From contig NZ_NOXT01000113.1 in the NCBI RefSeq assembly GCF_002251755.1, positions 25,585 through 89,584 on the forward strand: a stretch of 64,000 nucleotides of DNA, written 5' to 3'. Position numbers and translations under genes: made by a program. The notes under the pieces were generated by a model, which was not told the DNA's origin, ran no database searches, and saw only the letters and a program-made list of their open reading frames with translations. This document shows positions 1-64,000 of the stretch, piece by piece; the first letter of the stretch is position 1; every line of letters begins with the position of its first letter. This stretch comes from Sandarakinorhabdus cyanobacteriorum (GTDB lineage Bacteria > Pseudomonadota > Alphaproteobacteria > Sphingomonadales > Sphingomonadaceae).

Positions 1-2
1 GA

Positions 3-911
3 TCATGCCGGTAGCACCAACTGGCCGAGCCGTGGGAAGTGGACGTGGACGGTGAGGCCGTCCTCCACCTCCCGGGCGATGCTGATCCCGTCTGGGCAGC
101 AGCGCAGCAGCCGGCCGATGCTGGGCGCGTCCTTCGTGCCTTCCTGGGTGACGCCCACCAGCATGCCTGGCTGATAGGGCGCGTCCACCTTGCCGGTGAT
201 GGGCGCCGGCGGGGCGGCGCGGGCGGCGGCGAGCGCGTCGTCACCGCTCACCTCTTGCCGGTCGCCATGGCCGAGCGCAGCCATGCGGGCAACCCAGTCG
301 GCAACGCCGGGCATTGCCAGCATGGCCTGGGCGTTGGCGGCGGCCGTCGGCACTGCGTTGACGAACCATATGTTTGAATAGAGCGCCAGATCGCCAGCCC
401 CCGGCGCGTCGCCGCCGATGAAGGCACGGCCATCAGCCAGGCTGAGCGACAGCCAGTGCGCGGCGACCATGGCCTTGCCGGCCAGGTGCGGCGCGGCCTT
501 GCCCAGCGCAGCCAGATCCATGCCAAAGCGCGCCTGCCGATCCTTGATGAAGCCTTCTCCCATCATCTCCGGCGTCATCCCGCCCATTGCGGCGCCGACA
601 TGGGCGAAGAATTGCGGCCCGTTGGCCCAGCTGGCGACCAGCCGGTGCAGCGGGCCCAGGGGCGCCGGGTAGAGACTGGGGCCGGGCAGGGCATCAAGCG
701 CCGGCAGGATGGCGCCGGTGTCGCAATAGATGTCGGCCCCCAGCTGCACCACCGGGGTGCGGCCATAGCCGCCGGTCAGCCTTGTCTGGTCCGGCTTGGG
801 CAGGATGTTGGAGACGATCAGGCTGCCCCAGGCCAGGCGCTTCAGCCCCAAGGCGGCGCGCACCAGTTCGGCAAAGGGCGAGGCGGGGTAGTGATAGAGG
901 ATGGGTGTCAT
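3..911 (-). CDS. Glutathione S-transferase family protein
   Basis: A 302-residue protein starting MTPILYHYPASPFAELVR, a typical GST N-terminal thioredoxin-fold opening, with a YGRTPVVQL segment at about residue 50 that matches the cis-Pro glutathione-site loop. An all-alpha GST C-terminal domain follows (about 90-215, including a GDLALYSNIWF segment). The last roughly 80 residues (from about 220) form an extra domain rich in Gly/Val strands with no recognised motif. I chose the ATG at 911 because the fold begins there; the reading frame stays open upstream, but that stretch is a palindromic repeat. The substrate is unknown. GST-like by fold with confidence; the specific activity is inference. 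Confidence 0.8.
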   Translation of the reverse strand: MTPILYHYPASPFAELVRAALGLKRLAWGSLIVSNILPKPDQTRLTGGYGRTPVVQLGADIYCDTGAILPALDALPGPSLYPAPLGPLHRLVASWANGPQFFAHVGAAMGGMTPEMMGEGFIKDRQARFGMDLAALGKAAPHLAGKAMVAAHWLSLSLADGRAFIGGDAPGAGDLALYSNIWFVNAVPTAAANAQAMLAMPGVADWVARMAALGHGDRQEVSGDDALAAARAAPPAPITGKVDAPYQPGMLVGVTQEGTKDAPSIGRLLRCCPDGISIAREVEDGLTVHVHFPRLGQLVLPA

Positions 912-936
912 GGCCGCGATGATGCCGCTCAAAGCT

Positions 937-1086
937 GATCCTCCCCATTCTCTGAATGGGGAGGTGCCGAGCGCAGCGAGGCGGAGGGGCAGACAAGATG
1001 CCCCGGCCAGCATGCCACCGCCCCTCCGTCGCGGCCCCTCCGTCAGCCTGCGGCTGCCACCTCCCCAAACAAGTTTGGGGAGGATC
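937..1086. repeat. Dispersed palindromic repeat (REP/BIME-like), copy A
   Basis: Inverted pairs CCTCCCC/GGGGAGG flank a segment containing GCGAGGCGGAGGGG and, in opposite orientation, CCCCTCCGTCAGCCTGCGG. It fills almost the whole gap between the GST gene and argJ. Related copies occur near 9972, 27813, 27948, 63116 and 63865, all intergenic. No protein is encoded. Confidence 0.8.
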
Positions 1087-1089
1087 GGA

Positions 1090-2313
1090 TCAGCTGCGAT
1101 AATCGGCGTTGATGCTGATATAGCCGTGGGTGAGATCGCAGGTCCACACGCGGGCGCGGCCGGGGCCGAGGCCGAGATCGACGGTGAGGCGCACCTCCTG
1201 CCCGTCGAGATGGGCGGCCACCGGTGCTTCATCATAGCCGGGCACGACGCCGCCGGCCTGTGCCACCAGCGTGTCACCAAAGCGGATGGAGAGAAGATCG
1301 CGCTCGGCCGGTTCGCCGGCCTTGCCCACCGCCATCACCACCCGGCCCCAATTGGCGTCGCCGCCGGCGATCGCGGTTTTCAGCAGCGGCGAGTTGGCGA
1401 TGCTCATGGCGACCCGGTGGGCGCTGCCATCGTCGACCGCGCCGGTCACCGTCACCTCGATCAGCTTTTGCGCACCTTCGCCGTCGCGCACCACCAATAT
1501 GGCCAATTGCCGGCACAGATCGGCCAGCGCGGCGGCCAGGGCATCGGCACCGGGATCATCCATGCTGGCCAGCATGGCATGGCCGGCGGCACCGGTGGCA
1601 AAGGCCAGCACCGTGTCAGACGTGCTGGTGTCGCTGTCGACGGTGATGCAGTTGAATGTGGTGGCCACCGCAGCGCGCAGCATCTGCTGCCACAGCGCCG
1701 GGCTGACGACGGCATCGGTGAAGATGAAGCCCAGCATAGTCGCCATGTCGGGCGCGATCATGCCGCTGCCCTTGACGATGCCATTCAGCGTCACGCGGGC
1801 GCCGCCGATCATGGCGCTGCTGGTGGCGGCCTTGGGGAAGGTGTCGGTGGTGCCGATGGAATGGCAAGCGGCCAGAAAATCGGCCTGGCCCAGGCGGGCG
1901 TGGGCCTGATCAACGCCGGCCAGCGCCAGATCAACCGGCAGCGGCACGCCGATCACGCCGGTGGACGCGCTGAACACCCGATCGGCGCTGCAGCCCAGCC
2001 GCTCAGCGACGCGGGCGGCCTGCGCCTCGGCAGCCTGGCGGCCAGCCATGCCGGTGAAGGCGTTGCTGTTGCCGGCGTTGACGATCAGGCCGCGCGCCTG
2101 CCCGCCCGGCAATTTGGTGCGGCACAATTCCACTTCGGGGGACGGGCATTTCGATTGGGTGGTCAACCCGGCCACCACCGTGCCCTCGGCCAGTTCCACC
2201 AGCGTGACGCAATCGCGCGTCCAGCGCTTGTAGGGCACGCTGGCGGTGCCGATGCGCACGCCGGCGATGGGGGCAAGGGCGGGAAAGGGCAGGGCGAGCG
2301 GCGAGATGTCCAT
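1090..2313 (-). CDS. argJ: Bifunctional glutamate N-acetyltransferase/ornithine acetyltransferase
   Basis: A 407-residue ArgJ. The family moves the acetyl group from N-acetylornithine to glutamate (and can use acetyl-CoA) in cyclic arginine biosynthesis. The diagnostic self-cleavage region [14 protein letters not shown] is present, the Thr of MAT being the expected N-terminal nucleophile of the beta chain. Other family blocks seen are [18 protein letters not shown] and GDANWGR, and the C-terminus is [15 protein letters not shown]. The ATG at 2313 gives [20 protein letters not shown], the usual family start; the upstream extension has no similarity. It is transcribed away from rpmH. Confidence 0.95.
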
Positions 2314-2394
2314 GGCCCTCGCCTTTGCCAGCAGATTCCGGCTTGTCCAGTCACAACTGGCCACAACGGCCCCACAAGTCCCCCCACAAGCTGG

Positions 2395-2423
2395 TTGACT
2401 CTGGGGCGCGGCCACATTATCCG
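2395..2423 (+). promoter_or_regulatory. Predicted sigma70-type promoter of the rpmH operon
   Basis: TTGACT at 2395-2400, a 17-base spacer, then TATCCG at 2418-2423. It lies about 65 bases before the rpmH start in the divergent argJ/rpmH gap. The -35 is near consensus and the -10 is weaker. Prediction by eye. Confidence 0.5.
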
Positions 2424-2486
2424 CACCCATCTTTCGGCGCGCAGGCAACTGGCGCCAGCCAGACTCTATTGTTCAGGACGTTTGCC

Positions 2487-2621
2487 ATGAAGCGCACCTA
2501 TCAACCCTCCAAGCTCGTTCGCGCCCGCCGCCACGGCTTCCGCGCCCGCATGGCGACCGTTGGTGGCCGCAAGGTGATCGCGGCCCGCCGCGCCCGTGGC
2601 CGCAAGAAGCTGACGGCCTGA
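2487..2621 (+). CDS. rpmH: 50S ribosomal protein L34
   Basis: A 44-residue, extremely basic protein beginning [20 protein letters not shown] and ending GRKKLTA, the invariant L34 signature. It binds 23S rRNA in the large subunit. It is followed 5 bases later by rnpA, the standard bacterial rpmH-rnpA arrangement. A longer in-frame reading exists upstream but lacks L34 similarity, so the ATG at 2487 is the start. Confidence 0.98.
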
Positions 2622-2626
2622 TCCTG

Positions 2627-2992
2627 ATGCGCGCGCCGGAGACCATCCGGCAGCGGCGGGATTTCATGGCTGCAAATCAGGGCCGGCGGGTTCCATCCGC
2701 CGGCTTTGTGCTGCTTGTGCGCCAGCGCGATGATGGCAACCCGGCAATGCGGGCCGGCTATACCGTTACCAAGAAGATCGGCAACAGTGTCACCCGCAAC
2801 CGGCTGAAGCGGCGGCTGCGGGCGATTGTGCAACTGGTGCTGCCGGCCCATGGCCATGTTGGCGCCGATCATGTGCTGATCGGCCGGGACAGCGGCCTGA
2901 CCCGCGATTTCGCCCAATTGCGCGCCGATCTGGAAAAAGCGCTGGCCAAGGCCCATCTCCCGCCCAAGCCCAAGGGAGACAGCGGCCCATGA
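2627..2992 (+). CDS. rnpA: Ribonuclease P protein component
   Basis: A 121-residue basic protein that assists the RNase P RNA in maturing tRNA 5' ends. The RNR signature is visible as GNSVTRNRLKRRLR at about residues 53-66, preceded by RAGYTVTKKIG. The first residues (IRQRRDF) match the family's usual opening. The stop overlaps the yidD start by 4 bases (ATGA), implying translational coupling. Confidence 0.96.
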   Translation: MRAPETIRQRRDFMAANQGRRVPSAGFVLLVRQRDDGNPAMRAGYTVTKKIGNSVTRNRLKRRLRAIVQLVLPAHGHVGADHVLIGRDSGLTRDFAQLRADLEKALAKAHLPPKPKGDSGP

Positions 2993-3210
2993 AGCGCCTT
3001 ATCAAGCAGTTGGTTATTGGGCCGATCCGGCTGTGGCAGCTGACCTTTTCGGCCGTGCTGCCGCCGAGCTGCCGCTTCACGCCCAGCTGCTCTCACTATG
3101 CCATCACCGCCATCGAGCGTCACGGCCCGGCCCGTGGCAGCTGGCTGGCCGCCCGCCGCATCGCCCGCTGCCACCCATGGGGGGGTTCGGGCTATGACCC
3201 GGTGCCTTGA
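2989..3210 (+). CDS. yidD: Membrane protein insertion efficiency factor YidD
   Basis: A 73-residue protein with both YidD hallmarks: CRFTPSCSHYA (about 28-38) and CHPWGGSGYDPVP at the C-terminus. An N-terminal amphipathic or membrane-associated helix (IKQLVIGPIRLWQ) is present. The family sits at the inner face of the cytoplasmic membrane and supports YidC-dependent insertion. It lies between rnpA and yidC as in most bacteria. Confidence 0.96.
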   Translation: MKRLIKQLVIGPIRLWQLTFSAVLPPSCRFTPSCSHYAITAIERHGPARGSWLAARRIARCHPWGGSGYDPVP

Positions 3211-3261
3211 ACGGCTATAGCAGCGCCCGACAACACGAATCCCAACGGACGGACCTTCCCT

Positions 3262-5043
3262 TTGCCTCAGGACAATCAATCCCCCGACACGAAGAATATC
3301 GTGCTTGCGGTGGTGCTTTCATCGCTGGTGCTGATCGGCTGGACCTTCCTGTCGGACCGCTTCCTGCCGGCCCCCGCCGCGCCAGCGGCTACTGCCACGG
3401 CTGTGCCGGCAGCGGCCGCACCGGCGGGCAGCGCCCCGGCCGTTACCGGGCAGGGCGCAATTGTCAGCCAGGCTGCGGCGCTGGCGGCGTCCCCGCGCGT
3501 GGCCATCGACACGCCGCGCCTGAAGGGCTCGATCAATCTGGTTGGCGGGCGTTTCGATGATCTGGTGTTGCCCGGTTATCGGCAGACGCTGGACAAGGCC
3601 TCGCCGCCGGTGCGGCTGTTTGCGCCGAGCCGCACGGCCGATGCGCAGTTTGCCCAGTTCGGATGGACCGGCGCGGTGGCACCGCCGGCCGGCGCGCTGT
3701 GGACGGCCGATCGCCCGACTCTGACCCCGGCCACCCCGGTGACCCTGACCTACACCAGCCCGCAGGGCCTGACCTTCCGCCAGAAGATCAGCGTGGACAG
3801 CGACTATCTGTTCACCGTCGAACAGAGCATCGAGAACCGCAGTGCAGCCCCGGTCAGCCTGGCGCCCTATGGCCTGGTGTCGCGCCGGGGTGAGGCGGCG
3901 GCGGCCGAGACCAATGTGCATGTCGGCCCCGTCGCCGTGCTGGATGACATGCTGAAAGACACGGATCTGGAATTTGCCAAGCTGAAGGATGAAGGCCCGC
4001 AGCGCTTCAATGCCACGGGCGGCTGGCTGGGCCTGACCGAAAAATATTGGCTGGCCGCCAGCGTGCCGGATCAGAAGGCGAAGATTGCGGCGAGCTTCCA
4101 ATATGCTGCGGGCCAGTATCAGGCCGATTGGCTAGCCGGGGCCATCACCGTGCCGGCCGGCGCCCGCATTGCCACCACCAGCCGGCTGTTTGCCGGCGCC
4201 AAGGAGGTGAACCTGCTTGACCGCTATACCGAAGCGGGCATTCCGCGGCTGGACAAGGCGGTGAGCTGGGGCTGGTTCGAGATCATCGCCAAGCCGATTT
4301 TCACCCTGCTCGATTTCCTGTTCAAGCTGACGCAGAATTTCGGCGTGGCCATCATCGGGCTGACGCTGATCGTGCGGGCGTTGATGTTCCCGGTTGCCAA
4401 CAAGCAATATGAATCGATGGCCAAGATGCGGCTGATCGGGCCGCGCATGAAGGCGATCCAGGAAAAATATGGCGATGACAAGCTGCGCGCCCAGCAGGAG
4501 ATCATGGCCATCTACAAGACCGAGAAGGTCAATCCGCTTGCCGGCTGCCTGCCGATCCTGCTGCAGATCCCCATCTTCTATGCCCTCTACAAGACGCTGC
4601 TCATTTCCATCGAGATGCGCCACCAGCCGTTCGTGCTGTGGCTGCACGATCTGTCGGCGCCCGATCCGTTGACGCCCTTGAACCTGTTCGGCCTGATCGC
4701 CTGGCAGCCGCCGGCCTTCATCGCGCTCGGCGTGCTGCCGATCTTCCTGGGCTTCACCATGTGGCTGCAGCAGAAATTGAGCCCGGCGACGATGGACCCG
4801 GTGCAGCAACAGGTGTTCGCGCTGATGCCCTGGCTGTTCATGTTCTTCATGGCGCCGTTCGCGGCCGGCCTGCAGCTCTATTGGTGCGTCAACAACCTCG
4901 TGTCGATCGCCCAGCAGCTCTACATGAACCGCAAATATCCCACCCCGGCGACACCGCCGGCCGCCGCCGTGATCGATGTGAAACCGAACCCGGCGCCGCG
5001 CCCCACGCCCAATCCCCCAGCCAACCGGCGGCGCAAGAAGTGA
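3262..5043 (+). CDS. yidC: Membrane protein insertase YidC
   Basis: A 593-residue insertase. Residues 1-32 carry the [20 protein letters not shown] first transmembrane segment. An Ala/Pro-rich linker (about 35-75) and a large periplasmic beta domain (about 80-330) follow, then the conserved five-helix core (about 350-565) with the groove Arg in LIVRALMFP, and a basic C-terminal tail ending RRRKK. The start is TTG at 3262; no in-frame ATG gives the correct N-terminus. It inserts and folds inner-membrane proteins alone or with Sec. The stop overlaps the GTG start of engB. Confidence 0.96.
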
Positions 5044-5690
5044 GCGACGCCGCCGAACAGGATGATCTGATCGAGCTGGCCCGGCGGCGTTTTGCCGGGC
5101 CGGTGGCCTTTCAATTGTCTGCGCCGGAGCTCAAGTTCCTGCCCGCCCCCGATGTGCCGGAAATCGCCTTTGCCGGCCGCTCCAACGTGGGCAAATCCTC
5201 GCTGCTGAATGCCATCACCGGTCGCAACGGGCTGGCGCGCACCTCGGTCACGCCGGGGCGCACGCAGGAATTGAACGTGTTCAATGTGGGCGAACCCACC
5301 GCCTTTCGGCTGGTCGACATGCCAGGCTATGGCTTTGCCGAGGCGCCCAAGGATGTGATCCGGCAGTGGAAGCATCTGGTGTTCGATTATCTGCGCGGCC
5401 GTGCCGTGCTGAAGCGGGTGCTGGTGCTGATCGACAGCCGCCACGGCATCAAGCCGGTGGACCGCGAGATCATGAGCCTGCTCGACAAGGCCGCTGTCAG
5501 TTTCCAGGTGGTGCTGACCAAGGCCGACAAGATCAAGCCGAGCGCGCTGGAAGCGTTGACCGAAGCGACGCTGGGTGCCAGCCGCATCCACCCCGCCGCC
5601 TATCCGCAGGTGATTGCCACCAGTTCGGAAAAAGGCCTGGGCATCCCCGAATTGCGCGCCGCCGTGCTGGCCGCCGCCACCGATTTATGA
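5040..5690 (+). CDS. engB: Ribosome biogenesis GTP-binding protein YihA/YsxC
   Basis: A 216-residue EngB-type GTPase needed for late 50S assembly. G1 is [12 protein letters not shown], the G2 region is [14 protein letters not shown]3 is DMPGYGFA, G4 is TKADK and G5 is TSSEKGLG. The GTG at 5040 overlaps the yidC stop (GTGA) and gives the usual short N-terminal region ([11 protein letters not shown]). The stop overlaps the start of thiSG (ATGA), so yidC-engB-thiSG appear translationally coupled. Confidence 0.96.
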
Positions 5691-6679
5691 CGATGACCAT
5701 CACCCTCAATGGCGAACCCCACCGCATCGCCGCCGGCAGCCGCATCAGCGATCTGCTGGCCAGCCTTGACCTGCCGGCCAAGAAGGTCGCCGTGGAGCGC
5801 AACCGCGAAATCGTGCCGCGCTCGACCTATGCCGATGTGACGCTGGCCGACGGGGATGCGCTGGAAATCGTGCATTTCGTGGGCGGCGGGCAGGATGATG
5901 ACGCCAAGGACACGGATCATTGGGAGGTCGCCGGCCGCCGCTTCACCAGCCGGCTGATCGTCGGCACCGGCAAATACAAGGATTATGCCCAGAACGCCGC
6001 CGCCGCCGAGGCGAGTGGGGCGGAGATTGTCACTGTGGCGGTGCGGCGGGTGAATGTGATGGACCGCAGCCAGCCGATGCTGACGGATTTCCTCGATCCC
6101 AAGCGCTTCACCTATCTGCCCAACACCGCCGGCTGCTTCACCGCCGATGATGCCATCCGCACGCTGCGGCTGGCGCGTGAGGCAGGCGGGTGGAATCTCG
6201 TCAAGCTCGAGGTGCTGGGCGAAGCGCGCACGCTTTACCCTGAGATGGCCGAAACGCTGAAGGCGACGGAAATCCTGGTGAAGGATGGCTTCGACGTGAT
6301 GGTCTATTGCGCCGATGATCCCATCGCCGCCAAGCGGCTGGAAGAGGCGGGCGCGGCGGCCATCATGCCGCTGGGCAGCTTGATCGGCAGTGGGCTTGGC
6401 ATCCAGAACCCGGTGACGCTGCGGCTGATCATCGAGAATGCCAAGGTGCCGGTGCTGGTCGATGCCGGCGTCGGCACCGCATCAGACGCGGCGGTGGCGA
6501 TGGAGCTGGGCTGCGCCGGCGTGCTGATGAACACGGCGATTGCCGAGGCGAAGGACCCGATCATGATGGCCCGCGCCATGAAGCTGGCGGTGGAAAGCGG
6601 CCGCCTCGCCTATCGCGCCGGCCGCATGGGCAAGCGCCGCTATGCCGACCCGTCGAGCCCGCTGGCGGGACTCATCTAG
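5687..6679 (+). CDS. thiSG: Fused sulfur carrier ThiS / thiazole synthase ThiG
   Basis: 330 residues in two parts. Residues 1-66 are a complete ThiS ([14 protein letters not shown] to EIVHFVGGG), the ubiquitin-like sulfur carrier. After a linker rich in Asp (QDDDAKDTD), about 75-330 is ThiG, which condenses deoxyxylulose phosphate, dehydroglycine and the thiocarboxylate. ThiG marks are [25 protein letters not shown] (Schiff-base Lys), [13 protein letters not shown] and the C-terminus [14 protein letters not shown]. In a free ThiS the C-terminal Gly-Gly is adenylated; here it is internal. Such fusions are known in some alphaproteobacteria. The stop TAG shares a CTAG palindrome with the convergent gene's stop. 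Confidence 0.92.
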
Positions 6680-7080
6680 CCGGGGTTGCGGGCAAAGCCG
6701 GGGACGCCGGCGATCTCCACCCAGTGCTGCTTGCTGTCGGTCCAGAACTGCAGCTGCGGCGTGAACTGGCTGGTGTCATCCAGCGTGCCGGCCTTGATGA
6801 ACACCAGATCGGGCGCGGCCGATACCCGGCTGAACAGCGGGGAGCCGCACGCGGGGCAGAACTGGCGCAGCACCTCGCCGCCGGAGTCGCCGTGGTCGGC
6901 ATAGGTCTTCACCTCGCCAGAAACCGCCAGCGCCGCAGCCGGCACGCCCATGATCATCGACCAGCCGCTGCCGGCCTGTTTCTGGCAGTTGCGGCAATGG
7001 CACACCGCCTGCATCACCGGTTCGGCCGCGATGCCGTAGCGCACCGCGCCGCACAGGCAGCCGCCCTCCCTGTTGGCCAT
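6676..7080 (-). CDS. GFA (glutathione-dependent formaldehyde-activating) family protein
   Basis: 134 residues with the zinc-binding layout of the GFA/CENP-V fold: [11 protein letters not shown] near the N-terminus, then [15 protein letters not shown], and later [11 protein letters not shown]. All Cys ligands of the double zinc site are present. The ATG at 7080 precedes the first Cys motif directly. Most members have no proven formaldehyde role, so only the fold is claimed. It is convergent with thiSG and divergent from the MFS gene. Confidence 0.88.
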
Positions 7081-7210
7081 GATCGTCCCTCCCTGTCTGG
7101 CGGCCAAGTCTATCGCAGCCGTCCTCCCCCCACAATTGCTCCACACGGTTGCCGGGCCCGTGCTTGACAGGGCACCGGCCGCCGCCCAGGCTGGCCATTG
7201 GGGGACGGCG

Positions 7211-8476
7211 ATGGCGCAGGCGGGGTCGCAAGCACGGGCAGTGACGGCGCTGGTCTGGCTGATCGGGCTGGCGGTGTTCATCAACTGTGTCGATCGCGGC
7301 ACGCTGGGCATCGCGGCGCCGCGGCTGAAGGCCGATCTGGGGCTGACGGCCACCGAATATGGCATGGCCGCCTCGGCCTTTTTCTGGGTTTATGCCCCTG
7401 GCCAGTTGGTGGCCGGCTGGCTCGTCGGGCGCAGCAACGCCGGCTGGGTGCTGGCGGCCGGTCTTGGCCTGTGGGGCGTGGCCACGGCGCTGACCGGCCT
7501 GGCCAATGGCCTGCTGGCGCTGGTGCTGCTGCGGCTATTGCTGGCGGTGGGGGAGGCGGTGACCTTCCCGGCGCTGTTCAAGCTGATTGTCGATCATGTC
7601 GATGCTGCCCCGCATGGCGTTGCCAATGCGGCCACGTCGGTGGGCTTGGCGCTGGGGCCGGCCTTTGGCACGCTGGCCGGTGGTCTGCTGCTGGCGGCGC
7701 TGGATTGGCGCTGGCTGTTCGCCATAGTCGGTGGGGTCACCTTGTTGTGGCTGCTGCCGTGGGTGGCAACCATCCGCCGCCTGCCGACGCCGGCCGATCA
7801 TGGCGCGGCCGGCGGCGAGGGGCCCACCTATCTGCAGATATTGTTCACCCGGGCGGCGCTGTCGCTGTCGCTGGCGCAGGTGTGCTGGGGCTTTGGCCTC
7901 TATTTCCTCGTCACCTGGCTGCCGTTGTGGCTGGTGGAGGTGCGCCACTACAGCCTTGCTGACATGGCGTGGATCGGCGCGCTGGCCTTTGCCGCGCAGG
8001 CGGTGGCGGCGATGATCGGCGGGCAGGTGAACGACCTGTTGTTGCGGCGCGGTCTGGCGCCCGGCCCGGTGCGGCGAGGCGGTGCCATGCTGGGCACGGT
8101 GATGACGGCGGCGGGCCTGGCCGGCATCCCGCTGTCAGACAGTCAGGGCGCGCTGATCGCGGCGCTGCTGCTGGCCGGGTTCGGCATCGGCATCATGCAC
8201 GTCTGCGTGAACATGATGGCCCAGATGTTTGCCGGCCCCAGCGCGGTGGGCAAATGGACCGGCGTGCAGAACGGCTTTGGCAATATCGCCGGCATCGTGA
8301 ACCCACTGATCACCGGGGCGATCATCGATGCGACCGGCAGTTACAATGCCGCCTTCGCGCTGGCGGCCGGCATGCCGCTGGTGGCGCTGTTCAGCCTTGC
8401 CGTGCTGGTGCCGCGGGTGGTGCCGATTGCCTGGGCTCAGAGAGAGGGGCCGAGCACCGTGATCACGTCGGCATAA
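7211..8476 (+). CDS. MFS transporter (ACS-like)
   Basis: A 421-residue polytopic inner-membrane protein with about 12 hydrophobic segments. The N-terminal pattern [21 protein letters not shown]...[22 protein letters not shown](V)GR matches the anion:cation symporter branch of the major facilitator superfamily (DR...G motif, then the loop 2-3 G-R motif). The second half repeats the fold from about residue 215. The ATG at 7211 starts just before the first transmembrane helix. The substrate cannot be inferred. The last 40 bases overlap the convergent Nudix gene. Confidence 0.88.
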
Positions 8477-8934
8477 AGCTCCCGCTTGAAGGGGGCGGCC
8501 ATCTCGACCAGCGTGTCGAGCGGGCTCCAGCGCCAGTGGCGGAATTCGGGATGCTCGGTGGCGATGTTCACATCGGCATCGGTGCCATGGAAGCGCAGGG
8601 CATACCATTTCTGGCGCTGGCCGGCATATTTGCCCTTCCAGATGCGGCCGATCAGTTCATCGGGCAGATCATAATAATGCCAGTCTGGCGTTTCGCCGAG
8701 CAGGGACGTCAGCTTCGGGTCAACGCCGGTTTCCTCCCACAGCTCGCGCAGGGCGGTTTCATAGGGGTCTTCGCCGGGATCGATTCCGCCCTGCGGCATC
8801 TGCCAGGCCTCCACCATCTGATCGAGGCGCTGGCCGGTGAACACCAGCCCATCGGCATTGACCAGCATCACCCCCACACAGGGGCGATAGGGCAGGCCGG
8901 AGGGATGTTCGCGCGGGATGGAGGAGGGCGTCAT
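8437..8934 (-). CDS. rppH: RNA pyrophosphohydrolase-like Nudix hydrolase
   Basis: 165 residues with an intact Nudix box, [20 protein letters not shown] followed by TGV, coordinating the catalytic metal. The [15 protein letters not shown] opening, [20 protein letters not shown] and KWYALRF are typical of RppH/NudH, which removes pyrophosphate from mRNA 5' ends or cleaves dinucleoside polyphosphates. The ATG at 8934 overlaps the stop of the upstream esterase gene. RppH versus a related Ap4A hydrolase cannot be settled from motif reading, but the pattern favours RppH. Confidence 0.88.
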
Positions 8935-9881
8935 GCGCCCGCCAGAAGCAGCTTCAGATCGGTGATGCAAGCGGTGAGATCATCCTGGGCGCTGGGGATG
9001 CCGGCGCGCAGGGTAATGCAGCCGTGGATCTGGCCAGCGGCCTCGCGATAGATGGTGCGCACGCCATGTTCGATCAGGCGAGCGGCATAGGCACGGCCCT
9101 GATCGCGCAGCGGATCCAGCCCGCAGGTGAACACCAGCGCCGGCGGCAGGCCGGCCAGGGTTTCGGCGTGCAGCGGGCTGGCCCAGGGGTGCAGCAACTT
9201 GCCTTCCGAACCCTTCATGAAATGGGCGTGGAACCAGTCCATCGAATCCTTGGTGAGCAGATAGCCTTCGGCAAATTCCACCATCGAACCTTCGGTGGCG
9301 GTCATGTCGGTGGCCGGGTAGATCAGCCATTGCGCCAGGATCGGCACCGGCAGTGTTCCGACCAGTTCGCTGGTGACGGCGGCGGCGAGGTTGCCGCCCG
9401 CGCTGTCCCCGGCCGGGATGATGCCCGAAACTGCTCCGCCCAGTTCCGCCGGGGAGCCGGCGACCCAGCGGGTGGCGGCTATGCAATCCTCGGTGGCGGC
9501 CGGGAACACGGCTTCGGGCGCCAGGCGATAATCGACCGAAACGACCCGCAGGCCCAACTGGCGCGCGATTTCGGCACACACGCTGTCATAGACGCCGAGA
9601 TCGCCAATCACCCAGCCGCCGCCGTGATAGAAGACGACGACGGCGCTGCCGGCGTTTTCCGGCGTGTAGAGCCGGGCCGGGATGCTGCCGGCCGGGCCGG
9701 GGATGGCCAGATCGGCCATGGCCATCTCGCCGATCGGGCGCTCCATCAACTGGCCCATGCCCTGCATCATGGCACGCCCTTCGGCGGGCGATATTTCGGA
9801 CAATTTGGGGCCCGGCTGGGCGGCGAGCATGGCCAGGATATTGGCGACATCGGGCCTGACAAAGGGTTTGGCGAACGGCAT
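8931..9881 (-). CDS. Alpha/beta hydrolase, HSL-type (family IV) esterase
   Basis: 316 residues. The oxyanion-hole motif is YHGGGWVIG (about residues 84-92) and the nucleophile elbow is [11 protein letters not shown] (Ser about 155), both typical of the hormone-sensitive-lipase family. The acid probably lies in [10 protein letters not shown] and the catalytic His in AGQIHGC. There is no signal peptide, so it is likely cytoplasmic. The natural ester substrate is unknown. Its stop overlaps the start of the rppH-like gene by 4 bases, suggesting co-expression without implying common function. Confidence 0.9.
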
Positions 9882-9971
9882 GGCGAGGCTCTCCCAGGAA
9901 TGATTTTGGGAGATGTTTTAGGGCGGCGGGCCGAGCGGGCAACCGGTTATTTGGGTGGGTTTGGCCTGAAC

Positions 9972-10083
9972 ATCCTCCCCCTCTGGGGGAGGTGCCGGCC
10001 GCAGGGCGGCGGAGGGGGCTGGCGAGCGCGGTCCTCTCTGCCCCTTCCGCCCTCCGGGCACCTCCCCCAAAGGGGGAGGATCC
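9972..10083. repeat. Dispersed palindromic repeat, copy B
   Basis: A full-length element: ATCCTCCCCCTCTGGGGGAGG at the left end, a GC-rich centre, and CACCTCCCCCAAAGGGGGAG at the right, so the two ends are inverted copies and each is itself a hairpin. It lies in the gap between the lipoprotein and esterase genes. Non-coding. Confidence 0.8.
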
Positions 10084-10089
10084 GTTCGG

Positions 10090-10689
10090 TCAGCCCTTCA
10101 CCCAGGCGGCAACCTCGGTGGCGAGGCGATTGGCGGCGCGGTTGAGCGCGCCTGCGACGGCTTCGGGTTGCTGGCTCGCCACCGCTTCTTCGGCGACAAA
10201 GCTGCGCAGTGCCACGGTGCCGCCGCCGCGCGGGCCGGCGAGCTGGGCATCATAGCGCACGCGCACCACTGGGCCCCCACGCACATCCAGGCCGAATTCG
10301 CGCAAATGGCCGGTCAGCGCCCGGGCCGGGGAGACGGTGCCGGAGCGCGTATCGAGCACTGGCACGCCGGCGCCGGCCAGTGTGTCGGCCAGCAGGCGCT
10401 GGAACTGGCGGTTGGGTTGTTCGGTCCAGCTGGCGCCGGCCAGATATTGCACGCCGGCCGCCCCCACCTGCACAGGCAGGCGCAGCGTCTGCAGTTCGGC
10501 CGGCACATCGGGCACGGCAACGCTGAGCGTTTCGGCCAGCGGCGTGGGGCCGGCCCAGCTCGGCGGCGGCGCGGCGGCGCGCAGCACCAGCAGCGTGGCC
10601 GGGGCCGGGCTGTTGCCGCCCAGTTGCACCAGCGGGCCACAGCCGGCCAGCAGCAGCGCCGCCATTGCCGGCACAAATAGCTTCGTCAT
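10090..10689 (-). CDS. ABC-type transport auxiliary lipoprotein (PqiC/DUF330-like)
   Basis: 199 residues with a lipoprotein signal peptide (MTKLFVPAMAALLLAGC, lipobox LAGC). The mature part resembles the auxiliary outer-membrane lipoproteins that accompany Mla/MCE transporters: VPAELQTLRLPVQVGAAGVQYL followed by W.EQPNRQFQRLLADTL. It is the last gene of the four-gene MCE operon and its start overlaps the MlaD-like stop (ATGA). It probably receives lipid on the periplasmic face of the outer membrane. Confidence 0.82.
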   Translation of the reverse strand: MTKLFVPAMAALLLAGCGPLVQLGGNSPAPATLLVLRAAAPPPSWAGPTPLAETLSVAVPDVPAELQTLRLPVQVGAAGVQYLAGASWTEQPNRQFQRLLADTLAGAGVPVLDTRSGTVSPARALTGHLREFGLDVRGGPVVRVRYDAQLAGPRGGGTVALRSFVAEEAVASQQPEAVAGALNRAANRLATEVAAWVKG

Positions 10690-11645
10690 GGGCGCGGTTC
10701 CTTCGGGGGCTGATATTCGGGCAGGCGGCGGCCGCCGAGCAGAGCGCCGGCCGGATCTTCATCCAGCTTGGCGGCGATGGCGCCCAGCCGGCTGGTGGCC
10801 TCGCGCAGCTCGCGGATCAGCTGGGTGGTTTCGGGCACCGTCTGGTTCGAGAGCATCTCCACCCCCGGCTGTGCGCTGGCGGCCAGCGCCTCCACACGGG
10901 CCAGCGTGGTTTCGGTGCGGGCCACAGTGCGCCTGAGGTCGCTGGTCAGCGGACGGATCTCGCTGTCGACCAGGCTCTGCCCGGATTGGGTAAGCGCCTC
11001 GATCCGTTGCAGCGTGGCGGTGGCCTGGGTCATGGTGGTGCGCGCTTCGGACAGGGCCGCGGCCAGATCGGGCGCACCCTTGGCCAGCGCGGCGGTGGCA
11101 ACATCAGTGTTCTTCAGGATGCCCGACAGCGCGGCGCGGTTTTCATCCTTCAGCACGTCGTTGAGCCGCTCGGTCAGGCGGGCGACGTTGGACAGGACCA
11201 CAGGCGCGGTGGTGAGCAGATCATTGAGGCCGCCTCCGCGTGGCGGGATCAGCGGCACGCCCCAGGGGCCGGCCCTGGTGATGGCCGCGCTGCCCGACAT
11301 GGCACCCTGCAGCTGCACCTGCGACACGCCGGTGAAGCCCACGCCCTCGATGCCGGCGGTGGTGCCCTGCAGCACCGGCACGGAGGCATCAATGGCAATC
11401 CGCACCCGCACCACGTCGGGCTGGTCGGGCAACAACCGGATTTCGTTGATCTTGCCAACGCTGACACCGTTGAATTGCACCGGGGAGCCCAGCGCCAGTC
11501 CGGAAATCGATTGGTGGAACAGGATATCGTACTGCTTGCGCTCCACGCCCGAATAGCGGGACAGCCACAGGATCATGACCAATATGCCAACCACCATGGC
11601 CAGCGCCACGCTGCCGACGATCAGCTGATTGCTGCGATTTTCCAT
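10686..11645 (-). CDS. MlaD-family (MCE) lipid-binding protein
   Basis: 319 residues: one N-terminal transmembrane helix (IVGSVALAMVVGILVMILWL, about 9-28), then the MCE domain with YDILFHQSISGLALGSPVQFNGVSVGKI and GVGFTGVSQVQL. A long helical region (about 150-300) follows, rich in Thr/Leu/Arg heptads, as in longer MCE proteins that build a periplasmic hexamer. The ATG at 11645 overlaps the stop of the ATPase gene. It is the substrate-binding component of a phospholipid transporter. Confidence 0.88.
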   Translation of the reverse strand: MENRSNQLIVGSVALAMVVGILVMILWLSRYSGVERKQYDILFHQSISGLALGSPVQFNGVSVGKINEIRLLPDQPDVVRVRIAIDASVPVLQGTTAGIEGVGFTGVSQVQLQGAMSGSAAITRAGPWGVPLIPPRGGGLNDLLTTAPVVLSNVARLTERLNDVLKDENRAALSGILKNTDVATAALAKGAPDLAAALSEARTTMTQATATLQRIEALTQSGQSLVDSEIRPLTSDLRRTVARTETTLARVEALAASAQPGVEMLSNQTVPETTQLIRELREATSRLGAIAAKLDEDPAGALLGGRRLPEYQPPKEPRP

Positions 11646-12436
11646 CAGGCCTGCTTTCCGATTGCCGCCCGCCCGCGCGGACCGCCAAAATATTGCTGCA
11701 CCCAAGGATGGTTGAACCGGCGCAGTTCGTCCACCGTGCCACAGGCCAGCACCCGTCCTTCGCCCAGCACGGCCACCCGGTCACAAATGCTGACCAGCGT
11801 GTCGAGATCATGGGTGATGAGGAACAGGGTGAGCCCCAGCGTGTCGGCCAGCAAGCGCACCAGCGTGTCGAAGGCGGCGGCCGAGATCGGATCGAGCCCG
11901 GCGGTGGGTTCATCAAGGAACAACAGCGGCGGATCCAGCGCCAGGGCGCGGGCAAGACCGGCGCGTTTGCGCATCCCGCCCGACAGTTCGGATGGATATT
12001 TGGGGCAGGCATCGGGCGGCAGGCCCACCTGCCGCAGCCGCGCGGTGGACAGCGCCGCCATGATCGATTCGGGCAGGCGCAGATATTCGCGCATCGGCAC
12101 CTGGATGTTTTCCGACACAGTGAGGCCGGAAAACAGCGCGCCATCCTGGAACAGCACGCCCCATTGCCGGCGCAGGGCACGGCGCAGCACCGGATCGGGA
12201 TCAAGCGCATTCTGGCCAAAGATTTCGACATGGCCGGCGCGCACCGGCTGCAGCCCGATGATGGCGCGCAGCAGCACCGATTTGCCGCTGCCCGAACCGC
12301 CGACCAGCCCGAGGACCTCGCCGCGGCGGACATCGAGATCGAGCCCCTTGTGCAGCAGCTGATCGCCAAAGCCAGTGACCAGCCCGCGGATGCGCAGCGC
12401 CACATCCTCTCCATCGGGCAGGGTCGGGCTGAGCAT
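11645..12436 (-). CDS. MlaF-like ABC transporter ATPase
   Basis: A 263-residue ATP-binding subunit. Walker A is GGSGSGKSVLLRA, the Q-loop region is LFQDGALF, the signature is LSGGMRKRAGLARAL, Walker B is LLFLDEPTAGLD, and the H-loop is LITHDLDT. FSGLTVSENIQVP is characteristic of Mla/MCE ATPases. The ATG at 12436 (MLSPTLPDGEDVA) overlaps the permease stop; an upstream TTG is possible but adds only one residue. It energises lipid transport with the MlaE-like permease encoded just upstream. Confidence 0.92.
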   Translation of the reverse strand: MLSPTLPDGEDVALRIRGLVTGFGDQLLHKGLDLDVRRGEVLGLVGGSGSGKSVLLRAIIGLQPVRAGHVEIFGQNALDPDPVLRRALRRQWGVLFQDGALFSGLTVSENIQVPMREYLRLPESIMAALSTARLRQVGLPPDACPKYPSELSGGMRKRAGLARALALDPPLLFLDEPTAGLDPISAAAFDTLVRLLADTLGLTLFLITHDLDTLVSICDRVAVLGEGRVLACGTVDELRRFNHPWVQQYFGGPRGRAAIGKQA

Positions 12437-13560
12437 CAATTATACCCCAGCGTGCTGAAGAACACCGCGAAGAAGGCATCGAACACGATCACCACGAAGA
12501 TGGCTTCCACCACCGCCTGGGTGGTGCGCTGGCCCACCGATTCGGCGTTGCCGGTGACCTGCATGCCCTGGAAACAGCCCATCAGCGCGATGATGAAGCC
12601 AAACACCGGTGCCTTGATCATGCCGACCACGAAATCGGACATCATGATCACCTCCTGCAATCGGGTGACATAGGCCGACGGCGGCATCTTGAGATCGACC
12701 CAGGCAAACAGGCCGCCGCCCACCAGCGCCCACAGCCCGCCATAGAAGGCGAGGCCGAGCAGCATGAGCGAACAGGCGATGACGCGCGGCACCACCAGCA
12801 CCTCGATCGGATCAAGGCCGATGGTTTTCAGCGCATCCACCTCCTGGTTTAGCTTCATCGAGCCGATCTGGGCGGCAAAGGCCGATCCGGACCGGCCGGC
12901 GACCATGATGGCGGTGAGCAATATGCCCAGTTCCCGCGTGGTGGCACGGCCGATGAGGTTGACGGTGAACACCTCCGCCCCGAACTGGCGAAGCTGCACG
13001 GCGCCCTGCTGCGCGACGACCAGGCCGACCAGGAACAGCAGCAGCGCGATGATGCCCAGCGCGTTGACACCAACCGCTTCGGCCTGGTGCACCACGGCAT
13101 GCCAGCGCAGCCGTCGGCGGCCGGTCAGCGTGCCGCCGAGCACCTGCAAGGTTTGCCCCAGAAAGGCCAGGAAGGCGCCAATGTTGCGGGCCTGGTGGAT
13201 CAGGGCCGCGCCGACGCGGGCCACGCGCGCCAGCACCGGATTGCCAGGATCGGGCCGAACCGGCATTGGCGGCGGCGGGGCCTGCAGGCTTTGCACCAGC
13301 CGGTCGATGGCCGGCGCGGCGCCGGTGATGCGGGCGCTGTGGCCGGCCGCCTGCCAGAGCATGGCGGTGCTGTTCACCGCCCAGGCCCCGGCGGTATCGA
13401 TGGCGGTGACGCCGGCCAGATCGATCACTAGGCCGGGCGCGGCTGGTGGTGTGGCGGCCAGATCGGCGGCCAGTGTCGCCACATCATCGATGGTCAGCCG
13501 GCCAGACAGCCGCGCCAGCGCGCAACCATCCTCTGCTTTTGCCCAGCTCATGCTGCCCAT
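12436..13560 (-). CDS. MlaE-family permease with N-terminal STAS domain
   Basis: 374 residues. About 1-100 is a STAS-like domain (LSGRLTIDDVATLA, VIDLAGVTAIDTAGAWAV). In Mla systems the STAS protein is usually a separate small subunit (MlaB), so this is a natural fusion seen in many alphaproteobacteria. Residues 110-374 form the MlaE permease with about five membrane helices and the family blocks TRELGILLTAIMVAGRSGSAFAAQIGSMK and EVDALKTIGLDP. The start may be 13560 or 13551 (MSW). It is the first gene of the operon; the divergent HAD gene starts only 44 bases away. Confidence 0.9.
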   Translation of the reverse strand: MGSMSWAKAEDGCALARLSGRLTIDDVATLAADLAATPPAAPGLVIDLAGVTAIDTAGAWAVNSTAMLWQAAGHSARITGAAPAIDRLVQSLQAPPPPMPVRPDPGNPVLARVARVGAALIHQARNIGAFLAFLGQTLQVLGGTLTGRRRLRWHAVVHQAEAVGVNALGIIALLLFLVGLVVAQQGAVQLRQFGAEVFTVNLIGRATTRELGILLTAIMVAGRSGSAFAAQIGSMKLNQEVDALKTIGLDPIEVLVVPRVIACSLMLLGLAFYGGLWALVGGGLFAWVDLKMPPSAYVTRLQEVIMMSDFVVGMIKAPVFGFIIALMGCFQGMQVTGNAESVGQRTTQAVVEAIFVVIVFDAFFAVFFSTLGYN

Positions 13561-13604
13561 GGCGGCCAAACTGGGCTATGGCACGGCAAATGCCAAGGGG
13601 AACA

Positions 13605-14321
13605 ATGACCTCCAATCGCACCGAAATTGCGGTTTATGATCTGGACCGCACGCTGACCGACACCGGCAGCTGGGCGCATTTCATCCGCTTCTGGCTGCGC
13701 ACGCAGGCGCCGTGGCGGGTGCTGCTGCTGCCGCTGGTGGCGCTGGGCGGCCTGGCCTATGCCTTGGGGCTGATGTCGCGCGGGGGCATCAAGAGCTGGT
13801 CCCACCGCTGGTTGATCGGCGGCCGGGTGCGGGCGGCGGACATGGCGGCGGTGGCGGCGGCCTTTGCCGATACATTCGTTGCGGCCCATGCGCTGGAGCC
13901 GGCACGCGCCGCACTGGCCGCCGATGCCGCCGCCGGCCGCCGGCTGCTGATCGCATCGGCCAGCCATGGATTCTATGTCCGCGCCATCGCCGCCCGGCTG
14001 GGCGTGGCGGATGTGGTGGCGACCGAGGCGGTGCGGGATGGCGACTGGCTGCTGAACCGGTTGGATGGCGACAATTGCTATGGCGCGGCCAAGCGGGTGG
14101 CGGTGGAGCAGTGGCTGGGCCGCCAGGCGCAGGGCGACGCCGTGGTGCATTTCACCAGCGATCACCACAGCGATCAGCCCTGTTTCGACCTGGCGCTGGA
14201 ACGCGGTGGGCGGGTGTTGTGCGTGAACCCGTCGAACGAACTGGCCGCCATCGCAGCGGTGCGCGGCTGGCCGGTGGCGCAATGGGGCCGGATCAAGGGC
14301 AGCCTGTTCGAACGCGCCTAG
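13605..14321 (+). CDS. HAD-IB family phosphatase
   Basis: 238 residues beginning TEIAVYDLDRTLTDTGSW, where DLDRT is HAD motif I (nucleophile and acid/base Asp). Motif II is LLIASASHG, a conserved Lys is in YGAAKR, and motif III/IV is FTSDHHSDQP. This is the SerB-like IB subfamily that includes phosphoserine and lysophospholipid/sphingolipid-type phosphatases. A hydrophobic stretch (about 35-60) may act as a cap or membrane contact. The substrate is unknown. The stop TAG shares a CTAG with the convergent gene. Confidence 0.85.
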   Translation: MTSNRTEIAVYDLDRTLTDTGSWAHFIRFWLRTQAPWRVLLLPLVALGGLAYALGLMSRGGIKSWSHRWLIGGRVRAADMAAVAAAFADTFVAAHALEPARAALAADAAAGRRLLIASASHGFYVRAIAARLGVADVVATEAVRDGDWLLNRLDGDNCYGAAKRVAVEQWLGRQAQGDAVVHFTSDHHSDQPCFDLALERGGRVLCVNPSNELAAIAAVRGWPVAQWGRIKGSLFERA

Positions 14322-14562
14322 ACCTTGCGACGGGCGAGGGTGACGATGGCGATGCCGCACCAGATGATGTTGAGCACCATCGACGGGATGGCGCCATGAT
14401 ATGCGGTGTTGATCACGAACCCGGCGGCACCGACGAGGTTCAACCACTGGAACAGCGGCGAGCGGCCGTCGAGGCGGCCGGCACTGGCCAGGCCATAGCC
14501 CGCCAGCACCAGCACCGCCCCGATCCAGCCCGCCGCCTCGATGCCCAGCGTTTGCCAGTCCA

Positions 14563-14563
<1 letters not shown>
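14318..14563 (-). CDS. Small membrane protein (CBU_0592-like)
   Basis: 81 residues with three hydrophobic segments (about 12-30, 38-58, 62-78) and the pattern GWIGAVLVLAGYGLAS...FQWLNLVGAAGFVINTAYHGAIPSMVLNIIW, recognised as a small conserved bacterial inner-membrane family without known function. The ATG at 14563 overlaps the acnA stop (ATGA), so it is translationally coupled to aconitase. Confidence 0.75.
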
Positions 14564-17244
<2,681 letters not shown>

Positions 17245-17389
17245 GTGCGGTCTCCACTTTGTGCGGGTTTTTTGACAAGTTGTCGCAGGTCTAGCCCAGT
17301 TGGTGCAGCGCGAAAAGCCCGTCCCCTGCGCAATTCGTGTCAAAATCCAGACCGGTTGCGCCGGTAAAAATCTGTCACCATAAGGGGCC

Positions 17390-17986
17390 ATGGCCTCGCC
17401 CGAGATTGATGCCCTCACCGCCGCCCTGGCCCGCCTGCCGGGGCTGGGCCCGCGTTCGGCGCGGCGGGCGGTGCTGCACCTGATCAAGCGGCGCGAAGTG
17501 GCGCTGTTTCCGCTGCTCGAAGCCTTGCAGGCGGTCACCGCCAATCTGGTGGTGTGTTCCACCTGCGGCAATGTCGAAACCAGCGACCCGTGCGCCATCT
17601 GCCGCGATCCGCGCCGCGATGCCGGCCTGCTGTGCGTGGTGGCCGATGTGGCTGATCTGTGGGCGCTGGATGGCAAGCATCTGTTTTCCGGCCGCTATCA
17701 TGTGCTGGGCGGGCGGCTTTCGGCGCTGGATGGCATCGGGCCCGAGGATCTGGCCATTACCTCGTTGGTGATGCGTGCCAGCGATGGGCTGGTGCGGGAG
17801 GTGGTGCTGGCGCTATCGGCCACGATGGAAGGCCAGGCGACCATGCACTATGTCGCCGACGCGCTGCGGCCCACGGGGGTGAAGGTCAGCCAGCTGGCCC
17901 AGGGCCTGCCGATGGGCGGCGAGCTGGATTATCTGGATGAAGGCACGCTGGCGCTGGCGCTGAACGCCCGGCGGCCTGTGGGATAA
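17390..17986 (+). CDS. recR: Recombination protein RecR
   Basis: 198 residues. The N-terminal helix-hairpin-helix ([17 protein letters not shown]), the zinc finger [16 protein letters not shown] and the Toprim domain with [11 protein letters not shown]...[18 protein letters not shown] identify RecR, which with RecF/RecO loads RecA at gaps. The C-terminus has the conserved [23 protein letters not shown]. Here it is a single gene, without dnaX or a YbaB gene beside it. Confidence 0.96.
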
Positions 17987-18005
17987 CCCGCCAAACCATC
18001 ACGAT

Positions 18006-18075
18006 CCGCTCATGCCGAGCTTGTCGAGGCACCGACCAGCTTTGGTGCCTGCCTCGACAAGCTCGGCATGAGCGG
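18006..18075. repeat. Perfect 25-bp inverted repeat (dispersed hairpin)
   Basis: Arms 18006-18030 and 18051-18075 are exact inverted copies (CCGCTCATGCCGAGC... / ...GCTCGGCATGAGCGG) with a 20-base loop. It sits between the convergent recR and reductase genes and could act as a bidirectional terminator, although no T-run follows. The arm resembles a single half-copy at 35809-35833. Confidence 0.85.
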
Positions 18076-18099
18076 CATTGGTCCTGGTCTGAACTGCCC

Positions 18100-19101
18100 T
18101 TACAGCTTCACCACCATCTTGCCGGTGTTCTTGCCCTCGAACAGGCCGATGAAGGCGGCCGGGGCATTCTCGATCCCCTCCATCACCGTGTCCTGCCACT
18201 TCAGCTGGCCGGAAGCGATCCAGCTGCCCACTTCGGCGGCGAATTCGGCCTGCAGGCCCTGGAATTCGATCACGATGAAGCCGCGCATGGTGAGCGACTT
18301 GCCGACGACCTGGATGATGTTGCGCGGGCCGGGCGTGGGTTCGGTGTCGTTGTAGCTGGCGATCATGCCGCATTCGACCAGCCGGGCGAACGGCCGGGCG
18401 ACTTCGATGGCCACTTCCAGATGTTCGCCGCCGACATTGTCGAAATAGACATCGATGCCCTTGGGTGCGGCGGCCTGCACGGCGGCCAGCAGGTTGCCGC
18501 AGGTGCGATAGTTGATGACATGATCGATGCCGAGGCTCCGGAGCCAGTCGCACTTGTCATCACTGCCGGCGCTGGCCACCACGGTGCAGCCCTTCAGCTT
18601 GGCGACCTGCGCCACGATGCTGCCCACAGCGCCGGCGGCGCCCGAAACAAACACCGTGTCGCCGGGCTTGGGCTTGCCGATCTGGGTGAGGCCGGCCCAG
18701 GCGGTGAGGCCGGGCATGCCGAGCACGCCAAGGAATGCCTGCAGCGGCACGCCGGGCGGCACGTCCAGTTTTTGCAGCGCGGCGGCCGGCGCCACGAACG
18801 CCTCGCGCCAGCCAAACATGGAGGAGACGACATCGCCCACCTTGAGCGCATCCGAATTGCTGGCCGTCACCACGCCGAGGGCGCCGCCCTGCAGCGCCTC
18901 GCCAATGGCGAACGGCGGCACATAGCTGGGCCGGTCATACATGCGGCCGCGCATATAGGGATCGACGGACATCCACTTGTTTTCCACCAGCACCTCGCCG
19001 GGGCCGGGGGCGGGCAGTTCGCGTGTCGCCAGCTCAAAATTGGCAGCGGCGGGCACGCCAACCGGGCGGCTGGCCAGGCGGATTTCGCGGGATATGGTCA
19101 T
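18100..19101 (-). CDS. Zinc-free medium-chain NADP-dependent oxidoreductase
   Basis: 333 residues of the leukotriene B4 12-hydroxydehydrogenase/prostaglandin reductase branch of the MDR superfamily. Evidence: NKWMSVDPYMRGRM, YVPPFAIGEALQGGALG, LGVLGMPGLTAWAGL, the cofactor-binding VFVSGAAGAVGSIVAQVAKLKG, YFDNVGGEHLEVAI and RGFIVIEFQ. The catalytic zinc ligands of alcohol dehydrogenases are absent. It probably reduces an alpha,beta-unsaturated ketone or aldehyde with NADPH. The ATG at 19101 precedes a short strand typical of the family. Confidence 0.88.
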   Translation of the reverse strand: MTISREIRLASRPVGVPAAANFELATRELPAPGPGEVLVENKWMSVDPYMRGRMYDRPSYVPPFAIGEALQGGALGVVTASNSDALKVGDVVSSMFGWREAFVAPAAALQKLDVPPGVPLQAFLGVLGMPGLTAWAGLTQIGKPKPGDTVFVSGAAGAVGSIVAQVAKLKGCTVVASAGSDDKCDWLRSLGIDHVINYRTCGNLLAAVQAAAPKGIDVYFDNVGGEHLEVAIEVARPFARLVECGMIASYNDTEPTPGPRNIIQVVGKSLTMRGFIVIEFQGLQAEFAAEVGSWIASGQLKWQDTVMEGIENAPAAFIGLFEGKNTGKMVVKL

Positions 19102-19179
19102 GTGGGCAGGCTCCTTTGTGACCAGCATAGGCACACAAATGCGCTGGCGACCCCTCCCGCAAGCGGGAGGGCAGCCGGA

Positions 19180-20556
19180 TCAGCCGGCCTGCACGGTGCG
19201 CTTGAACGCGGCCACCACATCGGGATCATAATGGGCGCCGGCGCTTTGTTCGAGCAAGGCCAGGGTGGCCGGCATGCCGCGGGCGGCGCGATAGGGGCGG
19301 TGGTTTACCATGGCATCCACGGTATCGGCCACGGCCAGGATGCGCGCTTCCAGCAGGATCTGATCGCCGGCGAGGCCATGCGGATAGCCCGATCCATCCA
19401 GCCGTTCATGGTGCTGGCGCATGATATCGGCCACCGGCTGGGCGAATTCGATGCGGCTGAGCACGTGATAGCCGGCCTCGACATGCTGTTTGACCATGTC
19501 AAATTCCAGCGGCGACAGGCCGGTGGGCTTGACCAGCAGATCAATCGGTATGGCGTTCTTGCCGATGTCATGCACCAGGGCGGCGAGGCGGATCATCCGG
19601 CAGCGATCTTCGCCCAGGCCCATTTCGCGGGCGATGCGATCGGCCAGCTGGGCGACATTCTGCTGATGCCCGGCGGTGTAGGGATCGCGCATTTCGATCA
19701 TTTCGGCCATGGCCAGCAAGGTCTGTTCCAGGGCGCGATCCAGCTGCCGCATCTGGGCGATGGTCTGTTGGCGCAGTTCCTGCTGTTCGGTCACATCCTG
19801 GAAGCAGACGACCAGATTTTCCACAGCATCGCCGGCCGTGCGGCGGACAGGCCGGCCGCTGAGGCGGATCCAGCGGCGCCGGCCATCGGGATGGGGTATG
19901 CCGAGCAGCTGGTTGTCCACGCCGATGCCGGTGCGCACCACCTCCATGATCGGATGTTCGGCCCCGGCAAACACACTGCCATCTTCGCGGATGACATCCC
20001 ATTTGCTGCGCAACGGGCTCCAGCCGATCATGTCGGCTTCCTTGTAACCCAGGATCGCTTCGGCGGCGGGGTTCACCCGGATCACCCGGCCGTCTGCCTG
20101 ATGATAGACGACGCCCGTGCTCATGGTCTCGAACAATGTGCGATAATGAAGATCGCTGTTCTGCAACTGGTCGCGGACACTGGCCAGCGCGGTCATGTCG
20201 GTGGCGGTGATCGTGATGGCGGTGCATGGTCCCTGCCGCGGCTCACGCTGCAAGCGCAGATGCCAGCTGCGCCCCTTCACGCCGGTATGAAGCTGGTCGC
20301 AACTGCCGGTGGCCAGAGTCCGGTCGAAATACTCATTCCAGCGGTCGATCACCGATTTGTCGAGCGCCGACCGCAGATTGAGCCCAGCAAGATCGCTCCG
20401 ACCCAATATGAATGCCAATTGTTCATGGCCAGCCGCATTGGCGTAAATCAACTCGAAGCCGGGATAGGTGACCACCATCACCACGTCGGCCATATTGGCG
20501 ATGAGATCATTGGCCAATGATTTTGCCAATGCCGGTTGCGTACGCGTTTGAGGCAT
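19180..20556 (-). CDS. PAS-domain HD-GYP cyclic-di-GMP phosphodiesterase
   Basis: 458 residues: two PAS-type sensory domains (about 15-130, and 145-275 with FRTLFE-like YRTLFETMSTGVVYHQADGRVIRVNPAAEAILGY and a PAC-like ending), then an HD-GYP domain (about 290-458). Catalytic marks are HQQN, HDIGK, KQHVEAGYHVL, HHERLDGSGYP and ILAVADTVDAM. GYP-containing members hydrolyse c-di-GMP. The ATG at 20556 is preceded by an excellent Shine-Dalgarno (AGGAGG, six bases away). No membrane segment, so it senses a cytoplasmic signal. Confidence 0.92.
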   Translation of the reverse strand: MPQTRTQPALAKSLANDLIANMADVVMVVTYPGFELIYANAAGHEQLAFILGRSDLAGLNLRSALDKSVIDRWNEYFDRTLATGSCDQLHTGVKGRSWHLRLQREPRQGPCTAITITATDMTALASVRDQLQNSDLHYRTLFETMSTGVVYHQADGRVIRVNPAAEAILGYKEADMIGWSPLRSKWDVIREDGSVFAGAEHPIMEVVRTGIGVDNQLLGIPHPDGRRRWIRLSGRPVRRTAGDAVENLVVCFQDVTEQQELRQQTIAQMRQLDRALEQTLLAMAEMIEMRDPYTAGHQQNVAQLADRIAREMGLGEDRCRMIRLAALVHDIGKNAIPIDLLVKPTGLSPLEFDMVKQHVEAGYHVLSRIEFAQPVADIMRQHHERLDGSGYPHGLAGDQILLEARILAVADTVDAMVNHRPYRAARGMPATLALLEQSAGAHYDPDVVAAFKRTVQAG

Positions 20557-20915
20557 GAATCCTCCTGTGAAACACCACACGCCGTTCATCCGCTTGCTGC
20601 GGCTCAAGACCAGCGCCATGCAACCCGTGGCGCGCGCCGTATCACGAAGCCCATGCAAATGACACAACTTTCACCTTTGTTTGGGTGTGGGAGGGGAATT
20701 GGGCTGAGTTTGCTGAAATCCTGTCGCATTTCGCAAAATTATGGATAGGAAAGGGAGGACAAATTGCATTAATTTGCATTCTCTTGGTCCGCGCGCCGCC
20801 AGCGGGTCCGATCCGTCCGAGTCGTTTGCAGCCATGGCCCCCTCCCAGCCGCGACAGCTTGACCTTTGGGCCGGGCATGGCAGGGCAGGGGAAACGACCA
20901 GTTGGGGAGAGTGAC
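20557..20915. other. Divergent intergenic region, no gene seen
   Basis: 359 bases between the HD-GYP gene (minus) and the CoA-transferase gene (plus). The middle (about 20700-20790) is clearly more AT-rich than its surroundings and holds two imperfect direct copies, AAATTGCATT and AATTTGCATT (around 20761-20780), which could be protein-binding sites. Short open frames cross it but lack ribosome-binding sites or protein-like composition. No convincing -35/-10 pair could be fixed. Confidence 0.5.
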
Positions 20916-22040
20916 ATGGCCGGGCCATTGCAGGGGATCAGGATCATCGAATTGGCCGGGATCGGGCCGGGGCCGTTTGCCGGCATGATGCTGGCCGATC
21001 ATGGGGCCGAGGTGATCCGGGTGGATCGGCCGGGCGCGCGCATCGATGCCCGTGATCCGCTGCTGCGCGGGCGGCGGGTGATCGGGGTGGATCTGAAAAG
21101 CGCGGACGGCCGCGCGCTGGTGCTGGACCTGGTGAAATCCGCCGATGCGTTGTTCGAAGGCTTTCGCCCCGGCGTGACCGAGCGGCTTGGCCTGGGGCCC
21201 GCCGATTGCCATGCCGTGAACCCGGCGCTGGTTTATGGCCGGATGACCGGCTGGGGCCAGTTCGGGCCTTATGCCAACGCCGCCGGGCACGACATCAACT
21301 ATATTGCGCTGGCCGGCGCCCTGCATGCCTATGGCCGGGCGGGGGACAAGCCGACGCCGCCGATCAACATGGTGGGCGATTTTGGCGGCGGCGGCATGAT
21401 GCTGGCCTTTGGCATGGTGGCGGCGCTGCTGCACGCCAAGGCGACCGGGCAGGGCCAAGTCATTGATTGTGCGATGACCGATGGCGCGGCGGCGCTGATG
21501 GCGATGATCTGGGGCTTCCGCGCCAACGGCATCTGGAAGGATGAGCGCGGGGTCAACCTGCTCGACACCGGGGCGCATATGTATGACACATATGAATGTT
21601 CGGATGGGAAATTCATCAGCATTGGCAGTCTTGAACCGCAATTTTATGCATTGTTGTTGGAAAAGACCGGATTGAAGGATGATGCCGACTTTGCCCAGCA
21701 GATGAACGCGGCCAACTGGCCGGCGCTGAAGGGGCGATTGACTGCGCTGTTCAAGATGAAGTCGCGCGTTGAATGGTGCGAAATCATGGAGATGACCGAT
21801 GTGTGCTTCGCGCCGGTGCTGTCGATGAGCGAGGCGCCGCATCATCCCCACAATGTCGCCCGGCAGACCTTTGTGGAGGCCGATGGCGTGATGCAGCCGG
21901 CGCCGGCACCGCGCTATTCGGCCACCGTCACCGACAGTCCGCGCATGACCAAGTCACTGGAAACCGATGCGATTCTGGCTGATCTGGGCTATGATGATGC
22001 CAGGGTTGCGGCGCTGAAGGCGGCCGGGACGGTTCGTTGA
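20916..22040 (+). CDS. CaiB/BaiF family CoA-transferase (alpha-methylacyl-CoA racemase-like)
   Basis: 374 residues of the class III CoA-transferase fold. [35 protein letters not shown] is the family opening; [64 protein letters not shown] and [18 protein letters not shown] follow. The order and [15 protein letters not shown] favour the AMACR branch (racemisation of 2-methylacyl-CoA) over a true transferase. The ATG at 20916 follows a GGGGAGAG ribosome-binding site. Its stop overlaps the dgt start. Confidence 0.9.
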
Positions 22041-23203
22041 GCCGGGCCCCCTACGCCACGTTCTGGGAGGCATCGCGCGGGCGGCTGCATGCGGAGGCGG
22101 CTTCGGCCACCCGCAGCCCGTTCGCGCGGGATCGGGATCGCATCATCCATTCGGGCGCGTTCCGGCGATTACGCTATAAAACTCAAGTGTTTGTGGCGCC
22201 GGATGGTGACCATTTCCGCGTGCGGCTGACGCACAGCCTGGAGGTGGCGCAGATCGCCCGCAGCCTGGCGCGGGCGCTGGGGGTGGACGAGGATCTGACC
22301 GAGGCGCTGGCGCTGGCGCATGATCTGGGCCACCCGCCGTTCGGGCATAGTGGCGAGGATGCGCTGGAGCGGGTGATGGCGCCATGGGGCGGCTTTGATC
22401 ACAACGGCCATGCCCTTCGAATCCTGACGAAATTGGAGAATCGCTACCCCGGCTTCGATGGGCTGAACCTGTGCTGGGAAACGCTGGAAGGGATGGCCAA
22501 GCACAATGGGCCGATCTTCGAACCGGGTTGGGCGCTGGCCGGGGTGGATGCCGCCTGGCCGCTCGACCTGGCCAGCCACGCCGGGCTGGAGGCGCAGCTG
22601 GCGGCGATTGCCGATGACATCGCCTATGACAATCATGATCTGGATGACGGCATCCGTGCCGGGCTGTTTTCGGTGGAAGACGTGGCCGCACAGGTGCCGT
22701 TCGTGGCCGATTGCTGGGCCGCGGTGACCGCGCGCTGGCCGGCGGTGACCGCGCGGCGGCGGCTGGTGCCCGAATTGGTGCGCGAACAGATTGGCCGCAT
22801 GGCGAGCGATCTTCTGGCCACCACCCGCGCCCGGTTGGCGGCGATTGATGCGCGGAGCGTGGCCGATGTCCGCGCCGCCGGCCGCACCCTCGCCGGCCTG
22901 TCGGACGGGTTGGGATCGCAAGTCAGGGTGCTGAAGGATTTTCTGCGCGCCCACATGTATCGCGCGCCGGCGGTGGCGCGGCTGCGCGATCCATCCGAAC
23001 AGGTGGTGGAAGGCCTGTTTGCCGCCCTGCATGATGATCCCGGCCGCCTGCCCGGCGATTGGGCGGCCACCTGCCCGGCCGATGAGCCGGCGCGGGCCCG
23101 GCATGTCGGCGATTTCGTGGCTGGCATGACCGACCGTTATGCGCTGAAACTCTACAAGACATTGGTGGGGCCATCGCCCCTGCCTGAGGAGATGGTGTCA
23201 TGA
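22037..23203 (+). CDS. dgt: Deoxyguanosinetriphosphate triphosphohydrolase-like protein
   Basis: 388 residues with the HD-domain dNTPase signature: [35 protein letters not shown] (first metal His), [19 protein letters not shown] (HD), [10 protein letters not shown]. It probably hydrolyses dNTPs to nucleosides and triphosphate. Translation starts at TTG (22037), overlapping the previous stop; no ATG is available near the conserved N-terminus. The end overlaps the next gene (ATGA). Confidence 0.92.
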
Positions 23204-24333
23204 GCGACGTCCACGGCTTTGTACAGCCGCGCTTTGAAGGGGTGAAGCAGGCCATGGCGGCCAGTCTGGCCAGCGGCGCTGATCTGGGCGCCTGCTTTGC
23301 CGCCACGCTGAACGGCGAACCGATAATCGATATCTGGGGCGGCTGGGCCGATGCGGAGCAGAGCCGCCCGTGGGAGAAGGACACGATCGTCAACGTCTAT
23401 TCCACCACCAAGACGATGACGGCGCTGACGGCGCTGTGGCTGGCGGATCAGGGCCTGCTCGATTTCGCGCGCCCTGTGGCGCATTACTGGCCGGAGTTTG
23501 CCGCGAACGGCAAGGCGGATGTGACGGTGGCGATGCTTATGAGCCATTCGGCCGGCCTGTCGGGCTTTGCCGAGCCGATGGCGCCGACCGATCTTTATGA
23601 CTGGGATCTGTGCGTGACGCGGCTGGCGGCCCAGGCGCCGTTCTGGCAGCCGGGCACGGCGCCGGGCTATCACGCACTGACCCAGGGCTATCTGGTGGGC
23701 GAGGTGGTGCGGCGCATCACCGGCAAATCGCTGGGCACGGCATTCCGCGAAATTTTTGCCGAACCCCTGAAGGCGGATTTCCACATCGGCCTGCCCGCCA
23801 GCGAGGATGACCGGGTGGCGCATCTGGTGCCGCCGCCCAAGGGCGCGGCCATCGCCGATGTGTCGCAATCGGAATTGACCCGCAACATGGCGACCAACCC
23901 CGCCATCGATCCGATCGCCACCCGCACGCGCGCCTGGCGCGGGGCGGAGATTCCGGCTGGCGGCGGCACCGGCAACGCCCGCAGCGTGGCGGCGGTGCAG
24001 ACGATCATGGCCAATGGCGGCATGGCCGGGGGCAAGCGGTTCCTGTCGGAAGCCGGGGTGGCGCGGGCGCTGCAGGAGCAGATTGCCGGCATGGACATGG
24101 TGCTGAACATGCCGGTGCGGTACGGCATGGGTTATGGCCTGCAGGGCGCGCTGCGCATGTTCCCCAACGAACGCACCATTTTCTGGGGCGGTTATGGCGG
24201 CAGCCTGGTGGTGTGCGACATGGATGCGCGGCTGTGCATGGCCTTTGCCATGAACAAGATGGCCGGCACCACCACGGGCGACATGCGCGCCGGCATGCTG
24301 ATGGCCAGCGTTTATGCCGGGCTGGCGGCGTGA
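23200..24333 (+). CDS. Serine hydrolase, beta-lactamase fold (EstB-like)
   Basis: 377 residues of the class C beta-lactamase-like esterase family. The SxxK nucleophile motif is STTKTMTALTALWL (Ser about residue 67); the Tyr-containing second motif is probably in GYHALTQGYLVGEVV. The third box is seen as FWGGYGGS near the C-terminus (position of KTG in lactamases). DIWGGWADAEQSRPWEKDTIVNVYST is a typical lead-in. No signal peptide, so a cytoplasmic esterase is more likely than a beta-lactamase. It is coupled to dgt and to the next gene by overlapping codons. Confidence 0.88.
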   Translation: MSDVHGFVQPRFEGVKQAMAASLASGADLGACFAATLNGEPIIDIWGGWADAEQSRPWEKDTIVNVYSTTKTMTALTALWLADQGLLDFARPVAHYWPEFAANGKADVTVAMLMSHSAGLSGFAEPMAPTDLYDWDLCVTRLAAQAPFWQPGTAPGYHALTQGYLVGEVVRRITGKSLGTAFREIFAEPLKADFHIGLPASEDDRVAHLVPPPKGAAIADVSQSELTRNMATNPAIDPIATRTRAWRGAEIPAGGGTGNARSVAAVQTIMANGGMAGGKRFLSEAGVARALQEQIAGMDMVLNMPVRYGMGYGLQGALRMFPNERTIFWGGYGGSLVVCDMDARLCMAFAMNKMAGTTTGDMRAGMLMASVYAGLAA

Positions 24334-25760
24334 GGCGGCTGTTCATCCTGGCGACCCTGCTGGCGGCGCCGGTGGCGGCGCAGACCGCGCCGGATCCGCA
24401 CCGGCTGGCCCTGGCGGCAGGATACAAGGCGGCGTTCACCTGTTCCGGGCGGTGGAATGCCGGGCAGGGCGAGGCGGCGATCGCGCGCGATGATCTGACC
24501 GGAATCTATGCAGAATATCAGCCGCTTGTGAACGGCCTGACGGCAGCGGTGGATGAGGCGGCGCGTACGGTTTCGGTGAAGTTTGCGACCAATCTGCCGC
24601 CGCGCATCGCGGTGTGGCGGCCGCTGCTGGGCTGCGCCCAATTGCCGGTGGGCGCCACATCGGCGGCCGATGTGGCGCGGCTGGTGCCCGGGCTGGCCGT
24701 GCCCGATCTGGCGGCGATGGATGCCAAGCCCTGGCCGCTGGGCGATGCTGGTGCGGTGTTGCCGCTGAAGCGCAAGCGGGACCGGGCGGCGCTGGATGCG
24801 GTGGTGGCAAAGGCGTTTGAATCGGATCGCACCACGGCGGTGATCGTGCTGAAGGACGGCAGGATCATTGCCGAGCGATACCGCGCCGACTGGAGCATGC
24901 ACACGCCGCAGCGCACTTGGAGCGTGGCGAAATCCCTGACCGCGACCTTGGTGGGCCGGGCGGTGCAGAAGGGATTGGTGGATGTGGCGCAGCCGGCGCC
25001 GGTGCCGCAGTGGCAGGTGGCCGGCGATCCGCGGGCCGCCATCACCTGGACGCAGTTGCTGCGCATGAAGAGCGGGCTGTGGACCGCCGGGCCGGGCAAT
25101 CGCACCGACGAGGTGTATCTGGGCGGGGCGACGGTGGCGGAAACCGCCCCGGCCATGCCGTTGGAACATGGACCGGGCACGCATTTCAATTACAGCAACA
25201 ACGACATCATGCTGGCGGCCCTGGCCCTGTCGCGCGTGGTGGCAGCGCAGGCGCCGGCCGGGCAGGCTGGCCAACATGCCGCCATGGCCTTTCCGTTCAC
25301 CGAATTGCTGTGGCCGCTGGGGATGACACGCACCACGCCGGAGACGGACTGGCGCGGCGATTTCGTGCTGTCCAGCCAGGTGTGGATGACGGCGCGTGAT
25401 CTCGCCCGGCTGGCGCTGCTGTATCAGAACGGCGGCAGAAGCGGCATCGGGGCAGGCGGCGAGCAGCTGCTGCCGCCGGACTGGCCGGCCTTTGTGGAGC
25501 GGGCGGACGGGCCGCAGCCGGACAATCGCCCGGAAGGTTATGGCGCCGGTTTCTGGCGATGGGGCGGATTGGGCGGGCATGACGGCGTGCCGCCGCTGCC
25601 GGCCGGCACCTATGCGATGAACGGCAATCGTGGCCAATATGCTGTGATATCAGGAAATTTCATCGTGATCCGGCGCGGATTCGATCTGCCGGCGGCGCCC
25701 TTTGCCATGCACCGCTTTGCCGCCGAGGTGGTGGCGACCCTGGAGAAAATAACCAAATAG
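24330..25760 (+). CDS. Exported serine hydrolase, beta-lactamase fold
   Basis: 476 residues starting at GTG (24330) with a signal peptide (RRLFILATLLAAPVAAQT). The SxxK motif is WSVAKSLTATLVG (Ser about 205), the YxN motif is FNYSNNDIM, and a His-Gly box is at GGHDGVPPLPAG. Residues 20-150 precede the catalytic domain and are unassigned. It is predicted to act in the periplasm on an ester, amide or D-Ala peptide. The start overlaps the preceding stop, giving dgt and two paralogous serine hydrolases in one coupled unit. Confidence 0.85.
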   Translation: MRRLFILATLLAAPVAAQTAPDPHRLALAAGYKAAFTCSGRWNAGQGEAAIARDDLTGIYAEYQPLVNGLTAAVDEAARTVSVKFATNLPPRIAVWRPLLGCAQLPVGATSAADVARLVPGLAVPDLAAMDAKPWPLGDAGAVLPLKRKRDRAALDAVVAKAFESDRTTAVIVLKDGRIIAERYRADWSMHTPQRTWSVAKSLTATLVGRAVQKGLVDVAQPAPVPQWQVAGDPRAAITWTQLLRMKSGLWTAGPGNRTDEVYLGGATVAETAPAMPLEHGPGTHFNYSNNDIMLAALALSRVVAAQAPAGQAGQHAAMAFPFTELLWPLGMTRTTPETDWRGDFVLSSQVWMTARDLARLALLYQNGGRSGIGAGGEQLLPPDWPAFVERADGPQPDNRPEGYGAGFWRWGGLGGHDGVPPLPAGTYAMNGNRGQYAVISGNFIVIRRGFDLPAAPFAMHRFAAEVVATLEKITK

Positions 25761-25771
25761 GCACATTTTGC

Positions 25772-25800
25772 TTGACGAGCGTGACGCTATTGGTTATAGA
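25772..25800 (+). promoter_or_regulatory. Predicted strong promoter of the GTA-type cluster
   Basis: TTGACG at 25772-25777, exactly 17 bases, then TATAGA at 25795-25800: five of six matches to consensus in each hexamer. It lies about 70 bases upstream of the TerS start. It is the only good promoter-like site I noticed at the head of this long single-direction cluster. Confidence 0.65.
25778..25788. promoter_or_regulatory. Candidate operator inside promoter spacer
   Basis: AGCGTGACGCT is a perfect 5+1+5 inverted repeat placed between the -35 and -10 hexamers; TGACG also occurs twice (25773-25777 and 25782-25786). The position is ideal for a repressor that blocks RNA polymerase. The binding protein is unknown. 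Confidence 0.4.
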
Positions 25801-25873
25801 TGCGGCATGCCTGCGGAATCGGCCTGAAGGGAACACCCGGACGGGCCCGGTCAAGCGAAAGGGCCTTCTGACC

Positions 25874-26389
25874 ATGGTGACCGAATTGATGCTGGCCGCG
25901 CCGCCGGCCCCTGCAACTGCGCCGAACCGGGTGCGGGCCAGTGGGCGGCGGCCGCGCACGCGGCTGGGGCGGCGGCCGCGCACGCGGCTGGGGCGGCGGG
26001 TGTTTGGCACGCGGGCCAAGCGGCTGGTGTTTCTGGATGCACTGGCGCGCTGTGGCGATCCGGCGGTGGCGGCGCGGGAATTGGGTGTTTCGGTGTTTGA
26101 TGCCTATCGCGTGCGTGATGCCGATGCCGAATTTGCCGCCCAGTAGCAGGAGGCGATCACCATTGCCTGGGAACGGGTGGAAAACCGCCTGCTGTCGGAA
26201 TTGTTGAGCGAGGCCGAAGCCAAGGATGGCAAGACCGGCAATCTGCGCGACAGCAAGCTGGCGCTGGCCATATTGGCGCGGCGTGACAGCGGGGTGACGC
26301 GGGCCGGCGGCACGGCCGGGCGGCCGGTGGATGGCGCCCATGTGGCGCGGCTGAGGGCCGAATTGCGGGCGCTGGCCGATCCGGCCTGA
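25874..26389 (+). pseudogene. Terminase small subunit-like gene (GTA g1) with in-frame amber
   Basis: Codons 25874-26146 encode 90 residues (MVTELMLAAPP to DADAEFAAQ) ending at TAG 26144-26146. The same frame then continues without a break from 26147 to a TGA at 26389 (QEAITIAWERVENRLLSELL onward, 81 codons incl. stop). Joined, the 170-residue product has the layout of GTA TerS proteins: basic N-terminus, a helix-turn-helix-like segment (FLDALARCGDPAVAARELGVSVFDAYRVRDAD) and a helical C-terminal half ending in RLRAELRAL. TAG may replace TGG (Trp) or CAG (Gln). A GTG at 26177 could restart translation. Real nonsense mutation, sequencing error and split gene remain possible. Confidence 0.7.
25943..25999. 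repeat. 24-bp tandem duplication within TerS
   Basis: Two exact 24-base units (25943-25966, 25967-25990) and the first 9 bases of a third. In frame they encode RRPRTRLG twice, lengthening the basic N-terminal arm before the helix-turn-helix-like segment. Confidence 0.9.
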
Positions 26390-26495
26390 GCCGACCAACC
26401 ACGGGGGTGACCACCGGCCGTTTGCGGCTGTTTGCTGATCCGGTGCCGCACCAGCCCTTGTGGCCGGCGCTGCGCCGCTGCGGGAGCCGCCGCCG

Positions 26496-27806
26496 ATGGC
26501 CAAGGGCAAGCTGGCAGCGTCGCTGCTGGAGAAGTTTCGGGCGCTGCCGCGGGACGTGCAACGGCACTGGCTGAACCGATATGGTGAAGATGCCGTGCTG
26601 GCCATGTTGGCCGGTGCCGGCGCGCTGCGTCCGCCGCAATTGGCCCCGGCCGGGGATTGGGGCATCTGGGTGATCCTGGCCGGGCGCGGGTTTGGCAAGA
26701 CGCGTGCCGGCGCGCAGTGGGTGCACGATCTGGCCGCGGCCGGCGGACGCCGCTTTGCGCTGGTGGCGCCCAGCCTGGATGCCGCGCGCGCCGTGATGGT
26801 GGAGGGCGAATCCGGCCTGCTGGCGCTGTTGCCGCCGGGTCAGCGCCTGAGCTGGCAACCGGCTTCCAAGCGCCTGATCTGGTGCAATGGCAGCGAGGCG
26901 CGGCTCTATTCCGGGGCGGAGCCCGATGGCCTGCGCGGTGGCCAGTTCGATTATGCCTGGGGGGATGAATTTGCCCATTGGGCGCATGGCGAAGAGACGG
27001 TGATGAACCTGCGCATGGCGACCCGGCTGGGGCCCGCCCCGCGCATCATGCTGACGACAACGCCACTGCCGCTCAACTGGCTGAAGGCGCTGCTGGCCGA
27101 ACCGGGTGTGGTGGTGACGCGCGGGCGGACGCGGGACAATGAACGAAATTTGCCAAAAGGGTTCGTTGGCGCGCTGGAGCGCCGCTTTGGCGGCAGCATC
27201 ACCGGCCGGCAGGAACTGGAGGGCGAGATTGTCGAGGATCTGGACGGCGCCTTGTGGACCCGCGCGCTGATCGACCGGCAGCGCGGGCAGCGCCCGGCCG
27301 ATCTGGTGCGGGTGGTGGTGGGGGTGGATCCGCCGGCTGGCGGCGGCACCTGCGGCATCATCGTGGCGGCGCTGGCCGGCGATGGCCGGGCCTTTGTGCT
27401 GGCGGATGCCAGCATCGCCGCAGCACGGCCGGAGGATTGGGCGCGGGCCGTGGTCGCCGCGGCAGACAAATGGCAGGCCGACCGGGTGGTGGCCGAAGTG
27501 AACCAGGGCGGCGCCATGGTGACGGCGATGCTGAAATCGGTGGATGCGGCGCTGCCGATCACCGCCGTGCGCGCGGCGCGGGGCAAGGTGGCGCGGGCCG
27601 AGCCGGTGGCGGCGCTCTATGCCGAAGGGCGGGTGTGCCATGCCGGGGTGTTTCCGGCGCTGGAGGATGAGCTGTGCGGCCTGCTGGTGGGCGGGCGTTA
27701 TGCCGGGCCGGGGGCATCGCCTGACCGCGCCGATGCGGCGGTGTGGGCGTTGACCGCGCTGTTGCTGGGCGACCGGCCGGCGGTGCCGGGGATTCGGGAA
27801 TTGTGA
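26496..27806 (+). CDS. Terminase large subunit (GTA g2-like)
   Basis: 436 residues, the DNA-packaging motor. The ATPase Walker A is AGRGFGKTRAG (about 62-72); Walker B is about FDYAWGDEFAHW; coupling motif LTTTPLP follows. The C-terminal RNase H-like nuclease has its first Asp in VVGVDPPAGGG, a second acidic site near VVAEVNQGG and a late Asp in DRADAAVWALTALL. The pattern is that of alphaproteobacterial GTA/HK97-type terminases. The ATG at 26496 is preferred; an upstream TTG adds 12 residues without similarity. All motifs are intact even though TerS is broken. Confidence 0.92.
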   Translation: MAKGKLAASLLEKFRALPRDVQRHWLNRYGEDAVLAMLAGAGALRPPQLAPAGDWGIWVILAGRGFGKTRAGAQWVHDLAAAGGRRFALVAPSLDAARAVMVEGESGLLALLPPGQRLSWQPASKRLIWCNGSEARLYSGAEPDGLRGGQFDYAWGDEFAHWAHGEETVMNLRMATRLGPAPRIMLTTTPLPLNWLKALLAEPGVVVTRGRTRDNERNLPKGFVGALERRFGGSITGRQELEGEIVEDLDGALWTRALIDRQRGQRPADLVRVVVGVDPPAGGGTCGIIVAALAGDGRAFVLADASIAAARPEDWARAVVAAADKWQADRVVAEVNQGGAMVTAMLKSVDAALPITAVRAARGKVARAEPVAALYAEGRVCHAGVFPALEDELCGLLVGGRYAGPGASPDRADAAVWALTALLLGDRPAVPGIREL

Positions 27807-27812
27807 GGCGGT

Positions 27813-27924
27813 GATCTTCTCCCCTCGGGGGGAGGTGCCTGCAGGACGGCGGGGGTTTGCATGCGGTGAGGGCTCGCCCCCTCCGCCGCCCTTCGGTCGG
27901 CACCTCCCCCAGAGGGGGAGGATC
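27813..27924. repeat. Dispersed palindromic repeat, copy C (within GTA cluster)
   Basis: GATCTTCTCCCCTCGGGGGGA at the left and CACCTCCCCCAGAGGGGGAG at the right, with GGAGG/CCTCC and CCTCCGCC boxes between. It is inserted between the terminase and portal genes, together with the half-copy that follows. Non-coding. Confidence 0.8.
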
Positions 27925-27947
27925 TTTGGGGGTGCGCGGTGTTTGCC

Positions 27948-27998
27948 GGCCCCCTCCGTCAGCCTGCGGCTGCCACCTCCCCCAAAGGGGGAGGATCT
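27948..27998. repeat. Half-copy of the palindromic repeat, copy D
   Basis: CCCCCTCCGTCAGCCTGCGG followed by the hairpin CCTCCCCCAAAGGGGGAGG, almost identical to the right end of copy A. It ends 30 bases before the portal start, so it lies in the probable leader of the portal gene. Confidence 0.75.
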
Positions 27999-28027
27999 TG
28001 AAGCGTTGAACATGAAGGGGTTGCGCC

Positions 28028-29155
28028 ATGCGATTGCCGTTTTTGCGGACCAAATCCGCCAGCCCGCCCGTGGCCCGTGGCATACCGGCCTGGGCCAGCC
28101 CCCTGGCAGATGAGGCGCAGGATTATGGCGCGCAGGTGCGAAGCGCCTTTCTGGGCAATCCGGTGGCGGCGCGGGCGATCCGCATGATCACCGAAGGGGC
28201 GGGCGGGGCGCCGGTGGAGAGCCGACCGGGCGACCATCCGGCGCTGGCGTTGCTGGGCAGCAGCGGCAGCGGGCCGTCGGGGCCCGGCCTGATCGAGACT
28301 GTGGCGGGGCATCTGCTGCTGCACGGCAATGCTTATCTGCTGGCCGGCTGCGGCGGCGATGGCCTGCCGCGCGCGCTGTTCGCGCTGCGGCCGGAGCGGG
28401 TGCGGGTGGAGACGGACAGCCAGGGCTGGCCGGTCGCTTATGTCTATCGCGCCGGCGGGCAGGAGCGGCGCTATCCGGTGGAGGGCGAGGGCAGCCTGCT
28501 GCATTTGCGCAGTTTTCATCCGCTGGATGACCATCTGGGGGCGGGTTGCCTGTCGGCAGCGGCGGGGGCGGTTGCCATCCACAATGCGGCGGCGCGCTGG
28601 AACCGGGCACTGCTCGACAATGCGGCGCGGCCGAGTGGCGCGCTGGTGTACCAGCCTGGTGACGGATCGGTGCTGAGCCCCGACCAATATGCCCGGCTGA
28701 AGGCCGAGATGGAGGCGGCCTTTGCCGGCGCGGCCAATGCCGGGCGGCCGATGCTGCTGGAAGGCGGCCTCAGCTGGCAGGCGTTGAGCCTGTCGCCGGC
28801 CGAGATGGATTTTGCCGGCATGCGCGAGGCGGCGGCGCGCGACATTGCGCTGGCGCTGGGGGTGCCGCCGCTGCTGATCGGGCTGAAGGGGGACAACACC
28901 TATGCCAATTATCGCGAGGCCAATGTGGCGCTGTGGCGGCTGACGCTGCTGCCGCTGCTGGCGCGCATATTGGGTGGGCTTTCGGCCTGGCTGGGCTGGT
29001 GGTGGCCCGGCCTTTCCCTGGTGGTGGCCAGGGATGACATTCCGGCGCTGGCCGAGGATCGCGCCCGACTGTGGGAACAGGTGCGCGGCGCCGATTTCCT
29101 GGATGCAGCGGAAAAGCGCCGGATTCTGGGCCTTTCTGAAGGGGATGGCCAATGA
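28028..29155 (+). CDS. Phage portal protein, HK97 family (GTA g3-like)
   Basis: 375 residues. Family landmarks: NPVAARAIRMITEGAGGAPV near the N-terminus, HLLLHGNAYLL, LFALRPERVRVETD, LLHLRSFHPLDDHLGAGCLSAA and GVPPLLIGLKGDNTYANYREAN near the C-terminus. A dodecamer of this protein forms the vertex through which DNA enters the head. The stop overlaps the following small gene (ATGA). Confidence 0.93.
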   Translation: MRLPFLRTKSASPPVARGIPAWASPLADEAQDYGAQVRSAFLGNPVAARAIRMITEGAGGAPVESRPGDHPALALLGSSGSGPSGPGLIETVAGHLLLHGNAYLLAGCGGDGLPRALFALRPERVRVETDSQGWPVAYVYRAGGQERRYPVEGEGSLLHLRSFHPLDDHLGAGCLSAAAGAVAIHNAAARWNRALLDNAARPSGALVYQPGDGSVLSPDQYARLKAEMEAAFAGAANAGRPMLLEGGLSWQALSLSPAEMDFAGMREAAARDIALALGVPPLLIGLKGDNTYANYREANVALWRLTLLPLLARILGGLSAWLGWWWPGLSLVVARDDIPALAEDRARLWEQVRGADFLDAAEKRRILGLSEGDGQ

Positions 29156-29457
29156 GCACGATCCTGGAAGGGCTGTTGGCGCAGGCCGAGGCCCAGGGCG
29201 CGGCGCGGGTGACGCTGCAGGCGGTGATCGAGGAGGCGGCGGAAGCCGGTGCGGCGCGGGCGCTGGCCCGGCTGGGCCTGACCGATGACCATGCCGGGGC
29301 CGATATCGGCGAACTGCGCCAGCTGGTGCAGGGCTGGCGCGATGTGAAGAAATCGGCGCTGAAGAGCCTGGTGGGCTGGGCGGTGCGCAGTGCCGTCGCG
29401 CTGTTGCTGGTGGGCATCGCGTTCAAGCTGGGGCTGGTGGAAGGGGGCCGGCCATGA
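29152..29457 (+). CDS. DUF6127-like small GTA-cluster protein (g3.5 position)
   Basis: 101 residues: a helical N-terminal part (LEGLLAQAEAQGAARVTLQAVIEEAAEAGAARALARLGL), the segment ADIGELRQLVQGWRDVKKSA and one C-terminal transmembrane helix (SLVGWAVRSAVALLLVGIAFKLGL). It occupies the g3.5 position between portal and protease of alphaproteobacterial GTAs. Function unknown; a membrane-linked role in assembly is inference. It overlaps both neighbours by 4 bases. Confidence 0.8.
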   Translation: MSTILEGLLAQAEAQGAARVTLQAVIEEAAEAGAARALARLGLTDDHAGADIGELRQLVQGWRDVKKSALKSLVGWAVRSAVALLLVGIAFKLGLVEGGRP

Positions 29458-29882
29458 GCGGGCAGGCCTTGCGGATCGCTGGTTATGCATCGGTGTTCGG
29501 CCGGCCCGACAAGGGCGGCGATGTGGTGCTGAAGGGCGCCTTTGCCGGCGCCACAGCACCCCTGCCGCTGTTGTGGCAGCACAAACAAGATGAACCAATC
29601 GGGTTCGTTGAGAGCCTGGCCGAGGATGGCCGCGGCCTGCGCATCACCGCGCGCATCGTGGCCGAGGGCCGGGGCAGCGAGGCCGCTGCGCTGGTGAAGG
29701 CCGGCGCCATTGATGGCTTGAGCTTTGGATACCGGGTGAAGGCCGCCAGCCCGACCCGGAATGGCCGCCGGCTGGAGCGGCTGGAGCTGGTTGAAGTCTC
29801 GCTCGTGACCTTTCCCATGCAGGGCGAGGCGCGGGTGCTGGGCTGGCAGGAGGAGCAGACGGATGCTGGAAGTGAAATCTGA
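29454..29882 (+). CDS. HK97-family prohead protease (GTA g4-like)
   Basis: 142 residues with the S78/U35 protease layout: GYASVFGRPDKGGDVVLKGAF, catalytic His in WQHKQDEPIG, catalytic Ser in IDGLSFGYR and the acidic partner in LVEVSLVTFPM. It normally removes the capsid N-terminal scaffold domain. Its last 20 bases overlap the capsid gene, an unusually long overlap for this cluster. Confidence 0.92.
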   Translation: MSGQALRIAGYASVFGRPDKGGDVVLKGAFAGATAPLPLLWQHKQDEPIGFVESLAEDGRGLRITARIVAEGRGSEAAALVKAGAIDGLSFGYRVKAASPTRNGRRLERLELVEVSLVTFPMQGEARVLGWQEEQTDAGSEI

Positions 29883-30846
29883 CAATCTGGCCGGCGTGTT
29901 TGATGCCGGTGTGGAGATCCCGGGCCGGCCGGCGCTGGAGGCCAAGGCGGTGACGATGACGCCGCCGGCCAAGGGCGGGCTGGGCGTGCCGCTGGAGATC
30001 GACGACACGATCAACCGCGTGCTGCGCGCTGCATCGCCGATCCGCAGCATCGCCCAGGTGGTGGAGGTGGGGTCGGCCAATTATCGCCGGCTGATCACCA
30101 CCACCGGCGTGGTTTCGGGCTGGGTTTCGGAAACGCAGGCGCGGCCCGAGACGGACACGCCGGATTTTGCCGAGATCGCCCCGCCGATGGGCGAGCTTTA
30201 TGCCAATCCGGCGGCCAGCCAGGCCATGCTGGATGATGCCGGCTTCAACGTGGAAACCTGGCTGGGCGAGGAGATCGGGCGCGAATTTGCCCGGGCCGAG
30301 GGCGTGGCCTTTGTGGCCGGCGATGGCGTGAACAAGCCGCGCGGTTTCCTGAGCGCGCCCACGGCGGCGACGGCGGATGCGACCCGGCCGTTCGGCACGT
30401 TGCAGACGGTGAATTCGGGCGCGCTGGGCGGCTTTGCGGCGACCAATCCGCAGGACCGGCTGATCGATCTGGTGCATGCGCTGGCCAGCCCCTATCGCCA
30501 GGGCGCGGTGTGGGTGATGAACAGCGCGACGCTGGCCCGCATCCGCAAGTTCAAGACCAGCGATGGAGCCTTCATCTGGCAGCCGGGCCTGGGGCCGGAC
30601 CAGCCGCAGACGCTGCTGGGCTATCGCGTGGTGGAAGCCGATGCGATGCCGGACGTGGCGAGCGACAGCCTGAGCATTGCCTTTGGCAATTTCCAGGCCG
30701 GCTATCTGATCGCCCAGCGCCGCGAGACCGTGGTGCTGAAGGACCCTTACAGCAACAAACCCTATGTCCATTTCTATGCCACCCGCCGCGTGGGCGGGGC
30801 GGTGCTGGACAGCCGCGCCATCAAGCTGATGCGTTTTTCGGCCTGA
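29863..30846 (+). CDS. Phage major capsid protein, HK97 fold (GTA g5-like)
   Basis: 327 residues. The mature HK97 fold begins at about residue 33 (MTPPAKGGLGVPLEIDDTINRVLRAASPIRSIAQVVEVGSANYRRLITTTG) and is well preserved (SGWVSETQARPETDTP, GELYANPAASQAMLDDA, EFARAEGVAFVAGDG, RRVGGAVLDSRAIKLMRFSA). Only about 32 residues precede it, whereas the family normally carries a roughly 100-residue delta (scaffold) domain. The ATG at 29863 is the only plausible start, inside the protease gene. A strong terminator follows directly. Confidence 0.94.
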   Translation: MLEVKSDNLAGVFDAGVEIPGRPALEAKAVTMTPPAKGGLGVPLEIDDTINRVLRAASPIRSIAQVVEVGSANYRRLITTTGVVSGWVSETQARPETDTPDFAEIAPPMGELYANPAASQAMLDDAGFNVETWLGEEIGREFARAEGVAFVAGDGVNKPRGFLSAPTAATADATRPFGTLQTVNSGALGGFAATNPQDRLIDLVHALASPYRQGAVWVMNSATLARIRKFKTSDGAFIWQPGLGPDQPQTLLGYRVVEADAMPDVASDSLSIAFGNFQAGYLIAQRRETVVLKDPYSNKPYVHFYATRRVGGAVLDSRAIKLMRFSA

Positions 30847-30855
30847 GGCGTGGCC

Positions 30856-30897
30856 GGGGCCGGCGGACTGACCCCCTGCCGCCGGCCCCCATTTTTT
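30856..30897 (+). terminator. Intrinsic terminator after the capsid gene
   Basis: A perfect 11-bp GC-only stem (GGGGCCGGCGG at 30856-30866, CCGCCGGCCCC at 30879-30889), 12-base loop, then CA and six T (30892-30897). It sits 10 bases after the capsid stop and directly before the Shine-Dalgarno of the next gene, so it would cut or attenuate transcription within the cluster. Confidence 0.85.
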
Positions 30898-30910
30898 CAA
30901 GGAGATCGCA

Positions 30911-31366
30911 ATGCCCGACAATGTGACGGCGCCCGCCGTGGGCGTGGCCTTTGCCACCGACGAAATTGCCGGCGTGCACTGGCCCTTTGCCAAGCTGGCC
31001 TTTGGCGCGGCCGATGCGGCCGTGCGCGTGGCCGACGCGGACGGGTTTCGGCTGCCGGTGAGCGTGCCGACATTGGCCACCAGCACCCGCGCCTATGATT
31101 TTGCCGCCGGGCAACGCCTGACGACGGCGGGCAGTGGCCAGGTGCGATCGGCGGCGGTGGCGGCGGCCGAAGTGTTGCTGCACGCATCGGTGCGCGGGTT
31201 TTTCCGCGTGGGCGATGCCGCGGTGGCAGCGAGCGTGGGCGCGGGCAGCATCCCGTTGGCGGCGGATGAGAAATTCCACCTGCGCATCGCCCCTGGCCAG
31301 TTCCTGTCCTTCATTCGCGATGGTGCCGCCGATGGCAGCCTGACCATCGTGCCGGTGGCGCCATGA
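30911..31366 (+). CDS. Phage virion-associated protein, unknown function
   Basis: 151 residues, preceded by a very good ribosome-binding site (AAGGAG, six bases before ATG). The N-terminus VGVAFATDEIAGVHWPFAKLAFG resembles a motif seen at the start of small structural proteins of many tailed phages. The C-terminal half (LLHASVRGFFRVGDAAVAAS...FHLRIAPGQFLSFIRDGAADGSLTIVPVAP) reads as a beta-rich domain. No enzymatic motif. It is the first gene of the insert between capsid and connector; decoration or fibre attachment is inference. Confidence 0.6.
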   Translation: MPDNVTAPAVGVAFATDEIAGVHWPFAKLAFGAADAAVRVADADGFRLPVSVPTLATSTRAYDFAAGQRLTTAGSGQVRSAAVAAAEVLLHASVRGFFRVGDAAVAASVGAGSIPLAADEKFHLRIAPGQFLSFIRDGAADGSLTIVPVAP

Positions 31367-31581
31367 TCGGCCTGATCGGCGCGGTGGGGCGGGTCGGCAT
31401 GGCCGGCGGGCGGCGCGTGGCCCCGGCCGGCGTGCCGGATTTCGACCTTTCGGGCAGCAGCGTGACAACGGCCTGGGGCACGGTGGCGGTGGGCGATCTG
31501 GTGCCCAACGCCGCCACGCCGGCGGGGGCCTATTTCGTGCTGGTGGGGGAACCCGCCGGCCTGGCAGTGGTGAACGGCTGA
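31363..31581 (+). CDS. Small phage-type protein, unknown
   Basis: 72 residues (MIGLIGAVGRVGMAGGRR... to GAYFVLVGEPAGLAVVNG), coupled by ATGA to the preceding gene and sharing one base with the next start. The first 20 residues are hydrophobic and Gly-rich, the remainder beta-like. No recognised family. The tight coupling on both sides supports it being a real gene. Confidence 0.6.
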   Translation: MIGLIGAVGRVGMAGGRRVAPAGVPDFDLSGSSVTTAWGTVAVGDLVPNAATPAGAYFVLVGEPAGLAVVNG

Positions 31582-34322
31582 TGGCAATTCAGGTGCAAAC
31601 CCAGGGCGCGACTGATCTGCGGCTCAGCGCGGCCATCATCAAGCCCGGCTATGCCGGCGCCGGCCGCAGCATTGGCGGCCAGACGGGCCAGTTGATGGGC
31701 CATTGGCGGGCGATGTTCGTGCGGCTGCCCGGCAGCGGCTTCACGCTCAATGGCGCCTATGTGATGCTGGGCAGTGATGGCAACAGTGGTGGCAACTTCG
31801 CCGCCGGTGATGACACGTCGCTGCGCATCTTTGGCACCGGATCGGTAAATACGCTGCGGCCGTCGGCCCGCTATCGCAGTGGCAGCACCGAGGCCTTTGC
31901 CGGCACGGCCGGCGCCGAGGGCCAGTTCGCCGGCATTGCCGCCATGAGCGCCACGCCCAGCGTGTGGCTGGTGATCGAAGGCGTCACCAACACCGGCAGC
32001 AACGCCAGCCCGGTGTGGCGGGGCTGGGGCGCGGTGTGCCAGGTGGGCAGCGCCGCGCCATCGAGCCAGGTGGCGGCCACGGCCATTGCATCGGCCTGGA
32101 TCAGCGGCACCACCGGGGCCCTGTTGCGGCAGATTTTTGCCGCGGCCGGCACCGGTTCCACCCGCACGCCCGTTGGCGTTGCCATGGAACAGGTGGCGCT
32201 GGCCGCCGGCGATTTCCCGTGGGACACGGCCAACAACCGCCCGCATCATGATGCCATTGCGGCGCTGGCCGGTGGCGGGGCCAACCCGTTCCACACCTAT
32301 GCCAGCCTGGTCGCGGCGCAGAATGCCGGCACCCTGCCCTATGCCAACTGCGATCAGGGGCGCGGCAACCTCGATTATCACTGGACGCTGCGCACGCTGA
32401 CCGCCGGCCTTGCCAACAGCGGCACCGCCGGCACCGCCACGCTGGCGCAGCAGGATTGGAACGCCCTCACCGGCGGCTTGGTGGACACAGGCGATATCGC
32501 CCCCACCCACTGGTATGGCGGTGCGCCGGCCATCACCAACCCGGCGGTGAAGTTCACCAGCGGGCGCGGCACCCGCGCCACCGTGGTGGCCGGCACCCGC
32601 AATGATGGCGCGGCCGTGGAACGCCGCTGGGAGCGCATGAGCGACAGCACGGCCGTGGCCGGGCTGGACTGGGGCGCGCCGGCCAGCCAGAGCGGCACCG
32701 CCTGGCAGGTGAGCGACACGCTGCCGGTGGGCGGGCCCTATCGCCTGCGCGTGCGCTATGTCGCCGATCCCGGCCTGTCGGCCAGCTCGGATGATTGGCT
32801 GGTGGGCACAGCGTTGTGCATCAATGGCCAATCCGGCATGGAACTGATCTTCGAAGGCGGCACGGCCGGCGGCAACAATCTGAACATCGCGGTGGCCAGC
32901 GGCGCGCAAGGGCTGCTGGTCAAGCTGAACAACCAGAGCGGCGGCACCGCCGCCACCTATGCCCAGCCCAGCCTGACTGTGAGCCGCCTGGCCAGCGGTG
33001 CCACCCCGGCCAACAACCACGGTGCCGTGCTGTTCCTCAACGAATGGAACGCCGCCAACCCCGGCCACCCGCTGCTGATCTGCAACATGGCGATCAACGG
33101 CACGGCGATGGCGGATTGGGCCAACAACACCACGGTCAACAGCGGCCATGCCAGCTGGACGTTTTTGGGCACGATCGGCGCTGTGGCCGGGCCCAGCAGC
33201 GGCAATGCCAGCGGCGTGGTCGAAGCCTATGCAGCCGCGCTCAATCGGCACATCGATGCCCACATGATGATGTGGACGCCGAACATGAGTTCGGACAGCG
33301 CGGTGCGGGCCAGCTATGTCGCGGCCATCGATGCGCGGTTCAGCAACGCCGCCAGCGCGCCGTTCATCGTGATGCCGCCGTGGCGCGGCCACCGCGAACC
33401 CGGCGACCTTTCCAGCCTGGTATCGAAGCGGCAGGAGCATCTGGATTTCGTGGCGCAGCTGAATGCGGCGCTGGCCGGGCGCGGCGTGCTGGGGCCTTAT
33501 TGGGCCGATACCGTGATGGACGGCAAACCGAACCCGGCCACCGATGGCGGCACCGGTTCGCTGCACTGTGCCTTCAACAATGCGGCCGGCGCGCTGGCCA
33601 ACACCGGCGGTTCGCCGGTGAGCGATGAAAACCAGGTGGGGCAGGCCCGGCTTGGCCGCAGCCTGGGCCGCGTGCTGGCTTGGCATTGGGATCGCACCAT
33701 CAAGGCGCACGGCCCGCGCGTGCTGGCCGCCTGGAGCGACAACGGCCGCGCCACGGTGCAGATCGAGCTGGGCCGCGCCTGCCGCACGCTGAACGGTGCC
33801 GCGATCAGCGCCAACCAGTTCTGGGTGAGCCTGACGGGCGGCACCAGCTTTGGCCGCGCCGATGGGCAAAGCGAGACGCTGACCGCCACCGGCAACCCGA
33901 ATTTCACCGTGGCGCTGGACGCGACGGGTACGCGGGCGATCCTCACCCCGGCCGATGGCGGCACCGCCTGGGCGGCGGCGGGCGCAAACCTGCGGGTGGA
34001 TTATGCCCGGCGCTGGCCATTCGGCCCCACCGATCTGCCCGATGAACGGAACAGCGAACGGGCGCTGGATGGCATTCTGTATGACGACCAGACCCATCGC
34101 GGCGGCACCAATTTCAGCGCCGGGGTGCGGCCGGGCAATCCATGCCAAGGCAGCAACCGCACCGGCGCCGGGCTGGCCGGCGTGGCCGTGGCCACCCGTG
34201 GGCCGGCCAGGCTGGTCGCCACCGAACGCTGGACCGGCACCCGCAACGTGACGGTGCGGATGATGGCCGCCGATGGGGTGACGGTGCTGCGGGAACGGGC
34301 GCTGCCAATTGTGGCGGCCTGA
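31581..34322 (+). CDS. Large fibre-like protein with SGNH/sialate-esterase-like domain
   Basis: 913 residues, the largest gene of the cluster. Residues 1-165 look like a beta-sandwich (LamG/lectin-like) domain. Residues about 410-700 resemble an SGNH hydrolase of the sialate O-acetylesterase type: block I ALCINGQSGMEL (putative nucleophile Ser418), a block-II-like NMAINGTAMADWAN, and a late Asp655/His662 pair in DGGTGSLHC followed by QVGQARLGRSLGRVLAW. Beta-rich segments lie between 170 and 400 and from 700 to the end. The protein is rich in Gly, Ala, Thr and Asn like phage fibres. It could deacetylate capsule or surface sugar. The Asp-His spacing is not typical, so activity is uncertain. Confidence 0.6.
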   Translation: MAIQVQTQGATDLRLSAAIIKPGYAGAGRSIGGQTGQLMGHWRAMFVRLPGSGFTLNGAYVMLGSDGNSGGNFAAGDDTSLRIFGTGSVNTLRPSARYRSGSTEAFAGTAGAEGQFAGIAAMSATPSVWLVIEGVTNTGSNASPVWRGWGAVCQVGSAAPSSQVAATAIASAWISGTTGALLRQIFAAAGTGSTRTPVGVAMEQVALAAGDFPWDTANNRPHHDAIAALAGGGANPFHTYASLVAAQNAGTLPYANCDQGRGNLDYHWTLRTLTAGLANSGTAGTATLAQQDWNALTGGLVDTGDIAPTHWYGGAPAITNPAVKFTSGRGTRATVVAGTRNDGAAVERRWERMSDSTAVAGLDWGAPASQSGTAWQVSDTLPVGGPYRLRVRYVADPGLSASSDDWLVGTALCINGQSGMELIFEGGTAGGNNLNIAVASGAQGLLVKLNNQSGGTAATYAQPSLTVSRLASGATPANNHGAVLFLNEWNAANPGHPLLICNMAINGTAMADWANNTTVNSGHASWTFLGTIGAVAGPSSGNASGVVEAYAAALNRHIDAHMMMWTPNMSSDSAVRASYVAAIDARFSNAASAPFIVMPPWRGHREPGDLSSLVSKRQEHLDFVAQLNAALAGRGVLGPYWADTVMDGKPNPATDGGTGSLHCAFNNAAGALANTGGSPVSDENQVGQARLGRSLGRVLAWHWDRTIKAHGPRVLAAWSDNGRATVQIELGRACRTLNGAAISANQFWVSLTGGTSFGRADGQSETLTATGNPNFTVALDATGTRAILTPADGGTAWAAAGANLRVDYARRWPFGPTDLPDERNSERALDGILYDDQTHRGGTNFSAGVRPGNPCQGSNRTGAGLAGVAVATRGPARLVATERWTGTRNVTVRMMAADGVTVLRERALPIVAA

Positions 34323-34337
34323 ACGGGAAGGGCGGCG

Positions 34338-34520
34338 ATGATCCTGACGCATTTCATCCTGTGCCTGGCCCAGCCGCCGGTGCTGATCGCGCCCGAGCCG
34401 GCGACCTGCCCGGCCAGTGCCGGGGCCAGCGATGTGACGATCATCAGCGCCAGCGCGCCAGCCGGGCCGGTGCTGCGCGTGGCGCCGGCGCCGACGGTGC
34501 TGGTGGTGGGCCGCAGCTGA
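34338..34520 (+). CDS. Small protein of the fibre module, unknown
   Basis: 60 residues (MILTHFILCLAQPPVLIAPEP...APTVLVVGRS) with a plausible ribosome-binding site (GGGAAGGG) and an N-terminal hydrophobic stretch. No family recognised. It is placed 15 bases after the large gene and in the same direction. Real gene likely from position, but the composition is compatible with a chance frame. Confidence 0.45.
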   Translation: MILTHFILCLAQPPVLIAPEPATCPASAGASDVTIISASAPAGPVLRVAPAPTVLVVGRS

Positions 34521-34565
34521 GCCGGCGGGGCGACGGGCAACAGGAATTCAAGGGGAGTGCAGGCG

Positions 34566-34934
34566 ATGGCGAAATTTGCCGATGCATCGGTGCTGGATGC
34601 GGCGCTGGCCGTGGTGGCGGGCGCAACCCGGCTGGTGGTGACCAATGGTCAGCCGGCCGATGTGGCCGCGGCCGATGCGGCGCGACTGGCAGAGACGACG
34701 CTGGGCCCCGGCGATTTCAGCCTGGGGACCAGCGCCGGGGGTGGCCGGCGGCTGACGGTGGCGGGCAAGGCCGGGCTGGTGGCGCTGGCCAATGGCACCG
34801 CCGATCATGTCGCCCTGATCGATGATGGCGCCGGCCGCGTGCTGCAGGTGACGACCTGTCCGCCGGCCGCGGTGCTGGCCGGCGTGGCGCTGAACGTGGC
34901 GGGCTGGGATTTCGTGATCGGGGCGCCGTTGTGA
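34566..34934 (+). CDS. Tailed-phage structural-module protein, unknown
   Basis: 122 residues, start chosen at ATG 34566 after AAGGGGAG (an in-frame GTG lies 9 bases upstream). The pattern ASVLDAALAVVAGATRLVVTNGQPADVAAAD...GDFSLG...GRRLTV...GLVALANGTADHVALIDDGAGRVLQVTTCPPAAVLAGVALNVAGWDFVIG matches a small family I know from many tailed phages, usually near head or fibre genes, with no assigned function. It supports a phage origin for the insert. Confidence 0.6.
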   Translation: MAKFADASVLDAALAVVAGATRLVVTNGQPADVAAADAARLAETTLGPGDFSLGTSAGGGRRLTVAGKAGLVALANGTADHVALIDDGAGRVLQVTTCPPAAVLAGVALNVAGWDFVIGAPL

Positions 34935-34974
34935 ACATGGTTTTGAGCGCGGCAACAGGGAAAGGACGGGCGGC

Positions 34975-35268
34975 ATGACCGGCGTGTTCCTGAAGGATCC
35001 GGGCGGGCGCCTGGAATATCAGGTGGATTGGCAGAGCGATTATCTGGCCGGCCGCAGCATCATGGCTTCGGACTGGCAGGTGCTGCCGGATCAGGCCGGG
35101 GTGGCCGCGGCGTTGACGCTGAGCGCGCCGCGCCTGGCCGATGGCCGCACCGCCATCACCTTGGGCGGCGGGCGGGCGGGCCAGCTGTATCGCGTGGTCA
35201 ACCGCATCACGCTGGCCGACGGCAACAGCGATGAACGCACCCTGCTGGTGCGGGTGGAGGACCGGTGA
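34975..35268 (+). CDS. Phage fibre-tail adaptor-like protein
   Basis: 97 residues with an immunoglobulin-like pattern: FLKDPGGRLEYQVDWQSDYLAGRSIMASDWQVLPDQ...GRTAITLGGGRAGQLYRVVNRITLADGNSDERTLLVRVED. The DP..LdY.vDW..YL...I..S.W opening is common in small phage structural proteins thought to join fibre and tail modules. A GGAAAGGACGG ribosome-binding region precedes it. The stop shares one base with the connector start. The function is by analogy. Confidence 0.6.
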   Translation: MTGVFLKDPGGRLEYQVDWQSDYLAGRSIMASDWQVLPDQAGVAAALTLSAPRLADGRTAITLGGGRAGQLYRVVNRITLADGNSDERTLLVRVEDR

Positions 35269-35789
35269 TGGCAGCGATTTCCCTGGACGCCGGCCCGATG
35301 GTGGTGGGCCTGGCGGAATGCAAGGCTGCGCTGCGGCTGGAGCGGGATGATGAGGATGGCCTGATCGCCGGGCATATCCGCACCGCCATGGCGCTGTGTG
35401 AGGCGTTCACCGGCCAATGGCTGATCGAGCGCGAGGGCGAACAGCGGCTGGCCGGCGATCTGGCCTGGCAGCGGCTGGCCGTGGCCCCGGTGGTGCAGGT
35501 GAGCGGGGTGTTCGCCGGGCCGGCCGCGCTGTCTGATGGCTGGGAGGCGGAGGTGACGGCCGATGGCAGCGGCTGGGTGCGGCTGACGCGGCTGCCGCAA
35601 GGCGCGGTGGCGGCGCGCTTCCGCGCCGGGCTCGCACCCGATTGGAATGGTGTGCCGGAGCCGCTGCGGGCCGGGATCGTGCGGCTGGTGAGCCATTTCT
35701 ACAGCCATCGCGATGCCGCCGATGCCGGCCCGCCGCCGGCCGCCGTGGCGGCGCTGTGGCGGCCCTGGCGGCGGATGGCATTGGCTTGA
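35268..35789 (+). CDS. Head-tail connector (GTA g6-like, gp6 family)
   Basis: 173 residues, mostly helical at the N-terminus (VGLAECKAALRLERDDEDGLIAGHIRTAMALCEAFTGQWLIER), typical of HK97 gp6-type adaptors that form the ring below the portal. The ending RAGIVRLVSHFYSHRDAADAGPPPAAVAALWRPWRRMAL is a well-known family C-terminus. TGATG overlap with the preceding gene. With this gene the normal GTA order resumes. Confidence 0.88.
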   Translation: MAAISLDAGPMVVGLAECKAALRLERDDEDGLIAGHIRTAMALCEAFTGQWLIEREGEQRLAGDLAWQRLAVAPVVQVSGVFAGPAALSDGWEAEVTADGSGWVRLTRLPQGAVAARFRAGLAPDWNGVPEPLRAGIVRLVSHFYSHRDAADAGPPPAAVAALWRPWRRMALA

Positions 35790-35808
35790 GGCGGGGCCTG
35801 AGCTGCAT

Positions 35809-35833
35809 CCTTCGACAGGCTCTGGATGAGCGG
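35809..35833. repeat. Half-copy of dispersed hairpin repeat
   Basis: CCTTCGACAGGCTCTGGATG followed by AGCGG, aligned base-for-base with the right arm of the 18006-18075 inverted repeat except for a few changes. It lies between g6-like and g7-like genes and includes an ATG (35826) that is probably not the real start. Confidence 0.6.
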
Positions 35834-35858
35834 GTCGGGACCGGAAGCGGGAGCATGG

Positions 35859-36203
35859 ATGATGGCGGACGAACTGGCCGGCCAATTGGCCGAACGGGTT
35901 GACGTGGAGCAGTGGCAGCCGGCGCGTGATCTGGCGGGTGACGATGCCGGGGCGTGGGCGGCGCTGGGCAGCGGCTTTGCCGGGGTGGTGCCGGATGGGC
36001 CCGGCCCGGCGCTGGCCGGCGAGGCGCGGCGTTCGGGCCGGCGCTGGCGGGTGGTGATGCGGACGCGGCCGGAATTGGCGGGCGCTGGCGCGCTGCTGCT
36101 GCGGCTGCGCTGGCGCGGCCAGTGGCTGCACGTGCTGGGCGTGGAGGATGATCCGCGGGTGCCCGACCGGGTGGTGCTGCGCTGTGAAGGGCGGGGGCCA
36201 TGA
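35859..36203 (+). CDS. Head-tail stopper/adaptor (GTA g7-like)
   Basis: 114 residues (MMADELAGQLAERVDVEQWQPARDLAGDDAGAWAALGSGFAGVVPDGPG...RWRVVMRTRPELAGAGALLLRLRWRGQWLHVLGVEDDPRVPDRVVLRCEGRG), the small beta-barrel head-closure fold of SPP1 gp16/HK97-type proteins. The start is at 35859 or 35862; an earlier ATG at 35826 lies in a dispersed repeat and is not used. The stop overlaps the next 56-residue gene. Confidence 0.82.
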   Translation: MMADELAGQLAERVDVEQWQPARDLAGDDAGAWAALGSGFAGVVPDGPGPALAGEARRSGRRWRVVMRTRPELAGAGALLLRLRWRGQWLHVLGVEDDPRVPDRVVLRCEGRGP

Positions 36204-36370
36204 ACACGGCGGGCCTGGTGGTGCGGTTGCGGGCCCAGGGCGCGGCGTTGGCGGCGGCGCTGGTGGCGCGGGTGCGCCGGGATGGCCAGGCGCGCTTTGG
36301 CCGGCGCGACCGGTTGGCCGATCCGCGCATCTTGTGGCCCGCAAGGCAAGATGGGGGAGATGAGCGATGA
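36200..36370 (+). CDS. Small basic GTA-cluster protein (56 aa)
   Basis: 56 residues: MNTAGLVVRLRAQGAALAAA, LVARVRRDGQARFGRRDRLA and a C-terminal DPRILWPARQDGGDER. The ATG at 36200 overlaps the stopper stop, and its own stop (36368-36370) overlaps the start of the tail terminator gene, so the coupling on both sides argues strongly for a real gene. One amphipathic, Arg-rich helix is predicted. Family and function unknown. It is short enough to be missed by length-filtered gene calling. Confidence 0.65.
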   Translation: MNTAGLVVRLRAQGAALAAALVARVRRDGQARFGRRDRLADPRILWPARQDGGDER

Positions 36371-36750
36371 GCGCGAGTTTGGCGGTGCAGCAGGCGCTGG
36401 TGGCGGCGCTGGGCGGCGTGCCGGGTGTGACCGGCGTGTATGACGGGCCGGCTCTGGATGCCGCCGCCCCCTATCTGGTGATCGGGCCCGATCTGATGGG
36501 CGATGCCGGGCACAAGAGCGGGGCGGCGCACGAACATCGGGTGGCGGTGACGGCCTGGGACGAGCGGCCGGGCGTGGCGCGGTTGAAGCAGCTGCTGGGC
36601 GCGGTGGAGGCGGCGGTGGCTGGCCTTTCCGGCGAATGGGCGGGGCACCGGATCATTTCGGCGCGGCTGCTGCGCCAGAGCCTGGGCAACCCGCAGGATG
36701 GCTGGCGGCCGGGCCTGATCGAGCTGCGCATCGTGACGGAAGCAATCTGA
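36367..36750 (+). CDS. Tail terminator protein, DUF3168 (GTA g8-like)
   Basis: 127 residues. LAVQQALVAALGGVPGVTGVYDGPALDAAAPYLVIGPDLMGDAG and EHRVAVTAWDERPGVARLKQLLGAVEAAVAG are DUF3168 signatures; the family caps the tail tube and fixes its length at the head-proximal end. Normal size. It follows the 56-residue gene with a 4-base overlap. Confidence 0.9.
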   Translation: MSASLAVQQALVAALGGVPGVTGVYDGPALDAAAPYLVIGPDLMGDAGHKSGAAHEHRVAVTAWDERPGVARLKQLLGAVEAAVAGLSGEWAGHRIISARLLRQSLGNPQDGWRPGLIELRIVTEAI

Positions 36751-36766
36751 GAAAGGGACGGCAATC

Positions 36767-37174
36767 ATGGCAATCGAAAAGGGCTCCGCCTTTCTGTTGA
36801 AGGTGGGCAATGGCGCGGTGTCGCTGGCGTTCACCACGGTGGCCGGCCTGCGCACCACGCAGATGAGCGTGAACACCGAGACCGTGGTGGTGACCAACCA
36901 GGGCAGCGGCGGCTGGCGCGAATTGCTGTCGGGCGCCGGGGTGCGATCGGTCTCGTTGTCGGGCAGTGGCGTGTTCACCGGATCGGCGGCCGAAGCGCGG
37001 GTGAAGGCCACCGCGCTGGCCGGCACCATCGATGACTACCAGGTGCAGTTTGAAAGCGGCGAGACGGTGACGGGGCGGTTCCTGATCAGCCGGCTGGATT
37101 ATGCCGGCGATTTCAATGGCGAGCGCACCTACACGCTGCAGCTGGAATCGAGCGGGCCGGTGGTGGCGGCATGA
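36767..37174 (+). CDS. Major tail (tube) protein, TP901-1 type (GTA g9-like)
   Basis: 135 residues: KGSAFLLKVGNGAVSLAFTTVAGLRTTQMSVNTETVVVTNQGSGGWRELLSGAGVRSVSLSGSGVF and QVQFESGETVTGRFLISRLDYAGDFNGERTYTLQLESSG. This is the canonical tube-subunit pattern that stacks in rings to form a siphovirus-type tail. A GAAAGGGACGG ribosome-binding site precedes it. Confidence 0.93.
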   Translation: MAIEKGSAFLLKVGNGAVSLAFTTVAGLRTTQMSVNTETVVVTNQGSGGWRELLSGAGVRSVSLSGSGVFTGSAAEARVKATALAGTIDDYQVQFESGETVTGRFLISRLDYAGDFNGERTYTLQLESSGPVVAA

Positions 37175-37479
37175 GTGGCGCCAATGCGGTGCGCGGAGAG
37201 GCCGGCCTGATGCTGGGCGGGCGCCCGGTGCTGATCCGGCCGAGCTTTGCCGCGCTGGTGGCGGCCGAGGCCGAGCTGGGGCCGTTGTTTGCCCTGTGTG
37301 AGCGGGCGGCGGCGGGGCAGCTGACCTTGCACGAGATGGCGGCCTTGCTGTGGCATTGCGCGCCGGAACCGGGCTGTGACCGGGCCGATTTTGGCGAGGC
37401 GCTGGTGGCCGGCGGGCTGGCGGCGGCGACCCCGGCGCTGCGCGTGCTGTTGGGCCAGATCCTGGCCGGGGCGGGATGA
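37171..37479 (+). CDS. GTA gp10-type tail assembly protein
   Basis: 102 residues: AVRGEAGLMLGGRPVLIRPSFAALVAAEAELGPLFALCERAAAGQLTLHEMAALLWHC...GLAAATPALRVLLGQILAG. The arrangement of a beta hairpin followed by helices matches the gp10 family (tail-assembly-chaperone-like) found between tube and tape measure in GTAs. Overlaps both neighbours by 4 bases. Confidence 0.88.
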   Translation: MSGANAVRGEAGLMLGGRPVLIRPSFAALVAAEAELGPLFALCERAAAGQLTLHEMAALLWHCAPEPGCDRADFGEALVAGGLAAATPALRVLLGQILAGAG

Positions 37480-37685
37480 GCCGCTTTGCCGATGCGGCGC
37501 GGCGCGGCTGCCATGCGGCGGCCTTGGCGCTGGGCTGGCGGCCAGCGGAGTTTTGGGCGGCGACCCCGGCCGAGCTGCGCACCTGCCTGGGGCAGGATGG
37601 GCCGACGGAGGCGGCGGCCGCGGATGCCGGCCTGCTGGCGCAGATGATGGAGCGGTTTCCCGATGCTGAACGATCCTGTGGATGA
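37476..37685 (+). CDS. Tail assembly chaperone (GTA g10.1-like)
   Basis: 69 residues: ADAARRGCHAAALALGWRPAEFWAATPAELRTCLGQ is the short family common after gp10 (helix, then GW.P.EFW..TP.EL). Its last 23 bases overlap the tape-measure gene in another frame, a configuration reminiscent of the G/GT frameshift arrangement of larger phages. No slippery site was established. Confidence 0.82.
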   Translation: MSRFADAARRGCHAAALALGWRPAEFWAATPAELRTCLGQDGPTEAAAADAGLLAQMMERFPDAERSCG

Positions 37686-38223
37686 ACTGGTGGTGCAGGT
37701 GCGCGCCGATACCGGCGGCTTCATGGCCGGCGTGGCGGAGATGCAGCGCACGCTGGATGGGCCCTTTGCCGGCGGGCTGGAGCGGGCCGGGCTGGGCCTG
37801 TCGCGCTCGCTGGGGCGGGCGCTGTCGGACGGCAAGCTGGGCTTTGACGAGCTGCGCGTGATTGCGCTCAGGGCGCTGGGCGAGATCGGCCAGGGTGCGC
37901 TGCGCATGGATTTGGGCAGCCTGTTTGGTGGCGGCGCGGCGCGGCCGCTGGCGGGCTTTCTGGGCGGGCTGTTCGGCCTGCCGGGGCGGGCCACCGGCGG
38001 CCCGGTGGCGGCGGGGCGCCCCTATCTGGTGGGCGAACGCGGGCCGGAAGTGTTTGTGCCCACGGCGGCCGGGCGGGTGGAGGCCAATGGCGGCGGCCGG
38101 GCGCCGATCCAGCTGACGGTGAATGTGGCGGCCCCGCGTGAGGCAAGCGCCCAGGCGATGCGGCAGACGGGCGCGCAGGTGGCGCGGGCGGTGGCGCGCA
38201 CGCTGGACCGGGTGCGGCCATGA
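37663..38223 (+). CDS. Short tail tape measure protein (GTA g11-like)
   Basis: 186 residues. VDELVVQVRADTGGFMAGVAEMQRTLDGPF is the usual GTA tape-measure opening; the middle is helical; FGLPGRATGGPVAAGRPYLVGERGPEVFVPTAAGRVEANGGG is the strongly conserved C-terminal region of many tape measures. Such proteins fix tail length and may help DNA delivery. It is somewhat shorter than the about 220 residues I recall for the Rhodobacter GTA protein. Overlaps the next gene by 4 bases. Confidence 0.87.
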   Translation: MLNDPVDELVVQVRADTGGFMAGVAEMQRTLDGPFAGGLERAGLGLSRSLGRALSDGKLGFDELRVIALRALGEIGQGALRMDLGSLFGGGAARPLAGFLGGLFGLPGRATGGPVAAGRPYLVGERGPEVFVPTAAGRVEANGGGRAPIQLTVNVAAPREASAQAMRQTGAQVARAVARTLDRVRP

Positions 38224-40553
38224 TGCGCTGGTGGCTGGCCGGGCCGGACGATCGCGGGCGCACGCGCTGGATCCGGCGCTTTGATCCGTCGTTCTGGCTG
38301 GTGGATTTCCCGCGGCCGATGATGGCGAGCGTGACCACCGAGGGCGATGAGACCCTGGTGGTGGATGTGGAGTTCCAGCGCCGCGCCGATCTGGCCGGGT
38401 TAATCTGGGAATCGGCCGACCGTTGGAGCCATCCCCTGTGCGCGCTGACGACCCGGCGGGATTATCGCGGGCTGGTGTGGCGGTTTCGCTGGCAATCGAG
38501 CGGGGCGGTGCTGCCGCTGGATGCGGTGAACGGCCCGGTGTTGACCATTGAGGGGCGCGATGCCGGCGGCCGGCTGCGCACCTGGTATGTGCGGCTTTGG
38601 AATTATGCCGTGGGCAGCCCGGCCGATGCCGAGATCGCGCTGGATTTTGATGCGCTGGCCGGCGGCTTTCTGTTGCCGGGTGAGGCCGATCCGGTGTGGG
38701 CGGGCGATATCGACCGGCTGTTCATCAGCCTGGTGCCGCCTGGCCATGACGGCGTGGATGCCCCGCTGCCCGCTGTGGCGCAGGGGCAGGTGCGGCTGAC
38801 CAACCTGCTGGTGGATGGCGATGGCGCCGTATTGCCCGCCGGAGAGCCCGGCCTGCCGCCGCACGACTGGCGGCTGTGCACGGCCTATGACGATCTGTAC
38901 AATCAGACCCCCGAACGCATCCTGACCCAGGCACTGCTTTTGGGCTGGCGCGGGGCGATCACCCATTATCTGGGCATGAGCCATTTCATGGCGCTGCAGC
39001 CGGATGGGGCGGGGGGCTATGTTGTTGATCCGGCGCGGCCCTTGTGCGGCCCAGCGATGGCCTGGCACCGGGATTTCCTGGCGCGGGCGCATCAGCTGGG
39101 CTTTGCGCCCATCCTGTCGCTGTCGATGGAGCTGTTTGCCGCGCACTGCCCGGCCGACTGGGCGCAGCGGGATGCCACGGGGGCGATGGGGCTGACCGGC
39201 TGGGTGCCACCATCGGCGCTGCTGTCGCCTTGCCAGACGCAAGCCCAGGCCTGGTTGTGCAGCGTGGTGGCGGCGGCCATGGCGCTGTTGCCGGCGGGCG
39301 CCGCGCCGGCCTTTCAGGTGGGCGAGCCCTGGTGGTGGGTGGGGCCCGATGACCGGCCCTGCCTTTATGATGCCGCCACGGCGGCGCGCTGGCAGCTGGA
39401 AACCGGCAGCCCGCCGCCGGCCATGTTGGACGTGAAGGGCAGCAAGAGCGCGGCCGAGCAGGCGTATCTGGACTGGTGTGGGGCGCGGCTGGCGGAAGCG
39501 ACAGCCGGCATGGTGGCGGCGGCGCCGGCGGGCACGGTATCGCATTTGTTGTTCTATGCGCCGCAGGTGCTGCTGGCCGACCGGCCCGATCTGGCCCGCG
39601 CCAATATGCCGGCGGCTTGGGCCCATCCGGCCTTCGACGTGCTGCAGCTGGAGGATTATACGTTCGTGACCACAGCCAATCAGGCTGGTCAGGCACGGGC
39701 GCGGGCGGCGGTGGCCGGGGCATTGGGCTATCCGCCCACGCAACAGCATTATCTGGCCGGCTTTGTGCTGAACGCCAGCGATGCACAGGTGCACTGGCCA
39801 TTGATTGCTGATGCGGCAGCCGGATCGGCGGCCAGCCAGGTGTTCATCTGGGCCTGGCCACAGGTGGCGCGCGATGGCTTCACCCCCTTTGCCCTGGATG
39901 ATGAGGGAGACGCCGCCATGCCGGCCTTTCACGATGTGCGCTTTCCGCTGGAGCTGGGCTTTGGCGCGACCGGCGGCCCCGGTTTTTCCACCCAGGTGGT
40001 GGTCACGGGATCGGGCGCCGAGCAGCGCAATGCCGATTGGGCCGATGCCCGGCTGGAATTTGATGCCGGCGTGGGCATCCGTTCGGAAGCCGATCTGGAA
40101 CGGCTGGTGAGCTTTTTCCGGGCCCGGCGCGGCCAGGCGCATGGCTTTCGTTTTCTAGACCCGCTGGACAACAGCAGCGCGGCCGATGGCGGGGCACCGG
40201 CCGCCACCGATCAATTTCTGGGGCAGGGCAGTGGCAGCACCACGCGCTTTGCCCTCGTCAAGACCTATGCCGATGCCGGGGTGGAGGATGCCCAACTGCG
40301 CCGCATCACCCGGCCCTGGCCCGACAGCGTGCGGGTGGCGGTGGCCGGGGTGGAGCAGGTGGCGGGCTGGTCGGTGGCGCCCGGCGGCCACATTGATTTT
40401 GCCGAGCCGCCGCCCGCCGGAGCCGCGGTCACCGCCGGTTATCGCTTTGATGTGCCGGTGCGTTTTGCGGCTGACCGCATCGAGGTGTCGATCGCCGGCT
40501 GGCGGGCCGGCGAGCTGCCATCGGTGCCGCTGATCGAAATCCGGGAGGATTGA
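38220..40553 (+). CDS. Distal tail protein (DUF2460) with large N-terminal extension (GTA g12-like)
   Basis: 777 residues. The C-terminal part (about 570-777) is DUF2460/TIGR02217: FPLELGFGATGGPGFSTQVVVTGSGAEQRNADW, EADLERLVSFFRARRGQAHGFRFLDPLD and the ending. About 570 residues precede it. Residues 1-200 look beta-rich; about 215-540 resembles a TIM-barrel/glycosidase-like or non-contractile-tail-sheath fold (ITHYLGMSHFMAL, WHRDFLARAHQLGFAPILSLSMELFAAHCPADWAQRDATG, AFQVGEPWWWVG, VLQLEDYTFV). The Rhodobacter GTA gp12 is only about 200 residues, so this is an N-terminally extended version. Catalysis is unproven; Glu in GEPWWWVG is a candidate. Confidence 0.83.
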   Translation: MMRWWLAGPDDRGRTRWIRRFDPSFWLVDFPRPMMASVTTEGDETLVVDVEFQRRADLAGLIWESADRWSHPLCALTTRRDYRGLVWRFRWQSSGAVLPLDAVNGPVLTIEGRDAGGRLRTWYVRLWNYAVGSPADAEIALDFDALAGGFLLPGEADPVWAGDIDRLFISLVPPGHDGVDAPLPAVAQGQVRLTNLLVDGDGAVLPAGEPGLPPHDWRLCTAYDDLYNQTPERILTQALLLGWRGAITHYLGMSHFMALQPDGAGGYVVDPARPLCGPAMAWHRDFLARAHQLGFAPILSLSMELFAAHCPADWAQRDATGAMGLTGWVPPSALLSPCQTQAQAWLCSVVAAAMALLPAGAAPAFQVGEPWWWVGPDDRPCLYDAATAARWQLETGSPPPAMLDVKGSKSAAEQAYLDWCGARLAEATAGMVAAAPAGTVSHLLFYAPQVLLADRPDLARANMPAAWAHPAFDVLQLEDYTFVTTANQAGQARARAAVAGALGYPPTQQHYLAGFVLNASDAQVHWPLIADAAAGSAASQVFIWAWPQVARDGFTPFALDDEGDAAMPAFHDVRFPLELGFGATGGPGFSTQVVVTGSGAEQRNADWADARLEFDAGVGIRSEADLERLVSFFRARRGQAHGFRFLDPLDNSSAADGGAPAATDQFLGQGSGSTTRFALVKTYADAGVEDAQLRRITRPWPDSVRVAVAGVEQVAGWSVAPGGHIDFAEPPPAGAAVTAGYRFDVPVRFAADRIEVSIAGWRAGELPSVPLIEIRED

Positions 40554-41369
40554 ATGGCCAGCCATGCCATTGTTCAGGACGATCTCACCCATCTGGCGCT
40601 GTGCTGGCGGCTGGTGCGCGCCGATGGCGTGGCGCTGGGCTTCACCAGCCATGATCGCGATCTGCTGGTGGATGGGCTGGTGCATCTGGCGCGGCCCGGC
40701 ATGTCGCCTTCGGCCATCGTGCTGGGTGATGGCGTGACCGCCGATGATCTGGAGGTGGCAGGCGGCCTGTCGTCGGCCGCGCTGACCCGGGCCGATCTTT
40801 TGGCCGGGCGCTGGGATGGGGCGCGGCTGCGGCTGTTCCTGGTGGATTGGCGCGATCCGGCGGCCGGCCAGGTGGCGCTGGCCAGCGGCACGCTGGGCGA
40901 TGTCGCGGTGGGGGAGGGCAGTGACGCCGGCTTTGTCGCCACGCTGGAAAGCCCGGCGGCGGCGCTGCAGGCCAGCGTGGTGGAGCTTTGTTCGCCGGAA
41001 TGCCGGGCCGAACTGGGCGATGCCCGCTGCCGGGCGAGCCTGCGCGGCCGACGCCGGATCGTGGTGGTGACTGCGGCAGAACCGGGGCGGTGCCGGGTGG
41101 AGGGCATCGTGGCGGCCGATCATGCTGATGGCCGGTTGCTGGTGCTGGATGGCGTGGCCGCCGGGCTGGAGCGGCGGATCGTGGCGGCCGATAGCGATTG
41201 GCTGCAGCTGGATGAGCCGCTGGCATTGGCCGTGGGCGACCGGGTGCAGCTGACCGAGGGCTGCGACAAGCGCTTTGCCACCTGCCGCGACCGCTTTGCC
41301 AACGCGTTGAATTTTCGCGGCGAACCGCATGTGCCGGGCGGCGATCTTTTGACCCGGATCGGAGGCTGA
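40554..41369 (+). CDS. Tail hub protein, DUF2163/BR0599 type (GTA g13-like)
   Basis: 271 residues: LALCWRLVRADGVALGFTSHDRDL, LSSAALTRADLLAGRWDGARLRLFLVDW and the Cys-rich C-terminal region (CSPEC...DARCRAS; EGCDKRFATCRDRFANALNFRGEPHVPGGDLL). The Cys pattern resembles the iron-sulfur-cluster domain of lambda gpL-type hub proteins. The ATG at 40554 directly follows the previous stop. Confidence 0.9.
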   Translation: MASHAIVQDDLTHLALCWRLVRADGVALGFTSHDRDLLVDGLVHLARPGMSPSAIVLGDGVTADDLEVAGGLSSAALTRADLLAGRWDGARLRLFLVDWRDPAAGQVALASGTLGDVAVGEGSDAGFVATLESPAAALQASVVELCSPECRAELGDARCRASLRGRRRIVVVTAAEPGRCRVEGIVAADHADGRLLVLDGVAAGLERRIVAADSDWLQLDEPLALAVGDRVQLTEGCDKRFATCRDRFANALNFRGEPHVPGGDLLTRIGG

Positions 41370-41370
41370 G

Positions 41371-41787
41371 ATGGCAGGCATCACCAAGCGCCGGCGGCGG
41401 GCGGTTGCCGCTGCGCGGGCCGGGGTGGGGACGCGCTTTCGCGCGCAAGGACGAACGATTGGTCTGGGCCTGGACTGTGTGGGCGTGGCCTTGCTGGCGG
41501 CCGCGGGCGCCGGCGTGCGGCTGGCGCCTGTGCCGGCCTATGCGCTGGGCGGGCTGCACGACGATCTGCTGGCGGCCACGTTGCGGGCGCTGGGCTGCCG
41601 CCGGGTGCGCCGGGCCAAGGCGGGCGATCTGGTGGAATTTGCGCTGGCGCCGGGCCATCGCCACCTGGCTGTGATGAGTGATCGGGGCATCATCCACGCC
41701 CACGCCGGGCTGGGCCGGGTGGTGGAAGGGCCGGCGCCCGATGACTGGCCGGTGGTGGCGCACTGGGCGCTGCCCGGCGTGCGATAG
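41371..41787 (+). CDS. Tail-associated NlpC/P60-type peptidase (GTA g14-like)
   Basis: 138 residues. The catalytic Cys is in GLGLDCVGVALLAA (about residue 35) and the His in HRHLAVMSDRGIIHAHAG. This is the small cell-wall peptidase family that follows the hub gene in GTAs and HK97/lambda-like phages (gpK-like), presumably opening peptidoglycan during DNA delivery. Starts one base after the previous stop. Confidence 0.88.
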   Translation: MAGITKRRRRAVAAARAGVGTRFRAQGRTIGLGLDCVGVALLAAAGAGVRLAPVPAYALGGLHDDLLAATLRALGCRRVRRAKAGDLVEFALAPGHRHLAVMSDRGIIHAHAGLGRVVEGPAPDDWPVVAHWALPGVR

Positions 41788-41799
41788 GGGGACGCCAGC

Positions 41800-43947
41800 A
41801 TGGCAACCTTGGTACTGGGCGTGGTGGGCCGTGCCCTGCTGGGCCCCGTGGGCGGCATTGTCGGCACCCTGCTGGGCAACAGCGTCGATCGCCGCCTGCT
41901 GGGCGGCCGCCGCGAGGGGCCGCGGCTGGCCAATCCAGAAGTGCAGGCCGCGAGCTATGGCGAGCCCTTTCCGGTGGTGGCTGGCCGGATGCGGGTGGCC
42001 GGCAATGTCGTGTGGTCAAGCGGCATCCGCGAGACCGCGACGCGCAGCGGCGGCGGCAAGCGTGGGCCAGCGACGACCAATTACAGTTATTCTGCCAGCT
42101 TTGCAGTCATCCTGTGCGCCGGGCCGATCGCAGGCGTGGGCCGGGTGTGGGCCGATGGCCGCCTGATCCGCGATGCGGCCGGGGTGTGGAGCCTGCCGGT
42201 GACGATGCGTGTGCATGATGGCAGCGAGGGCCAGCAGCCTGATACGCTGATCCTGGCCGCGGAAGGGACGGCGCCGGCCTTTCGCGGCCTGGCGCATGTG
42301 GTGTTCGAGGATCTGGCGCTGGCGGAGTTTGGCAATCGGCTGCCCAATCTGGCGTTCGAGATCAATCCGGGCGCGCCGGCGCAATCGCTCGGCACGGCGA
42401 TGACGGCGCTGGCGGCGCGGGCCGGCGTGACGCTGCCGGCGCGCGGGGGCTTTCCCGATGTGACCGGCCTGTTCGCTGGGGCGGCGGCGCCGTTGGCCGA
42501 CGTGATCGGCCCTTCGCTCAGGGCCAGTGGTGCCGTGCTGGCCGCCGGCACCGCGCTGGTGGGGGAGGGTGTGCCGGCGCAGGTGATGGAGTTTGCCGGC
42601 CAGGACCAGGCCGATGCCGCCGGCAGCCGCCGCAGCGCCCCGGCCCGTCAGCGCCGCGCCGGCAGCCAGGGCCTGCCCGATGCGGTGGAGCTGGCCTATT
42701 TCGACGACAGCCGGGATTTCCAGCCCGGCCTGCAGCGGGCCCGGCTGCGCGCCGGGGTGCAGGTGGGCAATGATGTGTTGCCCTTGGCGCTGGCGCCGTC
42801 GGTGGCCAAGCGCCTGGCGCAGGCGCGGCTGCTGCGGCAGCAGGCCGGGCGGCGGCGGCGCAGCCTGCGGCTGCCATGGCGGTTTCTGGGGCTGACGCCG
42901 GGCGATGTGCTGGCGTTGCCGGACGGGCAGTGGCAGGTGGCAGAGACGCGCTTCGAAGCCTTTGTTCTGCATGTGGAATTGGTGCAGCGGCCGGGTGTGG
43001 CGGCCGGCGACGGCGCCAGCGATGGTGGCCGGGCGTTGGCCCAGGTGGCGCAACCGGCCGGGCCAACCCGGCTGCTGGCGCTGGACCTGCCGCCGCTGCC
43101 GGGTGAACTGCCCGACGCGCCGCGATTGTGGCTGGCCGGGGCGGGGGCCGCGCCGGGCTGGCGCGGGGCCGGTGTGGAGATCAGCCTGGATGGCGGCGCC
43201 AGCTTCATGGCCGGCCCGGCCCTGCCAGGCGCGGCGGTGATCGGCACCGCGCAGAGCGTGCTTCCCGATGGCCCAGCGACCCGCTGGGACCGGTTTGGCG
43301 CGGTGGAGGTGGAACTGCTGGCCGATGCCATGTGGCTGGAAGGGCGCAGCGAGGCATCGGTGCTGGCCGGAGCCAATCTGGCGGTGCTGGGCAAGGAGAT
43401 CATCCAGTTCGCTGCGGCCGAGGCGCTGGGTGGCCGGCGGTTCCGCCTGCGCGGTCTGTTGCGCGGCCGACGCGGCACCGAATGGGCCACCGGCAGCCAC
43501 GCGGTGGGGGAGGATTTCCTGTTGCTGGAGGCCGGCGCGCTGGCCAGCCTGACGCTGCCGCTGGAGCGGCTGGGCGAGACGCTGCTGTTGCGCCCGACGG
43601 GGTCGGGCGATGCCGCGACGCCGCCGCTGGTGACCAGCATCGGCCGTGCCGCCATCCAGCCGCTGGCCCCCGTGCACTTGCGGGCCCGGCGGGTGGGGGC
43701 TGAGCTGGTGTGCCACTGGACCCCCTCCAGCCGCGTCGGCTTTGGCTGGCCGGATTTCACCGATGTGCCGACGGGCGAGCGCAGTCTCGCCTTCCGTGCC
43801 GGCCTGTTCACGGCGGCTGGGCCGCTGGCGACGGCCGATCTCGACGCGCCGGCCTGGGTGGTGCCGGCTCCGGGCGAGCCGTACTGGCTTGAGGTGGCGC
43901 AACTGGGCCTGACGCTGGGGCGCAGCGCCCGGCTGACGATTGATTGA
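41800..43947 (+). CDS. Tail tip/host-specificity protein (GTA g15-like)
   Basis: 715 residues. A short hydrophobic start (LVLGVVGRALLGPVGGIVGTLLGNSVDRRLLG) is followed by the conserved RLANPEVQAASYGEPFPVVAGRMRVAGNVVWSSGIRE...TTNYSYSASFAVILCAGPIAGVGRVWADGRLIRD and AFRGLAHVVFEDLALAEFGNRLPNLAFEIN. It then has Phage-tail_3-like and fibronectin-like beta domains to the end. The Rhodobacter GTA gp15 is about 1300 residues with a glycosidase-type TIM domain; that domain is not recognisable here. It presumably forms the baseplate tip. Confidence 0.87.
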   Translation: MATLVLGVVGRALLGPVGGIVGTLLGNSVDRRLLGGRREGPRLANPEVQAASYGEPFPVVAGRMRVAGNVVWSSGIRETATRSGGGKRGPATTNYSYSASFAVILCAGPIAGVGRVWADGRLIRDAAGVWSLPVTMRVHDGSEGQQPDTLILAAEGTAPAFRGLAHVVFEDLALAEFGNRLPNLAFEINPGAPAQSLGTAMTALAARAGVTLPARGGFPDVTGLFAGAAAPLADVIGPSLRASGAVLAAGTALVGEGVPAQVMEFAGQDQADAAGSRRSAPARQRRAGSQGLPDAVELAYFDDSRDFQPGLQRARLRAGVQVGNDVLPLALAPSVAKRLAQARLLRQQAGRRRRSLRLPWRFLGLTPGDVLALPDGQWQVAETRFEAFVLHVELVQRPGVAAGDGASDGGRALAQVAQPAGPTRLLALDLPPLPGELPDAPRLWLAGAGAAPGWRGAGVEISLDGGASFMAGPALPGAAVIGTAQSVLPDGPATRWDRFGAVEVELLADAMWLEGRSEASVLAGANLAVLGKEIIQFAAAEALGGRRFRLRGLLRGRRGTEWATGSHAVGEDFLLLEAGALASLTLPLERLGETLLLRPTGSGDAATPPLVTSIGRAAIQPLAPVHLRARRVGAELVCHWTPSSRVGFGWPDFTDVPTGERSLAFRAGLFTAAGPLATADLDAPAWVVPAPGEPYWLEVAQLGLTLGRSARLTID

Positions 43948-43959
43948 GGGAGACGCGCG

Positions 43960-44448
43960 ATGCCGCAGACGGATCGATTGGGCCTGCCGTTGCTGGCAGC
44001 GGGCCAGGGGCAGAAGGATGTGACCCACAATGAGGCGCTGGCCCGGCTTGACCATCTGGTGGCGCTGGCCGTGGTGTCGCGCACGGCGGCTGCACCGCCG
44101 CTGGCCCCGGCACCCGGCGATTGCCACATCGTGCCGGCTGCTGGCGCTGCGGCATGGGGGCAGCCGGCCGGCACGCTGATGATCTGGCAGGGCAGCGGCT
44201 GGCAGGCCGATGCGCCGGCCGCTGGACAGATCGCATTGGTGCGGGATGAGGGCGTGATGCTGGTGCATGACGGGGGCTGGCAGGCGCTGTGGCCGGTGGC
44301 CGGGTTGCGCATCGGCGGGCGCATGGTGCTGGCCGTGCCGCCGGCCAGCGTGGCGGCCCCCAGTGGCGGCACGAGCGTGGATGCGGAGGCCCGTGCCAGC
44401 CTGGCTGCGTTGGTTGCCGCATTGCAGGCGCAAGGGCTTTTGCTGTGA
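43960..44448 (+). CDS. DUF2793 protein, end of GTA-type cluster
   Basis: 162 residues: QTDRLGLPLLAAGQGQKDVTHNEALARLDHLVALAVVS, then GDCHIVPAAGAAAWGQPAGTLMIWQGSGWQ...GVMLVHDGGWQAL, then a Ser/Ala-rich stalk and a short C-terminal helix. DUF2793 proteins are small tail-fibre-like proteins that regularly follow g15 in sphingomonad and roseobacter GTA loci. It is the last gene of the cluster; no terminator with a T-run follows. Confidence 0.87.
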   Translation: MPQTDRLGLPLLAAGQGQKDVTHNEALARLDHLVALAVVSRTAAAPPLAPAPGDCHIVPAAGAAAWGQPAGTLMIWQGSGWQADAPAAGQIALVRDEGVMLVHDGGWQALWPVAGLRIGGRMVLAVPPASVAAPSGGTSVDAEARASLAALVAALQAQGLLL

Positions 44449-44588
44449 ATTGCGTGTGTCGCGGCGGCTTTTCCGCTGTTCACTGTGGCTTGGCCGCAAC
44501 AATATCGCCAACATGATGCTTGCTTGGCCGCGCGTGGCTGCGTTAGAGATTTCCCGATGCCAGATGGACTGGCACGACTCTAAAGGGG

Positions 44589-45797
44589 ATGATGATGCGC
44601 AGCTATGCGATCGGTCTGATCCTCGCGGCGACTGCCCTGACCGGCACCGCCAATGCGAAGGACAAGGCTTGGTACATCGGGGTGGAAGCGGGCGTGGGCC
44701 TGCTCCAGAACCAGGATCTGAACATTTCGACCGCCAACGGTGCCACCACCGTGAACCGGGCGATCAAGCAGGTCTATTTCCCGGGTTACGATGTGGGCGG
44801 CAACATCGGTTATGACTTTGGCGGTTTCCGCGCCGAATTCGCGCTGGACTATGTTCGCGGCCGCAATCGCACCTCCTATGTCGAAAATTCGCCCCCGGCG
44901 ATTCCCTTCACCAACGCCTCTGGCGTGACCGTCACGGGCGTGCCGCCGATTGGCGCCTATCGTGATGCCGGCGGTTCGTCGTCGGCCCTGGCCTTCATGA
45001 TGAACGGCATTGTCGATTTCGGCGGCAAGGACAAGAACGCGGGTGCCTATCTGGGCGCCGGTGCTGGTATTGCCCGCGTGAAGCAGTTCGGCCGCCTGCG
45101 TGCGCCGGGCGCCGTCTTCACCAACGATGCGGATACCGGCTTTGCCTGGAACTTTCTGGCCGGCGTGTACAAGCCGGTCAGCGATCACATCGATCTGGGC
45201 CTGAAGTATCGCTACCTGAAGGTCAGCAACGTCAACACCTTCACGACCAATGGTCTGCCGGTTGACACTCGTTTTGCCAGCCACAGCCTGCTGCTGACGC
45301 TGACCTACAACTTCTTCGAAGCCGAGCCGCCGCCGCCGCCGCCGCCGCCGCCCCCTCCGCCCCCGCCGCCGCCCCCTCCGCCGCCGCCGCCGCCGCTGCC
45401 GCCGTGCCCGCCGGCCGTGGTGACCCCGGGTCCGTTCCTGGTCTTCTTCGATTGGGACAAGTCGGCCATCACGCCGGAAGCCGCTTCGATCCTTGATCGT
45501 GCTGCCGAGCAATATGCCGCCACCGGCCAGACCAAGGTCGCGCTGGCTGGTCACGCCGACAAGTCGGGTAAGGACGAGTACAACGTGAAGCTGTCGCAGC
45601 GTCGCGCTGACGCCGTGAAGGCCTATCTGGCCGGCAAGGGTGTCCCGGGCGATGCCATCGGCACCGAAGCGTTCGGTGAAGGTCGTCCGCTGGTGGAAAC
45701 CGCCGACGGTGTGCGTGAACCGCAGAACCGCCGCGTGGAAATCACTTTCAGCGGCGCCCCGGCGCCGGCCCCGACGGGCCCCTGCCAGCCGCAGTAA
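44589..45797 (+). CDS. ompA: OmpA-family outer membrane protein
   Basis: 402 residues. Signal peptide MRSYAIGLILAATALTGTANA (start at 44589, 44592 or 44595). An eight-stranded beta-barrel (about 25-240) with WYIGVEAGVG, YDFGGFRAEFALDYVR and the final ...LLTLTYNFF strand. Then an uninterrupted run of about 23 Pro (codons 45327-45395) plus LPPCPP. The OmpA C-terminal peptidoglycan-binding domain (about 280-402) has LVFFDWDKSAITPEAASILDRAA, GHADKSGKDEYNVKLSQRRADAVKAYL and NRRVEI. It anchors the outer membrane to peptidoglycan. A typical terminator follows; codon use is less biased to G/C at third positions in places, as expected of a highly expressed gene. Confidence 0.95.
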   Translation: MMMRSYAIGLILAATALTGTANAKDKAWYIGVEAGVGLLQNQDLNISTANGATTVNRAIKQVYFPGYDVGGNIGYDFGGFRAEFALDYVRGRNRTSYVENSPPAIPFTNASGVTVTGVPPIGAYRDAGGSSSALAFMMNGIVDFGGKDKNAGAYLGAGAGIARVKQFGRLRAPGAVFTNDADTGFAWNFLAGVYKPVSDHIDLGLKYRYLKVSNVNTFTTNGLPVDTRFASHSLLLTLTYNFFEAEPPPPPPPPPPPPPPPPPPPPPPPLPPCPPAVVTPGPFLVFFDWDKSAITPEAASILDRAAEQYAATGQTKVALAGHADKSGKDEYNVKLSQRRADAVKAYLAGKGVPGDAIGTEAFGEGRPLVETADGVREPQNRRVEITFSGAPAPAPTGPCQPQ

Positions 45798-45823
45798 GCG
45801 GCCGACAGGCACACGCAAGAATT

Positions 45824-45857
45824 GGGAGAGCAACCGATTGGTTGCTCTCCCTTTTTT
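45824..45857 (+). terminator. Intrinsic terminator of ompA
   Basis: GGGAGAGCAAC (45824-45834), loop CGATTG, GTTGCTCTCCC (45841-45851), then six T. A perfect 11-bp stem 27 bases after the stop. Confidence 0.93.
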
Positions 45858-45904
45858 GTGTCCGTGATCTGATGATTGCTGGCCGGAGCCGGCCGCGAGC
45901 CGCC

Positions 45905-46564
45905 TTAGTCGTCGGCGACGATGGGTGCGGGCGGCTCGAACGTCGGCAGTGACAGGGCGGGCACCATCAGTCCAGCGGCCGGCGGCACATAGGCCAGCGC
46001 GGCGCGCACCAGCGGTACCTGTTCCAGCGCGATGGTGGAAAGCCCGCCCACCGATGCCAGCCGGGCGGCGAGACCAGCCTGACCGGTGGCCCAGCAGAAA
46101 TTATACTGCGCGTCCATGGTCGAAAAGCTGTTGTAGCTCCGGGTGTTGTACCGATCAAAGGCGGCCGCGCCACCCCGCTTCATGGTGCGGTTGAAGTGGC
46201 CGATCAGAACGTTCTGCGCATGCACCAGATCGGCGCCATGCTTGCGCAGCATCTGATTATAATTGTCCACTGCGCGCAGGAACGGCGAATATTGGCATTG
46301 CAGTGCCGCCACATTCATGGCGGCCCGCAGCATCCAGACCGCATGGGCGCGGGCTTCGGCCGGAGTCGGCTTGGAAAGATTGACCGGTTTGGGCACCATG
46401 ATGCCCGGCGTGGTCGGCAGCGTTGGCGGTTTGGGTGCGGGCTTGGCCAAGACCTTGGCCGGCACACGGCGCGCGGGTCGCTTGCGCTTGGCCGGTGCCG
46501 CATCGGCCGCGCTGGCCATCAGCACAGCACCAACGCTGGCCCAGAGAATCAGTTTGTTGTGCAT
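45905..46564 (-). CDS. Exported conserved hypothetical protein
   Basis: 219 residues with a clear signal peptide (KLILWASVGAVLMASAADA). A basic, Pro/Lys-rich linker (about 24-60) resembles cell-wall or nucleic-acid-interacting tails. The folded domain (about 68-190) has helices, two Cys (LQCQYSPFLRAVDNYNQML; QYNFCWATGQAG) that could form a disulfide, and FDRYNTRSYNSFSTMDAQYNF. The C-terminus is Pro-rich. I have seen similar proteins in sphingomonads but know of no function. Likely periplasmic. Confidence 0.7.
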   Translation of the reverse strand: MHNKLILWASVGAVLMASAADAAPAKRKRPARRVPAKVLAKPAPKPPTLPTTPGIMVPKPVNLSKPTPAEARAHAVWMLRAAMNVAALQCQYSPFLRAVDNYNQMLRKHGADLVHAQNVLIGHFNRTMKRGGAAAFDRYNTRSYNSFSTMDAQYNFCWATGQAGLAARLASVGGLSTIALEQVPLVRAALAYVPPAAGLMVPALSLPTFEPPAPIVADD

Positions 46565-46641
46565 TGTGGAATGGACCGTCCTGCGGGCCAGGCCGGTGGG
46601 CCGGGCCGGCCTGGGGCCGCCCGGCGCACCAGCGGTGCCGA

Positions 46642-46941
46642 TCAGCCCAGGATGCTGCCGAGCGACAGGGCGACCGACATGTCGCCTTCGATCTTCAGCT
46701 TGCCCATCATGAACGCCATCTGGGCGTTCTGCTTGCCGGTGGCGATGTCCATGAAATCGGCCATGCTCACCTTCACGGTGCAGGCGGTCGGGCCGTCTTC
46801 ATTGCTCACCACGACGGGCGAAACCGTATCATCGATGCGCACCAGGCCGTCGGCGCCAAAGTCGAATTTGACCGACTTCTTGAACTGGCCGCCGGCGCCG
46901 ATGCGCTGGGTCATCTGCGAAGTGATTTCTGCAAGGCTCAT
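46642..46941 (-). CDS. SCP2 sterol-binding domain protein
   Basis: 99 residues forming one SCP2 domain: ITSQMTQRIGAGGQFKKSVKFDFGADGLVRIDD...DGPTACTVKVSMADFMDIATGKQNAQMAFMMGKLKIEGDMSVALSLGSIL. MADF..I..GK...Q.AFM.GKLKI.GDM is the family signature. A cytosolic lipid- or acyl-CoA-binding role is likely; bacteria often use it near fatty-acid metabolism, which the local context neither supports nor refutes. Confidence 0.88.
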   Translation of the reverse strand: MSLAEITSQMTQRIGAGGQFKKSVKFDFGADGLVRIDDTVSPVVVSNEDGPTACTVKVSMADFMDIATGKQNAQMAFMMGKLKIEGDMSVALSLGSILG

Positions 46942-46963
46942 TGATTTTCCTTCCCCAAAGAAA

Positions 46964-46993
46964 AAGGGCCGCCCCGAAAACGGGACGGCCCTT
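46964..46993 (-). terminator. Terminator of the Ala-rich lipoprotein gene
   Basis: AAGGGCCGTCCCG/CGGGGCGGCCCTT (13-bp stem with one G-U pair) read on the minus strand, 4-base loop, followed by a T-rich tract (CCCTTTTTCTTT). It ends just before the SCP2 gene start, separating the two minus-strand genes. Confidence 0.85.
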
Positions 46994-47021
46994 CCTAAAG
47001 CAATTCGACGAAAAGTCGAAC

Positions 47022-47279
47022 TTACTTGGCAGCCGGAGCTTCAGCGGCCGGAGCGGCAGCGGCGTCAGCGGCCGGAGCAGCAGCGGCGTCAGCGGCCGGA
47101 GCGGCGGCGTCAGCAGCCGGAGCCATGGCGTCAGCAGCCGGAGCGGCTTCAGCAGCCGGAGCGGCTTCAGCGGCCGGAGCTTCGGCGGCCGGAGCTTCTT
47201 CGGCCTTCTTTTCGCCGCAAGCGACGACGAGCAGGGCGGCGCCAGCGATCAGAGCGGCGGTCTTCAGATTCTCGATCAT
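47022..47279 (-). CDS. Ala/Pro-rich low-complexity lipoprotein
   Basis: 85 residues. Signal MIENLKTAALIAGAALLVVACG with lipobox VVAC makes it a lipoprotein of about 65 mature residues. After GEKKAEEAP the rest is a repetitive string built from APAAEA and APAADA units. No folded domain. It is encoded by near-identical repeats and could vary in length by slippage. Outer-membrane or periplasmic spacer function is inference. It is monocistronic with its own terminator. Confidence 0.75.
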   Translation of the reverse strand: MIENLKTAALIAGAALLVVACGEKKAEEAPAAEAPAAEAAPAAEAAPAADAMAPAADAAAPAADAAAAPAADAAAAPAAEAPAAK

Positions 47280-47410
47280 GTTCAAACTCCTTGGACGGTA
47301 TCGCCTGGACCCAGGACGAGTTGGGACGGCAAACCCATATCCCCCAACCGGGGTAGACATTAGCGATGCGCGCCGCGTCGTGCAAGTGCAACATGCGGCG
47401 AACTGGGCGA

Positions 47411-48049
47411 TCAGATGGCCAGGCGCGACAACATGGCCGGCAGATGGCGGCGCAGCGCCGCGTCGAGCTGCATCATCGTGGCATTGCTGCCCTCGGCACG
47501 CAAGCTGGTCACCGGATCACTGAGCCCGCACGGGATGATTCCTTCAAAATCAGCCAGTTCGGGATCAACATTGAGCGAGATGCCGTGGAAGCTGACCCAG
47601 CGTTGCACGCGGATGCCAATGGCGCCAATCTTGGCCAGGCCGCGCTTGCCGTCCACCCACACACCGATCTTGCCCGGGATGATATGGGCGGTGATGCCAA
47701 AATCGCCCAGCGCGGCGATCAGCCATTGTTCGAGCGACGCGACGAATCTGCGCACGTCGCGGCCACGGGCCGCCAGATCGAGCATGACATAGACGGTGCG
47801 CTGCCCCGGCCCGTGATAGGTGTAACGGCCGCCGCGCCCGGCTTCGAACACCGGAAGGCGTGCTGGATCAACCAGTTCGGCTGGATCGGCACTGGTGCCG
47901 GCGGTGTAGAGTGGCGGATGCTCGACCAGCCAGATCCGCTCCGGCTCGGTGCCGGCCCGAATCGCTGCTGCCAGTTCCTGCATGCGTGCAAGTGCTGCCG
48001 GATAGTCGGTCAGCCCGTCCGCCACCTCCCAGACCAGGTCTGGAATCAC
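47411..48049 (-). CDS. lipB: Octanoyl-[acyl-carrier-protein]-protein N-octanoyltransferase
   Basis: 212 residues. LipB transfers octanoyl from ACP to lipoyl domains. Evidence: [40 protein letters not shown], the catalytic Lys in [40 protein letters not shown] (catalytic Cys in IPCGL) and DPVTSL. Start is GTG 48049, overlapping the epoxide hydrolase stop (GTGA); the long frame upstream is spurious. Confidence 0.95.
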
Positions 48050-49188
48050 AGCCCGGCCGCAAAGGCCCGGAGATCGGCCAGGAACAGTTCGGGTTCCTCC
48101 AAGCTGGCGAAATGGCCGCCACGCGGCATCGTCGTCCAGTGGGTGACGTTGTAACCGCGCTCCACCATCGCACGCGGCGGAAAGGCCAGAAGATCGCGCG
48201 GGAAGGCAGCAACGCCCACTGGCACCACTACGCGGGCACCGGCCGGCATGGCAAAACCGCCTTCCAGATAGAGGCCGCGATACAGCCAGGTGGCCGTGAG
48301 GAAGCTGCGGGTGGTGAGATAGATCATGATGTTGGTAAGCATCTGATCCATGGTGAAGGGCGGATCGACATAATCCCCCGCCACGTCCGACCAGCCGACG
48401 AACTTCTCGGCAAACCAAGCCGCCACGCCCATGGGTGAATCCATCATGGCAAAGCCCAGGCTCTGCGGCTTGGTGCCCTGCAGGTGGAGATAGGCGGTCT
48501 CGGCCTCCCTTATGGCCACCGCCTTCTGCAGCCATGCCAATTCCTCCGGTGCCTTGGGCGACATGTCAGCCGGCCGCAGGCCAAAGCCGTTGAGGTGGAT
48601 CGCCTGCACGCGGGTCGAATCGAGCCCGATCCAGCCGCCGATCACACAGCCCCAATCCCCGCCCTGATAGAAATAGCGGTCATAGCCCAACGCGCCCATC
48701 AGCGCGTCATAGCGGCGGCCAATCTCGCGCGGGCCGATCGGCGCCGACGGCCGATCAGACCAGGCATAGCCGGGCAGGGACGGCGCGACGACATGGAAGG
48801 CCGGCGCCGATTTGTCTTCCGGTTCGGCCAGCCGTTCGATGATGGCATCAAATTCCTGGATTGATCCCGGCCAGCCATGGGCGATCAGCAGCGGTCGCGC
48901 ATCAGGCCGGCTTGAGCGCAGATGGACGCAATGGAGGTGAAACGGCTGGCCACCATCCTCCCCCACCGCCACGCGGCAATGCGGTAGCCGGTTGAGGCGC
49001 ACCACCGCTGCTGGCCAGTCAAAATCGTTCAGCCAGTGCGCCTGCAGCCGCTGCATATAATCGCGGTTGGCACCGTGCCGCCAGCCAGCGTTCGGCGGCT
49101 CTTCGAACCAGCGATAGGCCGCAACCCGGTCGCGAATCCAGGCGACTTCGGGTTCGTTCGCCGGGATCGTGAACGGCGTGCTGCTCAT
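48046..49188 (-). CDS. Epoxide hydrolase family protein
   Basis: 380 residues: the EHN N-terminal domain (about 1-110), oxyanion motif [11 protein letters not shown], nucleophile in [16 protein letters not shown] (Asp), a Tyr-rich cap ([26 protein letters not shown]) and the catalytic His in [15 protein letters not shown]. Resembles microsomal/juvenile-hormone-type epoxide hydrolases. The start overlaps the GMC oxidoreductase stop (ATGA). Substrate unknown. Confidence 0.92.
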
Positions 49189-50819
49189 GCCGCCAGCCCC
49201 AGCTTGCGCTCCAGCTTCACACGGCTGGCGATGATGTCGGCGGCCTTTTCGGCGATCATGATGGTCGGCGCATTGGTGTTGCCCGACACGAGATAGGGCA
49301 TCACGCTGGCATCAATCACCCGCAGCCCCTCCACGCCATTCACCCTGAGCTGGCCATCCACCACGGCTCGCTCGTCCACGCCCATGCGGCAGGTGCCGAC
49401 CGGGTGATAGATGGTCTCGGCCCAGCCACGCATCTTTTCCAGCAGCGTGGCGCGGTCGGTCACACTCGGCCCGGGCCAGGCTTCGCCATCATTATAGGGC
49501 GCAAAGGCCGGCTGGCCGCCGATGCGGCGGGCGATTTCCACCCCGGCCACCAGCGTTTCCACATCCTCGGGCGCCGACAGATAATTGGGATCGATCGCCG
49601 GTGCCGCCAGCGGATCGGGCGATTTCAGCCGGATCGTGCCCCGGCTTTCCGGGCGCAGCTGGCAGACATGCAGCTGATAACCATGCCGGCCGCCCATGGT
49701 GCCGCGGCCGTGCGGGTTGCCGATCACCGGCATGAAATGCATCTGGATATCGGGGGCGGCCAGGCCCTCGCGGGTGGACAGGAACGCCCCCACCGGGGTT
49801 GGCATATGGGCGCCATTGCCGCTGCGCGTGAACACCCATTTGCCCAGCGCCATCAATTTGTTGATGAATTTCGAATTGTTGTTGAGCGTGATCGGCTGGC
49901 TGCAATGCCATTGCACGATCACATCCAGGTGATCCTGCAGATTGCCGCCCACATCCGGGCTGTCGACCACCACGTCCACACCCATGGCCTGAAGATGCGC
50001 CGCCGGGCCGATGCCCGACAGCATCAGCAGCTGCGGGCTGTTCACCGCGCCGCCGCACAGGATGATTTCCCGCCCCATGGCGCGCCCGTCGACCTTGCCC
50101 TGGGTGTAGCTGACGCCGACGGCGCGCTTGCCGTCGAACAGCACGCGCCGCGCCTGCACGCCGGTGCGGATCTCGAGGTTCGGCCGCGCCCGCACCTCGG
50201 CAGTCAGATAGGCCTTGGCCGCCGAGAAGCGTTCCCCATCCTTGATCGTGGCATCATATTGGCCGGCGCCTTCAAATTGCAGCCCGTTGAAATCATCGGT
50301 GCGGCCATAGCCGGCCTCCACCGCCGCCTGCAGAAAGGCATCGTTGAGCGGGTTGGGCAGGGCACCCTTGCGGCTGCTGTGCAACGGGCCGCCGGCGCCG
50401 TGATATTCATCGGCGCCGCGCTCCGAATCCTCGGCCTTGCGGAAATAGGGCAACACATCGGCCCAGCCCCAGCCGGTCAGGCCGAGCTGGCTCCAGCGAT
50501 CATAATCGCTGGCATGACCGCGGATATAGACCATGCCATTGATGGACGAGGAGCCGCCCAGCGCCCGCCCGCGCGGCCAATAGAGCTTGCGGCCCCCCAG
50601 ATGCGCTTGCGGTTCGGTCCAGAAGGCCCAATCGAACGGGCTGTCCTTGTCGGGCGGGATGATGTTGGCGATGCCCGCCGGCATCTGGATCAGCATGTTG
50701 TTGTCGTTGCCGCCGGCTTCCAGCAGCAGCACGCGGGTGCCCGCATCGGCCGACAACCGGTTGGCCAGGGCGCAGCCGGCCGAACCGGCGCCCACGATGA
50801 TGAAATCAAACGGGTCCAT
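49185..50819 (-). CDS. GMC family oxidoreductase (choline dehydrogenase-like)
   Basis: 544 residues. Rossmann FAD site DFIIVGAGSAGCALANRLS; GMC signature 1 WPRGRALGGSSSINGMVYIRGHASDYDRW; signature 2 REIILCGGAVNSPQLLMLSGIGPA; catalytic His in IYHPVGTCRMG and the C-terminal LRVIDASVMPYLVSGNTNAPTIMIAEKAADII. It oxidises an alcohol with FAD. Start at ATG 50819 after AGGGAG. First gene of the GMC/epoxide hydrolase/lipB coupled operon. Confidence 0.93.
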   Translation of the reverse strand: MDPFDFIIVGAGSAGCALANRLSADAGTRVLLLEAGGNDNNMLIQMPAGIANIIPPDKDSPFDWAFWTEPQAHLGGRKLYWPRGRALGGSSSINGMVYIRGHASDYDRWSQLGLTGWGWADVLPYFRKAEDSERGADEYHGAGGPLHSSRKGALPNPLNDAFLQAAVEAGYGRTDDFNGLQFEGAGQYDATIKDGERFSAAKAYLTAEVRARPNLEIRTGVQARRVLFDGKRAVGVSYTQGKVDGRAMGREIILCGGAVNSPQLLMLSGIGPAAHLQAMGVDVVVDSPDVGGNLQDHLDVIVQWHCSQPITLNNNSKFINKLMALGKWVFTRSGNGAHMPTPVGAFLSTREGLAAPDIQMHFMPVIGNPHGRGTMGGRHGYQLHVCQLRPESRGTIRLKSPDPLAAPAIDPNYLSAPEDVETLVAGVEIARRIGGQPAFAPYNDGEAWPGPSVTDRATLLEKMRGWAETIYHPVGTCRMGVDERAVVDGQLRVNGVEGLRVIDASVMPYLVSGNTNAPTIMIAEKAADIIASRVKLERKLGLAA

Positions 50820-50977
50820 GCCCAAACTCCCTAAGCGATTTTGCCCACGCTAACCCTGTTTTGAGTCGTGCGCAAACTGCCAGACATGGGGAGGTAATGA
50901 TTGCAAATTTGTTTCTTGCGAGTTCATATTCAGGTAAATAGTTTGTTCATGAATTGATGCTTTTGGGGGAAAGATCA

Positions 50978-51640
50978 ATGTTCAGAAACATCCTGTCTGC
51001 CGGCGGGTATGCGGTCATCCTCGCCTCGGCCGCGGCCGCCACACCGCCCAGCGTGGTGCAATGGAGCACGGCTCAGGGCGGCAACGGCCACCATTATGAA
51101 GTGGTGTTCGATCCCAACATCAGCTGGCAGGCGGCCAGCGCCGCCGCGGCCGCGCGCAGCTTTGGCGGCCGCAGTGGCCATCTCGCGACCTTCGTCACCC
51201 GCGCCGAACAGGAATATGTCATTGCCCAGCTGGGCGGCGGCACCGCGCTCAATGCCCTGTGGCTGGGCGGCTACCAATCGGGCGGCAGCGCCGAACCCTA
51301 TGGCGGCTGGAACTGGGTGACCGGCGAAGCCTGGGCCGGCGTCGCGCCCAATGATCCCAACCTGCCGCGATCGGATTTCGGGTTCAACAACCTCTATTTC
51401 AATGGCGACCCCGAAGGCTACACCATCACCTGGTGGAACAGCGGCGGCATCAATGACTATGTCGGCACGCCCAACCCGATCTATGGCGATGGAAATGGCG
51501 GCAGCTCCCGCGGCTATATCGTTGAATATGGCCTGGCCGCCGTGCCGGAACCCGGTGCCTGGGTCAGCATGATCTTCGGCTTTGGTCTTGTTGGCCTCAG
51601 CAAGCGCCGCCGCAGGGGCGTGCGCCCGGCCAGCGTCTGA
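50978..51640 (+). CDS. PEP-CTERM anchored, C-type-lectin-like exported protein
   Basis: 220 residues. Signal peptide FRNILSAGGYAVILASAAAA, then a C-type-lectin-like domain (ISWQAASAAAAARSFGGRSGHLATFVTRAEQEYVIAQLGG...LWLGGYQ...WNWVTGEAW...YIVEY). The C-terminus is a PEP-CTERM sorting signal (VPEPGAWVSMIFGFGLVGLSKRRRR), processed by exosortase during export with exopolysaccharide. Start at 50978 after GGGGGAAAG. The exosortase genes are not in this window. Confidence 0.88.
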   Translation: MFRNILSAGGYAVILASAAAATPPSVVQWSTAQGGNGHHYEVVFDPNISWQAASAAAAARSFGGRSGHLATFVTRAEQEYVIAQLGGGTALNALWLGGYQSGGSAEPYGGWNWVTGEAWAGVAPNDPNLPRSDFGFNNLYFNGDPEGYTITWWNSGGINDYVGTPNPIYGDGNGGSSRGYIVEYGLAAVPEPGAWVSMIFGFGLVGLSKRRRRGVRPASV

Positions 51641-51649
51641 GCGGGCGGC

Positions 51650-52156
51650 TCAGGCCAGATCGACCATGATCTCGGCCGACACGCCCTCCAGCGCGGCCTG
51701 AACATCGGCCTCGCTCACGCCCGGCGGCAGGCTGGCCACCACCTCGGCGCGGAACAGCCGCGCGCCTGACCAGGCGCCATCCTCGGCCGTGGTTTCCAGC
51801 TGCTCGATGTTCACCTTCAACGGGCTCAGCGCCTGCGCCAGTTCGTTGACGATGCCCGGCCGGTCCTGCGCCACCAGCTGCAGGGTCAGCCGCGTGCCCG
51901 TCTCGGCCGCGCCTTCGCCGGCATCGACCAGGCTGACATTCAGCCCCTTGGCGTCCACATCGGCCACCGCCTTGTGCAGCACGGCCAGCCGTTCCGGCGC
52001 GATTTCCACCAGCACGCTGCCAACATAGCGCCCGGCCAGCCGCGCCAGATGCGATTCCAGCCAGTTGCCGCCCGCATCCAGCACCGCCTGCGCCAGCGCG
52101 GCGGTCAGGCCCGGCCGGTCGGAGCCGATGACGGTGAGGATGACTTTGCTGGCCAT
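51650..52156 (-). CDS. ACT-domain protein (GcvR-like)
   Basis: 168 residues with two ACT modules: KVILTVIGSDRPGLTAALAQAVLDAGGNWLESHLARLAGRYVGSVLVEI and RLTLQLVAQDRPGIVNELAQALSPLKVNIEQLETTAEDGAWSGARLFRAEVV. The domains' D.RPGL/I motifs bind small ligands, typically amino acids. Tandem-ACT proteins of this size include GcvR, a regulator of glycine cleavage. The exact role here is unproven. Likely co-transcribed with the upstream aminotransferase. Confidence 0.85.
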   Translation of the reverse strand: MASKVILTVIGSDRPGLTAALAQAVLDAGGNWLESHLARLAGRYVGSVLVEIAPERLAVLHKAVADVDAKGLNVSLVDAGEGAAETGTRLTLQLVAQDRPGIVNELAQALSPLKVNIEQLETTAEDGAWSGARLFRAEVVASLPPGVSEADVQAALEGVSAEIMVDLA

Positions 52157-52214
52157 GGGCGTTTCCCTTGTTCTGTTTGGCCAACCCATGCGCCGGGCTG
52201 GTGAGGCTGGCAAG

Positions 52215-53333
52215 TCAGACGTTGACCAGCTCCGGCAGCGCCCGGGCATAGCGTTCCACGTCGGCCAGCCGCCCGGTCGACACGCGCGACCATTCGGGCC
52301 AGGCCGGCCCCCACGCCCCGCGCACCAAAATCCCGCGCTGCGCCATGGCGGCGGCAAAGCGGTTGGCATCGGCCACCTTCACGAACAGGAAGTTGGTCTG
52401 GCTGGGCAGGGCCACCGTGCCCGCCTTGGCGACAGCGGCCTGCAGCACCCGGCGCGCGGCGATGATCGATGCCCGGCTCTGCTGCTGGAACGCGCCATCA
52501 TCCCAGGCCGCCAGCGCTGCGGCGAGGCCCGGCGCATTCAGGCTGATGGTCAGCCGGTGGCGCTTCAGCTCGGCAGCATTTTCGGGGGAGGCGACGGCAT
52601 AGCCGATGCGCAGGCCGGCCATGCCGAACAATTTCGAAAAGGTGCGGGTGATGATGATGTTGGCACCATTGGCCACCAGCGGCAGCATCGTGGTGGCGGC
52701 CGGATTGTCGGCCAATTCCATATAGGCTTCATCGACCAGCAGGGTGACATGCGCCGGCAGCGCCTTGGCAAAGGCGGCCAGTTGGGCCGGCGGCAGCACC
52801 ATGCCAGTGGGGTTGTTGGGGTTGCACAGATAGACCATGGCAACGCCGGGCAGGGCGGCGGCGCGGGCCAGCGCATCGAGATCGATCCCCATGTCGGGCG
52901 CCATCGCCACGCGGCGATAGTTCAGGCCCTGCGCCATCGGATAGAGCAAAGGCTCGTCAAACTGCAGCGCCGGCACCAGGATGGTGCCGCGCCGCCCCCA
53001 GGCCAGCGCCGCGCTGGTGATCAGTTCGGAACTGCCGTGGCCCAGCACCACCTGCGCGGCCGGCACGCCCAGGCGTTGGCCGATCTTCGCCTTCAACCGC
53101 TCCTCGGCATCATCGGCATAATACCAGGCGCTGCGGGCCAGATCGGCCATGGCCTGGATCGCCGATGCCGGCGGGCCGAGCGGGTTTTCATTATATTTGA
53201 GATGCGCCACCCCCGGCGCCGGCGCAAAGCCGGTGGGATCGGCCACCATCGGCTGGATGGTGATGGCGCGGGCCGGTGCAGAGGCCGCCGCTGTTCCTGC
53301 CAGCCCCAGCCAGTTCCGCCGTGTCACGTCCAT
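52215..53333 (-). CDS. HisC-like PLP aminotransferase with Tat signal
   Basis: 372 residues. An N-terminal twin-Arg signal VTRRNWLGLAGTAAASAPARA. The aminotransferase fold has LKYNENPLGPPASAIQAM, LGHGSSELI, YLCNPNNPTGMVLP, LLVDEAYMEL, TRTFSKLFGMAGLRIGYAVAS (PLP-Lys in TFSK) and NFLFVK. It resembles histidinol-phosphate aminotransferase, but a Tat signal suggests export of a PLP enzyme to the periplasm. A different role from histidine synthesis is likely. It lies between an ACT protein and a flavoprotein on the same strand. Confidence 0.85.
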   Translation of the reverse strand: MDVTRRNWLGLAGTAAASAPARAITIQPMVADPTGFAPAPGVAHLKYNENPLGPPASAIQAMADLARSAWYYADDAEERLKAKIGQRLGVPAAQVVLGHGSSELITSAALAWGRRGTILVPALQFDEPLLYPMAQGLNYRRVAMAPDMGIDLDALARAAALPGVAMVYLCNPNNPTGMVLPPAQLAAFAKALPAHVTLLVDEAYMELADNPAATTMLPLVANGANIIITRTFSKLFGMAGLRIGYAVASPENAAELKRHRLTISLNAPGLAAALAAWDDGAFQQQSRASIIAARRVLQAAVAKAGTVALPSQTNFLFVKVADANRFAAAMAQRGILVRGAWGPAWPEWSRVSTGRLADVERYARALPELVNV

Positions 53334-53358
53334 GTCTGCCCCCCTGAAAACCGCTGCA

Positions 53359-54582
53359 TCAGGCCGGATGATGCGCCTTCAGCGGTGTGGCCGCGTCCGC
53401 CAATGCGTCCACCGGCACCACAACGCCCTGTTCCACCAGCGCCTTGCCCTGCACATAGTCGCGCGCTGCGTTCACGCAGTCCAGCGCGATCACCTTGCCC
53501 TGCTTCAGATAGACAAGGCTGAAGCTGCGTGTCGCCGGATCGCCGCGCAGCACCGTTTGATCATGGCCAAGGCTCAGCCCCATCGTCTGCAGCCGCAAGT
53601 CATATTGGTTGGACCAGAACCACGGCACCGCGCGATAGGGGGCGGGATCGCCGGTGATGGCCCGCGCCACGGTGATCGCCATGTCGGCGGCGTTCTGCAC
53701 CGATTCCAGCCGGATTTCGGCCCCGCCGGCAAACGGGTTGGCGTGGCAAGCGCAATCACCAATGGCAAAGATGTCGGGCAGGCTGGTGCGGCAATGGTCA
53801 TCCACCCACACCCCGTTTCCGCCTTTTGCGCCGGCCTCCAGCAGCGGCTGCACCGCGGGCACGATGCCGATGCCCACGATCACCAGATCGGCGGCAAAGT
53901 GCCGGCCGTCGGCCAGGCGAACGCCCGCCACCCGGCCATTGGCGCCGGTGATTTCCGTCACGTGCGCACCGGTTTCTATCACCACACCATGGGCGCGATG
54001 CTCGGCCTCATAGAAGCGGGACAGGTCGGGGCCGGCGACGCGGGCCAGCACACGGTCGAGCGCTTCGAACAGGGTGACGTGATGGCCAAGCTTGGTCAGC
54101 ACCGCAGCCGATTCGAGGCCGATGTAACCACCGCCGATGACGATGACATTACGGGGTTCCCCCAGGGCGGCGATCAGCGCGTCCACATCGGCACGGGTGC
54201 GGATGGCGTGGATGTCGGCCAGATCATGGCCCGCACAATTCAGCCGCCTTGCATCGCCGCCACCGGCCCACACCAGCTGGCCATAGGCGATCGGCCCTGC
54301 GCTCGTTTCCAGCCGGTGCGCCGCCGCATCCACCGCCGTCACCCGCGTGCCCGTCAGGATCTCGACCTGGCGCTCCGCCCAGAAGGCCGGCGGGCGCAGC
54401 AACATGCGCGCGAAATCCTTCTCTCCTGCCAGATATTCCTTTGACAGCGGCGGACGCTCATAAGGCAGTTCCGGTTCGGCGGTGAGGATGGCGATGCTGC
54501 CGGCGAAACCGCGCTGGCGCAGCTGCGCCGCCTGGGCCGCGCCGCCATGGCCGCCGCCAACGATCACCACATCAAATTGCAT
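53359..54582 (-). CDS. Ferredoxin/rubredoxin reductase-like FAD oxidoreductase
   Basis: 407 residues: [20 protein letters not shown] (FAD), [52 protein letters not shown] (NAD), [14 protein letters not shown] and the reductase C-terminal domain starting [19 protein letters not shown]. Typical of NADH-dependent ferredoxin reductases that serve mono- or dioxygenases and P450s. No oxygenase gene is adjacent. ATG at 54582, 25 bases upstream of the aminotransferase gene on the same transcript. Confidence 0.92.
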
Positions 54583-54681
54583 CGCTTGCCTCCATTTGCC
54601 GTTGGGATGCGGCATTGGCGCGGCCTTGCCAAGCCGGGTTGTTGCTTATCGCCTCTTTCAATCCGCTCGCCCCGCTGCCAC

Positions 54682-55569
54682 ATGGGGGCCATGGATCTGG
54701 CCAGCCACCCCGACAGCGCCGCCTATGGCCATCTGCAGCCGCGCTCGCCGCTGGTGCGCCGGCTGCTGGCGAAGAACCCGTCGCCCTTCACCTTCACCGG
54801 CACCGGCACCTTCGTGGTCGGCACCCCCGGCAGCGCGCTGGCGGTGATCGATCCCGGCCCCGATGATCCGGCGCACCTGCGCGCCCTCACCGATGCGCTG
54901 GCCGGCGAAACCGTCAGCCACATCGTCATCACCCACACCCACATGGATCATTCGCCCGCCGCCGTGGCGCTGAAGGCCGCGACCGGCGCCTTGGTGGTCG
55001 GCTGCGCGCCGCTGGTGCTGAGTGATGATGGCCCGCGCGCCGATGCCGGGTTCGATCCAAGCTATGCCCCCGATTCCGTGCTGGCCGATGGCGATTCCAT
55101 CCATGGCCCGGGTTGGACGCTCACCGCCGTCCACACGCCGGGCCACACCAGCAACCATCTCTGCTTTGCACTGCCGCAGGAAAAGGCGCTGTTCACCGGC
55201 GATCATGTCATGGGCTGGTCCACCACCGTGGTCGCCCCGCCCGATGGTGACATGGCGGATTACATGGCCAGCCTGCAGAAGCTGCTCGATCGGGATGATG
55301 CCGTCTATCACCCCACCCATGGCGAGCCGGTGACCGAGCCGCAGCGTTTCGTTCGCCATCTCCTCGCCCACCGCCGCCAGCGCGAGAATCAGGTGATCCG
55401 CGCCATCGGCGAAGGGCTCACCACCATCCCCGCCATGGTGGCTGCCATGTATGCCCAGGTGGACAAGCGCCTGCACCCCGCCGCGGCGCGCAGCGTGCTC
55501 GCCCATCTCATCGATCTGGAACGGCGCGGCCTGGTGGCCCGCGCTGACGACGTGTGGAGTATCGCCTGA
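54682..55569 (+). CDS. MBL-fold metallo-hydrolase (LACTB2-like)
   Basis: 295 residues (start 54682, or 54691 giving MDLASHP). Metal-binding motifs: THTHMDHSPAAVALK (HxHxDH), TPGHTSNHL, FTGDHVMG (Asp) and HPTHGEP (His). The C-terminal part (RRQRENQVIRAIGEG...AAARSVLAHLIDLERRGLV) is a winged-helix-like cap as in LACTB2, an endoribonuclease-like family; thioesterase-like members exist. First gene of the nadA-nadC operon and overlaps nadA by one base. Confidence 0.88.
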   Translation: MGAMDLASHPDSAAYGHLQPRSPLVRRLLAKNPSPFTFTGTGTFVVGTPGSALAVIDPGPDDPAHLRALTDALAGETVSHIVITHTHMDHSPAAVALKAATGALVVGCAPLVLSDDGPRADAGFDPSYAPDSVLADGDSIHGPGWTLTAVHTPGHTSNHLCFALPQEKALFTGDHVMGWSTTVVAPPDGDMADYMASLQKLLDRDDAVYHPTHGEPVTEPQRFVRHLLAHRRQRENQVIRAIGEGLTTIPAMVAAMYAQVDKRLHPAAARSVLAHLIDLERRGLVARADDVWSIA

Positions 55570-56531
55570 TGGACGCGCGCTTGAACCTGCTGGGCGGCGG
55601 CCCGGCTGTGGATGTGAAGGCCGAAATCCAGCGGCTGAAGCGGGAGCGCAACGCCGTCATCCTCGCCCATTATTATCAGGCCCCCGAAATCCAGGACATT
55701 GCCGATTTCGTTGGTGACAGCCTCGACCTGTCGCGCAAGGCCGCCAACACCGATGCGGATGTGATCGCCTTTTGCGGCGTGAAGTTCATGGCCGAAGTCG
55801 CCAAGATCCTCTCCCCGCAAAAGACCGTGATCCTGCCCGATCTCAAGGCCGGCTGCTCCCTGGAGGATTCGGCCCCGCCGGCCGAGTTCGCCCGTTTCCG
55901 CCGCGCCCACCCGGATCATCTGGCGCTCACCTACATCAACTGCTCGGCCGCGGTGAAGGCGGAGAGCGACATCATCGTCACCTCCAGCTCGGCCGAACGC
56001 ATCATCGCGCAGATCCCCAAGGATCAGAAAATCCTGTTCGCGCCCGACAAGCATCTGGGTGCCTGGCTCAGCCGCCGCACCGGCCGCGAAATGCTGTTGT
56101 GGGATGGCAGCTGCATCGTCCACGAACGTTTCTCGGTCACCGAACTGTTGAAGCTGAAGGCGCAATATCCGGATGCGCCCGTTCTGGCCCACCCGGAATG
56201 CCCGGCCGCCATATTGGAGCTGGCCGATTATATCGGCGCCACCAGCGGCATCCTCAAACAGGCCAGCGAGCGCACCGACCCCGTCATGCTGGTCGCCACC
56301 GAACCGCACATCATCCACCAGATGCAAAAGGCCGCGCCCGACAAATTGTTCATCGGCGCGCCAGGGGCAGACGGCAATTGCGGCTGCAACATGTGCCCCT
56401 ATATGGCGTTGAACACGCTGGAAAAACTCCATCTGTGCCTGCGCGATCTGTCGCCGGTGGTCGAAGTGCCCGAGGATATCCGCCTCGCCGCCAAGCGCAG
56501 CCTCGACCGCATGCTGGAAATGTCGGCCTGA
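55569..56531 (+). CDS. nadA: Quinolinate synthase A
   Basis: 320 residues; it condenses iminoaspartate and dihydroxyacetone phosphate to quinolinate with a [4Fe-4S] cluster. Family blocks: ILAHYYQAPEIQDIADFVGDSLDLSRKA, FCGVKFMAEVAKIL, PDLKAGCSLED, YINCSAAVKAESD, TSSSA, LWDGSCIVHE, HPECPAAI, SGILKQ and the CNMCPYMALNTLEKL cluster region. ATG at 55569 shares a base with the preceding TGA. Confidence 0.96.
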   Translation: MDARLNLLGGGPAVDVKAEIQRLKRERNAVILAHYYQAPEIQDIADFVGDSLDLSRKAANTDADVIAFCGVKFMAEVAKILSPQKTVILPDLKAGCSLEDSAPPAEFARFRRAHPDHLALTYINCSAAVKAESDIIVTSSSAERIIAQIPKDQKILFAPDKHLGAWLSRRTGREMLLWDGSCIVHERFSVTELLKLKAQYPDAPVLAHPECPAAILELADYIGATSGILKQASERTDPVMLVATEPHIIHQMQKAAPDKLFIGAPGADGNCGCNMCPYMALNTLEKLHLCLRDLSPVVEVPEDIRLAAKRSLDRMLEMSA

Positions 56532-57361
56532 TGCTGGAGGGGATGGATCTCGCCTTCTTCATCGCCGCCACGCTGCGCGAAGACATGGGGGCCGGCGGCG
56601 ACATCACCTCGGCCGCCGTCATTCCGGCCGATGCCCGGCTGTCGGCCGTGATGGCCAGCCGGGATGATGTGACGCTGGCCGGGCTGCCGCTGGCCGAGGC
56701 GTTTTTCCGCGATCTTGATCGCGATTGCCGGATCGAGATGCTGGCCCAGGATGGCCAGAGCGTGCCCGCCGGCACCGCCCTGATGCGCATCAGCGGCAAC
56801 GCCCGCGCCCTGCTCACCGCCGAACGCTCGGCGCTCAACACGGTGCAGCACCTGACCGGCATCGCCACACTCACGCGGGCCTATGTGGATGCCATCGCCG
56901 GCACCGGCGCCATCCTGCTCGATACCCGCAAGACCCTGCCCGGCCTCAGAACCCTCGAAAAATATGCCACGCGCATGGGCGGCGCCACCAACCACCGCAT
57001 GCGGCTGGATGACGGGGTGATGATCAAGGACAATCACATCGCGGTCGCCGGCGGGGTGGAGCCAGCCGTGCGCGCCGCCAAGGCCGCTGGCCTCACCGGC
57101 ATCGTTGTCGAGGTTGACCGCATCGACCAGATCGAACCGGCGCTCGCCGCCGGGGCCGACCGGCTGCTGCTCGACAACATGGATGTGCCGACGCTGAAAC
57201 AGGCCGTCGCGCTGGTTGCCGGTCGCGTGCCCACCGAAGCCTCGGGCGGCGTCCGCCTCGACAGCATCCGCGCCATAGCCGAAACCGGCGTCACCTATGT
57301 CAGCGTCGGCCGCATCACCCAGAGCGCACCGGCCGCCGATATCGGCCTGGACTTCGCCTGA
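56531..57361 (+). CDS. nadC: Nicotinate-nucleotide diphosphorylase (carboxylating)
   Basis: 276 residues; it makes nicotinate mononucleotide from quinolinate and PRPP. Evidence: LREDMGAGGDITSAAVIPAD, ALLTAERSALNTVQHLTGIATLT, LDTRKTLPGLRTLEKYATRMGGATNHRMRLDDGVMIKDNH, VEVDRIDQIEPAL, LLLDNMDVPTLKQAV, EASGGVRLDSIRAIAETGVTYVSVGRITQSAP. Coupled to nadA by a one-base overlap. nadB is not in the window, so aspartate oxidation must be encoded elsewhere. Confidence 0.96.
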   Translation: MLEGMDLAFFIAATLREDMGAGGDITSAAVIPADARLSAVMASRDDVTLAGLPLAEAFFRDLDRDCRIEMLAQDGQSVPAGTALMRISGNARALLTAERSALNTVQHLTGIATLTRAYVDAIAGTGAILLDTRKTLPGLRTLEKYATRMGGATNHRMRLDDGVMIKDNHIAVAGGVEPAVRAAKAAGLTGIVVEVDRIDQIEPALAAGADRLLLDNMDVPTLKQAVALVAGRVPTEASGGVRLDSIRAIAETGVTYVSVGRITQSAPAADIGLDFA

Positions 57362-57403
57362 GCCGCACTGGCGCCGTCCCCAGGCAGCCGTTACACTCCC
57401 GCC

Positions 57404-57802
57404 ATGGATGATCCCGCCCACGAAGGCCTCAGCCCCGCCGACCGCGCCCGCGCGCTGGTCACCTTCGGCTGGATCGAACGCGGCCTGTTGTTCCTGATCG
57501 CGCTGATGACGCTGGGGGCGGTCGCGCTGGAACTGCTGCGCGTCTGGCAGGCGCAGAACATCAACCTCGCTGATATATTGCTGATGTTCCTCTATACCGA
57601 GGTGATCGGCATGGTCGCCGCCTTCTATGCCAATGCCGCGGTGCCCGTGGTCTATCCGATCTTCATCGCCATCACCGCGCTGGCCCGGCTGATCGTGCTG
57701 CAGGGCAAGGAAATGGCGCCGCAATCGATCATCTTCGAAGCCAGCGCCATCCTGTTGCTGGCCATCGCCGCCACGATCCTGGTGCGGTTCAAGGCGCGCT
57801 GA
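57404..57802 (+). CDS. PsiE-like phosphate-starvation-inducible membrane protein
   Basis: 132 residues, four transmembrane helices (about 28-45, 58-76, 80-98, 112-128). The pattern IERGLLFLIALMTLGAVALELLRVWQ...DILLMFLYTEVIGMVAAFY...VYPIFIAITALARLIVLQGKEM resembles PsiE. It lies 42 bases after nadC and its last 14 bases overlap the convergent DUF4112 gene. Regulation by phosphate is not evident. Confidence 0.82.
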   Translation: MDDPAHEGLSPADRARALVTFGWIERGLLFLIALMTLGAVALELLRVWQAQNINLADILLMFLYTEVIGMVAAFYANAAVPVVYPIFIAITALARLIVLQGKEMAPQSIIFEASAILLLAIAATILVRFKAR

Positions 57803-58151
57803 TCCGGCGCAACAGCTTGAGATTGCGGCTGTTCGACCGGAAGAACAGGTCAAACACATCACCGGCCAGCGGCACGCTGCCGATCGCTGTATCCAGCCCG
57901 ACATTGGCCAGCATGCGCAACTGCAGCCAGCGCGACGCGCCCAGGTTGCGCGCCTCCCACACCAGATACAGGCCCATCAGCGCAGTGGTGGCATCGCCCA
58001 CGCCCGGCACCAGGCCGATCAGCGCGTCCAGCCCGATGCGGCGCGACAGGCCGGGAATGCGGATGGCGCCTTCCAGCAGAAATTCCAGCCGCTCGATCCG
58101 CGCGCGGGCGGCGGCGGCATCGGTGCGGGGCAGGGGGATGGCCAGGGTCAT
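57789..58151 (-). CDS. DUF4112 membrane protein
   Basis: 120 residues: RIERLEFLLEGAIRIPGLSRRIGLDALIGLVPGVGDATTALMGLYLVWEARNLGASRWLQLRMLANVGLDTAIGSVPLAGDVFDLFFRSNSRNLKLLRR. This is the DUF4112 signature (GLDAIIGLIPG.GD ... GDIFDV.W.AN..N). Probably two short membrane segments. Function unknown. Convergent with the psiE-like gene; purL ends 45 bases upstream of it on the same strand. Confidence 0.9.
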   Translation of the reverse strand: MTLAIPLPRTDAAAARARIERLEFLLEGAIRIPGLSRRIGLDALIGLVPGVGDATTALMGLYLVWEARNLGASRWLQLRMLANVGLDTAIGSVPLAGDVFDLFFRSNSRNLKLLRRISAP

Positions 58152-58196
58152 GCCCTTGAATCTGGCCCTTGCCGGGCGCGATTCAAGGGGCGGCGC

Positions 58197-60347
<2,151 letters not shown>

Positions 60348-60380
60348 GGACGCGCCCCATAGCCGCAGCGGCGGCCTTTG

Positions 60381-61244
60381 TCATGCGGCTTGCGCGCGCG
60401 CCCTGAGCGCACCGCGCAGCATCACCACCGCGGTGTAGAGGATGACCAGGCTCACCATCCATTTCAGCGCCGTCAGCGGCAGCGATTTCACCACCAGCGC
60501 CGCCACCAGCACCGCCGGAATCCCGCCCAGCACCATCGCCAGCGGAATGCGCACATCCACCCGGTCGGCGGTCAGATGCGATGCGCTCATCACCGTGCCG
60601 GCCACCGACGCGCCGGTCGCCATGATCGGAAAGCACAGCCTGGGATCCAGCCCCATCAGCGACAGCAGCGCCAGCGTCGGCGCATAATTGCCCACGCCGA
60701 AATTCAGCAGCACGCCAAAGCCGAAACTGGCGGCAATCGCCACCGCCGTCAGGCCGGGCGACAAGGCGTTGGCGGTGCCGCCCGCCGGCATCAGATCCAG
60801 GATCGACAGGATATAGAACAAGGCCGCCAGCAGCAGCGCCACCGCCACCCAGGCCTGCACCACCCAGGGCCGTGCCCGGCTCACCAGCCGCACGCCCACC
60901 AGGCCGCCGGCCAGCAACGTCACCACGCTGCCCAGCAACAGCAACGGATCAACATTCACCCCCAGCAGGATCAGGAAGATCACCGATTCCACCATGGTCG
61001 GCAGGGTCAGGCCGGCGATCATCGTCTGCGGGATCAGATGATCGGGCACCATGCGCCGGAACTTGAACCAGGCCATGGTCGGCGCCATCGAACCGATGCC
61101 CAGCGTGTCGAGGAAATTCACCACGGCGCCCAGCGCCGTCGCCTCCACCCCGGGCCGCGCCCGCTGGCGCGCGGCGGCGCGCAGCAGCACCACCGCATTG
61201 GCCAGCGCCGCCAGCCCCAGCATGCCCAGCAACAAATTCAGCAT
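60381..61244 (-). CDS. Sulfite exporter TauE/SafE family permease
   Basis: 287 residues with about eight hydrophobic segments. Two repeated halves: ALGAVVNFLDTLGIGSMAPTMAWFKFRRMVPDHLIPQTMIAGLTLPTMVE and SFGFGVLLNFGVGNYAPTLALLSLMGLDPRLCFPIMATGASVAG, matching the G-N-..G-G.G..A/P signature of the family. Substrate is unknown; members export sulfonates or sulfite. ATG at 61244. It follows a small membrane protein gene on the same strand with 63 bases between. Confidence 0.85.
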   Translation of the reverse strand: MLNLLLGMLGLAALANAVVLLRAAARQRARPGVEATALGAVVNFLDTLGIGSMAPTMAWFKFRRMVPDHLIPQTMIAGLTLPTMVESVIFLILLGVNVDPLLLLGSVVTLLAGGLVGVRLVSRARPWVVQAWVAVALLLAALFYILSILDLMPAGGTANALSPGLTAVAIAASFGFGVLLNFGVGNYAPTLALLSLMGLDPRLCFPIMATGASVAGTVMSASHLTADRVDVRIPLAMVLGGIPAVLVAALVVKSLPLTALKWMVSLVILYTAVVMLRGALRARAQAA

Positions 61245-61307
61245 CGCGCTCTCCCCGGCGCGCACCAGGCCCCAGGCCCGGCACGGCGTCAAGCCGGGGC
61301 AGGGGGC

Positions 61308-61637
61308 TCAATGGGGCAGGCGCGGCAATTGGCCCAGGCTGGTCAGGGTCAGCGCCAGGCCGCCGCCCACCAGCAGCACCAGCACACCGATCAGCAGTGG
61401 CCGCTGCGCCTTGTTGTGCACGAACCGGTTGATCACCGCATCGTTGCGCGCACCGCCCACCGCCCAGGCCATCAACGCCAGCCACAGCAGGAACGACAGG
61501 ATCGACAGGATGTTGATCCGTGCCAGCAGCGCCCGTTCGGGATGGCGGCGGGCATAGGCGATGGCCGTCGGCAGGAAATTCAGCACCAGTGCCAGTATGG
61601 TGCCAATGGCCAGCGCCAACATCTGCTTGTCTGTCAT
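61308..61637 (-). CDS. Small membrane protein
   Basis: 109 residues with three transmembrane helices (about 4-22, 42-62, 82-102). LNFLPTAIAYARRHPERALLARINILSILSFLLWLALMAWAVGG has a faint resemblance to superinfection-immunity-like membrane proteins (FLPT.iA..r.h....i..lN...gwt..gWi.aL.wA). I do not claim that function. ATG at 61637, with divergent transcription to ndh. Confidence 0.6.
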   Translation of the reverse strand: MTDKQMLALAIGTILALVLNFLPTAIAYARRHPERALLARINILSILSFLLWLALMAWAVGGARNDAVINRFVHNKAQRPLLIGVLVLLVGGGLALTLTSLGQLPRLPH

Positions 61638-61780
61638 CAGGGCGACCCTTTGCGTATTATGATAATAACACAGTGGGAAGCCGCCAACCATCTGTCAATC
61701 CGGCACAAACATATTTGGCAATTGCGCCCCGCACGTTAAAGGGGGTCATCACGGGCAGAGTGAGGCTGGGCGCAACCAAC

Positions 61781-63112
61781 ATGCCGCGCACACGGGCAGA
61801 CGGAAAGAAAACCCAGATCGTCGTCGTCGGCGGCGGCGCCGGCGGGCTGGAGCTTGTCACCAAGCTCGGCGCGCATTTCCCGCGCCAGGATTTCGATATC
61901 ATCCTGGTCGATCGCAACCCCACCCACATCTGGAAGCCGCTGCTGCACGAAGTGGCCGCCGGCAGCCTGGATGCCAATCTGGATGAGGTCGGCTATCGCG
62001 GCCACGCCTATCGCTGGGGCTATCGCTATTTCGATGGCGCGCTGGAAGCCATCGACCGTGACGCCAAAGAGATCATCATCGCCCCCATCCGCGATGAAGA
62101 CGGCAGCGAGGTGATCGGCCGCCACCGCATCCGCTATGATTATCTCGTCATCGCGGTGGGCAGCATCTCCAATGATTTCGGCATCCCCGGCGTCAAGGAT
62201 CATTGCCTGGCGCTGGAAAGCCGCCCGGATGCTGATCGCTTCCGCCGCAAACTCTTGAACCAGTGCCTGCGCGTGTCGCGCCAGATGGTCGCCGATCCGG
62301 CCAGCGATGCCACGGTCAAGGTGGTGATCGTCGGCGGCGGCGCCACCGGCGTCGAACTGGCCGCCGAACTTTATTCCGCCGCCGATGCGCTCGGCTTCTA
62401 TGGCCTTGAAGTGTTTGACAGGAAGCGCCTCACCGTCACCCTGCTCGAAGCCGGCCCGCGCATCCTGCCCATGCTGCCGGAAAAGCTCGCCGCCGCCGCC
62501 CACAGCGAGCTGGAAAATCTCGGCGTCTCGGTGCGCCCCAACACCCAGGTCGTCGCCGCCACCCCTGATGCCATCCATGTCAAGGATGGCACGATGATCC
62601 CCGCCGATATCCGCGTCTGGGCCGCGGGGGTGAAGGGCGCCGACTTCCTCAATGGCATCGGCGGCCTCGAAACCACCCGCGGCAACCAGCTGCTGGTGAA
62701 AGACACGCTGCAGACCACGCTTGATGATGCCATCTTCGCCATCGGCGATTGCGCCAGCTACACGCCCCCCGGCCACACCCGCCCGATCCCGCCGCGCGCC
62801 CAGGCCGCCCACCAGATGGCCGACACCGTGTTCCGCAACATCAAGGCGCTGATCGCCGGCAAATCCCTCATCCCCTTCGTCTATCAGGACAAGGGCGCCT
62901 TGGTGAACCTGGCGCGCTATTCCACCGTCGGCAGCCTGATGGGCAATCTCGTCGGCGGCAAGATGGCCATCGAAGGCCGCCTCGCCCGCTTCGTCTACAC
63001 CTCCCTCTACCGCCTCCATCTCATCGCCATCCACGGCTGGATCAAGGGCCTGTTCCTGATCCTGATGGGCCACGTGAACCAGGTCGTCCGCCCCAAGCTG
63101 AAACTGCATTGA
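61781..63112 (+). CDS. ndh: NADH dehydrogenase, type II-like (NDH-2)
   Basis: 443 residues: [19 protein letters not shown] (FAD), [39 protein letters not shown] (NADH), [51 protein letters not shown] and a C-terminal amphipathic helix (FVYTSLYRLHLIAIHGWIKGLFLILMGHVNQVVRPKLKLH). It oxidises NADH and reduces quinone without proton pumping, peripheral to the membrane. The start at ATG 61781 is preferred; an in-frame GTG at 61760 is an alternative. Confidence 0.92.
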   Translation: MPRTRADGKKTQIVVVGGGAGGLELVTKLGAHFPRQDFDIILVDRNPTHIWKPLLHEVAAGSLDANLDEVGYRGHAYRWGYRYFDGALEAIDRDAKEIIIAPIRDEDGSEVIGRHRIRYDYLVIAVGSISNDFGIPGVKDHCLALESRPDADRFRRKLLNQCLRVSRQMVADPASDATVKVVIVGGGATGVELAAELYSAADALGFYGLEVFDRKRLTVTLLEAGPRILPMLPEKLAAAAHSELENLGVSVRPNTQVVAATPDAIHVKDGTMIPADIRVWAAGVKGADFLNGIGGLETTRGNQLLVKDTLQTTLDDAIFAIGDCASYTPPGHTRPIPPRAQAAHQMADTVFRNIKALIAGKSLIPFVYQDKGALVNLARYSTVGSLMGNLVGGKMAIEGRLARFVYTSLYRLHLIAIHGWIKGLFLILMGHVNQVVRPKLKLH

Positions 63113-63115
63113 GCC

Positions 63116-63169
63116 GATCCTCCCCAAACTTGTTTGGGGAGGGGGACCGCCGTAGGCGGTGGAGGGGCG
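63116..63169. repeat. Half-copy of palindromic repeat, copy E
   Basis: GATCCTCCCCAAACTTGTTT followed by GGGGAGG and then GGAGGGGCGA: the hairpin end of the dispersed element, immediately after the ndh stop. Confidence 0.75.
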
Positions 63170-63309
63170 AACTGAACTGGAACTTCAGAAAAGCAAACTG
63201 CCCCCAACTGGCCAGGCCCGGCCCAGTTGCGGCCTGCAGACAAGTCGCGCATACATAACCAATGCCGGTTCGGCCCGATCGGCGGGCTACAGGCACGGGG
63301 GGTGCACAC

Positions 63310-63801
63310 ATGCCGACAATCACGCCGCTTGGCTGGTTCCACACCGGTATCGCCATCATCGCGATCCTCGCCGGGATCTATGCGCTCGTTGTCCACAAAT
63401 TGATCACGCCCGGGCAGCGCTCGGGCCAGCTCTACATCGCCTGCACGCTGCTCGCCGCCGCCACGTCACTGATGATCTTCAATCAAGGGACCGGCTTCGG
63501 TCCCGCCCACGCCCTCGGCGTGCTGACCCTGCTGGCCCTGGCCGGCGGCTTCATCGTGCCGCAGCTCCGGTTCCTGGGCGGGCTCATCCCCTATCTCCAG
63601 ACGCTGTGTTTTTCATCGACCCTGTTGTTCCACATGATCCCGGCCATCACCGACGGCCTGCGCCGCCTGCCGGTTGGCGATCCGGTGGTCGACCGCTTTG
63701 ACGATCCGCTGCTGCGCGGGTTCCACCTGGCCTTTCTTGGGCTGTTTGTGCTCGGCTATGGCGTCCAGGTCATGTGGCTGCGCCGCCAGCGATCGGCCTG
63801 A
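63310..63801 (+). CDS. DUF2306-like membrane protein
   Basis: 163 residues with four to five transmembrane helices: PLGWFHTGIAIIAILAGIYALVVHKL at the N-terminus (H in helix 1), GQRSGQLYIACTLLAAATSLMIF and the final HLAFLGLFVLGYGVQVMWLRRQR. This is a family of small predicted heme- or quinone-associated membrane proteins of unknown function; assignment is by pattern only. ATG at 63310. It is inserted between ndh and a remnant of a second ndh. Confidence 0.7.
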   Translation: MPTITPLGWFHTGIAIIAILAGIYALVVHKLITPGQRSGQLYIACTLLAAATSLMIFNQGTGFGPAHALGVLTLLALAGGFIVPQLRFLGGLIPYLQTLCFSSTLLFHMIPAITDGLRRLPVGDPVVDRFDDPLLRGFHLAFLGLFVLGYGVQVMWLRRQRSA

Positions 63802-63857
63802 TCCTGATGCTGATCGGCCACGTCAACCCGGTGGTGCATCCCAAGCGCAAACGGCAC
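63795..63857 (+). pseudogene. Remnant of a second ndh gene (C-terminal fragment)
   Basis: In the frame starting at 63795 the sequence reads G-L-I-L-M-L-I-G-H-V-N-P-V-V-H-P-K-R-K-R-H, aligning with the ndh C-terminus GLFLILMGHVNQVVRPKLKLH at 15 of 21 positions. It overlaps the last codons of the DUF2306-like gene in a different frame and has no start or upstream NDH-2 sequence. It is best read as the last codons of a duplicated, otherwise deleted ndh paralogue. Confidence 0.8.
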
Positions 63858-63864
63858 CCAACCA

Positions 63865-63911
63865 ATCCTCCCCCTCCGGGAGAGGTGGCACGCCAAGCGT
63901 GACGGAGGGGG
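63865..63911. repeat. Half-copy of palindromic repeat, copy F
   Basis: CCTCCCCCTCCGGGAGAGGT followed by the GACGGAGGGGG box, matching the end of the dispersed element. Confidence 0.7.
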
Positions 63912-63948
63912 CGAGGCGGGGCGTTTCAAAAGAACAAGAAGGCCTCCG

Positions 63949-63967
63949 CCCCGGATCAAGTCCGGGG
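63949..63967. repeat. Short dispersed hairpin CCCCGGA/TCCGGGG
   Basis: CCCCGGA TCAAG TCCGGGG, a perfect 7-bp stem with 5-base loop. The related sequence CCCCGGACTTGATCCGGGG is a common dispersed hairpin in alphaproteobacterial genomes. No gene is recognised from 63861 to the window end. Confidence 0.6.
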
Positions 63968-64000
63968 TGACGTGTGCAGGGGCGCGGCCCCTGCACCCGT

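Follow-up and report, generated by a model that had tools for sequence, protein, structure and literature searches.

In the Ralstonia podophage GP4, the protein gp77 forms a 15-fold ring. A 15:12 mismatch "like in the podophage GP4" is described, in passages of one report, for phage DEV, whose 15:12 collar fibre contains an esterase-like domain (PMC10925440). A working model for gp34-gp35-gp36 of the Alishewanella siphophage LSH1 combines a payload, a GP4-like fibril, and an Ig-fold attachment protein (PMC13243795), and the neck whiskers of the Shigella phage Sf14 are attached by an adapter (PMC11821841).

Host recognition by GTAs has been described, in the sources consulted, for Rhodobacter, where vertex spikes and tail fibres bind the capsule and the enzyme TspA is carried on the baseplate. 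Eleven pentamers bear the RcGTA spike (PMC7296036), whose fibre gene lies away from the head-tail cluster (PMC11409702). The tailspike TspA is a GTA-carried polysaccharide-degrading enzyme that enhances gene transfer and that, according to passages of the preprint, occurs in Rhodobacterales and not in other megatron-bearing Alphaproteobacteria (PMC13420450). A literature search covering listings, abstracts, and selected passages, with subscription journals mostly outside it, returned no gp77 collar or esterase described in a GTA, and a search on the whiskers of phage Bas63 returned unrelated work only.

Layout of the Insert

The window, a stretch of 64,000 nucleotides from Sandarakinorhabdus cyanobacteriorum, contains a GTA cluster that is RcGTA-like as judged from its sequence: a Rcc01695-family distal tail protein, a phage/GTA hub protein, and a megatron-related protein are encoded in the RcGTA order, with profile matches to TIGR02217 (1.5e-66) and TIGR02218 (2.4e-59), both above cut-off, and to NF048004 with E=9.9e-113 but at 378 bits, under its cut-off of 800. 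The preliminary description had it that in model GTAs the capsid gene g5 is followed by g6, which is consistent with a capsid–g6 gap of at most 432 bp in 25 of the 36 family clusters in our census. The insert is patchy in its occurrence, these 25 clusters having none longer than 432 bp.

All features considered here lie on the forward strand. The major capsid protein (g5; 29863..30846; PF05065 E=4.4e-84, TIGR01554 E=4.5e-97) forms the upstream border, and the head-tail connector/adaptor (g6; 35265..35789; TIGR02215 E=2.8e-17, phrog_442 E=1.3e-18) the downstream one. Between them all six open reading frames first described are present, with the lengths then given—151, 72, 913, 60, 122, and 97 aa—and are here called A151, B72, C913, D60, E122, and F97; the stop codon is counted in the coordinates of each. 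The terminator proposed ahead of them corresponds to a terminator-like element at the capsid/insert junction (30856..30897), with a hairpin at 30856..30889 followed by the T-run TTTTTT at 30892..30897; the hairpin has 11 G+C pairs and a folding energy of −30.5 kcal/mol (z −1.95; 8 of 200 shuffled sequences are as stable), and is not listed by a simple terminator scan, probably because that scan allows loops of at most 8. By eye, a G+C hairpin occurs at this junction in eight of nine relatives (absent from L008), three of which use another stem, and the T-run is retained only in the closest relatives (L003, L005, and L031). The insert also has, as claimed, a strong ribosome-binding site of its own, AAGGAG (30899..30904, read from the sequence), which ends 6 nt before the ATG of A151.

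Capsid-to-connector order is kept in 9 of the 16 loci containing C913, and 12 of the 16 lie inside GTA clusters. Homology, with this order conserved, rules out chance for five of the six frames. The sixth, D60 (34338..34520), is doubtful as a real gene, so that the "six genes" of the preliminary description become five clear ones and a small frame with no coding signal. Compared with four relatives, D60 has 0.32–0.38 of its differences at third codon positions, versus 0.38–0.62 for the other five genes, and profile searches found no family for it. A homologous frame occurs in 7 of the 16 C913 loci; D60 is unmatched in three of the nine loci with capsid-to-connector order, one of which (L032) has a similar frame by eye.

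Parts of the insert turn up in P2-like, lambda-like, and other prophages, as would be expected if it were a leftover, that is, a fibre block of phage origin caught in the GTA cluster and serving no particle function. In relatives, however, the frames of the insert genes other than D60 are open and have a third-position excess in most comparisons, the position between capsid and connector recurs in the nine loci above, and slot-borne gp77 is found in 11 of the 36 family clusters; a mere leftover thus appears very improbable.

Predicted Collar and Neck Proteins

F97 (34975..35268) matches the Gp77 profile PF23148 with E=6.1e-23 and 81.6 bits against a cut-off of 27. The profile of its family reaches GP4 chain 8jou_D at E=9.2e-11, whereas the single F97 sequence reaches only E=0.3. 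By these profile matches F97 is a member of the Gp77 family, the fibre-tail collar adaptor of podophage GP4, and this putative neck-collar protein is the only recognisable anchor in the insert. The gp77 gene lies immediately ahead of g6 in the window and in the GTA clusters of 10 other genera.

E122 (34566..34934) yielded an AF2 model with a pLDDT of 91.4, for which the top three VIA ranks are all phage neck or fibre proteins, namely the Sf14 neck (Z 10.1), the Bas63 connector (9.8), and the tail fibers of phage 7-7-1 (8.4). The Sf14 alignment covers 105 residues against a 108-residue chain (9C39 chain K) with an rmsd of 2.7, its Z of 10.1 being modestly above the 7–8 often reached by models without a clear match; the best Foldseek E value is weak (2.7e-3). 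E122 is predicted from this fold to be a neck-whisker/fibril protein, possibly forming the joint between fibre and collar. Of 78 further viral loci bearing E122, 67 also contain gp77. E122 was rejected as an RcGTA spike base, with a profile-comparison probability of 0.4%.

The Predicted Acetylesterase-Fold Protein

C913 (31581..34322), the predicted fibre enzyme, has no Pfam, PHROG, NCBIfam, or PDB sequence-profile match at the limits used, and sequence searches of the PDB with C913, E122, and A151 returned nothing useful. Its AF2 model, of low confidence (mean pLDDT 67.9), comprises a LamG-like domain (residues ~8–275), an Ig-like domain (~312–412), an SGNH/CE20-type acetylesterase fold (~407–714), and a low-confidence C-terminal part. 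Foldseek matched the model to 7kmm at E=4.2e-16, and residues ~313–837 align in VIA with the CE20/SIAE enzymes XAC1771 (7KMM; Z 17.6, with an rmsd of 6.4 over 379 residues) and SIAE (8F9O; Z 17.3), at 11–18% identity to seven CE20/SIAE rows. The model also resembles the Pan3 tailspike (Z 12.6) and N4 tail chains (Z 11.4 and 10.9). C913 is thus predicted to have a CE20/sialate-acetylesterase-type fold. The earlier reading of the insert as a fibre/esterase module is supported by this prediction, by the gp77-family adaptor F97, and by the predicted neck/fibre-like fold of E122.

S418 (in GQSG) and H662 are invariant in a 16-row alignment with homologues down to 48% identity, and are candidate catalytic residues assigned by motif rather than by superposition on a solved active site. 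A fibre that binds without cutting, its SGNH domain having turned into a lectin-like adhesin, would fit with C913 falling outside the SASA family PF03629 by sequence (no match at E≤1) and with the varying length, among homologues, of the stretch from D643/D647 to H662. The invariance of S418 and H662 argues against such an adhesin, as does the retention of the GQS and DxxH motifs by other large proteins of the slot (L041, L045, L046, and L092), and we regard it as unlikely.

C913 was found in one of 147 genomes of the order Sphingomonadales, the window genome itself, indicating restriction to close relatives and some prophages, with gp77 more widespread. Over 55 pairs, the median identity of C913 is 0.51 where that of the capsid is 0.90; the insert changes faster.

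Upstream Partners of the Esterase-Fold Protein

A151 (30911..31366, stop included), a predicted linker/base protein, has no convincing family match in Pfam, PHROG, and NCBIfam profile searches. In a 10-row alignment of its GTA homologues, the N-terminal ~50 residues are conserved, the middle is variable in length, and the C-terminal half occurs in two alternative forms; in the L034 homologue, this half has a counterpart in a protein of a P2-like prophage (59% over 103 aa). Against the RcGTA spike base NF048002, A151 gave no profile match at E≤5 and an hhalign probability of 0.1%, and was rejected as a spike base.

B72 (31363..31581, stop included), which overlaps A151 by 4 nt, is the constant upstream partner of the esterase-fold protein and its predicted dock. 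Its gene is present in 13 of the 16 C913 loci, the remaining three beginning inside C913. The protein has a Gly/hydrophobic N-terminus, beginning MIGLIGAVGRVG, and a conserved C-terminal domain; in L009, a frame of more than 900 aa ends in a B72-type C-terminal domain.

The Slot Between Capsid and Connector

The census comprised 36 hand-picked pairs in which a GTA-type capsid and g6 share contig and strand, leaving out G018 and G022 (contig ends) and weaker, prophage-type capsids. Eleven capsid–g6 gaps exceed 1 kb, of which nine contain Gp77, two (G050 and G055) contain an RcGTA spike base, and none contains both, which makes the gap look like an exchangeable receptor-binding slot. The mutual exclusion has a Fisher p of 0.034, or 0.076 on dropping one below-cut-off spike match, and is confounded by kinship; 2 of 296 genomes contain both gp77 and a spike base (Fisher p 8e-6), in order-level counts that pool GTA and prophage copies. 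All these p values are descriptive only. In L048 and L049, minimal clusters, gp77 alone stands between capsid and g6. Other large proteins precede gp77 in the GTA clusters L037, L038, L039, L042, and L043, and the one in L045 is a SASA esterase (E=4.6e-16). Within the genus sample, gp77 occurs in one of three other genomes (G516; not G020 or G514). A class-wide search, scoring at most 21 candidates per genome and therefore giving a lower bound, found gp77 in at least 2 of 240 genomes, the window genome being one of them.

The preliminary description tied the insert to virion heads, as opposed to an unrelated mobile module or tail-tip genes, and head/neck genes indeed adjoin it in GTA clusters and prophages alike. 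B72 and C913 genes also occur in prophages; all four C913 loci outside GTA clusters adjoin prophage head/neck genes (L006, L030, and L035 by Pfam, L009 by eye), and an element unrelated to virions was rejected. The prophage-like contig L035 has the order C913, gp77, a g6 relative, an 83-aa frame, and a head completion protein.

A head-borne spike was the function first suggested. In a capsid-vertex version of this alternative, A151 would be a diverged spike base on the capsid pentamers, with the B72 N-terminus threaded through it in the manner of the RcGTA head fibre and C913 on top, and E122–F97 would form a separate collar. Like A151 and B72, spike base and fibre genes overlap or nearly touch, and RcGTA-type fibres often begin with Gly/aromatic or Gly/Leu runs (GFGFG, IGLGLSLTL) that the B72 start MIGLIGAVGRVG resembles by eye. 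B72–C913 also occurs without gp77 or E122 in the available sequence of the prophage loci L006, L009, and L030, so that a collar is not required for C913, which A151/B72 may instead fix to the capsid. Furthermore, G050 and G055 hold a true spike base in the same slot, with fibres whose SASA/GDSL matches are below cut-off. Against a vertex spike stand the profile comparison of A151 with spike bases, the complete separation of slot-borne gp77 and spike base in the 36 genomes compared, and the position of C913 immediately ahead of gp77 in L035. The window genome (assembly 99.95% complete, 130 contigs) has no match to NF048002. The suggested head spike is a good analogy, with two relatives to illustrate it; a vertex spike homologous to that of RcGTA is not supported, and a vertex location seems rather unlikely.

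Proposed Appendage

Given the Gp77 family of F97, the predicted neck/fibre-like fold of E122, and the predicted acetylesterase-type fold of C913, an esterase fibre on a neck collar is more probable than a vertex spike of the RcGTA type. Our preferred reading, held with some confidence, is that the products of the insert assemble into an appendage that carries an enzyme and sits at the GTA particle's neck. Computed support consists of the family of F97, the predicted folds of C913 and E122, the conserved candidate catalytic residues, and the gene order, while the location of the appendage on the particle, its stoichiometry, contacts, substrate, and activity are what we infer. F97 would encircle the connector g6 as a collar, in the way that gp77 of GP4 surrounds its adaptor, and E122 would be a whisker or fibril unit fixed to that collar. 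The enzyme may be tethered by A151 and B72: the N-terminus of B72 would be lodged in the C-terminal domain of A151—a contact drawn from two versus nine relatives and from analogy—and the C-terminal domain of B72 would hold C913. The LamG-like domain of C913 would bind surface polysaccharide and its SGNH domain strip acetyl groups, so that, ahead of tail engagement, the particle could adhere to the capsule or exopolysaccharide of sphingomonad recipients and make its way through it.

A broader proposal, for and against which the chances seem to us evenly balanced, is that the capsid–connector gap of Sphingomonadales GTAs is generally an exchangeable receptor-binding slot, taking up either a phage-derived gp77 collar (often with E122) or an RcGTA-type vertex spike base, with swappable esterases or adhesins; the window would then contain a five-part neck fibre, and B72 would be a universal dock moving the esterase between phages and GTAs. 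If so, a domesticated transfer particle would, by exchanging fibres, continue to follow the polysaccharide coat of the population it belongs to. A neck-collar esterase fibre, in a slot occupied in relatives by either a collar or a spike base, would provide a named, testable receptor-binding gene set for Sphingomonadales GTAs, and would predict which recipients accept DNA and why the fibre outpaces the shell in change.

Comparison with Known Systems

The RcGTA head spike Rcc01079/Rcc01080 (GhsA/GhsB in the preliminary description) resembles the proposed appendage in being a head-side receptor-binding structure of a GTA, and its family shares the slot in G050 and G055; the window differs in having no spike base in its genome and an A151 that is not homologous by profile. 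TspA, as described in the preprint passages, is a beta-helix enzyme on the baseplate, whereas C913 has a predicted SGNH acetylesterase fold and is probably situated near the neck. With the CE20/SIAE acetylesterases C913 shares that predicted fold, but it differs from them in its missing SASA Pfam match, its extra LamG-like domain, and its phage context.

Among phages, LSH1 is likened to the insert by description and not by sequence; in the text consulted, its payload is a plausible depolymerase/adhesin domain and no GTA is involved. The E122 model aligns to a neck chain of Sf14 (9C39 K), the phage with whiskers gp30/gp31, which has a tail sheath (PMC11821841). In GP4 (8JOU), F97 has its counterpart in gp77, and E122 weakly resembles fibre I (Z 5.9, ranked among unrelated methyltransferases). 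GP4, however, is a podophage, whereas the module in the window belongs to a GTA cluster that has the genes for a long tail, and is placed between capsid and connector and beside a protein of predicted acetylesterase fold.

Insert borders and gene content

The insert ORFs—A151, B72, C913, D60, E122, and F97, named for their lengths in residues—were found at the places and lengths claimed in the preliminary description, and profile matches confirmed their position between the capsid gene (TIGR01554, E=4.5e-97) and the gene for the head-tail connector, g6 (TIGR02215, E=2.8e-17). The count of six genes held in part, with five ORFs backed by homology, whereas D60 showed no third-position excess (0.32-0.38 in four comparisons). 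As described, a terminator-like hairpin (-30.5 kcal/mol, z -1.95) lies between the capsid gene and the insert, whose first gene has the ribosome-binding site AAGGAG 6 nt ahead of its first ATG. By eye, the hairpin is present in 8 of 9 relatives, with another stem in three, and its T-run is retained in the closest relatives only.

Genes of GTA type follow downstream: profile searches identified a Rcc01695-family distal tail protein, a phage/GTA hub protein, and a megatron-related protein whose match is below the model's cut-off (715 aa vs. 1299 model positions). The protein at the g12 position (38220-40553) fuses three domains: the N-terminal domain of a non-contractile tail sheath (PF23844), the sheath TIM barrel (PF23845, E=1e-130), and the DUF2460 distal tail domain. 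A DUF2793 protein (43960-44448) follows the megatron-position gene, as it does in the homologous loci L031-L034 and L036. A second HK97-type capsid gene with a g6-like connector, on contig C72 of the same genome (17.1-18.7 kb), probably belongs to a prophage.

Predicted fibre enzyme and its possible dock

No match to C913 was obtained in any sequence library searched, at the limits used. In its structural model (pLDDT 67.9, built from 16 sequences), the segment from about residue 315 to 837 resembles the CE20 acetylesterase XAC1771 (Foldseek E=4.2e-16; Z 17.6) as well as sialate esterases, suggesting an SGNH-type fold, and residues about 8-275 resemble laminin-G-like domains, the best being a dimethylformamidase domain (Z 12.6). 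Further matches of the model are Pan3, a phage tailspike (Z 12.6), and tail chains of N4 (11.4, 10.9). All 16 rows of the alignment keep S418 (in GQSG) and H662. In two homologues (L006:8001-11276 and L011:2896-5979), the N-terminal domain is separated from the SGNH domain by inserted repeats, each estimated by eye at roughly 85-90 residues.

In alignments, the first ~50 residues of A151 are conserved and its middle varies in length; in B72 it is the C-terminal domain that is conserved, most rows ending in GLAVVNG. B72 lies directly ahead of C913 in all 13 loci not cut inside C913. The C-terminal half of A151 in L034 differs from that of other homologues and is matched (59% over 103 aa) by the 185-aa protein preceding B72 in L006. 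Both loci also show an AFGIA(R/Q)GW-type N-terminus in B72, while the window and the nine other A151-bearing relatives have a start of the MIG... type. This shared pairing suggests that the B72 N-terminus may dock in the A151 C-terminal domain. The middle of the L034 A151 homologue (L034:9124-9780) contains near-identical repeats of the type LPGFASPPAVTIGG, like an extendable shaft. The insert has diverged more quickly than the shell: median identities were 0.75 for A151, 0.61 for B72, and 0.51 for C913 where that of the capsid was 0.90 (55 pairs).

Collar and fibril candidates

F97 is a member of the Pfam family Gp77, the fibre-tail adaptor of podophage GP4 (E=6.1e-23, above cut-off). A profile of 23 F97 homologues, most from GTA clusters, matched GP4 chain 8jou_D at E=9.2e-11, compared with only E=0.3 for the F97 sequence alone. 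The E122 model (pLDDT 91.4, built from 51 sequences) best matches a neck chain of Sf14 (Z 10.1), a connector chain of Bas63 (9.8), and a tail-fiber chain of phage 7-7-1 (8.4), on a scale where values of 7-8 are common for models that lack a clear match; GP4 fibre I (Z 5.9) ranked amid unrelated methyltransferases. Foldseek E-values for this model were weak (best 2.7e-3), and E122 sequence profiles found no relative of solved structure. In the best-supported reading, considered moderately probable, the insert would build a neck-collar fibre carrying an acetylesterase-type enzyme.

Homologous loci

C913 occurs at 16 loci, 9 from viral contigs and 7 from genome contigs, the latter including Sandarakinorhabdus oryzae and Sphingomonadales MAGs. 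The order capsid-A151-B72-C913-(D60)-E122-gp77-g6 is found in nine of these, with D60 matched in six of the nine; L007, L011, and L036 lie in GTA clusters cut by contig ends. Four of the 16 lie outside GTA clusters. C913 is preceded by P2-type scaffold and capsid genes and followed by tail protein X in L006, and lies downstream of a GpA terminase and upstream of a lambda-type portal in L030; in L009, the B72 domain ends a long ORF, flanked by terminase-like and portal-like ORFs (named by eye). Prophages carrying B72-C913 without gp77 favor the main rival reading, a vertex spike held by A151/B72, but no spike-base similarity was detected, and L035, the fourth locus outside GTA clusters, counts against it: there C913 is followed by gp77, then a g6 relative, an ORF of 83 aa, and finally a head completion protein.

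The E122 search of viral contigs yielded 78 newly examined loci from the best 80 of 141 matches, at least four on contigs already sampled; within this set, gp77 is also present in 67 of the 78, and E122, gp77, and a g6 relative occur together in 65. Isolated phages with an E122 match comprise two records: Mae-JY22, with E122 then gp77, and Octadecabacter DB virus 2, where a 'tailspike protein' immediately follows E122 and a 'tail tubular protein' lies two genes ahead of it, with no gp77 found in the portion of the record examined. In L145, from another family of the class, a 401-aa ORF, E122, gp77, and g6 stand in a row where the contig starts.

Other GTA clusters hold other proteins in the capsid-g6 slot (mechanically called ORFs of 934, 916, 713, 549, 384, 377, 225, and 196 aa). 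The 713-aa protein of L045, grouped with C913 through chained BLAST matches only, has a clear SASA domain (E=4.6e-16); the slot protein of L038 has a LamG-like match below cut-off, and the one of L039 an fn3 domain. In L048 and L049, gp77 stands alone. In L037, L043, and other loci, E122-gp77 is preceded by a second family of large cargo proteins, about 930 aa long (41 ORFs by single-linkage clustering, some from overlapping loci); the L037 and L043 proteins gave no Pfam or PHROG match.

Possible alternation of collar and spike anchors

Among 59 genomes of the family, gp77 was found in 16, E122 in 9, and the RcGTA head-spike base (NF048002) in 12, with neither gp77 nor spike base in 14 named control genomes. 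Complete capsid-g6 gaps were measurable in 36 genomes: 25 were short (88-432 bp; two with gp77) and 11 long (1310-4427 bp; nine with gp77, two with a spike base). Slot-borne gp77 occurs in 11 of these genomes and the spike base in 9 (seven outside the slot), with both in none (Fisher p 0.034; 0.076 for gp77 against spike base without one below-cut-off spike match; kinship not corrected in either). Across 296 genomes of the order, 81 carry gp77 and 50 carry the spike base, with 2 genomes having both; these counts include prophage copies and are not corrected for kinship. The slot-borne spike bases of genomes G050 (L134) and G055 (L133) lie inside the GTA cluster and match NF048002 at E about 2e-28 each, that of G050 also matching Rcc01079 in 6tb9 (E=5.1e-11). 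Each is followed by an overlapping fibre gene; these fibres match SASA (E=9e-4) and GDSL (E=0.0018) weakly, below cut-off in both cases.

Comparison with known systems

Taken singly, collars, whiskers, phage fibres with esterases, and GTA spikes are already known. As far as the literature searched shows, two things are new: the pairing, in GTA clusters, of a gp77-type collar and an enzyme fibre between the capsid and connector genes, and the alternate occupation of this gap by collar and spike anchors. The RcGTA adaptor g6 touches portal and capsid alike (PMC7296036), which would place a collar on g6 at the joint between head and tail. In Rhodobacter, capsular polysaccharide is bound by the head spike fibre and the tail fibre (PMC10218006), and by analogy the fibre encoded in the window may use a receptor. 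The proposed neck-collar fibre would share the working principle of the GP4 gp77 collars, and may be likened to the working model of payload, fibril, and collar put forward for siphophage LSH1 (PMC13243795).
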